Below, in pieces: positions 1-43,539 of a stretch of DNA of 43,539 nucleotides. A model generated the notes under the pieces. That model searched no databases and was not told the DNA's origin. It saw only the letters and a list, made by a program, of their open reading frames with translations. Source of the DNA: Pseudobdellovibrionaceae bacterium (lineage in GTDB: Bacteria; Bdellovibrionota; Bdellovibrionia; Bdellovibrionales; JAMPXM01); contig JAMPXM010000004.1 of assembly GCA_023701225.1 (NCBI GenBank), positions 1 through 43,539 on the forward strand, in the 5' to 3' direction. The stretch's first letter is position 1; each line of letters opens with the position of its first letter. Made by a program: the position numbers and the translations under genes.

Positions 1-107
1 AGAAAAACAATTGCACGTACTCACTGACGTATCTGGGACTCGCGGCCCGCTTTCAAGAGAATCGTGCTCAGTTTCAGAGCTTCATGGACAGCTTCGAGGC
101 CCCGTAA
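1..107 (+). CDS. 3' end of an unidentified gene upstream of mlaE (partial)
   Basis: An open frame enters from the left edge and ends at TAA 105-107, giving about 34 C-terminal residues ending in SFMDSFEAP. The stop overlaps the mlaE start as TAATG, the kind of translational coupling seen between the following genes, which suggests this is the upstream member of the same operon. The fragment is too short to assign a family and I do not recognise it. Confidence 0.55.
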   Translation, partial: KNNCTYSLTYLGLAARFQENRAQFQSFMDSFEAP

Positions 108-892
108 TGCAGCAGCTCGCCATTCACATGGGTGGAAAAGTTCTCGATCTCCTCCGTCAGCTCGGAGGCGAATGGATCTTGCTGCAGCAAGTGGTCAAAG
201 AACTCTCTCGGCGCCCTCTGTACGGTCGACTCATCGTCGACCAGATCTATCAGATCGGCATTCGCTCCTCGAGCCTGGTGTTGATCACGGCCGCGAGCAC
301 CGGCATGGTGATGGCGTTGCAGTTCGGCCTTGGTCTTGAGAAATTCGGCGGCAAACTCTATGTGCCGAAAATCGTCTCGCTCTCCATCGTGCGTGAGATC
401 GGTCCGGTCTTTTGCTCACTCATGCTCGCGGCACGCGTCGGTGCCGGTATTGCCTCGGAAATCGGTTCGATGGTCGTGACCCAGCAGATCGACGCGATCC
501 GCGCCTTGGGAACCTCGCCGATCAAAAAAATCGTCATCCCGCGCATCATCGGTTGCGTGATCGCCCTGCCTCTTTTGACGGCGATGGGCGATCTGGTCGG
601 AGTCACCGGCGGCTTGCTCGTCGGGAAACACGAACTCAATTTGGATCCGAGCTTTTATCTGGAAAAAATCTTTTCGACGATAACCATCACCGACTATATG
701 GCCGGCATCGGCAAGACGTTTTTTTTCGCGCTCTTCATCGGATTGACGTCTTGTTATTTTGGTCTGAACGTCAGCGGCGGCACCAAAGGCGTGGGCCAAG
801 CCACGACAAAAGCGGTCGTCGCAAGCTCGATCATGATCCTCGTCAGCGACTATTTCCTGACGAAACTCTTTTTCCTGTTTTTTGAAGTATGA
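107..892 (+). CDS. mlaE: MlaE-family ABC transporter permease
   Basis: Inner-membrane permease of an Mla-type phospholipid transporter (261 aa, the usual length). It should act with the ATPase and MCE protein encoded next to it to move phospholipid between inner and outer membranes. The family pattern is clear: an amphipathic N-terminus, hydrophobic segments, and the conserved central stretch with REIGPVFCSLMLAARVGAG and ASEIGSMVVTQQIDAI, followed by LGTSP and further membrane segments to the C-terminus. The frame also opens upstream from a TTG at 11, but ATG 107 overlaps the stop of the preceding gene and gives the normal family length, so I chose it. It overlaps mlaF by ATGA. The substrate is inferred from the family; related systems carry other lipids. 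Confidence 0.9.
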   Translation: MQQLAIHMGGKVLDLLRQLGGEWILLQQVVKELSRRPLYGRLIVDQIYQIGIRSSSLVLITAASTGMVMALQFGLGLEKFGGKLYVPKIVSLSIVREIGPVFCSLMLAARVGAGIASEIGSMVVTQQIDAIRALGTSPIKKIVIPRIIGCVIALPLLTAMGDLVGVTGGLLVGKHELNLDPSFYLEKIFSTITITDYMAGIGKTFFFALFIGLTSCYFGLNVSGGTKGVGQATTKAVVASSIMILVSDYFLTKLFFLFFEV

Positions 893-1623
893 CGAACATT
901 ATTGAGGTCAAACACTTTCAGAAACGCTTCGGCCAAAAGCTCGTCCACAAAGACGTGTCCTTCGCCGTGCGCAGAGGTGAGTGCCTCGGTTTGATTGGCG
1001 GATCCGGCGCGGGCAAGAGCGTGATCCTGCGCAGCCTGATCGGCTTGGAGCGCCCGGACGACGGCGAAGTGTGGGTGGACGGAACCGAAATCACCCATTT
1101 ACGCGAACGAGAATTGTTGCCGGTGCGAAAAAAAGTCGCTTACGTCTTTCAAAACGGCGCCCTCTTCGATTCCATGTCCGTCTATGAAAACCTCGCTTAC
1201 CCGTTGCGGGAACACACGCGCCTGAGTGAAGACGAGATTCGCAAGCGCATTTTTGATCAGCTCGAGGAATTCGGTCTGCAAGGCAATGAGGGCGTGTTCC
1301 CGGCCAATCTCTCCGGTGGCATGCAAAAGCGCGTGGGCTTGGCTCGTGCGATCATCATGGAGCCCGACGTGGTTTTGTACGACGAACCGACGGCGGGTCT
1401 AGATCCCTACAACACAAAGCGGATTCAAGAAATGATCCTGGCGCTGAAAGCCAAAGGCAAGTCCGCCGTCTTTGTGACACATGACATGCCGAGCGCTTTT
1501 GCCGTTTGTGATCGGATCGCTCTGCTTCTCGAAGGACGTATTCAAGCCATCGGCACTCGCGAGGAACTGGAAAGCCAGCCCGGAGGCCGCATCGGACGCT
1601 TTATCAACGGCGAGGAACTCTGA
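889..1623 (+). CDS. mlaF: MlaF-family ABC transporter ATP-binding protein
   Basis: Cytoplasmic ATPase subunit (244 aa) that powers the MlaE permease. Visible motifs are Walker A GGSGAGKS at about residues 37-44, the Q-loop in VAYVFQNGALF, the ABC signature LSGGMQKR, Walker B VVLYDEP, the D-loop, and the switch histidine in VFVTHDM. GALFDSMSVYENLAYPLREH resembles the Mla/Ttg2A group of ATPases. Its ATG lies inside the mlaE stop (ATGA, 889-892), and mlaD starts directly after its TGA, so the three genes form one translationally coupled operon. Confidence 0.93.
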   Translation: MTNIIEVKHFQKRFGQKLVHKDVSFAVRRGECLGLIGGSGAGKSVILRSLIGLERPDDGEVWVDGTEITHLRERELLPVRKKVAYVFQNGALFDSMSVYENLAYPLREHTRLSEDEIRKRIFDQLEEFGLQGNEGVFPANLSGGMQKRVGLARAIIMEPDVVLYDEPTAGLDPYNTKRIQEMILALKAKGKSAVFVTHDMPSAFAVCDRIALLLEGRIQAIGTREELESQPGGRIGRFINGEEL

Positions 1624-2424
1624 ATGGAAAACGCCTCTACACGTCTACAATTCAAAGTCGGTGTCTTCGTCGCCATCGGTCTCTGCGTTCTGATGGGTTC
1701 CATCCTGGTGTTGGGCGGTAACCGAGTCGTCTTCACCCGTTACTTGCATGTGCGTGCTCAGTTCTCGCAGGTGCAGGGCTTGTTTCCGGGTTCGGTTGTC
1801 TCCTTGGCTGGCCTGCCCATCGGCAACGTCAAAAAGATCGACTTTGTTCCGAGCCAAAACAAACTCGAAGTCGAAATGCAGATCGACCGCGCGTTCTCCA
1901 ACCGCGTTCATCAGGGCACGACGGCCGAAATTCGTACGCAAGGCGCACTCGGTGATAAGTTCGTCTATCTGACGCCCGGTCCTGCCGATGCGCCAGCCGT
2001 GAGCGAGAACACCCAACTCACGGCGATCGATGAGGGCGACTTCCTCAAGATGATCACCAGCAAGGAAGACGGCATTGGCCAGGTCTTCGACTTGATCAAA
2101 GAAATGCGCATGCTCGTCGCGAGCTTGAATCAGAATAACAAAGTCGGCGCGACCGTCGAACAGATGCGTTCCACGATGCAATCGCTCGATCGCTTGGTCG
2201 GCGAGTTGCGCGATCAGTTGCCAGAAAATAAAAAACTGCGCATGGCTGTCAACAGTATGGCGAGCATCATGGACAAAATCGATTCCGGCAAAGGCACTCT
2301 CGGCGCCTTGGTCAATGACCCCTCGCTGCATCAGAACCTGAAGTCCGTCCTCGGCGGTTCGCAGCGCGGCCGCTACATCAAGGAAATGGCTCGCGAGTCC
2401 ATCCAAACCGTCGACAAAAAGTAA
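1624..2424 (+). CDS. mlaD: MlaD-like MCE-domain lipid-binding protein
   Basis: Periplasmic, inner-membrane-anchored MCE protein (266 aa) that would form the lipid-conducting ring on MlaEF. There is one N-terminal membrane helix (about residues 11-32), then an MCE/MlaD domain (about 39-120) with VQGLFPGSVVSLAGLPIGNVKKI and the later GALGDKFVYLTPG. After it comes a predicted helical region of about 130 residues ending SIQTVDKK, longer than in E. coli MlaD. The ATG follows the mlaF stop with no gap (TGAATG). No mlaC or mlaB follows, so partners may be encoded elsewhere or be absent. Confidence 0.88.
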   Translation: MENASTRLQFKVGVFVAIGLCVLMGSILVLGGNRVVFTRYLHVRAQFSQVQGLFPGSVVSLAGLPIGNVKKIDFVPSQNKLEVEMQIDRAFSNRVHQGTTAEIRTQGALGDKFVYLTPGPADAPAVSENTQLTAIDEGDFLKMITSKEDGIGQVFDLIKEMRMLVASLNQNNKVGATVEQMRSTMQSLDRLVGELRDQLPENKKLRMAVNSMASIMDKIDSGKGTLGALVNDPSLHQNLKSVLGGSQRGRYIKEMARESIQTVDKK

Positions 2425-2444
2425 CGCTCTATCGGATCATCCGT

Positions 2445-2469
2445 GCAGATGCTCCTCGAGCAGATGCTC
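2445..2469 (+). repeat. 10-bp direct repeat after mlaD
   Basis: GCAGATGCTC occurs at 2445-2454 and 2460-2469, period 15. The unit overlaps the palindrome GAGCAGATGCTC, so a small hairpin could also form. It lies 20 bases after the mlaD stop. There is no T-run, so I do not call it a terminator. Confidence 0.5.
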
Positions 2470-2772
2470 TCAGCGCCAATGCCACTTCGACACCACCCCT
2501 TTCCGTGTGATTCGAACGACCTGCATCGTTAACCACGCCATCTCCGCCACCCGTCACTTCGTGCGATCATGAAGATGAGGCATGGGTTTAAAAGAGCACG
2601 ACTGTTTCCGCGCACTTGCACGGCCTCTCACGACGATCGCCAACACTCCTCAATAGGTGGTGCATTTCGAACGGCACGGCAGGTGCAATCCCCCCAACTC
2701 GGGTGAAGCGGACGATTCATAGGAGTCGGGATTTCGGCCCTCGCCGGTACCGACGCCAGGGGGGAGCACAGG
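2470..2772 (+). promoter_or_regulatory. Leader of the TonB receptor; weak cobalamin-riboswitch-like 3' element
   Basis: This gene-free stretch separates mlaD from the receptor gene. Near 2681-2690 is GGTGCAATCC. At 2724-2739 is AGTCGGGATTTCGGCC, which matches the 3' cobalamin-riboswitch core AGnCnGnAnACCnGCC at all but two fixed positions. The CCGCnACTGT and GGGAA elements are missing, and the space between the two matches is far shorter than in known cobalamin riboswitches. At best this is a degenerate or variant element. A strong Shine-Dalgarno (GGGGGGAG, about 2760-2766) precedes ATG 2773. No convincing promoter was found. Confidence 0.2.
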
Positions 2773-5472
2773 ATGAAGAAGTCATTGAGGAAAGCGTCAT
2801 CACGAACACATGCCAGTGGTGAGGCACCGTACGGATCGCACGCGCAACGAGCGATCCTACAAAGTACTGAGACACCCTTCCCCTACCGTCTTCTCCTCAC
2901 GATTCTACTTGGTCTCGTGGCGAACACGGCTGTCGCTCAAGAGACGCCGACGAGCCAACCTGCAGACAGCGCACCGGCTGCCACGGCGACGGCGGCACCG
3001 ACTTCAGCACCGACTCCGACGCGAACGGAAATCGCCAATCCAATTCTGGCGTCTCAAGTGGAGCGCGTGGAAGTCACCGGTTCTCGCATCAAGCGAATCT
3101 CAGTCGAAGGCCCCTCGCCCGTCACGGTTGTCGACAAAGAGGCGATCAAGAAATCTGGTCACAATTCCGTCTCGGACTTGTTGCGAGACATGACGGCAAG
3201 TTCGTTCGGCGTCAGCCGCGAGAACAGCGGCAGCTCCGCAGCCGGCGTTTCCACGATCGGTCTTCGGGGCTTAGGTGCTGAACGGACGCTGGTCTTACTC
3301 AACGGTCGGCGCCTCCCGAAAGATCCGGCGGCTGAGGCGGTGGATCTGAACATGATTCCGATGGCGGCTATCGAGCGCGTCGAAATTCTAAAAGACGGCG
3401 CCTCCGCCTTGTATGGCTCGGACGCACTCGGTGGTGTGGTCAATATTATCACCAAGAAAAACTTCAACGGAACCGACATCAGCCTCAAGCACGTCCGCCC
3501 AGAAGAAACTCGTGGCCAACAATACGAAGTTGCGATGACCACCGGATCGTCGAACGACCGATCGAGCCTGATGACGGTCCTCAACTATCGCAACAACTCC
3601 ATTCTCTTCGGCCGCGACCGTGAGTGGAGCCGTGATGGCATCAGCCTGACCGGCAGTCCCGGTGCATACAGAGATCAGGCCGGCTCAAATACATGGACAG
3701 TCGATCCGAATTGCCCAGCCGGTCGCCAACGTGCGATTCCGGGCGGCCAGACCTGCACGTACAACTATCAGGAACAAGCATCCACCTTGCCTGGAGTTGA
3801 GCAAATCACCCTACTCACGGACTTTCGCTACAAGATCGATGATCAATTGACTCTCTATAACGTGAATTCAGCGAGTCGCCGTACTGTGAAGTGGACGTTT
3901 GCGCCGACGCCCGGTTCACTCACCGTGACTGGCGGAACGGCATCACAGCCATCGACGGGCGATCTCGATATCCGGTACCGCTTTCTGGAAGCCGGCAACC
4001 GCGAAACCGAGGTCGAGGAAGTGGGTTTCGGCAACACTCTCGGCGTCAAAGGTTTCCTGAGCGACAGCTGGGAATGGGATTTGTCGGTCGGCTACAGCCG
4101 GTTTAACCGCATCGATCGTGGCGTCAACGGTTACCTCGAAGAAGCCCGTGTGATCGATCTCATCGAGAACGACGTCTTCGACCCGTTTGCACCCGTTGGC
4201 TCGCGCGGCAGTATTGATGATGCAAGGGTGGAAACCTCACAAATAGGTTTGTCCAAGTTACTGACCGTCGACCTCTTGCTCACGGGCGATGTCGTGGAAC
4301 TTTCCAGCGGCCCCATTCGGACGGCCATTGGTCACACAACGTTCCACGAATCACTGGAACAAAAAGCCGATCCCAAAACCGATAGCGGTCAAGTCCTCGG
4401 TGGTGCAGGAAGCTCCAACTCAGGCGATCGTCAGGTTCACTCGGTGTTCGGCGAATTTTCGATTCCACTCGATGAAACGCTCGAAATGCAGGTGGCCGGT
4501 CGGTTCGATAATTATTCGGACTTCGGCAATACCGTAAACCCCAAGGTCGCTCTGAAATGGCAGCCGACCCAGCAATGGTTGGCGCGGGCATCTGTGGGCA
4601 CAGGCTTCATGGCGCCTAGCCTCTCGGCCCTCTACGGCGCACGCTCAGAGGGTTACTTGACGTTCATCGATCGAAAGGGCTGTGCTCAGCAGGGCGGAAG
4701 CTTCTGTGTTCCGCAGCAATATCGCTCCATCGGCGGCGGCAATCCGAATCTCAAAGAAGAGCGGGCGCTGACGGCCAACACCGGTGTCGTCTTTCAGCCG
4801 AACGCGGACTTTAATTTCTCTCTCGATACGTGGCTAACGAAAATCGACAACGTCGTCGGATTCGACCCGGAAAAAGCGACCGAAGCCGAGCTGGCCGGTA
4901 TCAACACCGCGAACCACGGCGTCGTGTTCACCCGCGACGCAACGACGGGAGAGATCACCCTGCTCGAAGCTCCGAACTTGAATCTCTCCAAACTGGATAT
5001 CGCCGGATTCGACGTCAATACCGAATGGACCTCCGGGGTTCGTGTGCTGGATGCCCGGCTCGGAGTCCGCGATGAGTTTTCGTATCTGTTTTATTACAAA
5101 AACGAAAGCTTTCCGGGCACTGGCTTTGAGGATGAGATCGGCAACTGGGGACAGCCACAGTGGCGCAACAATGCCACGCTGTTCGTGAAAGGACCGAAAT
5201 CGGAAGTTTATCTAACCGGAAAAACGATTCCCGGCCAGAAGGCGGTCGACGAGAAGTCCGGCAAAAAGATCTCCGACTACACGGAGTTCGACCTTGGCGC
5301 GTCGTACGCGATTCGCCCGACCAGTTCGATCAGCGGTGGCATCCGTAACGTTCTCGGCACGGAGCGCCCTTCGGATCCGGAAGGTGGGTCCGGTGGTGCG
5401 CGCGCGTTCAATTCTGGGCTATATGATCCGATCGGCAGAAGCGCGTTCCTCACCTATCGCCAAAGTTTTTAA
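2773..5472 (+). CDS. TonB-dependent outer-membrane receptor
   Basis: Outer-membrane gated beta-barrel transporter (899 aa). The N-terminus is unusual: about 38 mostly polar residues precede the hydrophobic core (YRLLLTILLGLVA) and a likely signal-peptidase site AVA|QE near residue 55. A Pro/Ala/Thr-rich linker leads to a TonB-box-like stretch around VERVEVTGSRI (97-106) and a plug domain (about 110-240) with VVDKEAIKKSG, STIGLRGLGAERTLVLLNGRR, IERVEILKDGASALYGSDALGGVVNI. The rest is barrel, ending in the aromatic SAFLTYRQSF typical of outer-membrane proteins. A strong Shine-Dalgarno supports ATG 2773. tonB, exbB and exbD follow, so the transporter comes with its own energy module. The substrate is unknown; siderophore, cobalamin or another ligand are all possible. 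Confidence 0.92.
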   Translation: MKKSLRKASSRTHASGEAPYGSHAQRAILQSTETPFPYRLLLTILLGLVANTAVAQETPTSQPADSAPAATATAAPTSAPTPTRTEIANPILASQVERVEVTGSRIKRISVEGPSPVTVVDKEAIKKSGHNSVSDLLRDMTASSFGVSRENSGSSAAGVSTIGLRGLGAERTLVLLNGRRLPKDPAAEAVDLNMIPMAAIERVEILKDGASALYGSDALGGVVNIITKKNFNGTDISLKHVRPEETRGQQYEVAMTTGSSNDRSSLMTVLNYRNNSILFGRDREWSRDGISLTGSPGAYRDQAGSNTWTVDPNCPAGRQRAIPGGQTCTYNYQEQASTLPGVEQITLLTDFRYKIDDQLTLYNVNSASRRTVKWTFAPTPGSLTVTGGTASQPSTGDLDIRYRFLEAGNRETEVEEVGFGNTLGVKGFLSDSWEWDLSVGYSRFNRIDRGVNGYLEEARVIDLIENDVFDPFAPVGSRGSIDDARVETSQIGLSKLLTVDLLLTGDVVELSSGPIRTAIGHTTFHESLEQKADPKTDSGQVLGGAGSSNSGDRQVHSVFGEFSIPLDETLEMQVAGRFDNYSDFGNTVNPKVALKWQPTQQWLARASVGTGFMAPSLSALYGARSEGYLTFIDRKGCAQQGGSFCVPQQYRSIGGGNPNLKEERALTANTGVVFQPNADFNFSLDTWLTKIDNVVGFDPEKATEAELAGINTANHGVVFTRDATTGEITLLEAPNLNLSKLDIAGFDVNTEWTSGVRVLDARLGVRDEFSYLFYYKNESFPGTGFEDEIGNWGQPQWRNNATLFVKGPKSEVYLTGKTIPGQKAVDEKSGKKISDYTEFDLGASYAIRPTSSISGGIRNVLGTERPSDPEGGSGGARAFNSGLYDPIGRSAFLTYRQSF

Positions 5473-5487
5473 AGGCAACGGTGCAAG

Positions 5488-6165
5488 ATGACAGCTGAGG
5501 CAAAACTCATGGACAAAACGGGACCCGGAGCCAATCTCGCAAAAGGGGCGTCGTTCTTTTCCCTTTCGCTTCTGGTGCATGTCGTGGCGGCCGCTTCGAT
5601 CGCGTTTTACTTCGCGAACACGACTCCCGCGGAGTTCGATGACAGCCAGGAGTACATCGATCTTGGCTACGAGCAGTTTGACGAGCCTCCGGCGGAAACT
5701 CCCGCGCCGCCGCGTCCGACGACGAGAAACGAAGTCACGGAAGCAGCACCTGAACCGCAACCGACGAAGATGGACACTTCACCGCGAGAACTTCAAGACG
5801 AATCGTCGACCATCGCCGGCACGCAAGAAGCGAAACCCGCGCCGCTGGCGACGGCCGCGCCGGGCTCCGGAACATCTGTTGCTGACGTGCCCTATTACAA
5901 AATCAAGCCGAAGTATCCGCGCGACGCGCTCCTGGCGGGGGTCGAGGGTTTTGTAGATCTGAAGATCGATGTTCGTGAGGACGGCTCCGTCGACAATATT
6001 CGATCCGTCGGTGGACGTCAGGCAGATATGTTCGAGAGCGAAGCACGACGCGCGGTCGCCAAATGGAAGTACAAACCGTTTATCAACGAAGCTGGGCATC
6101 CGATCCGCAAAGCCGATCACCAGGTGCGGGTCGAATTCAAGCTTCAAGAGAGCGAGACGCTCTGA
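5488..6165 (+). CDS. tonB: TonB-family energy transducer
   Basis: Inner-membrane-anchored periplasm-spanning protein (225 aa) that transmits proton-motive force from ExbB/ExbD to the receptor. It has an N-terminal membrane helix (about residues 27-45, SLSLLVHVVAAASIAFYF), a Pro/Glu-rich spacer (about 50-130) and a C-terminal TonB domain (about 135-220) with the hallmark KPKYPRDALLAGVEGFVDLKIDVREDG and WKYKPF. The ATG is 15 bases after the receptor stop, so both probably share a transcript. Confidence 0.92.
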   Translation: MTAEAKLMDKTGPGANLAKGASFFSLSLLVHVVAAASIAFYFANTTPAEFDDSQEYIDLGYEQFDEPPAETPAPPRPTTRNEVTEAAPEPQPTKMDTSPRELQDESSTIAGTQEAKPAPLATAAPGSGTSVADVPYYKIKPKYPRDALLAGVEGFVDLKIDVREDGSVDNIRSVGGRQADMFESEARRAVAKWKYKPFINEAGHPIRKADHQVRVEFKLQESETL

Positions 6166-6166
6166 T

Positions 6167-6202
6167 CGATGATCTCTGGGCGATGATCTCTGGGCGATGA
6201 TC
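6167..6202 (+). repeat. 14-bp tandem repeat, about 2.6 copies
   Basis: CGATGATCTCTGGG is repeated perfectly at 6167-6180 and 6181-6194, with a partial third copy CGATGATC at 6195-6202. It starts two bases after the tonB stop and lies in the 106-base gap before exbB. The period is not a multiple of three, consistent with non-coding sequence. Confidence 0.85.
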
Positions 6203-6271
6203 AATGAGCGCAACCGTGCAAAGACGAAGACCGAAAAGAAAAGGGCAGAAAAACATTTCAGGGAGGGTTCG

Positions 6272-6895
6272 ATGGACGTGCTGTTTAAAATCGCGGAGGG
6301 CTCCGCGCACTTCATTCTTTATTTCATGGGCTTCCTCAGCGTCGTCAGTGGCGCGATCATGATGGAGCGTTTTTTCGCTCTTCGTCGCATCAGCCGCGAC
6401 AGTCAGAAAATAGCGGTGCAATTCCGTGCGGCTATCGAGACTCAGAGCCCGGAGGTTCTGGAAAACGTGCCGGAATCGAATGTGTCATTGGAAGGCAAGG
6501 CGATCGGCTATGGCCTGCAACACATTCATAAGTTCGGAATCGACGGCCTGCATGAGCTGTTTCAATCCTACAAAGCGCTCGAGAAACCGAACCTGGAGCG
6601 GAATCTGAATCTGCTCGGCACGATCGCCTCCAATGCACCTTACATCGGTCTGTTGGGAACCGTCATGGGCATCATGAAAGCGTTCGACGATATGGCAAAA
6701 GCATCCGGTGGAGGCAATGAAGTCGTGATGGCCGGCATCGCTCACGCCCTGGTCTCGACCGCCATCGGTCTGGCCCTCGCAATCCCCGCCGTTATCGGCT
6801 TCAACTTTTTTCAGAAAAAAGTGAGCCTGATTCTCGGCAACGTCGATGCGGCCAAGGATCTTTGCCTGATGTATTCCAAACTGCGGAAAGGATGA
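6272..6895 (+). CDS. exbB: ExbB/TolQ/MotA-family proton channel protein
   Basis: Polytopic inner-membrane subunit (207 aa) that, with ExbD, forms the proton-driven motor for TonB. Three membrane segments are visible: residues about 10-30, and the conserved pair in NLLGTIASNAPYIGLLGTVMGIMKAF and ALVSTAIGLALAIPAVIGFNFF. The frame is open further upstream (ATG 6197), but that adds only a highly charged stretch, and ATG 6272 has a good Shine-Dalgarno (GGGAGG, 6261-6266). exbD follows after three bases. Confidence 0.92.
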   Translation: MDVLFKIAEGSAHFILYFMGFLSVVSGAIMMERFFALRRISRDSQKIAVQFRAAIETQSPEVLENVPESNVSLEGKAIGYGLQHIHKFGIDGLHELFQSYKALEKPNLERNLNLLGTIASNAPYIGLLGTVMGIMKAFDDMAKASGGGNEVVMAGIAHALVSTAIGLALAIPAVIGFNFFQKKVSLILGNVDAAKDLCLMYSKLRKG

Positions 6896-6898
6896 ACC

Positions 6899-7306
6899 AT
6901 GGAAGTGCAAAGCTCGAACGACGGTCAAGGCATCGTTGGCATCAACATTGTTCCCCTCGTTGATATCATTCTGGTCGTGCTGATCATTTTCATGGTGGCG
7001 GCACCTTTGGTGATGAATCCGAAAATCGATATCACGCTGCCGTCCTCGTCCGCCAAAGACATCCCGAAGGACGCCAAACCCATGAAGGTCACGCTCGGCA
7101 AAGCGGGCGAGTTGTTCGTGAACAACAAAGCCGCCACGCTCTCGGACTTGCTGGAGGAATCCAAGAAACGCGCGGCGACGAATCCCGATACCGGCGTCAT
7201 CCTGATCGCCGACAAGGGAGCAACACTCGAGATGATCACCGAGCTAGTGGACTCCATCAAATCCGGCGGGTTGAAGAAGGTCGCCTTCAGCATTCAAAAA
7301 AAATAA
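6899..7306 (+). CDS. exbD: ExbD/TolR-family biopolymer transport protein
   Basis: Single-pass inner-membrane protein (135 aa), partner of ExbB. The N-terminal membrane helix (about residues 16-36) contains the family signature INIVPLVDIILVVLIIFMV with the proton-path Asp, followed by a periplasmic domain with KIDITLPSSSAKD and the closing VDSIKSGGLKKVAFSIQKK. It is the last gene of the receptor-tonB-exbB-exbD run and converges on dciA. Confidence 0.93.
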   Translation: MEVQSSNDGQGIVGINIVPLVDIILVVLIIFMVAAPLVMNPKIDITLPSSSAKDIPKDAKPMKVTLGKAGELFVNNKAATLSDLLEESKKRAATNPDTGVILIADKGATLEMITELVDSIKSGGLKKVAFSIQKK

Positions 7307-7352
7307 CTGCCAGGCCCCAGGCTCTTGGGTCTTCGCAGGTCGTGAAAGTTTT

Positions 7353-7760
7353 TTAAGGTTGCGGGTCGCCGGAGAAGGAGCCCTTGCCGCCGATGACTTG
7401 CACCGCCGCCCGGCGATTGAGTGTGAATTTCACGTCGCGAACATGTGCGACGCGCAGGTGCGTGTTGACCTTCTCGCGGATCATATCCTTAAAAAACCAG
7501 AGCTGTTGCATCCATGCCGAGTGGCGCACCCAAACAAACAGCACGCCTCTTTCGAGCGCGCAGGGCAGCGTTTGCGCCGCGATCGTATCACCGACGATCA
7601 GCGGCCACTCCTGCTCCAAACGCCAGCGTAAAAAGCCGTCGCCTAACTGAGACTTGCCATTCGTCAGGAGCGCTTGTAGGACATCGGCACCCGACGTCAA
7701 ATGGGCGCGCTTTTGGCGTCTAATTTTCGACCCCTTCCGGGAGCCGGAATCCGATTGCAT
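7353..7760 (-). CDS. dciA: DciA/DUF721-family protein (replicative helicase loader)
   Basis: Small protein (135 aa with this start) of the DciA/DUF721 family, the ancestral bacterial loader of the DnaB helicase. It shows the family core in the middle: WRLEQEWPLIVGDTIAAQTLPCALERGVLFVWVRHSAWMQQLWFF, followed by a short C-terminal segment. The N-terminus is basic (SGSRKGSKIRRQKR), suitable for DNA binding. The frame opens further upstream to 7823, but that would overlap the divergent trmFO start; ATG 7760 leaves 16 bases between the two start codons. No clear Shine-Dalgarno is visible for any of its possible starts, so the exact start is uncertain. Confidence 0.8.
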   Translation of the reverse strand: MQSDSGSRKGSKIRRQKRAHLTSGADVLQALLTNGKSQLGDGFLRWRLEQEWPLIVGDTIAAQTLPCALERGVLFVWVRHSAWMQQLWFFKDMIREKVNTHLRVAHVRDVKFTLNRRAAVQVIGGKGSFSGDPQP

Positions 7761-7776
7761 AGACGAGGACACTAGC

Positions 7777-9240
7777 ATGTCGCACATCGCTTCGCCAAAA
7801 ACCAAGTCCGCTGAGGCTCCCATCGTGCACGTCGTCGGAGCCGGTCTCGCGGGCAGCGAGTGCGCCTGGCAGTTGGCCGAAATGGGCTATTCGGTCGTAC
7901 TCGTTGAAATGCGCGACAAAACCCAGACACCAGCTCATAAGACTAAGCATTTCGCGGAGTTGGTGTGCAGCAACTCCTTCGGCAGCCTCAACGACGGTGC
8001 CGCTCCCGGACAGCTCAAGTGGGAGGCCGAACAGCTCGGCTCGCAAATCCTGGCCATGGCTCTTCAAACCAGGGTTCCGGCTGGTCAATCTTTAAGCATG
8101 GACCGCGAGCTTTTTAGCCACCGGGTCACCGATGTGGTGCTCAGCCACCCGCGTATTCGGGTCGAAAACCGCGTGGTGCAAAGCCTCGACGAAATTCCGC
8201 GCCCGTGCGTGATCGCCACGGGGCCGCTCACCCATGAGCCCCTCGCGCATGATTTGCGCCATCACTTCGGCGATGAATTCCTGTACTTCTTCGATGCGAT
8301 CGCTCCGATCATCGCGACCGATTCCATCAATATGGAAATCGCATGGAAAGCCGACCGCTGGGACAAGGGCACGAAGGACTACATCAATTGCCCGATGAGC
8401 AAGCGCGAGTACTTCTTCTTTATCGAGGCGCTCAAGGCCGCGCGCAAAGTCGAGCCCAAAGAATTCGAAAAGAACACACCGTACTTTGAAAGCTGCATGC
8501 CGATCGAGGCGATGCTCGAACGCGGCGATCAAACACCGCGTTTTGGTCCGATGAGCGGCAAGGGATTACGCGATCCGCGCACGGGCAATTTCCCGTATGC
8601 GGTCGTGCAACTCCGCCAGGACAACAAAGAAGGCACGGCCTATAACATGGTCGGTTTTCAAACGAAGATGGCCTACGGCGATCAAAAAGACGTCTTCCGC
8701 ATGATCCCGGGTCTGGAGAACGCTGAGTTTTTAAAACTCGGCAGTATCCACAGAAATCTCTACATCAATACGCCGAAGAGCCTGAACCGGGATCTGTCGA
8801 GCCGCAAGGACCCGCTTTTGTTCTTCGCAGGGCAAATGACCGGCGTTGAAGGGTACTTCGAATCCACTTGCATCGGTATGCTCGTCGCGCGCTTCTTGGA
8901 TCAGAAGATGCGAGGACAGGAACTCTCAGGACCGCCGCGAGAAACCGCTCTAGGTTCTCTTTGGAACGCGATCACGGACGAAACCAAAGACCGGTTTCAG
9001 CCGACCAATATCAACTTCGGTCTGCTCCCGCCGATCGAAGGACGCATCGACAAAGCGATCAAACGCTCGATGCAAATCGAAAACGCCCGTCGCGCGATGC
9101 GCGAATGGTTCACGGCGGAAGGCCGCACGTTGCTCGAAGACACAGGCGTGGAACAAGCCAGCCGCGATTTGAAAGCCGCAACGGAAGCCGCGCTCACCGC
9201 TGCCGCCACCGCGCACGCCGCAAATCCCACATACGCCTAA
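7777..9240 (+). CDS. trmFO: Methylenetetrahydrofolate--tRNA-(uracil-5-)-methyltransferase TrmFO
   Basis: FAD- and folate-dependent enzyme (487 aa) that makes m5U54 in the tRNA T-loop, using 5,10-methylene-THF as carbon donor. It begins with an FAD-binding Rossmann motif (VVGAGLAGSECAWQLAEMGY) and carries the family stretch HFAELVCSNSF, later FDAIAPI, NCPMSKREY, MVGFQTKM and FFAGQMTGVEGYFESTCIGMLVAR. ATG 7777 is preceded by GAGGAC at 7765-7770; the frame is open upstream but that part does not look like TrmFO. It is divergent from dciA and convergent with the repeat-protein gene. Confidence 0.93.
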   Translation: MSHIASPKTKSAEAPIVHVVGAGLAGSECAWQLAEMGYSVVLVEMRDKTQTPAHKTKHFAELVCSNSFGSLNDGAAPGQLKWEAEQLGSQILAMALQTRVPAGQSLSMDRELFSHRVTDVVLSHPRIRVENRVVQSLDEIPRPCVIATGPLTHEPLAHDLRHHFGDEFLYFFDAIAPIIATDSINMEIAWKADRWDKGTKDYINCPMSKREYFFFIEALKAARKVEPKEFEKNTPYFESCMPIEAMLERGDQTPRFGPMSGKGLRDPRTGNFPYAVVQLRQDNKEGTAYNMVGFQTKMAYGDQKDVFRMIPGLENAEFLKLGSIHRNLYINTPKSLNRDLSSRKDPLLFFAGQMTGVEGYFESTCIGMLVARFLDQKMRGQELSGPPRETALGSLWNAITDETKDRFQPTNINFGLLPPIEGRIDKAIKRSMQIENARRAMREWFTAEGRTLLEDTGVEQASRDLKAATEAALTAAATAHAANPTYA

Positions 9241-9244
9241 GTGC

Positions 9245-9260
9245 GCACGCTCACGCGTGC
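9245..9260 (+). terminator. Small hairpin just after trmFO
   Basis: GCACGC-TCAC-GCGTGC forms a perfect six-base stem five bases after the trmFO stop. It has no T-run, so intrinsic termination is doubtful; it may only stabilise the 3' end. Confidence 0.3.
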
Positions 9261-9324
9261 CACGCCGGGTGATGAGACTGGTCCGACGCCTTTCTGTCCA
9301 CGGTGATGTAGGCACGAAGCCCCA

Positions 9325-11433
9325 TCACCAAACGTGCGCCTTCACCTGATTCTGTAGACGCACGATCACGTTTGCGTCACCAACATTGCGTAAATACAGG
9401 TCCACATCGACGGGCGTTGGCTTGAGCGCTAAGAATGTCTTGAAACTCGCATCCAGGAGGCGCGTCCACGCAAAGTCGGTTTCCGTCGTGCGACGTTGTG
9501 GCTTGCGGGTCGCGAAGCGTAAGGCTTGTGCGGGCTTCAGAGACTTCCGCAAACCCAGCGCGACCAAGCGCAGATCCGCATCCGCGTTTGAAATCCAAAT
9601 TCGCATCTCCGCGATTTGCTCAGCGCTTGGATCGGCCTTCAGAAATTTCTCCAGTAAAGACTCGGCCACTTTTTGCAGACGGGTCCGGTAGGACGTCGGC
9701 AGTTGGGCTGGCTCACGGCCGAAGTAAGTGATCAACTCCAGAATCTCGCTGGCGGATCTTGGTTCGCTGAGCGCTTCCATGACAAACGCAAGATCCGTAG
9801 ACACTCCCGTCAGTCTCTGCCGATATTGGTTAATCTGCGCGACACTCGGCCTCAGCGCCAGGAACATATCCATGTGCTGAGCGGCGAAAATACGCATTGA
9901 CTGCGTGTAGGCGTCGGCCTCCGCGCGCCGGTCATCGCGGTAGAGGTTGAGCAGTTTCAAAAAGTCCTGAGCACTTGTAATTTTGGGTGCAACCAACTCC
10001 AGTAGACGAATTTCGGGCTCAATCATTCTGACCAAACGACGGAACTCATTCACTTCATCCACGGTCGGCTCAAGTCGCGCAAAGACGTCGACATATTCCA
10101 TCAAATACCGACGTATCCTCAGCTGTTCGCGACCCGGCGACACAGTGCCTTTGGGAGAAAACCCCACCAGGGTCAGAAACTCGGAGGCCGAACGCGTCTC
10201 CATCGACGCTTGCGTTACGATCGTGAAGTCGAGGGCGGGCGAACTTAACCGTGCACGGAACAAATTGATTTGCGCTGCCGTTGGACGCAATGAGAGGAAC
10301 AGTCGGACACGCGAAGAGAGAAACCGAGTCACCTTATTGACGTAAAACTCCGGCCGTGGCTCCGGATAGTCGAAATCCGTCAAGCGTAAGAACTCACCCG
10401 CATCACGCGTGTGTCGCAAAGCCCGTTCCTTGAGGTGGAAAAGTTCATCATCATTGTGCATCCACTGCGCGAGCCGTCGGATATCTTCGATGGTCGGTTT
10501 CAGAGAAAAAAAGTGGTCCAATGACGAACGGACACCGAAGTGCACCCACTCCGCTTTTTCCGATGATCCCGGCGGAACTCTCCGCATGTAGTCCGCCGGC
10601 GTTCCCGCCTCGACCAAACGCTGATAGAATGCGAGAAGATAGGGGCTGCGCGTATAAATCAATTCTCGTAAACGCGCCTGGCTCTCTGCCGGAAACACTG
10701 GCAGTAAATGGAGACGTGACATCATTTCCGTTATCAGCACGTCGGAGTCCACGATCCGGTCGCGCCATGACTGACCAAATACTGGATCCGACAAGATCCA
10801 CGGACCATGCAGATCCAGGAGTGGCCCCACGTAAGCACCGTCTCCTTTGAACAACGCCGCGGAAATTAGTTTTCTTGTCATAGCCAGCGACCGCGAGTCG
10901 AGCGCATCCGGCGCATCCATATGGCCTGCTATCCAAAGCGGCCAATGACGGACCAGGACCGATTCATCGATCACGACACCCACGCGGTTGAATGCGGCTT
11001 TGACCTGGCTCTGCCACTCTCTGATCGACAGACGCTCGGGATTCCGCGCGATCGCGCTCGCGACTTCGATATCGGCTTCCGAGAACCATTTAAGCTTGAA
11101 GATCTCACTCCATGTCGCACCACGAGCGCGCCCAGAGAGCTTGAGACTCATCGCCAACAAAGCGAGGTCCCCTTTTGAAAAGCGACCTTCGAGCCGCGAA
11201 CTCCTACCCGGTGCAAGCGCTGTCTCCAGCTGTTCCCATCGCGCACCCGATCCCTCGCTCGCCAAGTCGAGCGACATGTGGGGACCACTTGAGCCCGCCA
11301 CTATGGGCGCCACTATGGGCGCCACCATGAATGCCCCACTGACCCCAATCCACGCCGCCGCGACCGCAAGACCTGCAGAACAACGAAGCTTCGATTGGAA
11401 GGCGCTGAAGAGCGCGATCAGGTGGGCACGCAT
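9325..11433 (-). CDS. Exported protein with six ~72-residue repeats, unknown function
   Basis: I do not recognise this 702-aa protein. The N-terminus has a basic start and one hydrophobic stretch (about residues 18-47), a signal peptide or membrane anchor, so the rest is probably periplasmic or surface-located. From about residue 300 to the end there are six copies of a repeat anchored on F-x-L-x-P-T/S, with the Pro at 313, 384, 456, 529, 602 and 672 (spacing 70-73). Several copies add a QIN-x-x-R-like helix and R-S-A-S-E-F/I-L-x-L. Residues 80-300 look helical and less repetitive. The composition suggests an all-helical solenoid. The gene is single, convergent with trmFO and divergent from the pilin genes. 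The start at 11433 has only a weak Shine-Dalgarno. Confidence 0.8.
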   Translation of the reverse strand: MRAHLIALFSAFQSKLRCSAGLAVAAAWIGVSGAFMVAPIVAPIVAGSSGPHMSLDLASEGSGARWEQLETALAPGRSSRLEGRFSKGDLALLAMSLKLSGRARGATWSEIFKLKWFSEADIEVASAIARNPERLSIREWQSQVKAAFNRVGVVIDESVLVRHWPLWIAGHMDAPDALDSRSLAMTRKLISAALFKGDGAYVGPLLDLHGPWILSDPVFGQSWRDRIVDSDVLITEMMSRLHLLPVFPAESQARLRELIYTRSPYLLAFYQRLVEAGTPADYMRRVPPGSSEKAEWVHFGVRSSLDHFFSLKPTIEDIRRLAQWMHNDDELFHLKERALRHTRDAGEFLRLTDFDYPEPRPEFYVNKVTRFLSSRVRLFLSLRPTAAQINLFRARLSSPALDFTIVTQASMETRSASEFLTLVGFSPKGTVSPGREQLRIRRYLMEYVDVFARLEPTVDEVNEFRRLVRMIEPEIRLLELVAPKITSAQDFLKLLNLYRDDRRAEADAYTQSMRIFAAQHMDMFLALRPSVAQINQYRQRLTGVSTDLAFVMEALSEPRSASEILELITYFGREPAQLPTSYRTRLQKVAESLLEKFLKADPSAEQIAEMRIWISNADADLRLVALGLRKSLKPAQALRFATRKPQRRTTETDFAWTRLLDASFKTFLALKPTPVDVDLYLRNVGDANVIVRLQNQVKAHVW
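11296..11331 (+). repeat. 12-bp tandem repeat inside the repeat-protein gene
   Basis: CGCCACTATGGG occurs in perfect tandem at 11296-11307 and 11308-11319, with a decayed third copy at 11320-11331. On the minus strand it encodes the repeated VAPI of the hydrophobic N-terminal segment (residues about 37-46). The period keeps the reading frame. Confidence 0.8.
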
Positions 11434-11827
11434 AGCGTCTCAGAATTGCACCCGCAGTGCCAACCGGGCGACTCCTGCTGGTGACATAACCATATGATAT
11501 TATGTGGCTTTCTTTTTTTACCTTACCCATCTCAAAACCCTCCTCTGTCGACGCCTTCGACAGGCGAAATGCGAAAAACGGCGCGATCATCCCTCATCCC
11601 GTCAGACGTCCCTTCAGACGGCGGTCCTAAAAACGTTGAGCGCTCCAGCATTCTAACTAAGTTTATTTAAACTATCCCCGCCTCCCGAAATGGTGCGAAT
11701 TCTCATTGCGACATACCTCGCGTGCATCGACGTCCCTGTCCGAGACGTTGATTCCGCGAATTGTGGATTGATTGCTAAAGCGCGCATCAATAGGGGCCGA
11801 TGAATTAGGTTAGACGTGGAGCGTGTT
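11434..11827 (+). promoter_or_regulatory. Divergent intergenic region with a sigma-28-like promoter
   Basis: This gene-free stretch lies between the divergent repeat-protein and pilin genes and is richer in A+T than its surroundings (notably 11490-11520 and 11655-11672). At 11776-11779 is TAAA (in CTAAAG) and at 11796-11803 GCCGATGA, close to the sigma-28/FliA consensus TAAA-N15-GCCGATAA but with a 16-base spacer. It would start transcription near 11810, just upstream of the pilin start at 11828. A perfect seven-base inverted repeat CTGTCGA/TCGACAG lies at 11545-11563. On the minus strand GGAGGG sits before an ATG at 11530, but that frame runs across the next gene and looks like chance. Confidence 0.3.
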
Positions 11828-14800
11828 GTGGCAAACTCAAGAGTGTTCGGAACCGTACGTACTGGCGGATTCTCGATCGTCGAATTAATGATCGTCGTCG
11901 GCATTTCGAGCATCGTTCTGATGTCGATGACGACTGCGATCAGCATCATGTACTCCATGCAGGCACAGCAAACCCTGGTGTTCACCCGCAACGAAGTCGC
12001 CGCGCGAATTCGAATGCTAGCCTTGACTCCAGGAGCTTTGGAAAACTCGGCGATTCTCACCAATAACCTGGGGGAGAATGGCGTTTTGCCGGCCGTGGGT
12101 CCGGCGGTGCGCTTCACGCGCTTTGATCGATTGTTGAAATGTCATCCGTCGTTCACGGATCCCGCACAGACCGGTTGCGATCGGTCCGACATGGACGATC
12201 CGAATAGAGGAAATTTTGTTTATATTTCGGACCGAAATTCCACCGATCCGAATTTAGCTCTCGCCGGTGAGTATATTCACTATACGACAAAAGGAACGCG
12301 TTGCTCGCAGCAGGAGGCGCAAAATCCGGGTGATTGCCCAATTTTTGCCCGAGCGTGGGCGGAGCCGTACTGTTTGAATTTCGCGTCGACTTGCAACAAA
12401 GCAATGAGCATTTCGATTCGCTATTCTGTCGGTGTTCGTTCCGACTACGTGGGTTCGGTCCAACGTCTGCCAACGACTCTGGAGGCCGAGGTGATCGTGC
12501 CTCTCCAAAAGGGCATTCAGATCACGCGGGTCTTGGACCAAGACAACAATGCGCTGATCCCCAACGCTCGCGGCATCTATGGTGTTCAGAAGTATTACGG
12601 GTACCCGGACCAGTCCGGAAATCCGCGCGCCCTGCGATTCGAAGTTTTGGTCGGAAACCCGACCGGCTTGCAAAACATCCGCATGCAGATGCGTGCCTTG
12701 ACCGGGCCAAGTGCCAGTACGATAGATGACTTGACCGTGCCGCCCAGCTTGATGAGTGCAGATTGGACCGACGTTCCGAATCCCGACAACCTCTCTCAGC
12801 CGTGGGTGATCCCGTTGGTCAATGCCGCCCAGAACCAGCTGTTTAACTTCGGAACCGTCAACACGATCAAAGGGTTCATCATCGGTGCGCGCTACGATCT
12901 ACCGAACGACGATTTGAGCAAGCGCCGAAACCTTTACTATATGAATTCCACCGGTACAGGCTTGCTGCCGCCGTTGAATTTTAAGTCCGGCGTTTACCAG
13001 TTTCGTGTCGTCGCCCTGGACACCGGAAATAACATCGTTGAGTCGACCAACTATGCCACGGTCAGAATATTTCCGAGACCCCAAATGTATCTTTCGTCGA
13101 CGACTCCGATTCCGGCCACCATCTATCGGAACTGCGCAGCCGATGCATCGACACTGACCTTATCGATTCTCGCAGGAGATGACGAAGAGCTGGTGTCGAG
13201 TTCCTACGAGGTAACAGCAGCCGACGGAACCATCGTAGGGAGTGGGGAGACGACATTCTCAGGTACGACGGGCTCCTTTCAGTTGACCTTTGACAAAAGT
13301 AAGGGCGCAGGAACCTACCGAGTGAACCTGATCGCAAAGAATCGAAGCTCCGGCCGCATCGTCCGTGGCTTCGTGATTCCCGATACGACGACCTCCAACT
13401 TACCGGCCACGTTGGTTCTCAATGAAGTGGTTCCAATCACGGATTTGCTCAGCAATCCAACCAAGGTTCGCGTAGGTTCAACTGCGGTCGCGACTTACAG
13501 TTTGTCGACTGGAAACTGCTGCACGCAAGAGCCAAGAGCCCGCTGGACTTTTCCCAATGTACCTGAAGTCGGAAACGTTCCGATGTTGAGCGCCAGCTCG
13601 CCGAACGAAGAACTCACCTGCTCCAATTTGGCGAATGGAACGCGGTCTTGTTCTGTGAATACGACAATCAACGGACTGATCGAAGGACCAGCCTCGGCAG
13701 CTCCGGACATTTCCGTCGAGCTCAGCTTCAGCGGCTCTACAGAGGCGGCTTGCCAAGTTTCTAATTCAGCGACGGTGAAATACATTCCGGTGGTCCGCAT
13801 TCCTGGCATTCAGTTCGTTTCCTCCGAGTCGCTTTGGGCCTTTGCTCCCGCCGCGACAAGCACGTCTCTGAAGTCGATGGAGCGCATCGTGCGTATCCAA
13901 GCTGACTTTCCTCCTGCCGATGATCCGGTGACGGTCAGCATTCTGAAACCGGATTCTTCTCCCATTTGTTCCAACATTACGTTCGCGGCAGGGACGAGTG
14001 TAAATCCCGTGATCCAGACCTGCACGATTCCCTCTGGCTATCAAGGGGACATGATCCTGGCGCGAAGTTCGTCGAACATCAAAACGTCAGCGGACGCTCC
14101 AGCGCCCGGTTGGCGCGCGCTCCTTGTGGACGGAAAACTTCAACATCGCGTTTGTAACGCAAACATTGGGAGCTCCAGCGGACCCTTCCCGTCCGTGTAC
14201 ACGGTACCGACATCCCTTCCGATGCTCAATTCTCCCTGGGGTCTGGATGGCAGTGGAAACCAAAAGACGACAAACGACGCCGGGCGGTGGTTTGGAGGCG
14301 CGACACATTCACTCCGGTGCTGGGATTCATGGGATTATACCACGGGGACGACTCGATATACTTTCTATAATCCGAATAACAAGCAGGATGGAGCCTACAC
14401 GATTGACGCTTACAACGCGACGAGACCGAGTACGTGGTACGCCAACATAGATTTAATCATGAGTTTTCCGACTTTTTTCTTTCCTTACAATGGCGGTTCC
14501 GCCCCCGATTTCACCGCTCGCAACGTACCCTACATATTTGTCGTCATGAAAGGCGCCCCCGATGGAGCGGTCTATCGCTATACGCAAGGGACATCGTCTA
14601 GCGAGACCACCGCGATACCTTGGATGAACGTGACATCCAGTTATTGTAACGGCTCGACATCCATGACGAACACACAGATCTATACGAATCAGTTCCGAGG
14701 CTTCGATACGTCCACGCAGACGATGAAGGCTTTGAATTCGGCGAGAATGCCGAGAAATTTGATGAGCTCCTATTATTCTTATGCGTTCGTTTGTACGTAT

Positions 14801-14836
14801 GGCCGCTACAGTCCATTTGGCGAAGGCGCTCCATGA
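11828..14836 (+). CDS. Giant type IV prepilin-like (minor pilin) protein
   Basis: This 1002-aa protein starts with a class III (prepilin) signal: leader MANSRVFGTVRTGG, a cleavage site G|F, then FSIVELMIVVG with Glu at mature position 5, and a hydrophobic helix to about residue 40. The long remainder is rich in Ser/Thr/Gly/Asn and Cys and reads as beta-rich modules; the region near residues 420-560 resembles Ig-like folds (TYRVNLIAKN, ATLVLNE). Minor pilins are usually 150-300 residues, so the exposed part probably forms a tip structure such as an adhesin. GTG 11828 has GGAG six bases upstream; GTG 11816 is an alternative without one. It overlaps the next gene by ATGA. No pilus assembly genes lie nearby. 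The target and role are unknown. Confidence 0.8.
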   Translation: MANSRVFGTVRTGGFSIVELMIVVGISSIVLMSMTTAISIMYSMQAQQTLVFTRNEVAARIRMLALTPGALENSAILTNNLGENGVLPAVGPAVRFTRFDRLLKCHPSFTDPAQTGCDRSDMDDPNRGNFVYISDRNSTDPNLALAGEYIHYTTKGTRCSQQEAQNPGDCPIFARAWAEPYCLNFASTCNKAMSISIRYSVGVRSDYVGSVQRLPTTLEAEVIVPLQKGIQITRVLDQDNNALIPNARGIYGVQKYYGYPDQSGNPRALRFEVLVGNPTGLQNIRMQMRALTGPSASTIDDLTVPPSLMSADWTDVPNPDNLSQPWVIPLVNAAQNQLFNFGTVNTIKGFIIGARYDLPNDDLSKRRNLYYMNSTGTGLLPPLNFKSGVYQFRVVALDTGNNIVESTNYATVRIFPRPQMYLSSTTPIPATIYRNCAADASTLTLSILAGDDEELVSSSYEVTAADGTIVGSGETTFSGTTGSFQLTFDKSKGAGTYRVNLIAKNRSSGRIVRGFVIPDTTTSNLPATLVLNEVVPITDLLSNPTKVRVGSTAVATYSLSTGNCCTQEPRARWTFPNVPEVGNVPMLSASSPNEELTCSNLANGTRSCSVNTTINGLIEGPASAAPDISVELSFSGSTEAACQVSNSATVKYIPVVRIPGIQFVSSESLWAFAPAATSTSLKSMERIVRIQADFPPADDPVTVSILKPDSSPICSNITFAAGTSVNPVIQTCTIPSGYQGDMILARSSSNIKTSADAPAPGWRALLVDGKLQHRVCNANIGSSSGPFPSVYTVPTSLPMLNSPWGLDGSGNQKTTNDAGRWFGGATHSLRCWDSWDYTTGTTRYTFYNPNNKQDGAYTIDAYNATRPSTWYANIDLIMSFPTFFFPYNGGSAPDFTARNVPYIFVVMKGAPDGAVYRYTQGTSSSETTAIPWMNVTSSYCNGSTSMTNTQIYTNQFRGFDTSTQTMKALNSARMPRNLMSSYYSYAFVCTYGRYSPFGEGAP

Positions 14837-15495
14837 GCGGGCAGCGCGGAGCGGGCCTGATTCACTTGATCGTTGCCATCGCGGGCACGGCCTTGCTTCT
14901 TCAGTTGTTTTTGTTGGGCATGATGCAAAACGAAGTCGAGAACACGCGGCGCGATCAGGTGCGCGAGATGAAAATTCACCTCTTAAATTCGATGTTGGAC
15001 ACTATTCGTGACGAGATGACGTTACGCAATTCCAGAATCGACGTGAACTCCATTCTGATCGATTGCATGGGCGGAACTGGGACCTGCGACGAAAGGCAGC
15101 TGTACGATTTTGTGATTTATTCTCCCACTCCCCCGTATATTTTTAGCGGGCAATGGCCACCGGCGCCGCCCGGACTTAAAATATTGATGGGTGGATTCTC
15201 CGCCAACAAGCAATTTTATAACGTTGGCGGTGGACGCTGCATCGACGGAGCGACAGAGATGACGGCGTCTTGCCCATTGCAAGGTATCGGGCGCATTCGT
15301 CCCTTGTGCGGCGGAACTTTCGATACGCCCGCACTGAGCATACCTGGTGGCGCGGTCTGTGCGACGCCAGCGACCGGTTTTGAGGTTGTCATTGGTGTCG
15401 CGTCGTACTGGAACGGCACGATCACTTTCAATCCCGACACACTGGTGGGCGACCAAAGAGTGTTCCGTGTCAGCGCCCGCACTTTTCTGAATTAG
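14833..15495 (+). CDS. Prepilin-like protein lacking Glu5
   Basis: Exported pilin-like protein (220 aa). The start MSGQRG|AGLIHLIVAIAG has a prepilin-type cleavage site and hydrophobic helix, but the usual Glu at mature position 5 is His. Loss of Glu5 is known in GspK/PilX-type minor pilins that sit at or near the fibre tip. The C-terminal part contains several Cys residues. The ATG overlaps the giant pilin stop (ATGA, 14833-14836), so the two should be made together and may form one tip complex. This is an inference from gene order. The frame also opens at 14791, but that would put the prepilin site too far inside. Confidence 0.7.
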   Translation: MSGQRGAGLIHLIVAIAGTALLLQLFLLGMMQNEVENTRRDQVREMKIHLLNSMLDTIRDEMTLRNSRIDVNSILIDCMGGTGTCDERQLYDFVIYSPTPPYIFSGQWPPAPPGLKILMGGFSANKQFYNVGGGRCIDGATEMTASCPLQGIGRIRPLCGGTFDTPALSIPGGAVCATPATGFEVVIGVASYWNGTITFNPDTLVGDQRVFRVSARTFLN

Positions 15496-15516
15496 CCTGG
15501 CTGACTATCCGCATCT

Positions 15517-15578
15517 CACTGTCGATACCACTGTCGATACCGGTCAAAATCGCTGTGTAGTTACACCACTGTCGATAC
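15517..15578 (+). repeat. 12-bp direct repeat, three perfect copies
   Basis: CACTGTCGATAC occurs at 15517-15528, 15529-15540 (in tandem) and 15567-15578. It lies in the 201-base gap between the second pilin gene and the fusion gene, so it may be a regulatory or purely slippage-derived repeat. Confidence 0.85.
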
Positions 15579-15696
15579 CTTAGACATGTAAAACGCGAAA
15601 AACGGCGATGTCACTTTTGTGGCAGTGGTGGGGAGACGCGAGCCGTGATTTGGTGTGAGCTGAACAGGCTTTGGTCTTGCACTTCAGCACAAAAAG

Positions 15697-17856
15697 ATGA
15701 GGTCGTCCCCACTTCTGCGCTTCGCGCTCATTTCAATGTTCCTGTCCACTTCGGCACTCGCGGCTCAGAGGTCGCCATCGCCATCAATATCACGATCGCC
15801 TTCGGAAGCAACGACATGGCGATGGCTACGAAAGACAACCACACAAAACGCGACACAAGAGGCGGCACCAGATCTGGAAGGAGTCGTGCGTGTCGCTGCC
15901 TTTGACGTCGATGAAACTCTGCGTTTTAGCTCCGGCAAAAAGCACTATCCGGAATCCATCAATGAGCAAATTCTGCCCGACGACGTCGCTCCCCGAATCC
16001 GTCAGCTTCGCGAAGCTGGATATCTGATTGCACTATTCTCCAATCAGAGTGGCGCGGTCTTACCACGAGCCATCGAGGCACGCCGGCAGATACTCTTCGA
16101 CTTAGCAAATCGTCTCCACCAACAAAACGCACCGGTCGACTATGTCGATATCGCCGACGGTCTTCACCCGTGGCGGAGCAAGCCGAATCCCAGTATGTGG
16201 GATCGCTTGGAACAAGATCTCGCGGCCCAAGGGCTCCGCGTCGACCGGCTCGGCTCCTTCGTAGTCGGAGATGCGGGTTATCGAGAGACGGAACGAAACG
16301 CGACGAATGGAACCCCTGGACAAGATCATGACAACTTCGATCGCGAATTCGCTCGCGCCCGAGGTCTCGCCTTTTTCCATGCCGATTCCTTCTTTGCGCG
16401 TACGTCCACGCCTCCCGGCTTGGACCCCATGAAATGGCGTGCATGGCAGCAAGAAACCGCGCGTGTGACTCGCGCTGTTCTCGAAAAAATGCAGGAATTG
16501 GAAGCGGCCGTCGAGCGTGTCGCCCGATCCACTCAAGGCGTCTCACCACTCAATCCATCAGGAGACGCCAACGCACGCGCATTAGGCATCACACTCGATG
16601 ACCTGAACCGCGCTGAGTTTCGAAGTTTTTTGAAAATGACCGAACAGATCGAACAGGGCTTGGAGCTGATCGCGCGCTCGAACTCCAACGCCGAGGAGTT
16701 CGCCTGGATCCAATCTCTGCTGGAAAAATGCCGCATCTCCCGTGCGAGTTACATTCGAGTCGAAGAACTTTACGGAACACCAAAGGACAATCAAAGGTAC
16801 AACGCGTTCCGAGACGTGATTCTTTCCTACGACCGCCTGTTGAGCGCGATGGGCGCGACGGCGCAACCGACACCTGAGACCACGCTGTGGCGCCGTTTTC
16901 TCACCGCCGTTCAATTCCAAATCCGAAGTGTTTGGATGCTGACCAAGCTCGGTATGACCAGTATGGGTCCCCTTCTCCGGCTCTGGACGGGCATTTTCTT
17001 AACGCCAAACACAGGACCCGGCCATACTCCGATCACCACGGCAACGATCGACCTTTTTGAGCGATGGGGACGCGCCTCCGGGCTCAATGTCGACATCGAA
17101 GGTCGGGATCGAATTCCCAAAGCAGGACCTCGCGAAATCAATATCTACCTGCCGAACCACATCGACGCGAATTTGGATTTTTATGTCCTCTCCCAACTTG
17201 AGATGGAAAATTTCGTCACCGTTGGCGCTTTGAATATCAAAGGCACGGCGTTTTTCAGCTTCGCGACGTCCGGAATTTTCGAACCTTTATTGAAGCAGAT
17301 CATGAAAAACGATCACTTCTTTTTGGTCGGCCAGGGTGAACGCGTGCTCGACCGGATGGTGGAGGCGTTCCACAAGGGCAAATCACGTCACTTGTTGTTT
17401 TTCTCGCAAGGCATGGTCAGTCTTGGTTTTCAAGAAACGAATCCGGTACGCGACGGCCTGATGCGCATGATCGTGCGTCTGCGCGACGAAGGCTTCCGAG
17501 TGAACCTGGTGCCCGTCATCATGCCCGATAACAATGTCTATTTGTCGACCGGCGAGTCCCTACAGCTACGTTCCGACACAGGCCCGCAGATGAGTGCGTC
17601 TGTCGGCACAGTCATTACCGATGAGATGCTCACTCAGATCACAGCACAGGGACGCTTGGACGCGATTCCGGATTGGCTCCGTGCCCATTGGGTCACCGGT
17701 TTACGCAATGATCGCGACCGCGTCGCTGGCCTCCGGCGCTGGAGCCATGGAATGGAAGAGTTCGAGCGCCGCGGCTGGGTCCCCGCGAGTCAGGACGCGC
17801 CTCCGTCGCACCCGCGGAATTGCGAAACTCTGTTTGGGCCGACGCGTACGCGATAA
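15697..17856 (+). CDS. Exported fusion: PNKP-like HAD phosphatase + PlsC-like acyltransferase
   Basis: Two-domain protein (719 aa) with an N-terminal signal peptide (hydrophobic core residues about 6-20, site ALA|AQ near 22). Residues about 64-235 look like the HAD phosphatase of polynucleotide 3'-phosphatases: FDVDETL (Asp70, Asp72), FSNQSG (115-119), KPNPSMW (162-168), VVGDAGYRETER (Asp192) and the PNKP-like FDREFARARGLAFFHADSFF. A helical linker follows (about 245-430). Residues about 445-660 resemble lysophospholipid acyltransferases: NHIDANLD (487-494) at the NHx4D motif, with one extra residue before the Asp, and FFSQGM (568-573) where FPEGTR is expected, so Glu is replaced by Gln. Whether either domain is active is unclear. 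ATG 15697 has a poor Shine-Dalgarno. Confidence 0.75.
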   Translation: MRSSPLLRFALISMFLSTSALAAQRSPSPSISRSPSEATTWRWLRKTTTQNATQEAAPDLEGVVRVAAFDVDETLRFSSGKKHYPESINEQILPDDVAPRIRQLREAGYLIALFSNQSGAVLPRAIEARRQILFDLANRLHQQNAPVDYVDIADGLHPWRSKPNPSMWDRLEQDLAAQGLRVDRLGSFVVGDAGYRETERNATNGTPGQDHDNFDREFARARGLAFFHADSFFARTSTPPGLDPMKWRAWQQETARVTRAVLEKMQELEAAVERVARSTQGVSPLNPSGDANARALGITLDDLNRAEFRSFLKMTEQIEQGLELIARSNSNAEEFAWIQSLLEKCRISRASYIRVEELYGTPKDNQRYNAFRDVILSYDRLLSAMGATAQPTPETTLWRRFLTAVQFQIRSVWMLTKLGMTSMGPLLRLWTGIFLTPNTGPGHTPITTATIDLFERWGRASGLNVDIEGRDRIPKAGPREINIYLPNHIDANLDFYVLSQLEMENFVTVGALNIKGTAFFSFATSGIFEPLLKQIMKNDHFFLVGQGERVLDRMVEAFHKGKSRHLLFFSQGMVSLGFQETNPVRDGLMRMIVRLRDEGFRVNLVPVIMPDNNVYLSTGESLQLRSDTGPQMSASVGTVITDEMLTQITAQGRLDAIPDWLRAHWVTGLRNDRDRVAGLRRWSHGMEEFERRGWVPASQDAPPSHPRNCETLFGPTRTR

Positions 17857-17977
17857 AGACACGGCCCAACCCTAATTTCGGACAGCCGTGAGGAACAGAA
17901 TCAGTTGTCCGTTTGGAGATGCTCGGTGACAGGTGCTTGGGGTTCAGACGAAAGTCCGGTGACTTCGCCAGACGAAG
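17857..17977. other. Gap after the fusion gene
   Basis: No gene seen. CACGGC (17860-17865) can pair with GCCGTG (17885-17890) around a 19-base loop just after the fusion gene, but without a T-run. Confidence 0.3.
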
Positions 17978-17980
17978 TCA
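17960..17980 (-). terminator. Perfect eight-base hairpin at the end of the minus-strand frame
   Basis: TGACTTCG-CCAGA-CGAAGTCA is a perfect stem-loop. On the minus strand it begins with the TGA stop of the 17978-18343 frame. It lacks a real T-run, so it is only a weak terminator candidate, but its position supports that frame being transcribed. Confidence 0.35.
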
Positions 17981-18343
17981 TCGCTGCGGATCAGGACTGA
18001 TCGGCGGAACATCCTGACAAAGAATCGGAACGCCTTGCGCCTGAATCGATGATGCATCGGTATCCAAGTCCGTCGCAACGGAAATTCCTAAAATTTGCCA
18101 TTCAATAAACTCTCGCGAAAGTGGAGCACTCGAAGGCAAGCCGAGAGCTGTCGCAGCGGCCGCATGACGTGACGCCAATCTCGCGGAACGCACCAAACTC
18201 TCCAACACGTGACGAAGCATACAGTGAAATCGTGGTTCCTCACGAAGTGAGTTCAATTCCTGGTGCGCCAAAGTTTCGACGCCAAGAAATCCCTCGGAGC
18301 GCAGAGCGCCGCGAATCCGGCGAATCGGCGTTCGCCCTGCCAA
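17978..18343 (-). CDS. Hypothetical protein or remnant, TTG start
   Basis: A 121-aa frame, unrecognised. Codon choice is G/C-rich at third positions and the protein looks natural (ALRSEGFLGVETLAHQEL, SLVRSARLASRHAAAATALGL), so I think it is or was coding. The frame continues upstream only to a TGA near 18395 and contains no ATG or GTG before TTG 18343; no Shine-Dalgarno is visible. It could be a 5'-truncated gene. The 170 bases upstream to 18510 are A-rich and show nothing else. Confidence 0.4.
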   Translation of the reverse strand: MAGRTPIRRIRGALRSEGFLGVETLAHQELNSLREEPRFHCMLRHVLESLVRSARLASRHAAAATALGLPSSAPLSREFIEWQILGISVATDLDTDASSIQAQGVPILCQDVPPISPDPQR

Positions 18344-18510
18344 AGCCTGGATGGAACTCGCAAAACGCCGATTTAAACCGTCTCAATCAAATAGTTTTCC
18401 AGCTTACGAAACGTCGATTAAGAGGCAAAAACCAAGCCAAAGAAGCAAAATCAATCAGGATTCGTAAAAACAGGATCAGGGGCCTGAACTCGGCTCGGGC
18501 AGAGTTCGGT

Positions 18511-19389
18511 TCAGTGCAGAGCGGCCTTTAATTCCGCAATCAGCGCTTTCAACCACGGCATCGCCGTGTGTTCTTTGCGATACAGGCAGTAAAAACTCAC
18601 CTCATACACAATGGATGTCGAGATCGGGATCGACTTCACCTTCGCCGAATCCTGAACGTACATCGACGGCACGAGGCTCCAACCTTGCCGGCGCTCGATC
18701 ATCTGTACGAGGCTCGGCCAATCCGCCAGAATGCGTTTAAAGACTGGTGGCTCTTCAATCCTATGAGCACTCAGCAACGCAGATAGATGTGAGTCGGTGT
18801 CTTTGTAAGAAAGATAAGGCTTCGCAGCGAGGGACTGCAAAAGAGTTTTGTTGAGCATCGTGGAACTTCCCATCCAGGAGACGGGCGCGGTCACGCCGAA
18901 CGAGTCGCGGAAGAGCGGCATCGCATGCAAGGACGACGCTTTGGCCAAGTGGTTGGAGATCGCAAGATCAAACTTTCGGTCGACAACGCCTGCCACGGCT
19001 TGTGCGCCGTCGGAATCGACGAAGACGAGCGTGCCGGCGAACTCGAGTTTCGGCGCGAGGCGGTTCAAAACCTCAGAGCGACCCGCGATCGTGAGGCGCA
19101 TTTCACCGGGTTCTTGAAACTTCCTGTTCAGGTCCTGAATGTCCGCGCCAAGCGCCTTGAGTCGACGGCCGGCAACCTCACGTAGCTCTTCCCCGAAGGG
19201 CGTGAGGACCTTCTTACGACCATTCATCGCGAAGACGTGCTGCGGGAAATGCTTTTCGAACTGCTGCAGATGAGAGGTCAGTGCCGGCTGCGAGAGGCCA
19301 ACCTTGACCGCCGCCTCCTGCATATTCTTGCTCTCAGCGAACGCCAGGAACGAAACCATGAGGTGCAAAGGTAAGTTTTGTGAATTCAT
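18511..19389 (-). CDS. LysR-family transcriptional regulator
   Basis: DNA-binding regulator (292 aa, typical length). The N-terminal winged HTH (about residues 5-65) shows MVSFLAFAESKNMQEAAVKVGLSQPALTSHLQQFEKHF, a standard LysR pattern, and TPFGEELREVAGRRL follows. The effector domain is type 2 periplasmic-binding-like (about 90-290), with weaker conservation. It is divergent from a small secreted-protein gene at 19500, the usual arrangement for a LysR target. Confidence 0.9.
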   Translation of the reverse strand: MNSQNLPLHLMVSFLAFAESKNMQEAAVKVGLSQPALTSHLQQFEKHFPQHVFAMNGRKKVLTPFGEELREVAGRRLKALGADIQDLNRKFQEPGEMRLTIAGRSEVLNRLAPKLEFAGTLVFVDSDGAQAVAGVVDRKFDLAISNHLAKASSLHAMPLFRDSFGVTAPVSWMGSSTMLNKTLLQSLAAKPYLSYKDTDSHLSALLSAHRIEEPPVFKRILADWPSLVQMIERRQGWSLVPSMYVQDSAKVKSIPISTSIVYEVSFYCLYRKEHTAMPWLKALIAELKAALH

Positions 19390-19394
19390 ATTTA

Positions 19395-19408
19395 ATCAGA
19401 ATACTGAT
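19395..19408. promoter_or_regulatory. Candidate LysR operator
   Basis: ATCAG-AATA-CTGAT is a perfect inverted repeat a few bases upstream of the LysR start codon, in an A+T-rich intergenic stretch shared with the divergent gene. It resembles the small dyads bound by LysR proteins (a T-N11-A box is only approximately met). Autoregulation is inferred. Confidence 0.3.
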
Positions 19409-19499
19409 GAAATATATAAAATCATATCTGTTTTTTTAGTCGTGCGGCCCAAGTATATTCCCTCTCGAACCTAAATCCGCCCTCTAAAAGGAGCCTCAA

Positions 19500-19940
19500 A
19501 TGAAACGCCTCGCTTTTTCCGCCCTTCTCATTGTCGCCACGCTCGCTTCCGGTACCGCGCAAGCCGCGCGCCAGCCGAAAGTTTACACGCACTATCAAAG
19601 TCTGAAGTTCGAAAAGGAGCCGACGTCTCCCTACACCATGAATCTCATGGATGACGGCATCAACCTCCCGGAGGGTTACGACGAAATTCGCAACGGAGTG
19701 AAGTTCGTGCTGAACGCGGGCGAGACATTCCGGATCGCGATAAAGGCGATCGACGGCGACAATCAGACCATCTGCCGCCACAGCCAGCCCGTGCGCCGTC
19801 ACCTGCGCGACGGACGAACGTTGATCACCTTCAACTTCACTGTGCATATTGAAATCGACGATGGGTCGGCTTGCCACTATTTGGTCCAGCTCAATAACGG
19901 CAAGCGCGCCCTCGTGCACGTTTACGCCGAGGGAATGTAA
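19500..19940 (+). CDS. Small secreted protein, unknown function
   Basis: 146-aa protein with a clear signal peptide: MKRLAFSALLIVATLASGTAQA followed by ARQPK, with a signal-peptidase site near residue 22 (AQA|AR). The mature part (about 124 aa) has a mixed beta-like composition with two cysteines (TICRHS and SACHYLV) that could form a disulphide. A good Shine-Dalgarno (AAAAGGAG) precedes the ATG. It is divergent from the LysR gene and is its likely target. No family recognised. Confidence 0.8.
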   Translation: MKRLAFSALLIVATLASGTAQAARQPKVYTHYQSLKFEKEPTSPYTMNLMDDGINLPEGYDEIRNGVKFVLNAGETFRIAIKAIDGDNQTICRHSQPVRRHLRDGRTLITFNFTVHIEIDDGSACHYLVQLNNGKRALVHVYAEGM

Positions 19941-20203
19941 GGTTCACGTCGAGCCGTGAAGTTTAGAATAACCGCGCGGACGACCTGGTGACACGATAAG
20001 AAAACGACTTCACCCGCCTTGAGCTTCACGCTCTGCGGGAACGAAGTCGGCTGACCTGGCTTCACGTCGTCGGCCATGCACTCGATATACTCCAATGCAC
20101 CGTGCTCCTTCCAGACTTTGCCGGCCATTCGTGCGATCTTTTGGTACTTCTTCACGTTCTTTCTTGGAATCGGCAGAACGAACCCGTCCACATACTTCGC
20201 CAT
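19922..20203 (-). pseudogene. C-terminally truncated DUF1428 (YbaA-like) protein
   Basis: The start MAKYVDGFVLPIPRKNVKKY and KVWKEHGALEYIECMADDVK, TSFPQSVKLKAGEVVFLS match DUF1428 (YbaA-like, function unknown). Family members are about 115-120 aa and continue with W-x-x-Y-x-S-R-A-H-R-D and a C-terminal FD-x-KRM. Here the homology stops after EVVFLS, replaced by an unrelated 23-residue tail, giving 93 aa. Neither other frame restores the missing part as far as I can read, so a deletion or rearrangement is more likely than a simple frameshift. ATG 20203 has GGGGGA upstream. The end overlaps the convergent secreted-protein gene by 19 bases. Confidence 0.6.
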
Positions 20204-20318
20204 TTTTCCCCCAGGTGCGAACTCAAATTGGCAAAAGGCTTTCAAGCGCGCGCGTCCATGTCAATCCTTCGGTACCACCGGTGATTGGTTCGTGGCGAAG
20301 CGTCTCCAGAACGATGCC

Positions 20319-21122
20319 CTAGTACTCGAACCAATCGATGTTTAAGCAGCGAATCGTTTCTGAAGGTGATGGACGTACGATTTTTTGCACGCGCTCGATC
20401 ATCGTGGGAAGCATCGCGCGGATCTCCGTGGCGGCTTCGACCGATAGCGAAATCGGGCTTGTAAAGAAGAGATCATCATCAGAACGAGAATCCATTTTCG
20501 CAAATCCGCGCAAGCGCCAGTTCTGATGGTGCTTGGCGATCAGTGGCGACGTCGCCGGGATGTGCGTCCACGACGGACCATAGGTGAGTTTCCCGTTTTC
20601 AATCACGCACAGTCCGTGTTGCAAAAGAAAATCGACGATTTGCGCGACGACTGCCTTCGGCACCGTCAGACGCTGAGCGATCGTGTCGACATCGTTGAAA
20701 CCCGGAACAGCGCTTAAGTTCCGAATTCCTGAGTGGAGCCATGATGAGTAAAAGACGGCCATCACTTCTGGAGAAAGCTCTTTGTCTTTCTGAATGCGGT
20801 TGGCGAGTACGGCGGCTTCCTTCTTCGCTTGCTCGATCCGGCGACGAAGGCGCGCCTTCAATCTCGCTGTTCCCGCGCGCTCGTAGTCCACGAGCAAGAA
20901 CATATACTCCGCTTCTTTTTCATTGAGTCCGAGATGATCCGCGAGCGCATCGGCGAGTTCAAGATTCAGATGTCTGTCGCCGCTCAAGACTTGGCTGACC
21001 ATCGTGGAACTCACGCCGAGCGCATGTGCCATGCGCGTGCTCTCTCCCCGCCCGTTCTTGGGTCGCCCTGCGATCCACCCCTTCAAAAAAGCCTTATAAT
21101 CGGTAAATTCGAATATCGACAT
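20319..21122 (-). CDS. TIGR02147/DUF4423-family regulator
   Basis: 267-aa protein of the TIGR02147 type, known mainly from Bdellovibrionota and Fibrobacteres. It starts with SIFEFTDYKAFLKGWIAGRPKNGRGESTRMA and an HTH-like stretch (about residues 24-70: MAHALGVSSTMVSQVLSGDRHLNLELADALADHLGLNEKE), then a long helical charged segment and a second wing-like domain (LTVPKAVVAQIVDFLLQHGLCVIENGKLTYG), ending IRCLNIDWFEY. It is divergent from the lipoprotein operon at 21285. It is probably a DNA-binding regulator; its target is unknown. Confidence 0.85.
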   Translation of the reverse strand: MSIFEFTDYKAFLKGWIAGRPKNGRGESTRMAHALGVSSTMVSQVLSGDRHLNLELADALADHLGLNEKEAEYMFLLVDYERAGTARLKARLRRRIEQAKKEAAVLANRIQKDKELSPEVMAVFYSSWLHSGIRNLSAVPGFNDVDTIAQRLTVPKAVVAQIVDFLLQHGLCVIENGKLTYGPSWTHIPATSPLIAKHHQNWRLRGFAKMDSRSDDDLFFTSPISLSVEAATEIRAMLPTMIERVQKIVRPSPSETIRCLNIDWFEY

Positions 21123-21284
21123 AACTCTTATATTTCGGATATTTATGTATTTACTTTAGCTTATTAGCAAAAAACCTCAGTCACTTTTTACTAAACAAAT
21201 CTATCGCCACCGGCGCACTGCGTCTAAGTTCGGCTCACCCCCAAACGGACCCCGAATGATCGGGACCGAAGACTAGGAGAGAGA

Positions 21285-22538
21285 ATGAAAACACAGTCCC
21301 TGCCCTCGACCTTTAAAGTAGGAATACTCGCTGCGGCTATCGCCTCTACCGCCGCCTGTGCTCCGAATAATAATACAACCAGGACCGTCAGCATCCACTC
21401 GTCGGCCACCACAGCCGCCGCACGCGCTGAAGACATCGCGCTTGCCGGTGAACAGTTGATGAGCGCGAAGTCGTTCGTCTATGCCGATACCGCGTTTCAT
21501 CTCGCGCTCGAACACGATCCGAAAAACGCGCGCGCCGGATTTTACTCCAAACTTCTTGCGCCCGTCATGAAGCTGAGAGGCATCGCCACACGCGCGCGCC
21601 CGCTCATGACGAAAGAAGAACGCGAACGACAGGATCAATCGCTCGCACAATACCCGGACTCAGCGATCAGAATGTTTCTGACCGATGGAAGAGAGGATAT
21701 TCGCTCCGAAAAAGAGATCCAAGAACTCCTCGATCAAGTGATCGAAGGCTTCGACAGTTTTCGTGAGCATCTCAAGGCGACGAAAACGCAGACACTGACC
21801 CTGAACGTGCCCGCCGTTGTTTACTCCGAGCAGATTCGGAAAGTGTCTGAATCGTGCGCAGTGAAACGTGTGACGGAGGGCAGTTACGAGCTAACGAATT
21901 GCGATTTCAATTTCAGGCTCCGCATCGATGTGAACCGCGCTGACAAGGAAGTCCTCCAACAGATTGTGTCGGGATATCAGATATTTCTGAGCGTCGCTAA
22001 CGCGTATCGCATGGACGGAATTTTAGGTGAGAAGAAAAAGCTCAATGAAAAACTCGTTTCCGCGAAGGGCAGCGAAATTCAAGCCTATCTCATGAGTCAG
22101 CCGAACTGGGGCGTTCTTCGTGAGAGTAAATACCTGACATCCGTTCTCTCGATGGGGCGCGATGCCGTGACTGGCGTGCGTTGGTTGCAGGCGAATCAGA
22201 CGGAAAACTGTCCAAAAGGCGAAACCGTGAAAGGTCAGCGCGCAGGCAACCTGTTCGAAGACGGCCTCTGCGTCGACTCGACCACCAAAGTCACCAAAGC
22301 GATCCACCTCGCGGAGAAGATTTTGTCGGGCGAGATTTTCCAAACCGAGAAAGTCGCGGTTCGGCCCGCCGCTCTTTTCGAAAATCCGATCCGCGACCTG
22401 AAGTCGCAGCTTCCGATCGAAGCCGACAAATGCGGTCGCGTCCTGTCTGCGGCGGATCCTACTCTCGGCGGTCTATTTCCGAACGGCGATGTTGAAAAGG
22501 CAGTGGATTCGCAGTGCGAAGCCGGAATCGAAGAATGA
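21285..22538 (+). CDS. Lipoprotein, unknown function
   Basis: 417-aa lipoprotein: positive N-terminus, hydrophobic stretch and lipobox (STAAC, Cys near residue 25), followed by a Thr/Asn-rich linker. Residues about 45-80 read like one TPR-type helix pair (ALAGEQLMSAKSFVYADTAFHLALEHDPKNARAGF). The remainder is helical with scattered Cys, which may form disulphides. A good Shine-Dalgarno (AGGAGAGA) precedes the ATG. It overlaps the next gene by ATGA, making it the first of a three-gene operon. No family recognised. Confidence 0.82.
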   Translation: MKTQSLPSTFKVGILAAAIASTAACAPNNNTTRTVSIHSSATTAAARAEDIALAGEQLMSAKSFVYADTAFHLALEHDPKNARAGFYSKLLAPVMKLRGIATRARPLMTKEERERQDQSLAQYPDSAIRMFLTDGREDIRSEKEIQELLDQVIEGFDSFREHLKATKTQTLTLNVPAVVYSEQIRKVSESCAVKRVTEGSYELTNCDFNFRLRIDVNRADKEVLQQIVSGYQIFLSVANAYRMDGILGEKKKLNEKLVSAKGSEIQAYLMSQPNWGVLRESKYLTSVLSMGRDAVTGVRWLQANQTENCPKGETVKGQRAGNLFEDGLCVDSTTKVTKAIHLAEKILSGEIFQTEKVAVRPAALFENPIRDLKSQLPIEADKCGRVLSAADPTLGGLFPNGDVEKAVDSQCEAGIEE

Positions 22539-22882
22539 AGCGCCTCGCACTTCTTATCGCCATAACACTAGGAGGAGCGATCTCGCTCCTCCTGGGGTTC
22601 CCCGAAACAGCGAATGCGTACTGGGGAAGGATCCAAGGAGCCGAACTCACTCACTGCACGAGCGAAACATGCATTCAGATTTCCGCTGCTGAAATGGATT
22701 CTGATGTGACCGGAAAAGTCTTTTCGACAGGTACGGCAACTCTCAAGATCCGCGCGCCTGGAATGAAAGATTGGCGCGAGGTCAACGTCAGCGAAGCGAC
22801 GTTGTTTCTGAGCGGTGACTTTGTCGTGTGGACCGACATGCAAGGGACCGAGTCCTGGCTGAATCTCGTCAACCATAAGTAG
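22535..22882 (+). CDS. Small exported protein, unknown
   Basis: 115-aa protein with a signal peptide (MKRLALLIAITLGGAISLLLGFPETANA, site about residue 28). The mature 87 residues are probably beta-rich (ATLKIRAPGMKDWREVNVSEATLFLSGDFVVWTDM) and contain a Cys pair (HCTSETCIQ). The ATG overlaps the previous stop (ATGA, 22535-22538); the frame opens slightly upstream at 22514, but the coupled start is better. A strong mRNA hairpin lies inside its signal-peptide codons. Confidence 0.72.
   Translation: MKRLALLIAITLGGAISLLLGFPETANAYWGRIQGAELTHCTSETCIQISAAEMDSDVTGKVFSTGTATLKIRAPGMKDWREVNVSEATLFLSGDFVVWTDMQGTESWLNLVNHK
22568..22595 (+). promoter_or_regulatory. Strong hairpin inside the signal-peptide codons
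   Basis: AGGAGGAGCG (22570-22579) pairs perfectly with CGCTCCTCCT (22584-22593) around a four-base loop, and two more pairs (one G-U) extend the stem to 12. The left arm contains AGGAGG, a perfect Shine-Dalgarno-like sequence, hidden in the stem. It may slow ribosomes or affect coupling. Function is inferred. Confidence 0.5.
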
Positions 22883-22905
22883 CGGAAACTGATGAATAAT
22901 TTCAG

Positions 22906-22927
22906 GCCATTCCCAACCTGGGATGGC
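22906..22927 (+). promoter_or_regulatory. Intercistronic hairpin before the third operon gene
   Basis: GCCATTCCCA and TGGGATGGC form a nine-base-pair stem with one bulged T and a three-base loop, 46 bases before ATG 22974. There is no T-run. It may be an mRNA processing or stability element. Confidence 0.35.
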
Positions 22928-22973
22928 ATACCGCCTGCACTGTCAGACAAAGGAAGATTTTGTGGAGTTCCCC

Positions 22974-24503
22974 ATGCGTTTGAAGACGTTTTCAGTCCTG
23001 CTCGCTGTCATATTTTTGGTCGCTTGCGCCGATTCTCGGAATCGCGTGGGCTCAAACCCAGCCATCTCATCGCCACCAGCCGACCTCGGTGGAGCGCAAG
23101 GTGGAGGCAATGGCCAGCAGACTTCAGACGCCGCCATGGGTACGGGTGATTCCGGCGGAGGCAACGGGATCAAAGGCGCAATGTTCGAATCTTATGTCCG
23201 CGACGTGACGATGTTGCCAGAGTGGAAAGAACACCTAGAACCGATCCACCAGAAGTTCTTAAGCCTCGCGAAAGACCCGAAGTACCCGAACCGTATCATG
23301 CGCGTCCTCGCACGCGCGAAGAAGTGGTATTTCGTACCGATGGAGCTTGGAAAAATCCCGAAAGACCGCATCGGCCTTGAGATCACCAGCGATCCGATCC
23401 AGCAGTTCGCCCTGCAAACTCGCAAAGAAATCTGGATCAATAGCGAACTCTACGAAAATATGTCGAACCAGAGAAAAGCGATGCTCCTCCTTCACGAAAT
23501 GATCATGAGTTTGTATTTGATTCGTTTTGAGGACTTCACCACGCTTTGCCGAGAGTTCACCGACATCGAGAACCCTTATCACGATCCTGCACAGTGTGAG
23601 AGTGGTTACGTGAAAGACTACTTCTCGCACATGCCTGCCGAACCGCGCCGCTCGTTGAGTCCAGACGACTATCAATCGATCCGCAGCATGACCGCTTGGC
23701 TTTTCAAAGAGTACGTGGGGATGAACCAAGAGGCGGACTTCTACGCTCAATTGCGCAAGCATAACTTCGACGGTCGCCTGACCGACTTCGAAGAAAAACC
23801 CGCCATGACAATGGATCGCAAAAGGATTGAGCTCACGCTGAAAGGCTTCGCACGCCTTGGATACCTACCGAAGTATTGCGCATACGATAAAAACTTCAAC
23901 GCGACCCAAATTTGTGAACTCGAATTCGACTTCGCTCCGACTCGCGGTGACAACGATCCCGCTCGATTCGCTCTGCACCTCACGCGCAAGTCGCTCGACG
24001 GGCAGATCTTGTCGACACACACATCGAACTATCATTTGCCTTCCTTCCAGTCGAACAGCGCTTATGTTTCGACGTTTCGAGGTGCACCGGCGACTTGGAC
24101 GCTGAGGTTGAATGAAGTCATCGATGCTGACTCGCTGGTCATCGGGCAAACGTTCTTCGACTTAGAAATCATACTCTCAGGCGAAGCCGATTCGCTCGAG
24201 CTGTTTGCGATTCAGCTCATTCCCACGATGGTCTTTGATATCGCCCCAGTTTGCCAGCCAGACACAGGCGCCAAGAACGCGATCAGCGTTTCCTTCGGCC
24301 GACCGAACAACAATCCGCGAAATGAATTGTTTATCTTCTCGGCCGAGAGACTACCAGCTCCGCTCCTGCCGACTCCCACTGGGCTGCCGGACGTATGGAC
24401 AAGCACCCATTTTTTGAAAACCGAGCATTCGCCCGCCGCGTGCCCGAACTTCGCATTTCCCCAACCAGAACCCGCTCCGTCGGTGAGTGGCCCAGCGCCT
24501 TGA
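22974..24503 (+). CDS. Lipoprotein, unknown function
   Basis: 509-aa lipoprotein: MRLKTFSVLLAVIFLVAC gives a lipobox (LVAC, Cys near residue 18), followed by a Gly/Asn/Ser-rich linker to about residue 60. The core is charged and contains KAMLLLHEMIMSLYLIRF with His-Glu, but without a full HExxH, so a metalloprotease is not supported. ATG 22974 has GGAG upstream; an in-frame ATG at 22923 would add residues before the signal peptide and is unlikely. It is the third gene of the operon starting at 21285, after a 91-base gap. Confidence 0.8.
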   Translation: MRLKTFSVLLAVIFLVACADSRNRVGSNPAISSPPADLGGAQGGGNGQQTSDAAMGTGDSGGGNGIKGAMFESYVRDVTMLPEWKEHLEPIHQKFLSLAKDPKYPNRIMRVLARAKKWYFVPMELGKIPKDRIGLEITSDPIQQFALQTRKEIWINSELYENMSNQRKAMLLLHEMIMSLYLIRFEDFTTLCREFTDIENPYHDPAQCESGYVKDYFSHMPAEPRRSLSPDDYQSIRSMTAWLFKEYVGMNQEADFYAQLRKHNFDGRLTDFEEKPAMTMDRKRIELTLKGFARLGYLPKYCAYDKNFNATQICELEFDFAPTRGDNDPARFALHLTRKSLDGQILSTHTSNYHLPSFQSNSAYVSTFRGAPATWTLRLNEVIDADSLVIGQTFFDLEIILSGEADSLELFAIQLIPTMVFDIAPVCQPDTGAKNAISVSFGRPNNNPRNELFIFSAERLPAPLLPTPTGLPDVWTSTHFLKTEHSPAACPNFAFPQPEPAPSVSGPAP

Positions 24504-24648
24504 TAAGCTCGTGAACGTGCAGAGCGCTTCGCCCGCGGCAGCGCCCTTAGGAAGGCGCGGCCCTCACTCACAAGGCAAACTCTGCCCGGGCAAGGACTTC
24601 TATTCTTCTTTGATAACCGTGGCAGCTGAAGAGGATCGCAACTCCGCT

Positions 24649-26532
24649 CTACTCCACCGTCACCGACTTCGCCAGGTTGCGTGGCTGGTCGACGTCGTGG
24701 CCGAGGTTGTCGGCGACGTGGTAGGCGAGCAATTGCAACGGAATCACCGCCAGGATCGGGCTCACGGTCCATTCCGCTTTTGGCAACGAAAGATAATATT
24801 GGCTCAGGCGCTTGAGTTCCTGATTGTCGCCCGTGCCGAGAGAGATGATGTGGCCGCCGCGCGCTTTGGCTTCTTCGAGATTGCTCAATGTTTTTTCATA
24901 GTGATGATCGGTGGGCGCCACCATCATGATCAGCATGCGCTCGTCGATCAGAGCGAGTGGTCCATGCTTCATCTCTCCAGCGGCGTAACCCTCGGCGTGC
25001 ATGTAGGCGAGCTCTTTTAACTTGAGCGCGCCCTCCATCGCGATCGGATAGTTCGCTCCGCGCGCCATGTATAGAATGCCGCGATAGCCTTTGAGCTGCT
25101 CAGCCGCTTCGCCGAACCACTTGTCATACGAGAGCACCGTCTCCATTTGCGCCGGCACCGCCAGCAGCGCTTCGAGATGGTGTTTCTCCTGTTCGGCTGT
25201 CAACTGACCGCGCGAGCGAGCCACGAACAATGCGAAGAGATTGAGCAGTGCCAAGGTACTCACGAACGCCTTGGTGCTGGCGACGCCGATTTCGACGCCC
25301 GAATTCATGTACAGATGGCCTTGCGCTTCGCGATCGATCGACGAACGCTTGACGTTGCAAATGCTCATGGTCATCGCGCCCGCTTGCTTGGCCAAGCGCA
25401 AAGCCGCGAGAGTGTCGGCCGTCTCCCCGCTCTGCGAGATCACAATCACGAGCGAGTGCGGCGGGATCACGGGTTCGCGGTAGCGGAACTCGCTTGCGAT
25501 ATCGGTTTCAACGGGAACGCGCGCCAAGATTTCTAAAAGGTACTTGCCGACTTGACCGGCGTAGTAACTCGTTCCGCACGCGACGATGAAAATGCGATCG
25601 ATTCCTGATAGCTGCTGAGCGGTTTTCGCGGCGTCTTGCTCGGCATCCAAGCCCTCGAGCTTTTCGTACGGCACGCCGAAACCGACACCGCTCAAACGCA
25701 CGCGCATGCGTTCGAGATCGATGTGCGGCGCGATCGCCTGCGCGACCGCGCGCGGCTGCTCGTAAATTTCTTTGAGCATGAAATGCCGAAAGCCGGCTTT
25801 TTCGATGGCGTCCGCATTCCAATTTAAAACATGCACGGGCTTGCGCAGAGGTTCGCCCGTGGCGGAGAAAAGTTTGTAGTCCGAACCGCGCACATGCGCG
25901 ATCTCGAAGTCATCGAGATAGATCACCTTCTTCGTGTACGAGACGATCGCTTGCACGTCGCTGGCGACGATAATCTCGTCGTCACCGATACCGAGGATGA
26001 GCGGCGGACCGTTTTTGAACGCGACCAATGTGTCCGGCTGTTTTTCCCACACCGCGAGTATCGAGTATGCACCCTTGAGTCGCGGGATCACCTGCTGCAC
26101 GGCTTTGAACAGATCGCCCGTCGCGCGCACTTGTCGCGCGATCAGATGCGCGACAAGTTCCGAATCCGTGTCCGAAGTGAATTCGGCGCCCAACTGACGG
26201 AGCTCTTGTTTGATCTCTTGGTAGTTCTCGATAATCCCGTTGTGCACGAGACTCACGCCTTCGACTTTGTGCGGATGCGCGTTGCGCTCCGACGGCACGC
26301 CGTGCGTGGCCCAGCGCGTGTGGCCAATGCCGAGACGTCCGCCGAAGGCTTCGCCCTCGAGCTTTTTTGACAGCTCGCTCAGCTTGCCCGACGCGCGAAC
26401 GCGCTTGAACTCACCGTTGTGCAGAATCGCGACACCCGCGCTATCGTAGCCGCGATATTCGAGACGTCTCAGCCCGTCGAGGATGACGTCTTTGGGATTG
26501 CGAGGGCCGTTGTAACCGACGATACCGCACAT
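24649..26532 (-). CDS. glmS: Glutamine--fructose-6-phosphate aminotransferase (isomerizing)
   Basis: Makes glucosamine-6-phosphate from fructose-6-phosphate and glutamine, the first step towards UDP-GlcNAc (627 aa; E. coli 609). The N-terminal glutaminase domain starts with the nucleophile Cys after the removed Met (MCGIVGYNG) and includes RRLEYRGYDSAGVA, GIGHTRWATHG and LVHNGIIENY. Two SIS domains follow (FIVACGTSYYAGQVGKY, VISQSGETADTLAAL, GVEIGVASTKAFVSTL), with the canonical C-terminus DQPRNLAKSVTVE. The frame extends upstream into glmU in another reading phase, so the start is ATG 26532, five bases after the glmU stop. They form one operon. Confidence 0.96.
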   Translation of the reverse strand: MCGIVGYNGPRNPKDVILDGLRRLEYRGYDSAGVAILHNGEFKRVRASGKLSELSKKLEGEAFGGRLGIGHTRWATHGVPSERNAHPHKVEGVSLVHNGIIENYQEIKQELRQLGAEFTSDTDSELVAHLIARQVRATGDLFKAVQQVIPRLKGAYSILAVWEKQPDTLVAFKNGPPLILGIGDDEIIVASDVQAIVSYTKKVIYLDDFEIAHVRGSDYKLFSATGEPLRKPVHVLNWNADAIEKAGFRHFMLKEIYEQPRAVAQAIAPHIDLERMRVRLSGVGFGVPYEKLEGLDAEQDAAKTAQQLSGIDRIFIVACGTSYYAGQVGKYLLEILARVPVETDIASEFRYREPVIPPHSLVIVISQSGETADTLAALRLAKQAGAMTMSICNVKRSSIDREAQGHLYMNSGVEIGVASTKAFVSTLALLNLFALFVARSRGQLTAEQEKHHLEALLAVPAQMETVLSYDKWFGEAAEQLKGYRGILYMARGANYPIAMEGALKLKELAYMHAEGYAAGEMKHGPLALIDERMLIMMVAPTDHHYEKTLSNLEEAKARGGHIISLGTGDNQELKRLSQYYLSLPKAEWTVSPILAVIPLQLLAYHVADNLGHDVDQPRNLAKSVTVE

Positions 26533-26537
26533 AGATT

Positions 26538-28031
26538 TTATTCCTTCGTCTGATCTTTCGGGCCATCCTGAGATTCCGAGGCGGCCTTCGTGCGGCTCAC
26601 CCAATTCTCCTTGATGATCTGCTTGCCGCGAGCCACGGCGAGCGCATCCGCCGGGACGTCTTTGGTGATGGTCGAGCCGGAACCAATAACGGCATCCGCT
26701 CCAATCGTGATCGGCGCGACGAACTGCGTGTCGCTCCCGACGAAGACACGATCGCCGATGACCGTGCGGTACTTTTGCTTGTCGACCGCATAATTGCACG
26801 TGATCGTGCCGCAGCCGATGTTGACGTCCTCGCCGATCGTGGCATCACCCAAATACGAGAGATGTCCGGCCTTGGAGCGCGCGCCGAATTTGGTTTTCTT
26901 CATCTCCACGAAGTTACCCACATGCGCATCGGGACCGATTTCAGTTCCCGGGCGTAGCCGCGCAAATGGACCGACCGACGCCTTGGCGCCGATGACAACG
27001 CTTTCTAGATACGTGTTCGCTTTGATCTGCGCGCTGTCCTCGATCCGAGCTTGCGCCAGATAGCAGTTAGGCTCGATTACGCAGAACGCGCCGACTTTCG
27101 TCTGTGCCCGCATGTACACATTGGGATAGATCACGGAAGCCGGACCCACTTCGCAATCGTCTTCGATGTAGACCGTCGTCGGATCGATCATCAAAACACC
27201 CGCATCGAGCAACGCGCGGCGCTTGCGCGCGAACAAGACGCGGGTCGCGCGCGCGAGTTCGCCTTGCGTGTTCACGCCGGCCGCGACTTGCTTGCGCGCT
27301 TTGATCGCGATCACTTTTTCGCCCGCTTCGATGGCCAAACCGATCAGATCGGTCAGGTAAAACTCTTTTTTGGCATTATGGTTCTGAATCTGCGGCAGGT
27401 ACTTGTTGAGCACGTCCGCTTTCACGACATAAATGCCAGTGTTCACTTCGCGGATGTTGAGCGTGTCTTTGGACGCATCCGACACTTCAACGATCGCCCG
27501 CAGATCCCCCTTGTGCCGAACGATACGACCGAGAGATCCAGGATTTTTCAGGTCCGCCGAGACCACGGCGAGTGACGCTTGCGTATCATGGAATTCGCGC
27601 ATCACCGCATCGAAGTCCGACGACTCAATCAAGGGATGGTCGCCATTGCAGATGACCACAACCCCTTGCAAGGACCCGGGCTCCGCCGCTCGAACCGCGT
27701 CGGCTGTACCCAACTGGCTGGTCTGCGGGAAGCAAACAATCGACCCGGCGCTCGCGTCACTCGAAGAGGCGCGAGCCATGGGCTCGGATGCGGCGCGAAC
27801 CATGGGCTCAGATACAACGCGAGCCATAGGCTCGACCACCTTCCGGACCAAAGCTTCGCCGTAACCGACAACGATACGGAGTTCTTGAGCACCGGCGCCA
27901 CGCGCGGCATCGATGACTTTTTTGATGATGGGGACTCCCGCCACCGGGTGCAGGACCTTCGGCAAGGGAGATTTCATGCGCGTGCCCTTGCCCGCTGCTA
28001 GGATAATGACGGAAAATGCCTTGGGATTCAT
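26538..28031 (-). CDS. glmU: Bifunctional UDP-GlcNAc pyrophosphorylase / GlcN-1-P acetyltransferase
   Basis: Makes UDP-GlcNAc from GlcN-1-P (497 aa; usual about 455). The N-terminal uridyltransferase has LAAGKGTRMKSPLPKVLHPVAG (about 11-32), QLGTADAV and ICNGDHPLI. The C-terminal left-handed beta-helix (about 270-470) has GPFARLRPGTEIG, HVGNFVEMKK, GHLSYLGDATIG, GCGTITCNYAVDKQKY and VGSDTQFVAPITIG. Oddity: residues 67-90 are three copies of an eight-residue unit (EPMARVVS type) plus a Ser/Ala tail, inserted in the uridyltransferase domain where E. coli has a short loop before the Q-x-x-Q/S-LGT segment. The enzyme core looks intact, so the loop is presumably tolerated. It is upstream of glmS. 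Confidence 0.95.
   Translation of the reverse strand: MNPKAFSVIILAAGKGTRMKSPLPKVLHPVAGVPIIKKVIDAARGAGAQELRIVVGYGEALVRKVVEPMARVVSEPMVRAASEPMARASSSDASAGSIVCFPQTSQLGTADAVRAAEPGSLQGVVVICNGDHPLIESSDFDAVMREFHDTQASLAVVSADLKNPGSLGRIVRHKGDLRAIVEVSDASKDTLNIREVNTGIYVVKADVLNKYLPQIQNHNAKKEFYLTDLIGLAIEAGEKVIAIKARKQVAAGVNTQGELARATRVLFARKRRALLDAGVLMIDPTTVYIEDDCEVGPASVIYPNVYMRAQTKVGAFCVIEPNCYLAQARIEDSAQIKANTYLESVVIGAKASVGPFARLRPGTEIGPDAHVGNFVEMKKTKFGARSKAGHLSYLGDATIGEDVNIGCGTITCNYAVDKQKYRTVIGDRVFVGSDTQFVAPITIGADAVIGSGSTITKDVPADALAVARGKQIIKENWVSRTKAASESQDGPKDQTKE
27762..27833 (-). repeat. 24-bp tandem repeat in glmU, three copies
   Basis: Three imperfect 24-base units (containing GAGCCCATGG-like cores) encode EPMARVVS, EPMVRAAS and EPMARASS at GlmU residues 67-90. 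The period is a multiple of three, so the frame is preserved. Confidence 0.85.
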
Positions 28032-28099
28032 CGCCCCAAGCTATCCGTACCTCGACAGGGGGTCAAGGTTCCCGTAGATTCAAGAAGGACGGTACACAC

Positions 28100-28819
28100 T
28101 TGAATTCGCGTTACATTTTCACAACAACCAGTTGGAAAAAAACCGCACTGGGCACGGAGATTCCGCTCTCGGCCAGCCGACCGCTGGAGGAGATGCGCGC
28201 CGAGCGCCCGATTCTGCTTATGGGCGGCATCCACGGCGATGAACCCGAGGGCGTCGCCCTCGCCGAGGGCACGCTTGAGTGGCTGAAATCCGCGTGCGAA
28301 TCCGGCCATGGCGAGCAACTGGCCCCTTGGGTCGTCATTCCTTGCCTCAACATCGACGGCTTTCGGAAGAACCAACGAGTCAACGGCCGCGGCGTCGATT
28401 TGAATCGCAATTACCCGGCCAGCAACTGGTCACCCACCGCCGACAAAGAACGCTACTTCCCCGGCCCCAGCCCAGGCAGCGAGCCTGAGATTCAAGGAGT
28501 CGTCGAACTCCTGCAAACTCTGCGTCCCCGCCTAGTGATCCACTGCCACTCTTGGAAGCCGATGGTTGTCTATGCCGGCGAACCCGGACTTCGCGATGCC
28601 GAACTCCTTGGTCGCGCCAGCGGATACAAAGTCGTCGACACGATCGGGTACCCGACGCCCGGCAGCCTCAGCCAATATGGCTGGGGCGACTTAAAGATCC
28701 CGATCATCTGCATCGAAGAACAAGACGGATTGACCGATCTGACGCCGATCTGGCCACGCTTTGCCGACGGCATGAAGTCGATCTTTCTCGACGCCTCTCT
28801 GCGAGGAGCCGAAGCGTGA
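28100..28819 (+). CDS. M14-family zinc carboxypeptidase, MpaA-like
   Basis: Zinc peptidase (239 aa). Visible residues of the family are GGIHGDEPEG (first zinc His and Glu), GVDLNRNYP (substrate-binding Asn-Arg), VIHCHSW (third zinc His) and CIEEQDG (catalytic Glu region). It resembles MpaA-type murein-peptide amidases, which cleave the gamma-D-Glu-mDap bond of recycled muropeptides, but the substrate is inferred. No signal peptide, so cytoplasmic. I chose TTG 28100 because AAGGACGG lies 8-15 bases upstream; an in-frame ATG at 28016 would overlap glmU and encode unlike sequence. Its stop overlaps the GTG of the HAD gene (GTGA). It is divergent from glmU. Confidence 0.8.
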   Translation: MNSRYIFTTTSWKKTALGTEIPLSASRPLEEMRAERPILLMGGIHGDEPEGVALAEGTLEWLKSACESGHGEQLAPWVVIPCLNIDGFRKNQRVNGRGVDLNRNYPASNWSPTADKERYFPGPSPGSEPEIQGVVELLQTLRPRLVIHCHSWKPMVVYAGEPGLRDAELLGRASGYKVVDTIGYPTPGSLSQYGWGDLKIPIICIEEQDGLTDLTPIWPRFADGMKSIFLDASLRGAEA

Positions 28820-29511
28820 GTTCACGCTATAAATGTATCGTTTTTGATCTCGACGATACCTTGCTCGACACCAACGGTCGCCTGGTGCCGGCCGCCGCGC
28901 GCGAGGCCTGCCACGCGATGATCGCCGCGGGTCTCGAGACCGACGCCATCACCTGCTACAACGAGCGCGCGAGTTTCATCGCGCGCGAACCTCGCGGCAA
29001 CGTCTACAAGCACCTCGTCGCCAAGTTCGGCGTGCGCACCGGCGCGAATCCCGAAAGCGTGATCGACGCCGGATTCCGCGCCTTTCATCAGCGTGATGTC
29101 GGACCGGAGGTCGCGCTTTTCGACGGCGCGCAATCGCTCCTAGAACACCTCGAGCGCCTCTACACACTCTATTTGGTCACCTCCGGAAATGAAGCCACTC
29201 AGAAACAAAAAGTGGCGCTGCTTGGCATAGAGCGCTGCTTCACCCGCGTGATCTACGTGGACCCTCGGCGCGGCCAAACAAAACTCGACGCGTTTCGCGA
29301 GATCATGCGAATGGAAGGCGGCGAACCGGGAACGTTCCTCTCCGTCGGCAACCGCGTCGATACCGACATCGCCACAGCGAAAGAACTCGGCTGGGACACC
29401 TGTTGGGTGCGCACGGGCGAGTACGCGCACATGATGCCTGACCATCCTCTCGAGACACCAGATTATGAAATCCCGCAGATCCGGGATCTGGGCGCCAGAT
29501 GCCGACTTTAA
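28816..29511 (+). CDS. HAD-family hydrolase
   Basis: Small HAD phosphatase-like protein (231 aa). The four motifs are visible: FDLDDTLLD (nucleophile Asp), LVTSGNE (Ser/Thr), the Lys near RGQTKLDAF, and VGNRVDTDIATAKELGWDTCWV (Asp pair). The cap is inserted between motifs I and II (PGTNVYK-like area), as in C1 HADs. The substrate is unknown. The GTG start (28816) overlaps the stop of the peptidase gene and has AGGAG upstream. It overlaps the kinase gene by 13 bases, so these are one transcript. Confidence 0.82.
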   Translation: MSSRYKCIVFDLDDTLLDTNGRLVPAAAREACHAMIAAGLETDAITCYNERASFIAREPRGNVYKHLVAKFGVRTGANPESVIDAGFRAFHQRDVGPEVALFDGAQSLLEHLERLYTLYLVTSGNEATQKQKVALLGIERCFTRVIYVDPRRGQTKLDAFREIMRMEGGEPGTFLSVGNRVDTDIATAKELGWDTCWVRTGEYAHMMPDHPLETPDYEIPQIRDLGARCRL

Positions 29512-31445
29512 GATCGTCCGTCCTTATCGTCTGCCATCCTCAGCCCGACTCCGTCGGCTTCGGCGCGGACTTCGCCGAGAATTTTCAAGTCGCTGCGGAA
29601 ATGGCCCGTGCGTTTCCGTACCAAGTGGTGGTGCTGCCGAGCGGCTCCACGCATCGCGCGGACGACGCGGATGCGGACCTCGCGTTTCTCGACGAACTCA
29701 ACGCCACCGCTCCTCTCAGCCAACGCGTGATCATTCAGATGGAAGCACCGCCCGAACGCTTGCGTCGCATGATCAATAAAGGCAACGCGTTTAAGATTCT
29801 CGCGAACTTTCAGGACGCCCAGTTCGAACGCACGGTGCTGGAAGCGCTCGAGGAATACAATCTGATCCGCCAGAACGCGAAACTCTTCAGTCTCGTCAAC
29901 GAGCAGAATGAAAGTCTGCGCAAACTCACCGCCGAACTCGAAGAGCGCGTCGAGAAACGTCAGAAATTCCTCGAAGACGCGCGCCGTAAGGTACTCGCGA
30001 CCAATCATCGCGTCGAGGCGCTCCATCGCGCGCTCGTCGCCGTTCATCGCGCGACCTCCATCGCGGAAATGGAACGCCTGACGACCGAAGCCCTGAGCGG
30101 GGTTTTGGGCCTGTCTTGGATCCGAATTTTCTTTCGCTCGCAATCTCTGCTAGATCCCAAAAAGCTCGACCCACTTCCTGCGCTCTTCAGCGCGCCCCTC
30201 ATGCGCGGCAAGGATGAACTCGGCTCGATCTATTTCGCGCGCGACAAAGGCTCCGAGTTCACGAAGGACGAAACTGGATTTTTATCGCAAATCGCCGACG
30301 CCGTCTCGCTCTCCATCGGCCGACTGACGAAACTGGAGCAATCCGAAACGCTCAAGCATCAGTGGGAAGCGACATTCGATGCGATCCTCGATCCCGTCTG
30401 CCTGATCGACGACAATTACTCCATACAACGCATCAATCGCTCATTCGCGGAACGCTCGGGCTCCGAACCGGAACGATTGATTGGACGCAAATGCCATGAG
30501 GCGTTCTTCGGGCGCAAAACGCCGTGCGAAAATTGTTCGATGGGTTCGAATTTTCGCCTCAAGCCCGCGCGCACCGCCGGCGGTGACAACGTCATCTACG
30601 ACGTCTTCAGTCAGGAAATTCGCTTCAAGCCCGCCGACGCGCTCTTGTACATGAATATGTATCACGACGTCTCTGCGCAGTTGCGACTGGAGCGGCAGAT
30701 TCTAGAGAGCGCGAAAATGGCCGAGCTCGGCGTGATCGGCTCCAGCATCGCGCACGAACTCAATAACCCACTCGGCGGCATGCTGTCGTTCCTTCAACTC
30801 ATTCGCATGGATCTCAAGGGAGACGAATCGTTTCACGGCGACATCATCGAAATGGAGCGAGCTGCACTCCGTTGCCGAGATATCGTTAAGAGTTTGCTCG
30901 GGTTCACCCGCAAATCGTCCAGCGATGATCCACGCCAGGTCGACTTGCGTGAAGCGATCGAGCAAGCGCTCAAGATCACCGAATTGCAGACGCGCGCCAT
31001 GGGTATTCAAGTCCATTTGGACTTGCCGCCCGATCCCGCACTGATCACCGGTCAATTCAATTTTCTGGCGCAATCCATCCGTAACCTCCTGCAGAACGCG
31101 CAAGAAGCGATCGCCGAGAAACTCAAATCGCGTCCAGGTGCTCGCGGCGAAATCCACATCCGGCTCACTTCCGAATCCGCTTCTTCGCAGGAGGGCTATG
31201 TCATTGAGGTCCGCGACAACGGAACCGGTTTTGATCCGCACTTGAAGGAGCAAGTCCTCGACCCTCTCTACACCACGAAAGATCCGTCGCGAAACCCGGG
31301 ACTCGGCTTGACGGTCGCGCTGCAGATCATCCGCGATCACAGCGGTGATCTGGAAATTTCTTCCAGTCCAGACAGTGGAACGTCCGTGAAAATCCGCTTG
31401 CCTCGCTTGGAGTCCAGCCAGACGAAGAGCGACCTTGCTCGTTAA
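29499..31445 (+). CDS. Sensor histidine kinase with degenerate receiver, GAF-like and PAS domains
   Basis: Probable cytoplasmic kinase (648 aa; no membrane segments seen). N-terminal residues 1-130 look like a receiver domain (VLIVCHPQPDS, the end INKGNAFKILANFQDAQFERTVLEALEEYNLIRQN), but lack the phospho-acceptor Asp. A coiled coil follows (about 130-180), a GAF-like domain (about 175-285), then a PAS domain (about 290-395) with a CxxC-type pair TPCENCSMG. The HisKA domain has AHELNNPLGG with His419; the ATPase domain has N533, DNGTGF (573-578) and GLGL (601-604). It resembles NtrB-type kinases. It sits upstream of the NtrC-type regulator at 31651, its likely partner. Confidence 0.88.
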   Translation: MPTLRSSVLIVCHPQPDSVGFGADFAENFQVAAEMARAFPYQVVVLPSGSTHRADDADADLAFLDELNATAPLSQRVIIQMEAPPERLRRMINKGNAFKILANFQDAQFERTVLEALEEYNLIRQNAKLFSLVNEQNESLRKLTAELEERVEKRQKFLEDARRKVLATNHRVEALHRALVAVHRATSIAEMERLTTEALSGVLGLSWIRIFFRSQSLLDPKKLDPLPALFSAPLMRGKDELGSIYFARDKGSEFTKDETGFLSQIADAVSLSIGRLTKLEQSETLKHQWEATFDAILDPVCLIDDNYSIQRINRSFAERSGSEPERLIGRKCHEAFFGRKTPCENCSMGSNFRLKPARTAGGDNVIYDVFSQEIRFKPADALLYMNMYHDVSAQLRLERQILESAKMAELGVIGSSIAHELNNPLGGMLSFLQLIRMDLKGDESFHGDIIEMERAALRCRDIVKSLLGFTRKSSSDDPRQVDLREAIEQALKITELQTRAMGIQVHLDLPPDPALITGQFNFLAQSIRNLLQNAQEAIAEKLKSRPGARGEIHIRLTSESASSQEGYVIEVRDNGTGFDPHLKEQVLDPLYTTKDPSRNPGLGLTVALQIIRDHSGDLEISSSPDSGTSVKIRLPRLESSQTKSDLAR

Positions 31446-31545
31446 GTACGCGATCTCACGTCGGCCGCCCACATGTCCCACACGCGCTTCGTCCGGTTCA
31501 TCGCTCTGAGAGCGGATATCAGGACCAATTTTTTGACACGCAAAT

Positions 31546-31575
31546 TTGACACCGCCAAATCCGAACCCGTAGCAT
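31546..31575 (+). promoter_or_regulatory. Candidate sigma-70 promoter of the NtrC-type gene
   Basis: TTGACA (31546-31551, perfect -35) and TAGCAT (31570-31575) are separated by 18 bases, in the 175-base gap between kinase and regulator genes. A second TTGACA lies at 31533, part of an imperfect duplication of TTTGACAC. Confidence 0.4.
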
Positions 31576-31650
31576 GAAAGTAAGCCGACATGATTTCGCG
31601 AGAACGTCTCCAAGACGGAGATGTGGACGAACCAAGGAAGGAACGTGCCG

Positions 31651-33063
31651 ATGCAGGCTCAACGAATTCTGATCGTCGATGACGAGTCCAGTTTACGGAC
31701 CGCGCTTTTTCGAGTGCTGGACCGTCAAGGATTCCAAGTCATCACCGCCAGCACCCTTCGCGAAGCGGAGATTCTCGCGGGCAGCGATCAGGCTCTCGAT
31801 CTGGCGATCGTTGACCTGCGTTTACCCGATGGTGACGGCATCGATCTGATGACGCGCTTGAAGGCTCTGCATCCCGCCATCCAAGTCATGATCCTCACGG
31901 GCCACGCGACGATCGAAACCGCCGTGCGCGCCACGCAAAGCGGAGCATTTCACTTTGTCACGAAGCCCTTCAATATGGAGGAGCTGCTCAATATCGTGTC
32001 GCGCGCGCTTTCACACAAATCACTCACACAAGAGAATCACCAGCTGCGCTCGGCGCTGCACCGGAAATACCGTTTCGACAATATCGTCGGGCAAAGCGAC
32101 GAAGTTCGCCACGTGCTCGAAATGGTGGAACGTGTCGCCGACTCCGATTCAACCGTGTTGGTGACCGGCGAAAGCGGTACCGGCAAGGAGTTGATCGCAA
32201 AAGCGATTCACTACAATTCGCCGCGTGCCAACAAACCCTTTATCCCGATCAATTGCGGCGCGATTCCCGCCGAGCTTTTGGAGAGCGAACTCTTCGGACA
32301 CGTCAAAGGGGCCTTCACGGGCGCCATCGCCACTCGCGTCGGCCGTTTCGAACTCGCATCGGGCGGCACGATTTTTCTCGACGAGATCGGCGAGCTATCG
32401 TTGAGCCTGCAAGTCAAACTTCTGCGCGTGCTTCAGGAGCGCCGCTTCGAACCGGTGGGTTCGGCGAAAACCCAAGTCGCCGACGTGCGAGTGATCGCGG
32501 CCACGAATGTGGATTTGGAAAAAGCCGTCGCGAAAGGCGAGTTCCGCGAGGATTTGTTTTATCGCCTGAACGTGATCCCGATCCGCATCCCTTCTCTCAA
32601 GCAACGACGCTCGGATATCCCCCTGCTTCTGCATCACTTCATTCATCACTTTAATTCCAATAAGAACCGCCATCTCCAAGGCGTCGCGCCCGAGGCGATG
32701 GAAATGCTGATGAATTACACTTGGCCAGGTAACATCCGCGAGTTGGAAAACCTCGTGGAGCGGTTGGCGATCCTCAAAGGCTCCGGCATGATCGAAGTTC
32801 GCGACTTGCCCGAGCACTACCGTGCGAAACCAGCGAGTGGAGGCGCCGGCGCGACATCGCTGGACAGCATCGACATTCCGGCCGCAGGCATGGACTTCAA
32901 TTCCGCCGTCGATGCTTACGAGAACGCACTGATTCTGCAAGCGCTTGAAAAAACCGGCTGGAATCGCAATCAGGCTGCCGTGCTTTTGAAACTCAATCGC
33001 ACGACCCTGGTGGAGAAAATCAAAAAGAAGGGACTGCGCCCTCCCCCGGAAGCCTCGGCCTGA
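31651..33063 (+). CDS. NtrC-family sigma-54-dependent response regulator
   Basis: 470-aa transcription activator: receiver domain (residues about 4-118, phospho-Asp near 55 in [12 protein letters not shown], Lys in VTKPF); sigma-54-interacting AAA+ domain (about 143-380) with Walker A GESGTGKE (173-180), GAFTGA (220-225), Walker B GTIFLDE (239-245) and [15 protein letters not shown]; and a Fis-type HTH at the end ([26 protein letters not shown]). The frame opens at ATG 31621, but ATG 31651 has AAGGAAGGA upstream and matches the usual domain start. A sigma-54 promoter lies 150 bases after its stop. It is probably paired with the kinase at 29499. Confidence 0.93.
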
Positions 33064-33069
33064 GAATCT

Positions 33070-33106
33070 GTTTCAAACTGACGCGGTTTCAAGCTGTTTC
33101 AATCTG
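33070..33106 (+). repeat. Three 11-bp near-identical repeats after the regulator gene
   Basis: GTTTCAA(A/G/T)CTG occurs at 33070-33080, 33086-33096 and 33096-33106 (starts 16 and 10 bases apart). They lie about 105-140 bases upstream of the sigma-54 promoter, where NtrC-type enhancers are expected. They could be regulator sites or duplications. Confidence 0.5.
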
Positions 33107-33164
33107 AGACACGGGCCAATAAAACTGTCGATTCCGCGAACAGCTGTCGAGAGTCCATTCGGCC

Positions 33165-33174
33165 AGTGGCCACT
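33165..33174. promoter_or_regulatory. Palindrome AGTGGCCACT, candidate enhancer-binding site
   Basis: A perfect 10-base palindrome, centred about 45 bases upstream of the -24 element. NtrC-family proteins bind dyads upstream of sigma-54 promoters, so this is a reasonable candidate, though a bit close. Confidence 0.3.
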
Positions 33175-33210
33175 CCGGCCGCTATAAAGCGTTTAAGTGG
33201 CTGATTCCCC

Positions 33211-33226
33211 TGGCCCTTCCTTTGCT
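33211..33226 (+). promoter_or_regulatory. Sigma-54 (-24/-12) promoter
   Basis: TGGCCC-TTCCT-TTGCT against the consensus TGGCAC-N5-TTGCA: 9 of 11 positions match, and the invariant GG and GC are exactly 10 bases apart. Transcription should start about 12 bases downstream (near 33237), 64 bases before ATG 33301. It lies between an NtrC-type activator gene and an exported-protein gene. Confidence 0.65.
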
Positions 33227-33256
33227 CTTAAGTCCAGTAGCGATCTCACGACAAGA

Positions 33257-33274
33257 CCCCGCAAGGAAGCGGGG
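33257..33274 (+). promoter_or_regulatory. GC hairpin in the 5' leader of the sigma-54-driven gene
   Basis: CCCCGC-AAGGAA-GCGGGG, a perfect six-base stem. The loop contains AAGGA, but it lies too far from the ATG to be its ribosome site. It is probably a leader stability element. Confidence 0.45.
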
Positions 33275-33300
33275 CCCTGTCTCCTAAAAAGGGACGAGAA

Positions 33301-33876
33301 ATGGGCTCAGGACTTAAAAAATTCGCAGTCTCCGCAGCGCTGATCGCCCAGCTCGTCTCTGCTTCGGCTATTGCCGCCATTCCCCGCTCCAACATCTATG
33401 GCACCGATTTCTCACGTGTGATCCAGCCGCTCGAGTCCGTGCATGAAATCAAGACTGAGGACGTCGCTCGCTGGATCCCGGTCAATATGGCTCCGTCAGA
33501 TGACGGCAGCGCGGTTGCTTCGCAGATTTTCGATTTCGGCGTGCAGAACCTGCTGAAGTCGCCGGACTTCAAGAACAACTCTTTAGTTCGTTCGGCACAA
33601 AAAATGGAGTCCGTGATGGGTTCCGATATGAGCTTTGGCGGCACGCAGGCCGGCGACACGAAGCATGTCTTCAAATTTCGCATGAAACCCACGCAATCGG
33701 CCGCACAGCTCAACTACGAAGGCTTGGTCAATGCACGCGTCGACTATCAAATCGCTCGCTCCGCACTCAATGTCGAGATCTCGGAAAAAGTGGCAACCCA
33801 CACCGATCTCGTGATCACGCACGCGGACACTCGCAACGACCGCCGCGAAATGCTCAGCATGCGATGGAGCTTCTGA
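33301..33876 (+). CDS. Exported protein, unknown, likely sigma-54 target
   Basis: 191-aa protein with a signal peptide (MGSGLKKFAVSAALIAQLVSASAIA, site near residue 26). The mature part contains an acidic N-terminal section and a C-terminal beta-like region (FKFRMKPTQSAAQLNYEGLVNARVDYQIARS) ending in RWSF. A Phe end is typical of outer-membrane beta-barrel proteins, but the length would allow only a small barrel. No family recognised. GGGA lies 8-11 bases upstream of the ATG. A sigma-54 promoter upstream and the adjacent NtrC-type regulator suggest it responds to the signal sensed by the kinase at 29499. Confidence 0.8.
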   Translation: MGSGLKKFAVSAALIAQLVSASAIAAIPRSNIYGTDFSRVIQPLESVHEIKTEDVARWIPVNMAPSDDGSAVASQIFDFGVQNLLKSPDFKNNSLVRSAQKMESVMGSDMSFGGTQAGDTKHVFKFRMKPTQSAAQLNYEGLVNARVDYQIARSALNVEISEKVATHTDLVITHADTRNDRREMLSMRWSF

Positions 33877-33904
33877 TCCCCAATCTCCTCACGCGATTTC
33901 ATGT

Positions 33905-33931
33905 CCCACTTTGAACCAACGGCGAAGTGGG
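33905..33931 (+). terminator. Hairpin after the exported-protein gene
   Basis: CCCACTTTG pairs with CGAAGTGGG (nine pairs, one G-U), loop of nine, 29 bases after the stop. It is followed by TCTCCTCGT, not a T-run, so termination is only possible. Confidence 0.35.
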
Positions 33932-34101
33932 TCTCCTCGTCCCAATATCGCGAACTCATATCGTTTTCGTTTGCACTTCACCATCGGTGCCGCGCCGCTC
34001 ATGCAGATTTGCGCACGCAGCGCTCTCTCACTCGCCTCCTTGCCGGATGACGAGTTTCAATTCAGTCTGGAAACCGCGTTCTGGAAACAAGGAGGTCTCC
34101 G

Positions 34102-35304
34102 ATGGGTCGTATCTTTGGGCTCCCGACGGTGCTGGGGTGTCTCGTGCTGGCGCTCGGCGTGAGCGGCTGTGGTAGCGGATTGAATACGACTGGCGGCGAC
34201 TCACCGACCTACGCGCAACAAACCAGTGATCTCGGCCAAGGCCACAATCAAGATCACGATCAAGATCAAGATCACGATCAAGACTCCGATCAGGAGCAAG
34301 ATCAGGACAAGCAAAAACCGGATCAGGATCAAAATCAGAATCAAGAACAAGAGCAGCAACAAGACGATAAACACGATCCGTCGGATGATAAATTCGACGA
34401 CAAATCCAAAGACGATTTCGGCCAGGGCCAAAATCATGATCAGAACCATGGGCGAAATCACGGACAAGATCAAGGCGACGGCGACCAAAGTGGTGACTCC
34501 GGGCAGGGCCACGGCGACGGCCTTAATCAGGATCAAGATAAAGACAAAAAGCCCGATTTCCCGCCAGGCCAGGGGCAGAACGGCGAAGAAGATCCCGATC
34601 AGGACAAAGACAACGATAAAGACAACACTCAAGATCCCGGCGGTCAGGCCGACAACGGACAAGATCAGGACAAGGACAAAGACAAGGGACCGGATCAAGG
34701 CCAAATGCCTGTCCCCGATCCGACCACGGCTCCTCTGCCTGACCAAAATCAAAGCCCGAAAAAATTCTGGCTCGGTCAATTGCAAGAGCTCAACGCACAT
34801 CTGACCCATGACACCGTCATGGGCGCGGTCCGTATCGAAGAGCGCGGCAATCGACTGATCGCCACGGTCAACGCAAGCGGCTTCCACGCACGCACGGCGC
34901 TCACGGTTGAGATTCGTTCCGGGCAAAGCTGCCCATCTCCCGTCGCGGATCTCAACGCGGATGGCACGATCGACGTCATTGAAGCGACAAGCTCCGGCGC
35001 GGGAGCGTTGTTGATCGCACTTGATTCACGCCTAGATGCCATCGTGAGCCTGGATTCACATATACGCACCGACTCCGAGGGGCGTCTCATGTATCAAAAG
35101 TCCGGTCGATTAGAAGACATCTTCGGTTCGCAGTCCGAAAGCGCCGGCTCGTCACCGAACGGACCGTCGCTGAACGAACGGATCGTGGTCATCAGCGGGG
35201 TCAGCCGACAGACTCCGCTACCGAAGAGCGCGGCGACGGTCGATGGCCGCTCGGTGCACACGACCATCCCGGTCGCCTGCGCGACATTGCAGGAGCAATG
35301 GTGA
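34102..35304 (+). CDS. Lipoprotein with long Asp/Gln-rich repeat and EF-hand-like loop
   Basis: 400-aa lipoprotein; lipobox VSGC with Cys near residue 23. Residues about 48-206 are a low-complexity tract dominated by Asp, Gln, Lys, Asn, Gly and His (units such as DQDQDHDQ), very acidic and probably unfolded, perhaps cation-binding. The C-terminal domain (about 220-400) is folded and contains DLNADGTIDVIE (283-294), which fits the 12-residue EF-hand calcium loop, and an ending with VVISGV...IPVACATL resembling CHRD-like domains. The ATG has a perfect AAGGAGGT Shine-Dalgarno (34088-34095). It could act as a surface calcium-binding layer or spacer; function unknown. Confidence 0.8.
   Translation: MGRIFGLPTVLGCLVLALGVSGCGSGLNTTGGDSPTYAQQTSDLGQGHNQDHDQDQDHDQDSDQEQDQDKQKPDQDQNQNQEQEQQQDDKHDPSDDKFDDKSKDDFGQGQNHDQNHGRNHGQDQGDGDQSGDSGQGHGDGLNQDQDKDKKPDFPPGQGQNGEEDPDQDKDNDKDNTQDPGGQADNGQDQDKDKDKGPDQGQMPVPDPTTAPLPDQNQSPKKFWLGQLQELNAHLTHDTVMGAVRIEERGNRLIATVNASGFHARTALTVEIRSGQSCPSPVADLNADGTIDVIEATSSGAGALLIALDSRLDAIVSLDSHIRTDSEGRLMYQKSGRLEDIFGSQSESAGSSPNGPSLNERIVVISGVSRQTPLPKSAATVDGRSVHTTIPVACATLQEQW
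34227..34720 (+). repeat. GATC-dense Asp-Gln codon repeat
   Basis: The coding tract consists largely of GAT-CAA / GAT-CAG / GAC-AAA codons, so GATC occurs about 20 times in under 500 bases (about 2 expected by chance). It is an imperfect hexamer-based repeat and may vary in length by slippage in steps of six. Confidence 0.75.
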
Positions 35305-35315
35305 GCTTGTCTGGA

Positions 35316-35344
35316 AATACGATGTTTTGGAATACGATGTTTGG
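35316..35344 (+). repeat. 15-bp tandem repeat after the lipoprotein gene
   Basis: AATACGATGTTTTGG (35316-35330) is followed directly by AATACGATGTTTGG (35331-35344), one T shorter. It lies between the convergent lipoprotein and purD genes. Confidence 0.75.
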
Positions 35345-35346
35345 GA

Positions 35347-36618
35347 TTACGACTGAACGGCTGCGGCGATCACGCGGCTTCCAATATCCGAACGCCGCTG
35401 CTGACCGGGCCATTGTGCCCGATCAGCCTGCGCGTAAGCGCGCGCCACGGCCGCTCGCAAATCTTGTCCTAAACCAATAGAATTGAGAACTCGGCCGCCG
35501 TTGGTCAACCAAGACTCTCCTTGGCGGACCGTACCCGCGTGCAGGAAATAGCCGTTGGCATCTTCCGACGCCAAATCACCTTCGATCCGCACCCCTTTTT
35601 GGGGTGCGTCCGGATAGCCTTCGGCCGCCAATACCACGCAAGCCGCCGCTTGTGGTTTCCATTTCAATTTCGGCACTTCTCCACGAGCCACGGCGAGAAA
35701 AACCTCTCCCCAATCTCCATCGAGCAAGGGCAAGATCACTTGTGCTTCCGGATCTCCGAAACGCGCATTGAACTCCAGCACACTCGGTCCCCGCTCAGTG
35801 ATCATCAAGCCGACATAGAGGACACCGCGATAAAGCAGACCTGTCTCTTGCAGACGCTTCATCGTCGGCGCCAACACCTCGCGCTGGATGCGTTCGCGCA
35901 GCGCCGGATCAATTTGGTAAGGAGCAACGGTGCCCATTCCGCCTGTATTCGGGCCGATATCATGATCACGTAGACGCTTGTGATCTGCGGCAAGAACCAA
36001 GGGCTCCCATGCCTGACCATTGGTGAGAACTAAACAGCTGATTTCATAGCCGGTCTGAAACGCCTCTAGCAGCGCGTGCGCTCCGGCCGCTCCGAACACT
36101 TTGGTTTCAAAAATCGCCCGTGCCGCGTTTTCCAACGCCGGCAAATCCTGGCAAATAAAGACACCCTTACCGGCGGCGAGGCCGTCGGCTTTCAAAACAT
36201 AAGGGGGACGGTAGCCTTGCGCCGCCACCATCGTCGTCGCCACCGAATCCACTTCATGAAAGCGCGCCGTAGGAATACCCGCATCGACCATGAATCGCTT
36301 AGCAAAGAGCTTACTGCTTTCCAATTGAGCGGCTGCTCGACTGGGTCCGAAAACGAGGCAACCTGCCCCACGCAATGCATCGGCAAGGCCTTCCGCGACT
36401 GGATCATCCGGCCCGATCACCGTCAGTTCGATGCCATGGGTTTGCACCAAACGCACCACACCTTCAAAGTCGCGCCAATCCACGACATGACGGACTGCTT
36501 CGCGCTCTATCGCATCACTTCCGGGCAGAACATGCACGGCCGACACCGAAGGAGAAAGCCGTAAGGCGCGTACAATCGCGTGCTCTCGCCCACCTTGACC
36601 TATTACCAGGACTTTCAT
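35347..36618 (-). CDS. purD: Phosphoribosylamine--glycine ligase
   Basis: ATP-grasp enzyme of purine synthesis: joins glycine to phosphoribosylamine to make GAR (423 aa, normal). N-terminal VLVIGQGGREHAIVRAL, then VIGPDDPVAEGLAD, VLKADGLAAGKGVFI (ATP-grasp), and DHKRLRDHDIGPNTGGMGTVAPY, VGLMITERGPSVLEFNARFGDPEAQVILPLL are characteristic. Start ATG 36618 gives the canonical N-terminus, although no strong Shine-Dalgarno is visible. It is convergent with the Asp/Gln lipoprotein gene and divergent from the thiolase gene. Confidence 0.95.
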   Translation of the reverse strand: MKVLVIGQGGREHAIVRALRLSPSVSAVHVLPGSDAIEREAVRHVVDWRDFEGVVRLVQTHGIELTVIGPDDPVAEGLADALRGAGCLVFGPSRAAAQLESSKLFAKRFMVDAGIPTARFHEVDSVATTMVAAQGYRPPYVLKADGLAAGKGVFICQDLPALENAARAIFETKVFGAAGAHALLEAFQTGYEISCLVLTNGQAWEPLVLAADHKRLRDHDIGPNTGGMGTVAPYQIDPALRERIQREVLAPTMKRLQETGLLYRGVLYVGLMITERGPSVLEFNARFGDPEAQVILPLLDGDWGEVFLAVARGEVPKLKWKPQAAACVVLAAEGYPDAPQKGVRIEGDLASEDANGYFLHAGTVRQGESWLTNGGRVLNSIGLGQDLRAAVARAYAQADRAQWPGQQRRSDIGSRVIAAAVQS

Positions 36619-36773
36619 GTCTAGAGGGGTATCGCGCAGGAGAAGAGACGGTCAACGGAGGAGTCACCGAACAGATCGGATTGCCGGTTCGCACAAGCCG
36701 ACCTGAAGCATGACTTCGACCAACTCAGATGGTCACACATTGACCCTCCTGCCCACCACCGCTAGGCTCAGGC

Positions 36774-36809
36774 ATGGAAAAAATCATGGATAAAATCTCG
36801 GATAAAATC
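36774..36809 (+). repeat. 12-bp tandem repeat at the thiolase start
   Basis: ATGGAAAAAATC, ATGGATAAAATC and TCGGATAAAATC in direct succession, encoding [12 protein letters not shown]. The duplication carries a second possible start codon at 36786. Confidence 0.8.
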
Positions 36810-37979
36810 GTTATCGTCGCCGCAAAGCGAACCCCATTTGGATCCTTCGGTGGGGGCTTGAAAGATGTCTCCGCCACACAGCTGTCCGTCGCCGCTGGGC
36901 GGGCCGCGCTGGAAACGAGCGGTGTCTCCGCTGCCGATATCGATCACGTCGTGCTCGGTAACGTTGTGCAGAGCGGATCGGATGCCGCGTACGTCCCGCG
37001 CCACGTCGGTCTCCATCTCGGCGTCCCCGAGAACGTTCCAGCATTAGGACTCAATCGTTTGTGCGGCAGCGGCTTTCAAGCATGGATCAGCGCCGCACAA
37101 ATGCTGATGACTGGCGAAGCCAAATGCGTGCTCGCAGGCGGCGTGGAGCAGATGTCACAGATCCCCTATGTTCTGCGCGGCGCACGGTTTGAAGGCTTCC
37201 GCATGGGACCGGCACAAGTCGAGGACTACATGACGTCCGCCTTGACTGACGCATATGCAAACTTGCCGATGGCGATGACGGCCGAAAATCTCGGAGAAAA
37301 ATACGGCGTCACGCGCGGCCAATGCGACGAATATTCGATTCTCACACAACAGCGCTGCAAAGCCGCGCTCGACCAAGGCCTCTTTGAACGTGAGCTGACC
37401 AAAGTCACCGTTCAGGGCAAGAAGGGCACGGTCGAAATCACGCGAGACGAACATCCGAAGCCTGACGTCACGCTCGAAAAAATCGCCACGATGAAACCCC
37501 TCTTCAAAAAAGACGGGCTCGTCACGGCTGCGACCGCCTCCGGAATCGTCGACGGCGCGGCGATGTCGGTGTTAACGACCGAAAGCGAGGCCAAAAAGCG
37601 CGGTTGGAAGCCGTTGGCCCGCCTCGTTTCTTGGGGCACGGTCGGATGCGATCCGAAAATCATGGGTATCGGTCCCGCCGGCGCAATCCGCAAAGCGCTG
37701 GATCACGCGCAACTCAAACTCGCGCAAATGGACCTGGTCGAAGTCAATGAGGCCTTCGCCGCTCAATATCTCGCGGTTGAAAAAGAGTTGGGGCTCGACC
37801 GCTCGCGCACGAACGTCAATGGCGGCGCAATCGCGATCGGCCATCCCTTGGGCGCCAGCGGCACGCGCATCATGAATCACCTGTGCTACGAGCTGGAACG
37901 AAGAAACGCCAAATACGCCGTGGGCAGCGCGTGCATCGGCGGCGGTCAAGGGATCGCCATCATCATCGAGAGGGCCTGA
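36774..37979 (+). CDS. Acetyl-CoA acetyltransferase (thiolase)
   Basis: Thiolase (401 aa) that condenses or cleaves acyl-CoA/acetyl-CoA. Catalytic Cys near residue 97 ([10 protein letters not shown]), NEAFAAQ, the His in [17 protein letters not shown], and the second Cys in SACIGGGQG are all present. The sequence [19 protein letters not shown] is the typical N-terminus. The first few residues come from a 12-base tandem repeat, so ATG 36786 is an alternative start. The gene is followed after four bases by the SDR-like gene and probably co-transcribed. Confidence 0.93.
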
Positions 37980-37983
37980 GCCA

Positions 37984-38790
37984 ATGGCGGATAGCTCTGA
38001 GAGTTCTTTTAAGCTTCAAGACCGTACGGCCATTTTGACGGGCCCTTGCACGACCTACAATCAAGCGATCGCCCAAAAGCTCACGCAGCTCGGCGCGAAC
38101 GTCGCGCTCATCGATCGCAACATTGAACGAGCGCAGCGCTTTGCCACGCAAATGATGGACCAACGCGAGATCAATGAGCGCTACGGACGCGCCGTCGCCA
38201 TTGCCGCCGATCTCGCCAAACAACATCATGTTCAAGACGCGATCACGCGCACGGCGGAGTCCTTTGGTGGAATCGATATCTTCATCGATGGTCTCATGAC
38301 GACCGAAGTCGTGTCATTCAAAACTCCGAACGCACTCGATGAACTCGATCGCCTGATTGATATCAATTTACGCGCGCCAATCCTTTTCACGCACGGCGTG
38401 ATGCGCTTCTTGGAGAGCCGCAAGCGCGGCCGCATTATTTACCTCCTGCATGATCTGGCTCGCGTGGGTTTTGAAAAGAACTCGCTTCTCGCCGCCACAC
38501 GCACGGGTCTGACGCAATTCGCGAAAACTCTGGCGCGTGAAACGGCCTCGGCCAATATCACCGTCAACTGCGTCGCCCTGGGATTGACCGAAGAGTTTGT
38601 CCTCGCCCAACACAAAGACGCGGGCAGCATCCAAGCGGCTCAAGAAAAATTGAAACACGAGATCCCTCACGCCCTGATGACCGAGCCGGACCGGATGGCC
38701 AATGTGGTCGCCTTCCTCGCCAGCCCTCTGGGTGCGGGCGTCACCGGCCAAACCATCGCCGCATCTCAGGGTTTAAGTCTGCTCGGCTGA
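37984..38790 (+). CDS. SDR-fold protein lacking catalytic residues
   Basis: 268-aa protein with the fold of short-chain dehydrogenases (FabG-like): GANVALIDRN, ERYGRAVAIAADLA, FGGIDIFIDG, LIDINLRAPILFTHGVMRFL, GRIIYLL, ITVNCVALG, MANVVAFLASPLGAGVTGQTI. But key positions are changed. The cofactor motif TGxxxGxG reads TGPCTTYN; the NAG motif reads IDG; the active-site Ser position is LL/H; and the YxxxK pair is L169-x3-R173 (SLLAATRTGL). It is therefore probably not an NAD(P)-dependent oxidoreductase; it may be a structural or regulatory partner. ATG 37984 follows the thiolase stop by four bases. Confidence 0.85.
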   Translation: MADSSESSFKLQDRTAILTGPCTTYNQAIAQKLTQLGANVALIDRNIERAQRFATQMMDQREINERYGRAVAIAADLAKQHHVQDAITRTAESFGGIDIFIDGLMTTEVVSFKTPNALDELDRLIDINLRAPILFTHGVMRFLESRKRGRIIYLLHDLARVGFEKNSLLAATRTGLTQFAKTLARETASANITVNCVALGLTEEFVLAQHKDAGSIQAAQEKLKHEIPHALMTEPDRMANVVAFLASPLGAGVTGQTIAASQGLSLLG

Positions 38791-38809
38791 GGCCTGAACC
38801 GGCTTTTTC
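38790..38809 (+). terminator. Weak terminator after the SDR gene
   Basis: AGGCC-TGAACC-GGCTT forms a five-pair stem (one G-U), followed by TTTCA. It starts at the stop codon. The stem is short, so termination would be inefficient. Confidence 0.35.
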
Positions 38810-38877
38810 ATTCGATTTTATTGACGGCGCTTCCATGAGCACTCATGCGCCTGCGGCCTGACAAGCACAGTTTTCTT

Positions 38878-38906
38878 TTGCCCAAAACCCGAGGCTTTGC
38901 GATATT
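38878..38906 (+). promoter_or_regulatory. Candidate sigma-70 promoter of the acyl-CoA dehydrogenase gene
   Basis: TTGCCC (38878-38883) and GATATT (38901-38906), spacing 17, each matching 4 of 6 consensus bases. The distance to ATG 38963 is reasonable. Confidence 0.35.
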
Positions 38907-38919
38907 CTGGCCACCTATC

Positions 38920-38951
38920 GCCGATTCATTGCCGATTCATTGCCGACTCAA
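38920..38951 (+). repeat. 11-bp tandem repeat before the acyl-CoA dehydrogenase gene
   Basis: GCCGATTCATT at 38920-38930 and 38931-38941, with a decayed third copy GCCGACTCA at 38942-38950, just upstream of the Shine-Dalgarno. Confidence 0.8.
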
Positions 38952-38962
38952 GGAGCCTTCCC

Positions 38963-40135
38963 ATGAAGCCGTTCGAATCTCCGGATTTTATGTGTATCGA
39001 TGATCATCTCACCGATGATGAGAAAATGATCCGCGAGACAGTGCGCCAGTTCGTGTCCAAAGAAGTCGTTCCACACGTCGACGACTGGTTCATGAAGCAT
39101 GAATTCCCGAAGCACCTGATCCCGATGTTCGGCGAACTCGGCATGCTCGGCGCGACGATTCAAGGCTATGGCTGTGCCGGCCTCAACTATACGAGCTACG
39201 GCCTGATTATGCAGGAGCTCGAGCGCGGCGATTCAGGCTTGCGCAGCTTCGTATCAGTTCAAGGTGCACTCTGCATGTTCCCGATCGCGGCCTTCGGCAC
39301 CGAAGAACACAAGAAAAAGTACCTGCCGAAAATGGCCAAGGGCGAATTGCTCGGCTGCTTCGGTCTGACCGAACCCGACTTCGGCTCCAACCCGGGCGGG
39401 ATGATCACGACAGCACGCAAAGACGGCAACGAATACGTTCTCAACGGCGCCAAGATGTGGATCACCAGCGGCGGCATCGCGGATCTAGCGATCGTTTGGG
39501 CGAAAGTTCCTGAGGACAACAACAAGGTGCATGGCTTTATCGTCGATCGCGACCGCAAGGGCTTCAGCACACGCGATATCGCCAAGAAGTTCAGCCTCAA
39601 CGCTTCGATCACATCCGAACTGATCTTCGAAGACTGCCGGGTTCCGGCATCGCAAATGCTCGAAGTCACCGGATTGCGCGGACCGTTTGCGTGCTTAAAC
39701 AACGCTCGTTACGGCATTTCTTGGGGCGCGCTCGGTGCAGCCATGGCGTGCTACGACACCGCTCTGAACTATGCCAAGACCCGCATTCAGTTCGATAAGC
39801 CGATCGCGAGCTTCCAGCTCGTGCAAGCAAAACTTGCCGAGATGTACACCGAAATCACCAAGGGTCAGTTGCTGGCCTACCACCTCGGTCGCCTGAAGGA
39901 CCAAGGCAAAGCGACTCCCACACAGATCTCGATGGCCAAAATGAATAACGTCAGCTGGGCGCTGAAAATCTCGCGCACGGCGCGCGATATTTTGGGTGCT
40001 TCGGGCATCACGCACGAATATCCGATTGGCCGTCATATGATGAACCTCGAATCGGTCAACACATACGAAGGCACCGAAGATATTCATCGCTTGGTGATCG
40101 GCGAACACATCACGGGCATCCCCGCGTACCGCTAA
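38963..40135 (+). CDS. Acyl-CoA dehydrogenase, glutaryl-CoA dehydrogenase-like
   Basis: FAD-dependent dehydrogenase (390 aa). It is closest in pattern to glutaryl-CoA dehydrogenase (GcdH): LTDDEKMIRETVRQF, GMLGATIQGYGCAGLNYTSYGLIMQELERGDSGLRS, GCFGLTEPDFGSNPGGM, KMWITSGGIADLAIVWAK, LNNARYGISWGALGAA, and VNTYEGTEDIHRLVIGEHITG, with the catalytic Glu near residue 369. The Arg in DSGLRS corresponds to the substrate-carboxylate contact of GcdH. It would oxidise and decarboxylate glutaryl-CoA to crotonyl-CoA, an inference. ATG 38963 has AAGGAG upstream; the frame opens earlier at 38897 without a Shine-Dalgarno. Confidence 0.9.
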   Translation: MKPFESPDFMCIDDHLTDDEKMIRETVRQFVSKEVVPHVDDWFMKHEFPKHLIPMFGELGMLGATIQGYGCAGLNYTSYGLIMQELERGDSGLRSFVSVQGALCMFPIAAFGTEEHKKKYLPKMAKGELLGCFGLTEPDFGSNPGGMITTARKDGNEYVLNGAKMWITSGGIADLAIVWAKVPEDNNKVHGFIVDRDRKGFSTRDIAKKFSLNASITSELIFEDCRVPASQMLEVTGLRGPFACLNNARYGISWGALGAAMACYDTALNYAKTRIQFDKPIASFQLVQAKLAEMYTEITKGQLLAYHLGRLKDQGKATPTQISMAKMNNVSWALKISRTARDILGASGITHEYPIGRHMMNLESVNTYEGTEDIHRLVIGEHITGIPAYR

Positions 40136-40147
40136 TATCCTCTGCGT

Positions 40148-40172
40148 CGCGGCCGCTGACTTGGTGGCCGCG
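40148..40172. terminator. Strong GC hairpin between convergent genes
   Basis: CGCGGCCGCT and GGTGGCCGCG form a 10-pair stem (two G-U) with a five-base loop, 12 bases after the dehydrogenase stop and before the convergent MaoC gene end. It may serve both strands. No T-run. Confidence 0.5.
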
Positions 40173-40215
40173 CTCCGCTCGGACTATAGCTCAGACCCTG
40201 GGTCAAACCATCAGG

Positions 40216-40623
40216 TCAAACGACAGGCTCGTAATAAACGAGCGCTTCGCCGTCCATAAGGATTTCACCGTTTTGATTCCGCACGATCGTCGACAGCGAG
40301 ACGATCGGCTTGTCGGGGCGGATGTTGAGGACTTTGATTTCGGCCACAACCGTGTCGCCAATGTACGCCGGTTGCTTAAACTTCATGTGCTGGTTGAGGT
40401 AAATCGAGCCCGGCCCCGGCAACTGCGTGCCCGCCACTCGTGACAGCAACGAAGCCGTCATCATCCCATGCGCGATCCGGCGCTTGAAACGCGTTTTGGC
40501 GGCGTATTCTTCATCGAGGTGAATCGGGTTGTTGTCACCCGACAAACGCGCGAACTCGCGCACGGCTTCGTCCGTGATCGTCATCGTCGCGGTGGCAACC
40601 TGGCCAATTTCGGGCAATTTCAT
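40216..40623 (-). CDS. MaoC-family (R)-specific enoyl-CoA hydratase-like protein
   Basis: Hot-dog-fold hydratase (135 aa) of the MaoC type. The catalytic Asp/His motif is seen in FARLSGDNNPIHLDEEYAAKTRFKRRIAHGMMTASLLSRV. It would hydrate trans-2-enoyl-CoA (for example crotonyl-CoA, the product of the neighbouring dehydrogenase) to (R)-3-hydroxyacyl-CoA. The frame is open upstream to 40692, but ATG 40623 has AAGGA upstream and gives the normal length. It is on the opposite strand to, and convergent with, the dehydrogenase gene. Confidence 0.9.
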   Translation of the reverse strand: MKLPEIGQVATATMTITDEAVREFARLSGDNNPIHLDEEYAAKTRFKRRIAHGMMTASLLSRVAGTQLPGPGSIYLNQHMKFKQPAYIGDTVVAEIKVLNIRPDKPIVSLSTIVRNQNGEILMDGEALVYYEPVV

Positions 40624-40660
40624 GATGTATCCTTTCGACGCAGGAGCCATTTCCAAATAC

Positions 40661-40689
40661 AAACCCCCGGCCACACGAGCCAGGGGTTT
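40661..40689 (-). terminator. Terminator-like stem after the metalloprotease gene
   Basis: AAACCCCTGGC pairs with GCCGGGGGTTT (read on the minus strand; 10 of 11 pairs) around a seven-base loop. It sits between the metalloprotease and MaoC genes, both on the minus strand, and would end the first. Confidence 0.6.
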
Positions 40690-40740
40690 CAAGAAGAGCC
40701 TCTTCAGTTGTCACCGAGCCTTGCCAAGAAGGCAACCTTC

Positions 40741-41772
40741 TTAGAGGCGCGTCAGCAGTTCGGGGCGATCATAGAATTTCGGATTGAACCAGCAGTTCGG
40801 ACGCGCACCAGCGGTATTCGTCGCACGCTCTGGAACGCAAGCTCCCGAGATCGGAGTTTCAAACGACATGTCCTTCGTATGCGAGACACGGCAGAGGGCG
40901 CCAGCAAAATAAGTATCCAACCGGCACTGGGCCGCCGGGTGAGCGTTGTCCGTCTGCGCTACGACCGAGCGGTCGGGCGTGCGAAAATCCACGCGACCTT
41001 CGGCACCGAGATCCGAAAGAACTTTCGCCAACGCCAACCCCGCCATCGACGTGCGGATGCAGAGAGCCGAATCTTTGATGTTACGGCTATGGGCCGCCGT
41101 ACACCTGTTCCGAACGCCCGCATCCACGGGGAGACGCTTCAGAAACGCGACGTTGTCGACGTTTTCCAAAACTTTGCGCATGCACTTTGTCGCGGCGAAG
41201 TAATCCGACTGGCCCTCGTTCGAAGCTCCCCATGAGTCGAACTTCGCTGGCATACCGCCAATGTGATGGCCGATCTCATGACAGATCACCATGAGCAATC
41301 CGTCCGCCGTCATATCGGGATGACGTGCCAAGCCCCCATAGATGTCGACGCGACGAAAACGCAAATCCAGTTCCGGAGAACCGCCTCCACGCTCGAGAAC
41401 TTCGATCGGGTCACGGCCCGGATACGCGTGCGCGTTCACATCGCCGCTTTTCCAGAGACCACGCAAAATCAACTTTTGTCCGTTGTTGCGAAAAATCGGT
41501 TCGTACGTGGTGAGTGCGGCTTTTAGCACTTGGTTGAAGCGGACTTGGTTCATGCCACCACGTGTGGTGCCGCCGTCATCGGCGATTTGCAAACGGTTTG
41601 GCGGAACGAGATCACACGCGTCTGGTCCCTTGTGGTCATGCACGCGAGCCAAACGACCCGGAGCCGCATCAGCTTGAACGGTACCGACTTGAACAGTACC
41701 GAACAGAGCCCACGCGCTCATGGCCAGTACGAAACGAGTGGAAACAAAACGTGCGCGATTCAACTGCGTCAT
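40741..41772 (-). CDS. Exported zinc metalloprotease (HExxH)
   Basis: 343-aa protein with a signal peptide (basic MTQLNRARFVSTR, hydrophobic VLAMSAWALFGTVQVGTVQADA, site near residue 35). Zinc motif LMVICHEIGHHIGG, with WGASNEGQSDYFAATKC downstream, whose Glu could be the third ligand (gluzincin-type). Many Cys in the C-terminal half may form disulphides (NRCTAAH, ALCIRT, AQCRLD, ALCRVS, GACVPE, NCWFNP). The frame is open upstream to 41880, but ATG 41772 has GGGGGGAAG upstream. Substrate unknown; in a predatory or envelope-remodelling bacterium it may act on host or cell-wall-associated protein, but that is speculation. Confidence 0.82.
   Translation of the reverse strand: MTQLNRARFVSTRFVLAMSAWALFGTVQVGTVQADAAPGRLARVHDHKGPDACDLVPPNRLQIADDGGTTRGGMNQVRFNQVLKAALTTYEPIFRNNGQKLILRGLWKSGDVNAHAYPGRDPIEVLERGGGSPELDLRFRRVDIYGGLARHPDMTADGLLMVICHEIGHHIGGMPAKFDSWGASNEGQSDYFAATKCMRKVLENVDNVAFLKRLPVDAGVRNRCTAAHSRNIKDSALCIRTSMAGLALAKVLSDLGAEGRVDFRTPDRSVVAQTDNAHPAAQCRLDTYFAGALCRVSHTKDMSFETPISGACVPERATNTAGARPNCWFNPKFYDRPELLTRL
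41673..41702 (-). repeat. 15-bp tandem repeat in the metalloprotease signal peptide
   Basis: CTTGAACGGTACCGA (41673-41687) and CTTGAACAGTACCGA (41688-41702) in tandem, one mismatch, encoding the repeated FGTVQ/VGTVQ at the end of the signal peptide. The period keeps the frame. Confidence 0.8.
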
Positions 41773-42091
41773 GACGACTTCCCCCCAGTTCAACGAAGCC
41801 GAAGGGTCGGCTCCGAAGTGGCACCAGGAAATAAGTCCACCGCCCAGAATTGTCACTTCAAACTTTTCGCCATGAGCCATAAGAAAAAATTATGAGACTT
41901 TTCATGCTGCAGACGCGTCAGTGACCACTTCTAACTAGTTATGATCAATAGGGATTTAGGCCTCCATGAACTCCACATCGTGTCACCACGAACATTGAGC
42001 GCAGCTCAAATTGAGCCGCGAGCTCGTGGAGTAAAAATTTTTCAGAGTTGCTCCGTTGTTCGACAGGAGGATCGACACAAAGACGTCCACC
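41773..42091. other. Intergenic region between the metalloprotease and HD genes
   Basis: About 320 bases without a gene, A+T-rich around 41880-42060. A partial palindrome AACTAGTT occurs near 41933. No clear promoter pair; the metalloprotease promoter must lie here on the minus strand. I see nothing else. Confidence 0.4.
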
Positions 42092-43387
42092 TCAGAGCTT
42101 GCGTTCGGTGATCAACCGGCGCGCATCTTCGTACCGATCGGGAGCGACATAGAGCCGATCGATGTGCCGAGTTTCCTCGTATTTCTGAAAAATCCCCGTC
42201 ACACGCTCGATCGGCACTGGCTTCTGCATGGGGTCCGAATGATCGACGACGTAAATCGCGCGCGCCGTCTCATCCGGACTCATCGTGTGGTACTTCGACA
42301 AACGCGTATGTGAACTCGCCCAGATGACGTGGATGCCTGCCTCTTCCAAGCACTGATTCATCTTGGTCGGACGTTCGCTCGCCGCCACAGAATGCAACTC
42401 GAAAAGCATGCGATACGGCCGGCGTTCGGCGATGCGCTTGGCCCAGGGGTTGGTGACCTGCGCGAGATGCTCGTAGAGGGAATAGTCAGTGCAACGCGTG
42501 TACTCTTCGATATCGGCCGGTAGACGGTAAGTGCAGTCCGGCGAGGAGAGATACCGCATGAGCATCTCTTCGTACACGATCGACTTATGATGGAAGTAAA
42601 CCATCAGGTACATGTGATGGCGCGAAATGAGGAAGTCATCGAAGGTATAAATCGCGCGGCGGTCGAGCGCGAGATGCACTTTGCCGGCGACCTCATGCCA
42701 CGTCAGATTCCCGAGCAACCAGTTCAACTCCACTTTTCCATAATTGGTTCCACAGAAATAGGCATCACGCTCGAGGTAATCCATGCGATCACAATCCAAC
42801 TCAGAGCTGACCAACTGGCTAAGAATTGGACGTAGGTTCAAACCTCGATCCACGAAAAAGTCGTCGGGGCAATTGAGGCTCTTGTCGATCAGACAAGCGA
42901 CGTGCAGAGGATCCACGTCGGGGAAGCTCGCACGCAAAAGCAAAGTGAGCGATGAGTCGGTCAGGAACTTGATCGTGTAGTCCTCATGATTCGCCTTGCG
43001 GTCGAGAGTCTCGGAGACTTTTTTATGCTCATAGGCCTTTACGTTGAGCTCGCGCAATTGAGGCATCACCTCTTCGGTTGTGTGACTGAGCGGGCCGTGA
43101 CCGATATCATGCAAGAGGGCGCCGAGACGGACCGCATGCCGCAAGCGCTGACGCACATCGGGTGAGCTGAATTGGAATTTTTTGAAGATATTATCGAAGG
43201 CCACGCCCGTGAGATGCATCACGCCGAGCGAATGGATGTAGCGGTTATGGACCGCACCGGGAAAGCTATATTCAGCAAAGCCAAGCTGCTTGATCTGCCG
43301 CAATCGTTGACAGACAGCGCTATCCAAGATGTGAACTTCGCTGGCATCGACTTCCATCGGCCCATGAATCGGATCTTTAATTTCCAA
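42092..43387 (-). CDS. HD-domain phosphohydrolase, COG1078 (YwfO/dGTPase-like)
   Basis: 431-aa HD-domain protein. The N-terminus LEIKDPIHGPMEVDASEVHILDSAVCQRLRQIKQLG is the classic start of the COG1078 group, followed by NRYIHSLGVMHL, LGALLHDIGHGPLSH (HD metal site) and SSELDCDRMDYLERDAYFCG. These bacterial proteins are related to SAMHD1 and dNTPases, so it may hydrolyse nucleotides; the substrate is unknown. TTG 43387 has GAGGCGGG just upstream and starts exactly at the conserved N-terminus; an in-frame ATG at 43492 would add about 35 unrelated residues. The start is therefore likely TTG, but not certain. Confidence 0.85.
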   Translation of the reverse strand: MEIKDPIHGPMEVDASEVHILDSAVCQRLRQIKQLGFAEYSFPGAVHNRYIHSLGVMHLTGVAFDNIFKKFQFSSPDVRQRLRHAVRLGALLHDIGHGPLSHTTEEVMPQLRELNVKAYEHKKVSETLDRKANHEDYTIKFLTDSSLTLLLRASFPDVDPLHVACLIDKSLNCPDDFFVDRGLNLRPILSQLVSSELDCDRMDYLERDAYFCGTNYGKVELNWLLGNLTWHEVAGKVHLALDRRAIYTFDDFLISRHHMYLMVYFHHKSIVYEEMLMRYLSSPDCTYRLPADIEEYTRCTDYSLYEHLAQVTNPWAKRIAERRPYRMLFELHSVAASERPTKMNQCLEEAGIHVIWASSHTRLSKYHTMSPDETARAIYVVDHSDPMQKPVPIERVTGIFQKYEETRHIDRLYVAPDRYEDARRLITERKL

Positions 43388-43521
43388 GCGCCCGCCTCGA
43401 TTGAAGAGTGCCCCAACCTTACAACCTCTCCCCCCTCCAAGACAACGCACGAAGCCATCCCCAAAGCCCCAAAAGTCACACCGCATCTCCAAAGGGTGCG
43501 CCGCGTATTTTGGTAGCGCAG

Positions 43522-43539
43522 CCGCGTCAGGTGACGCGG
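43522..43539. other. Perfect palindrome at the right edge
   Basis: CCGCGTCA-GG-TGACGCGG, an inverted repeat with a two-base spacer, cut by the window end. It could be an operator, part of a terminator or a repeat element; it cannot be resolved here. Confidence 0.4.

Follow-up and report, generated by a model that had tools for sequence, protein, structure and literature searches.

The Pseudobdellovibrionaceae window (the whole stretch of 43,539 nucleotides analysed here) encodes, in a single uninterrupted reading frame on the forward strand (15697-17856; 719 aa), a protein in which a HAD phosphatase domain of the PNK3P type is joined to a domain with a predicted PlsC-like acyltransferase (AT) fold, behind a signal-peptide-like N-terminus. 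Each half appears, from comparison with its homologs, to represent an exported family that is found across Bdellovibrionota, with the combination of the two seen in the window only. We tentatively propose, at slightly below an even chance, that this protein is an exported phosphatase of nucleic-acid ends, probably 3' ends, with a PlsC-fold module that attaches it to a membrane or, with lower probability, transfers acyl groups.

The features of the gene are collected in the table. The motifs that the first-pass annotation had read from the letters are present in the frame, namely, DVDET (residues 70-74), SNQSG (115-119), KPNP (162-165), GDAG (191-194) and FDREFA (214-219) in the HAD half; the altered acyltransferase motifs of the AT half read PNHIDANLD (486-494, H488-x5-D494) and FFSQG (568-572).

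Table. Features of the gene encoding the PNK3P-AT fusion protein (nucleotide positions are those of the window)
Feature	Residues	Nucleotides	Strand	Evidence
Signal-peptide-like N-terminus, MRSSPLLRFALISMFLSTSALA	1-22	15697..15762	+	Hydrophobic stretch 7-16, ALA/A site
PNK3P-type HAD phosphatase domain	63-236	15883..16404	+	PF08645 E=1.2e-18; PDB PNKP E=2.1e-9
Helical region, runs into the AT core	240-435	16414..17001	+	AlphaFold2 helices, partly low confidence
PlsC-like acyltransferase-fold core	445-719	17029..17853	+	Foldseek 5kym, profile A3, family PF01553 matches
Block I, PNHIDANLD; H488, D494, Hx5D	486-494	17152..17178	+	19-member alignment
Block II position, VGQG; Gln546 for the canonical Arg	544-547	17326..17337	+	19-member alignment
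Block III, FFSQGMV; Gln571 for Glu, Val574 for the EGTR Arg	568-574	17398..17418	+	19-member alignment
Block IV, VPV; P606	605-607	17509..17517	+	19-member alignment

The N-terminus of the window protein resembles a Sec signal peptide, with a hydrophobic stretch followed by a cleavage-like site. This call was made by eye and from hydropathy, together with the leaders across both families: a hydrophobic leader is present in 29 of the 30 proteins examined from the two families, the window protein included, and on all 13 members of the HAD family. From these leaders, we infer that the protein is likely to be exported, as had been predicted at first pass.

The PNKP-type identity of the HAD domain, originally proposed from short motifs, is borne out by database searches. 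The PF08645 (PNK3P) profile of Pfam matches residues 65-233 over its full length with a score of 67.7 bits (cut-off 22; E=1.2e-18), and the best sequence match among solved structures is PNKP (PDB 3zvl, E=2.1e-9). The profile for DNA 3'-phosphatase (TIGR01664) gives 55.2 bits, below its curated cut-off of 107.65, and that for bifunctional PNKP (TIGR01663) gives 50 bits against 502.8, covering the phosphatase part alone; no 5'-kinase domain is present in the window protein, the C-terminal half of which is PlsC-like instead. GmhB and histidinol phosphatase were rejected as candidates (15.6 against 178 bits and 21.3 against 84.15 bits, respectively), and the zinc-loop cysteines of GmhB are missing; the only cysteines in the protein are C345 and C709. 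A cytoplasmic HAD/PlsC protein of the SerB type was rejected on the basis of the Pfam and TIGR profiles, which place the HAD domain in the PNK3P type. In the full-length AlphaFold2 model, the HAD part is below useful confidence.

A profile built from the window HAD domain and four relatives and searched against 369 Bdellovibrionota genomes (E<=1e-20) identified the family in 13 of these, window included. The catalytic set D70, D72, S115, K162 and D192 is invariant in all 13 aligned members, as are R160 of the RKP-like motif and the DR.FA residues. In 10 genomes, the domain stands alone, in proteins of ~240-280 aa whose leader resembles either a signal peptide or that of a lipoprotein. In two others, it shares a chain with a DNase I-like EEP domain, also behind a leader: EEP precedes HAD in G198 (L110:6024-8240; PF19580, E=3.9e-24) and follows it in G301 (L111:1493-3583; PF03372, E=2.8e-6). 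That this association recurs in two opposite orders speaks for a functional connection with the breakdown of nucleic acids; however, lipid and inositol-phosphate phosphatases are also found among EEP domains, so the fusions are no proof of a nucleic acid substrate. The window HAD domain forms a long branch, with 26-34% identity to its exported relatives over ~210 columns; for both the HAD half and the AT half, long branches leave the placement of the window sequence in the trees unsure. Overall, the sequence data favor a HAD half that would act as an exported phosphatase in connection with the breakdown of nucleic acids. Literature searches returned no account of a PNK3P protein that is exported.

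The C-terminal half of the window protein itself has no match in Pfam, whereas PF01553 matches 5 of 9 proteins of its family (best E=1.6e-7). With residues 280-719 modeled by AlphaFold2 (pLDDT 63, pTM 0.56), Foldseek retrieves PlsC of Thermotoga maritima as the top match in the PDB (5kym_B; E=4.9e-5, probability 1.00, TM-score to target 0.47), followed by LpxM and then GPAT1. The family profile A3 gives 473 bits against the window protein, itself a member of that profile, and BLAST similarity to the family starts at residues 283-338, such that the helical region is common to the AT family from approximately residue 290-338 onward. The PlsC-like fold suggested at first pass is thus backed by the match of the model to 5kym and by the PF01553 matches of the relatives.

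The acyltransferase motifs are conserved unevenly. In block I, the His is present in 18 and the Asp in all 19 of the aligned AT members, and the two are separated by five residues in every one (Hx5D). The additional residue within HxxxxD is accordingly real but is a property of the family rather than a local oddity, and a local insertion degrading Hx4D was rejected. Of the 19 members, 8 retain the block II Arg, which is replaced by Q546 in the window, a loss in addition to those noted at first pass; block III has Glu in 14 and Gln in 4 of the 19, such that the Glu-to-Gln change of the FPEGTR motif noted in the window (Q571) is present but recurs elsewhere in the family. The Arg of EGTR survives in a single member (V574 in the window), and the block IV Pro is found in 18 of 19, including P606 of the window. 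Mammalian LPAAT-alpha is strongly inhibited when the block II Arg is mutated or when Asp or Gln takes the place of the block III Glu, and the EGTR Arg of T. maritima PlsC is positioned to bind the phosphate of lysophosphatidate (LPA) (PMC6688108). Standard use of LPA is thus unlikely for the AT family and more so for the window copy, in which all three positions are changed; a functional LPA acyltransferase was rejected on comparison of NHx5D, Q546 and SQGMV with the canonical NHx4D, motif II Arg and EGTR, and the window module is probably not an enzyme of this kind.

Nevertheless, the conserved H488/D494 pair argues against a dead domain and would be compatible with a different acyl transfer, such as that of tafazzin, an analogy only, which needs neither CoA nor ACP (PMC4412953). 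One could imagine a nucleic-acid phosphatase combined with an active transacylase that shifts acyl chains between phospholipids without CoA, the His/Asp pair being sufficient. The near-invariance of this pair next to variable blocks II and III fits such an activity, but tafazzin has an Hx4D pair rather than Hx5D, the block III Glu-to-Gln change inhibits LPAAT-alpha, and any acyl transfer by the module is itself hypothetical; we regard this combination as unlikely.

BLAST and profile searches detected the AT family in 20 of the 369 Bdellovibrionota genomes, where the module is found either alone with a leader or behind varied enzyme partners. It follows an MGDG_synth/GT28 glycosyltransferase in proteins of ~1200 aa, a CTP_transf_like nucleotidyltransferase in G190, and a lipoprotein-like part without an assigned domain in G368. 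The GT28-AT proteins carry a leader (L021:4297-7860, L022:6019-9612, L023:6923-10531, L096:4260-7904 and others) and contain, between the glycosyltransferase and the AT module, a papain-like stretch with an H...NC pattern recognized by eye. Their genes have GH1 and ceramidase-like neighbors, with an additional UDPGP-like one in L021, all with leaders. An exported glycosyltransferase is odd, given that a nucleotide sugar should be needed. At L089:4823-7504, a hydrophobic N-terminal segment is followed by CTP_transf_like and AT, and a second similar stretch seems to come after the first; at L086:3957-6035, a lipoprotein-like protein has an N-terminal half of ~330 aa without an assigned domain and then AT. 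A single Cys near the C-terminus (C709 in the window, nucleotides 17821-17823) is kept in most members of the AT family despite export. Literature searches yielded no description of this family.

These partners bear on the alternative that the fusion is a lipid enzyme working on the outer face of the inner membrane. The HAD domain would dephosphorylate a lipid, such as phosphatidate or lysophosphatidate, which the AT module would then acylate, a scheme that has been suggested for the PlsC/HAD fusions of actinobacteria. Lipid or head-group chemistry would suit MGDG_synth/GT28 and CTP_transf_like as well as the ceramidase-like and GH1 genes adjoining the GT-AT genes, and a rhodococcal PlsC/HAD fusion has been proposed to be bifunctional (PMC4850399). 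Given, however, that the HAD domain is of the PNK3P type, with exported relatives joined to nuclease-like EEP domains, and that blocks II and III have lost the residues by which LPA acyltransferases bind the phosphate acceptor, we consider this alternative improbable.

The PNK3P-AT fusion itself was found in no other of the 369 Bdellovibrionota genomes by BLAST and profile searches, which answers the question, raised at first pass, of whether the same fusion occurs elsewhere in these genomes. Searches of genome contigs with the window protein, in a scan reaching close relatives only, and of plasmids (tblastn) likewise identified none. The fusion is known from this single draft genome (3.1 Mb, 83% complete), and in a genome of the same genus (G001) the gene is missing at the matching place, in line with an assembly chimera or a recent accidental gene fusion without joint function. 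However, the frame of 719 codons is unbroken, the G+C content is alike in the two halves (0.564 and 0.558), the signal peptide and linker are coherent, and the AT homology begins midway along the 43.5-kb contig, within the helical region. Judging from the frame and base composition, the halves do not look like separate genes put together by mistake, the outcome that had been named at first pass as fatal to the fusion; an assembly error is unlikely, and we assign this explanation as a whole a very low probability. Upstream of the fusion gene, the window contains two overlapping genes with prepilin-like N-termini (11816-15495), which G001 retains side by side (63% and 69% identity) without the fusion gene next to them; downstream lies a convergent LysR gene. 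This arrangement led us to reject an operon with known partners. There is no nuclease gene neighboring the fusion gene.

To return to the preferred reading, a nucleic-acid-end phosphatase held at a membrane, the signal peptide would direct export, and D70 of the HAD domain would become the phospho-aspartate while D72 serves as the acid/base, in keeping with the established mechanism of HAD enzymes; the phosphate released would probably come from nucleic-acid ends. Phosphate would be removed outside the cytoplasm, within nucleic-acid scavenging by the Bdellovibrionota cell. The C-terminal module would keep the phosphatase bound to a lipid surface or might act on lipids in some other manner; less likely, it would shift acyl groups from lipid to lipid, using an altered acceptor. 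To our knowledge, there are no periplasmic acyl donors other than lipids. Many 3'-exonucleases are hindered by 3'-phosphate ends. An end phosphatase would thus fit a pathway such as that of Bdellovibrio, in which secreted nucleases degrade prey DNA (PMC7925074).

The existence of exported PNK3P phosphatases joined to nuclease-like domains suggests extracytoplasmic processing of nucleic-acid ends, by which exonucleases could complete digestion and phosphate would be freed. For the exported PlsC-like family with its changing enzyme partners, no counterpart was found in the literature searched; the family makes lipid chemistry or docking on the outer faces of membranes testable in Bdellovibrionota. 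A broader and rather doubtful scenario is that, in Bdellovibrionota, a group of exported PlsC-like modules brings different enzymes that use phosphate or nucleotides (a glycosyltransferase, a nucleotidyltransferase and a nucleic-acid-end phosphatase) to extracytoplasmic membranes, possibly those of the prey, with the module still moving acyl chains independently of acyl-CoA.

Among the known systems, the window protein shares with PNKP and DNA 3'-phosphatase (PF08645, TIGR01664; HAD-IIIA) the DxDxT, SNQ, RKP-like, GD and DR.FA motifs but is apparently exported, lacks the kinase, scores under the TIGR01664 cut-off and is joined to an AT module. With PlsC, the 1-acyl-glycerol-3-phosphate acyltransferase (PF01553), it has in common the predicted fold, the His and Asp of block I and the Pro of block IV, whereas it differs in having Hx5D instead of Hx4D, in the loss of the block II Arg and of the block III Glu and Arg, and in its apparent export. 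The actinobacterial PlsC/HAD fusions (Rv2483c type) likewise combine a HAD domain and an acyltransferase fold in one chain. Their HAD domain, however, is of the SerB type, and the contrast drawn at first pass holds: the HAD domain of the window is PNK3P-type, the protein is apparently exported, and its AT module belongs to another subfamily. Tafazzin is comparable, by analogy only, as a PlsC-superfamily protein, independence of CoA and ACP being its own feature; unlike the window protein, it has Hx4D, is eukaryotic and lacks a phosphatase. The exported GT28/MGDG_synth-AT proteins of Bdellovibrionota contain the same AT family and are, like the window protein, apparently exported, but their N-terminal half consists of a glycosyltransferase and the papain-like stretch, and they reach ~1200 aa in total.
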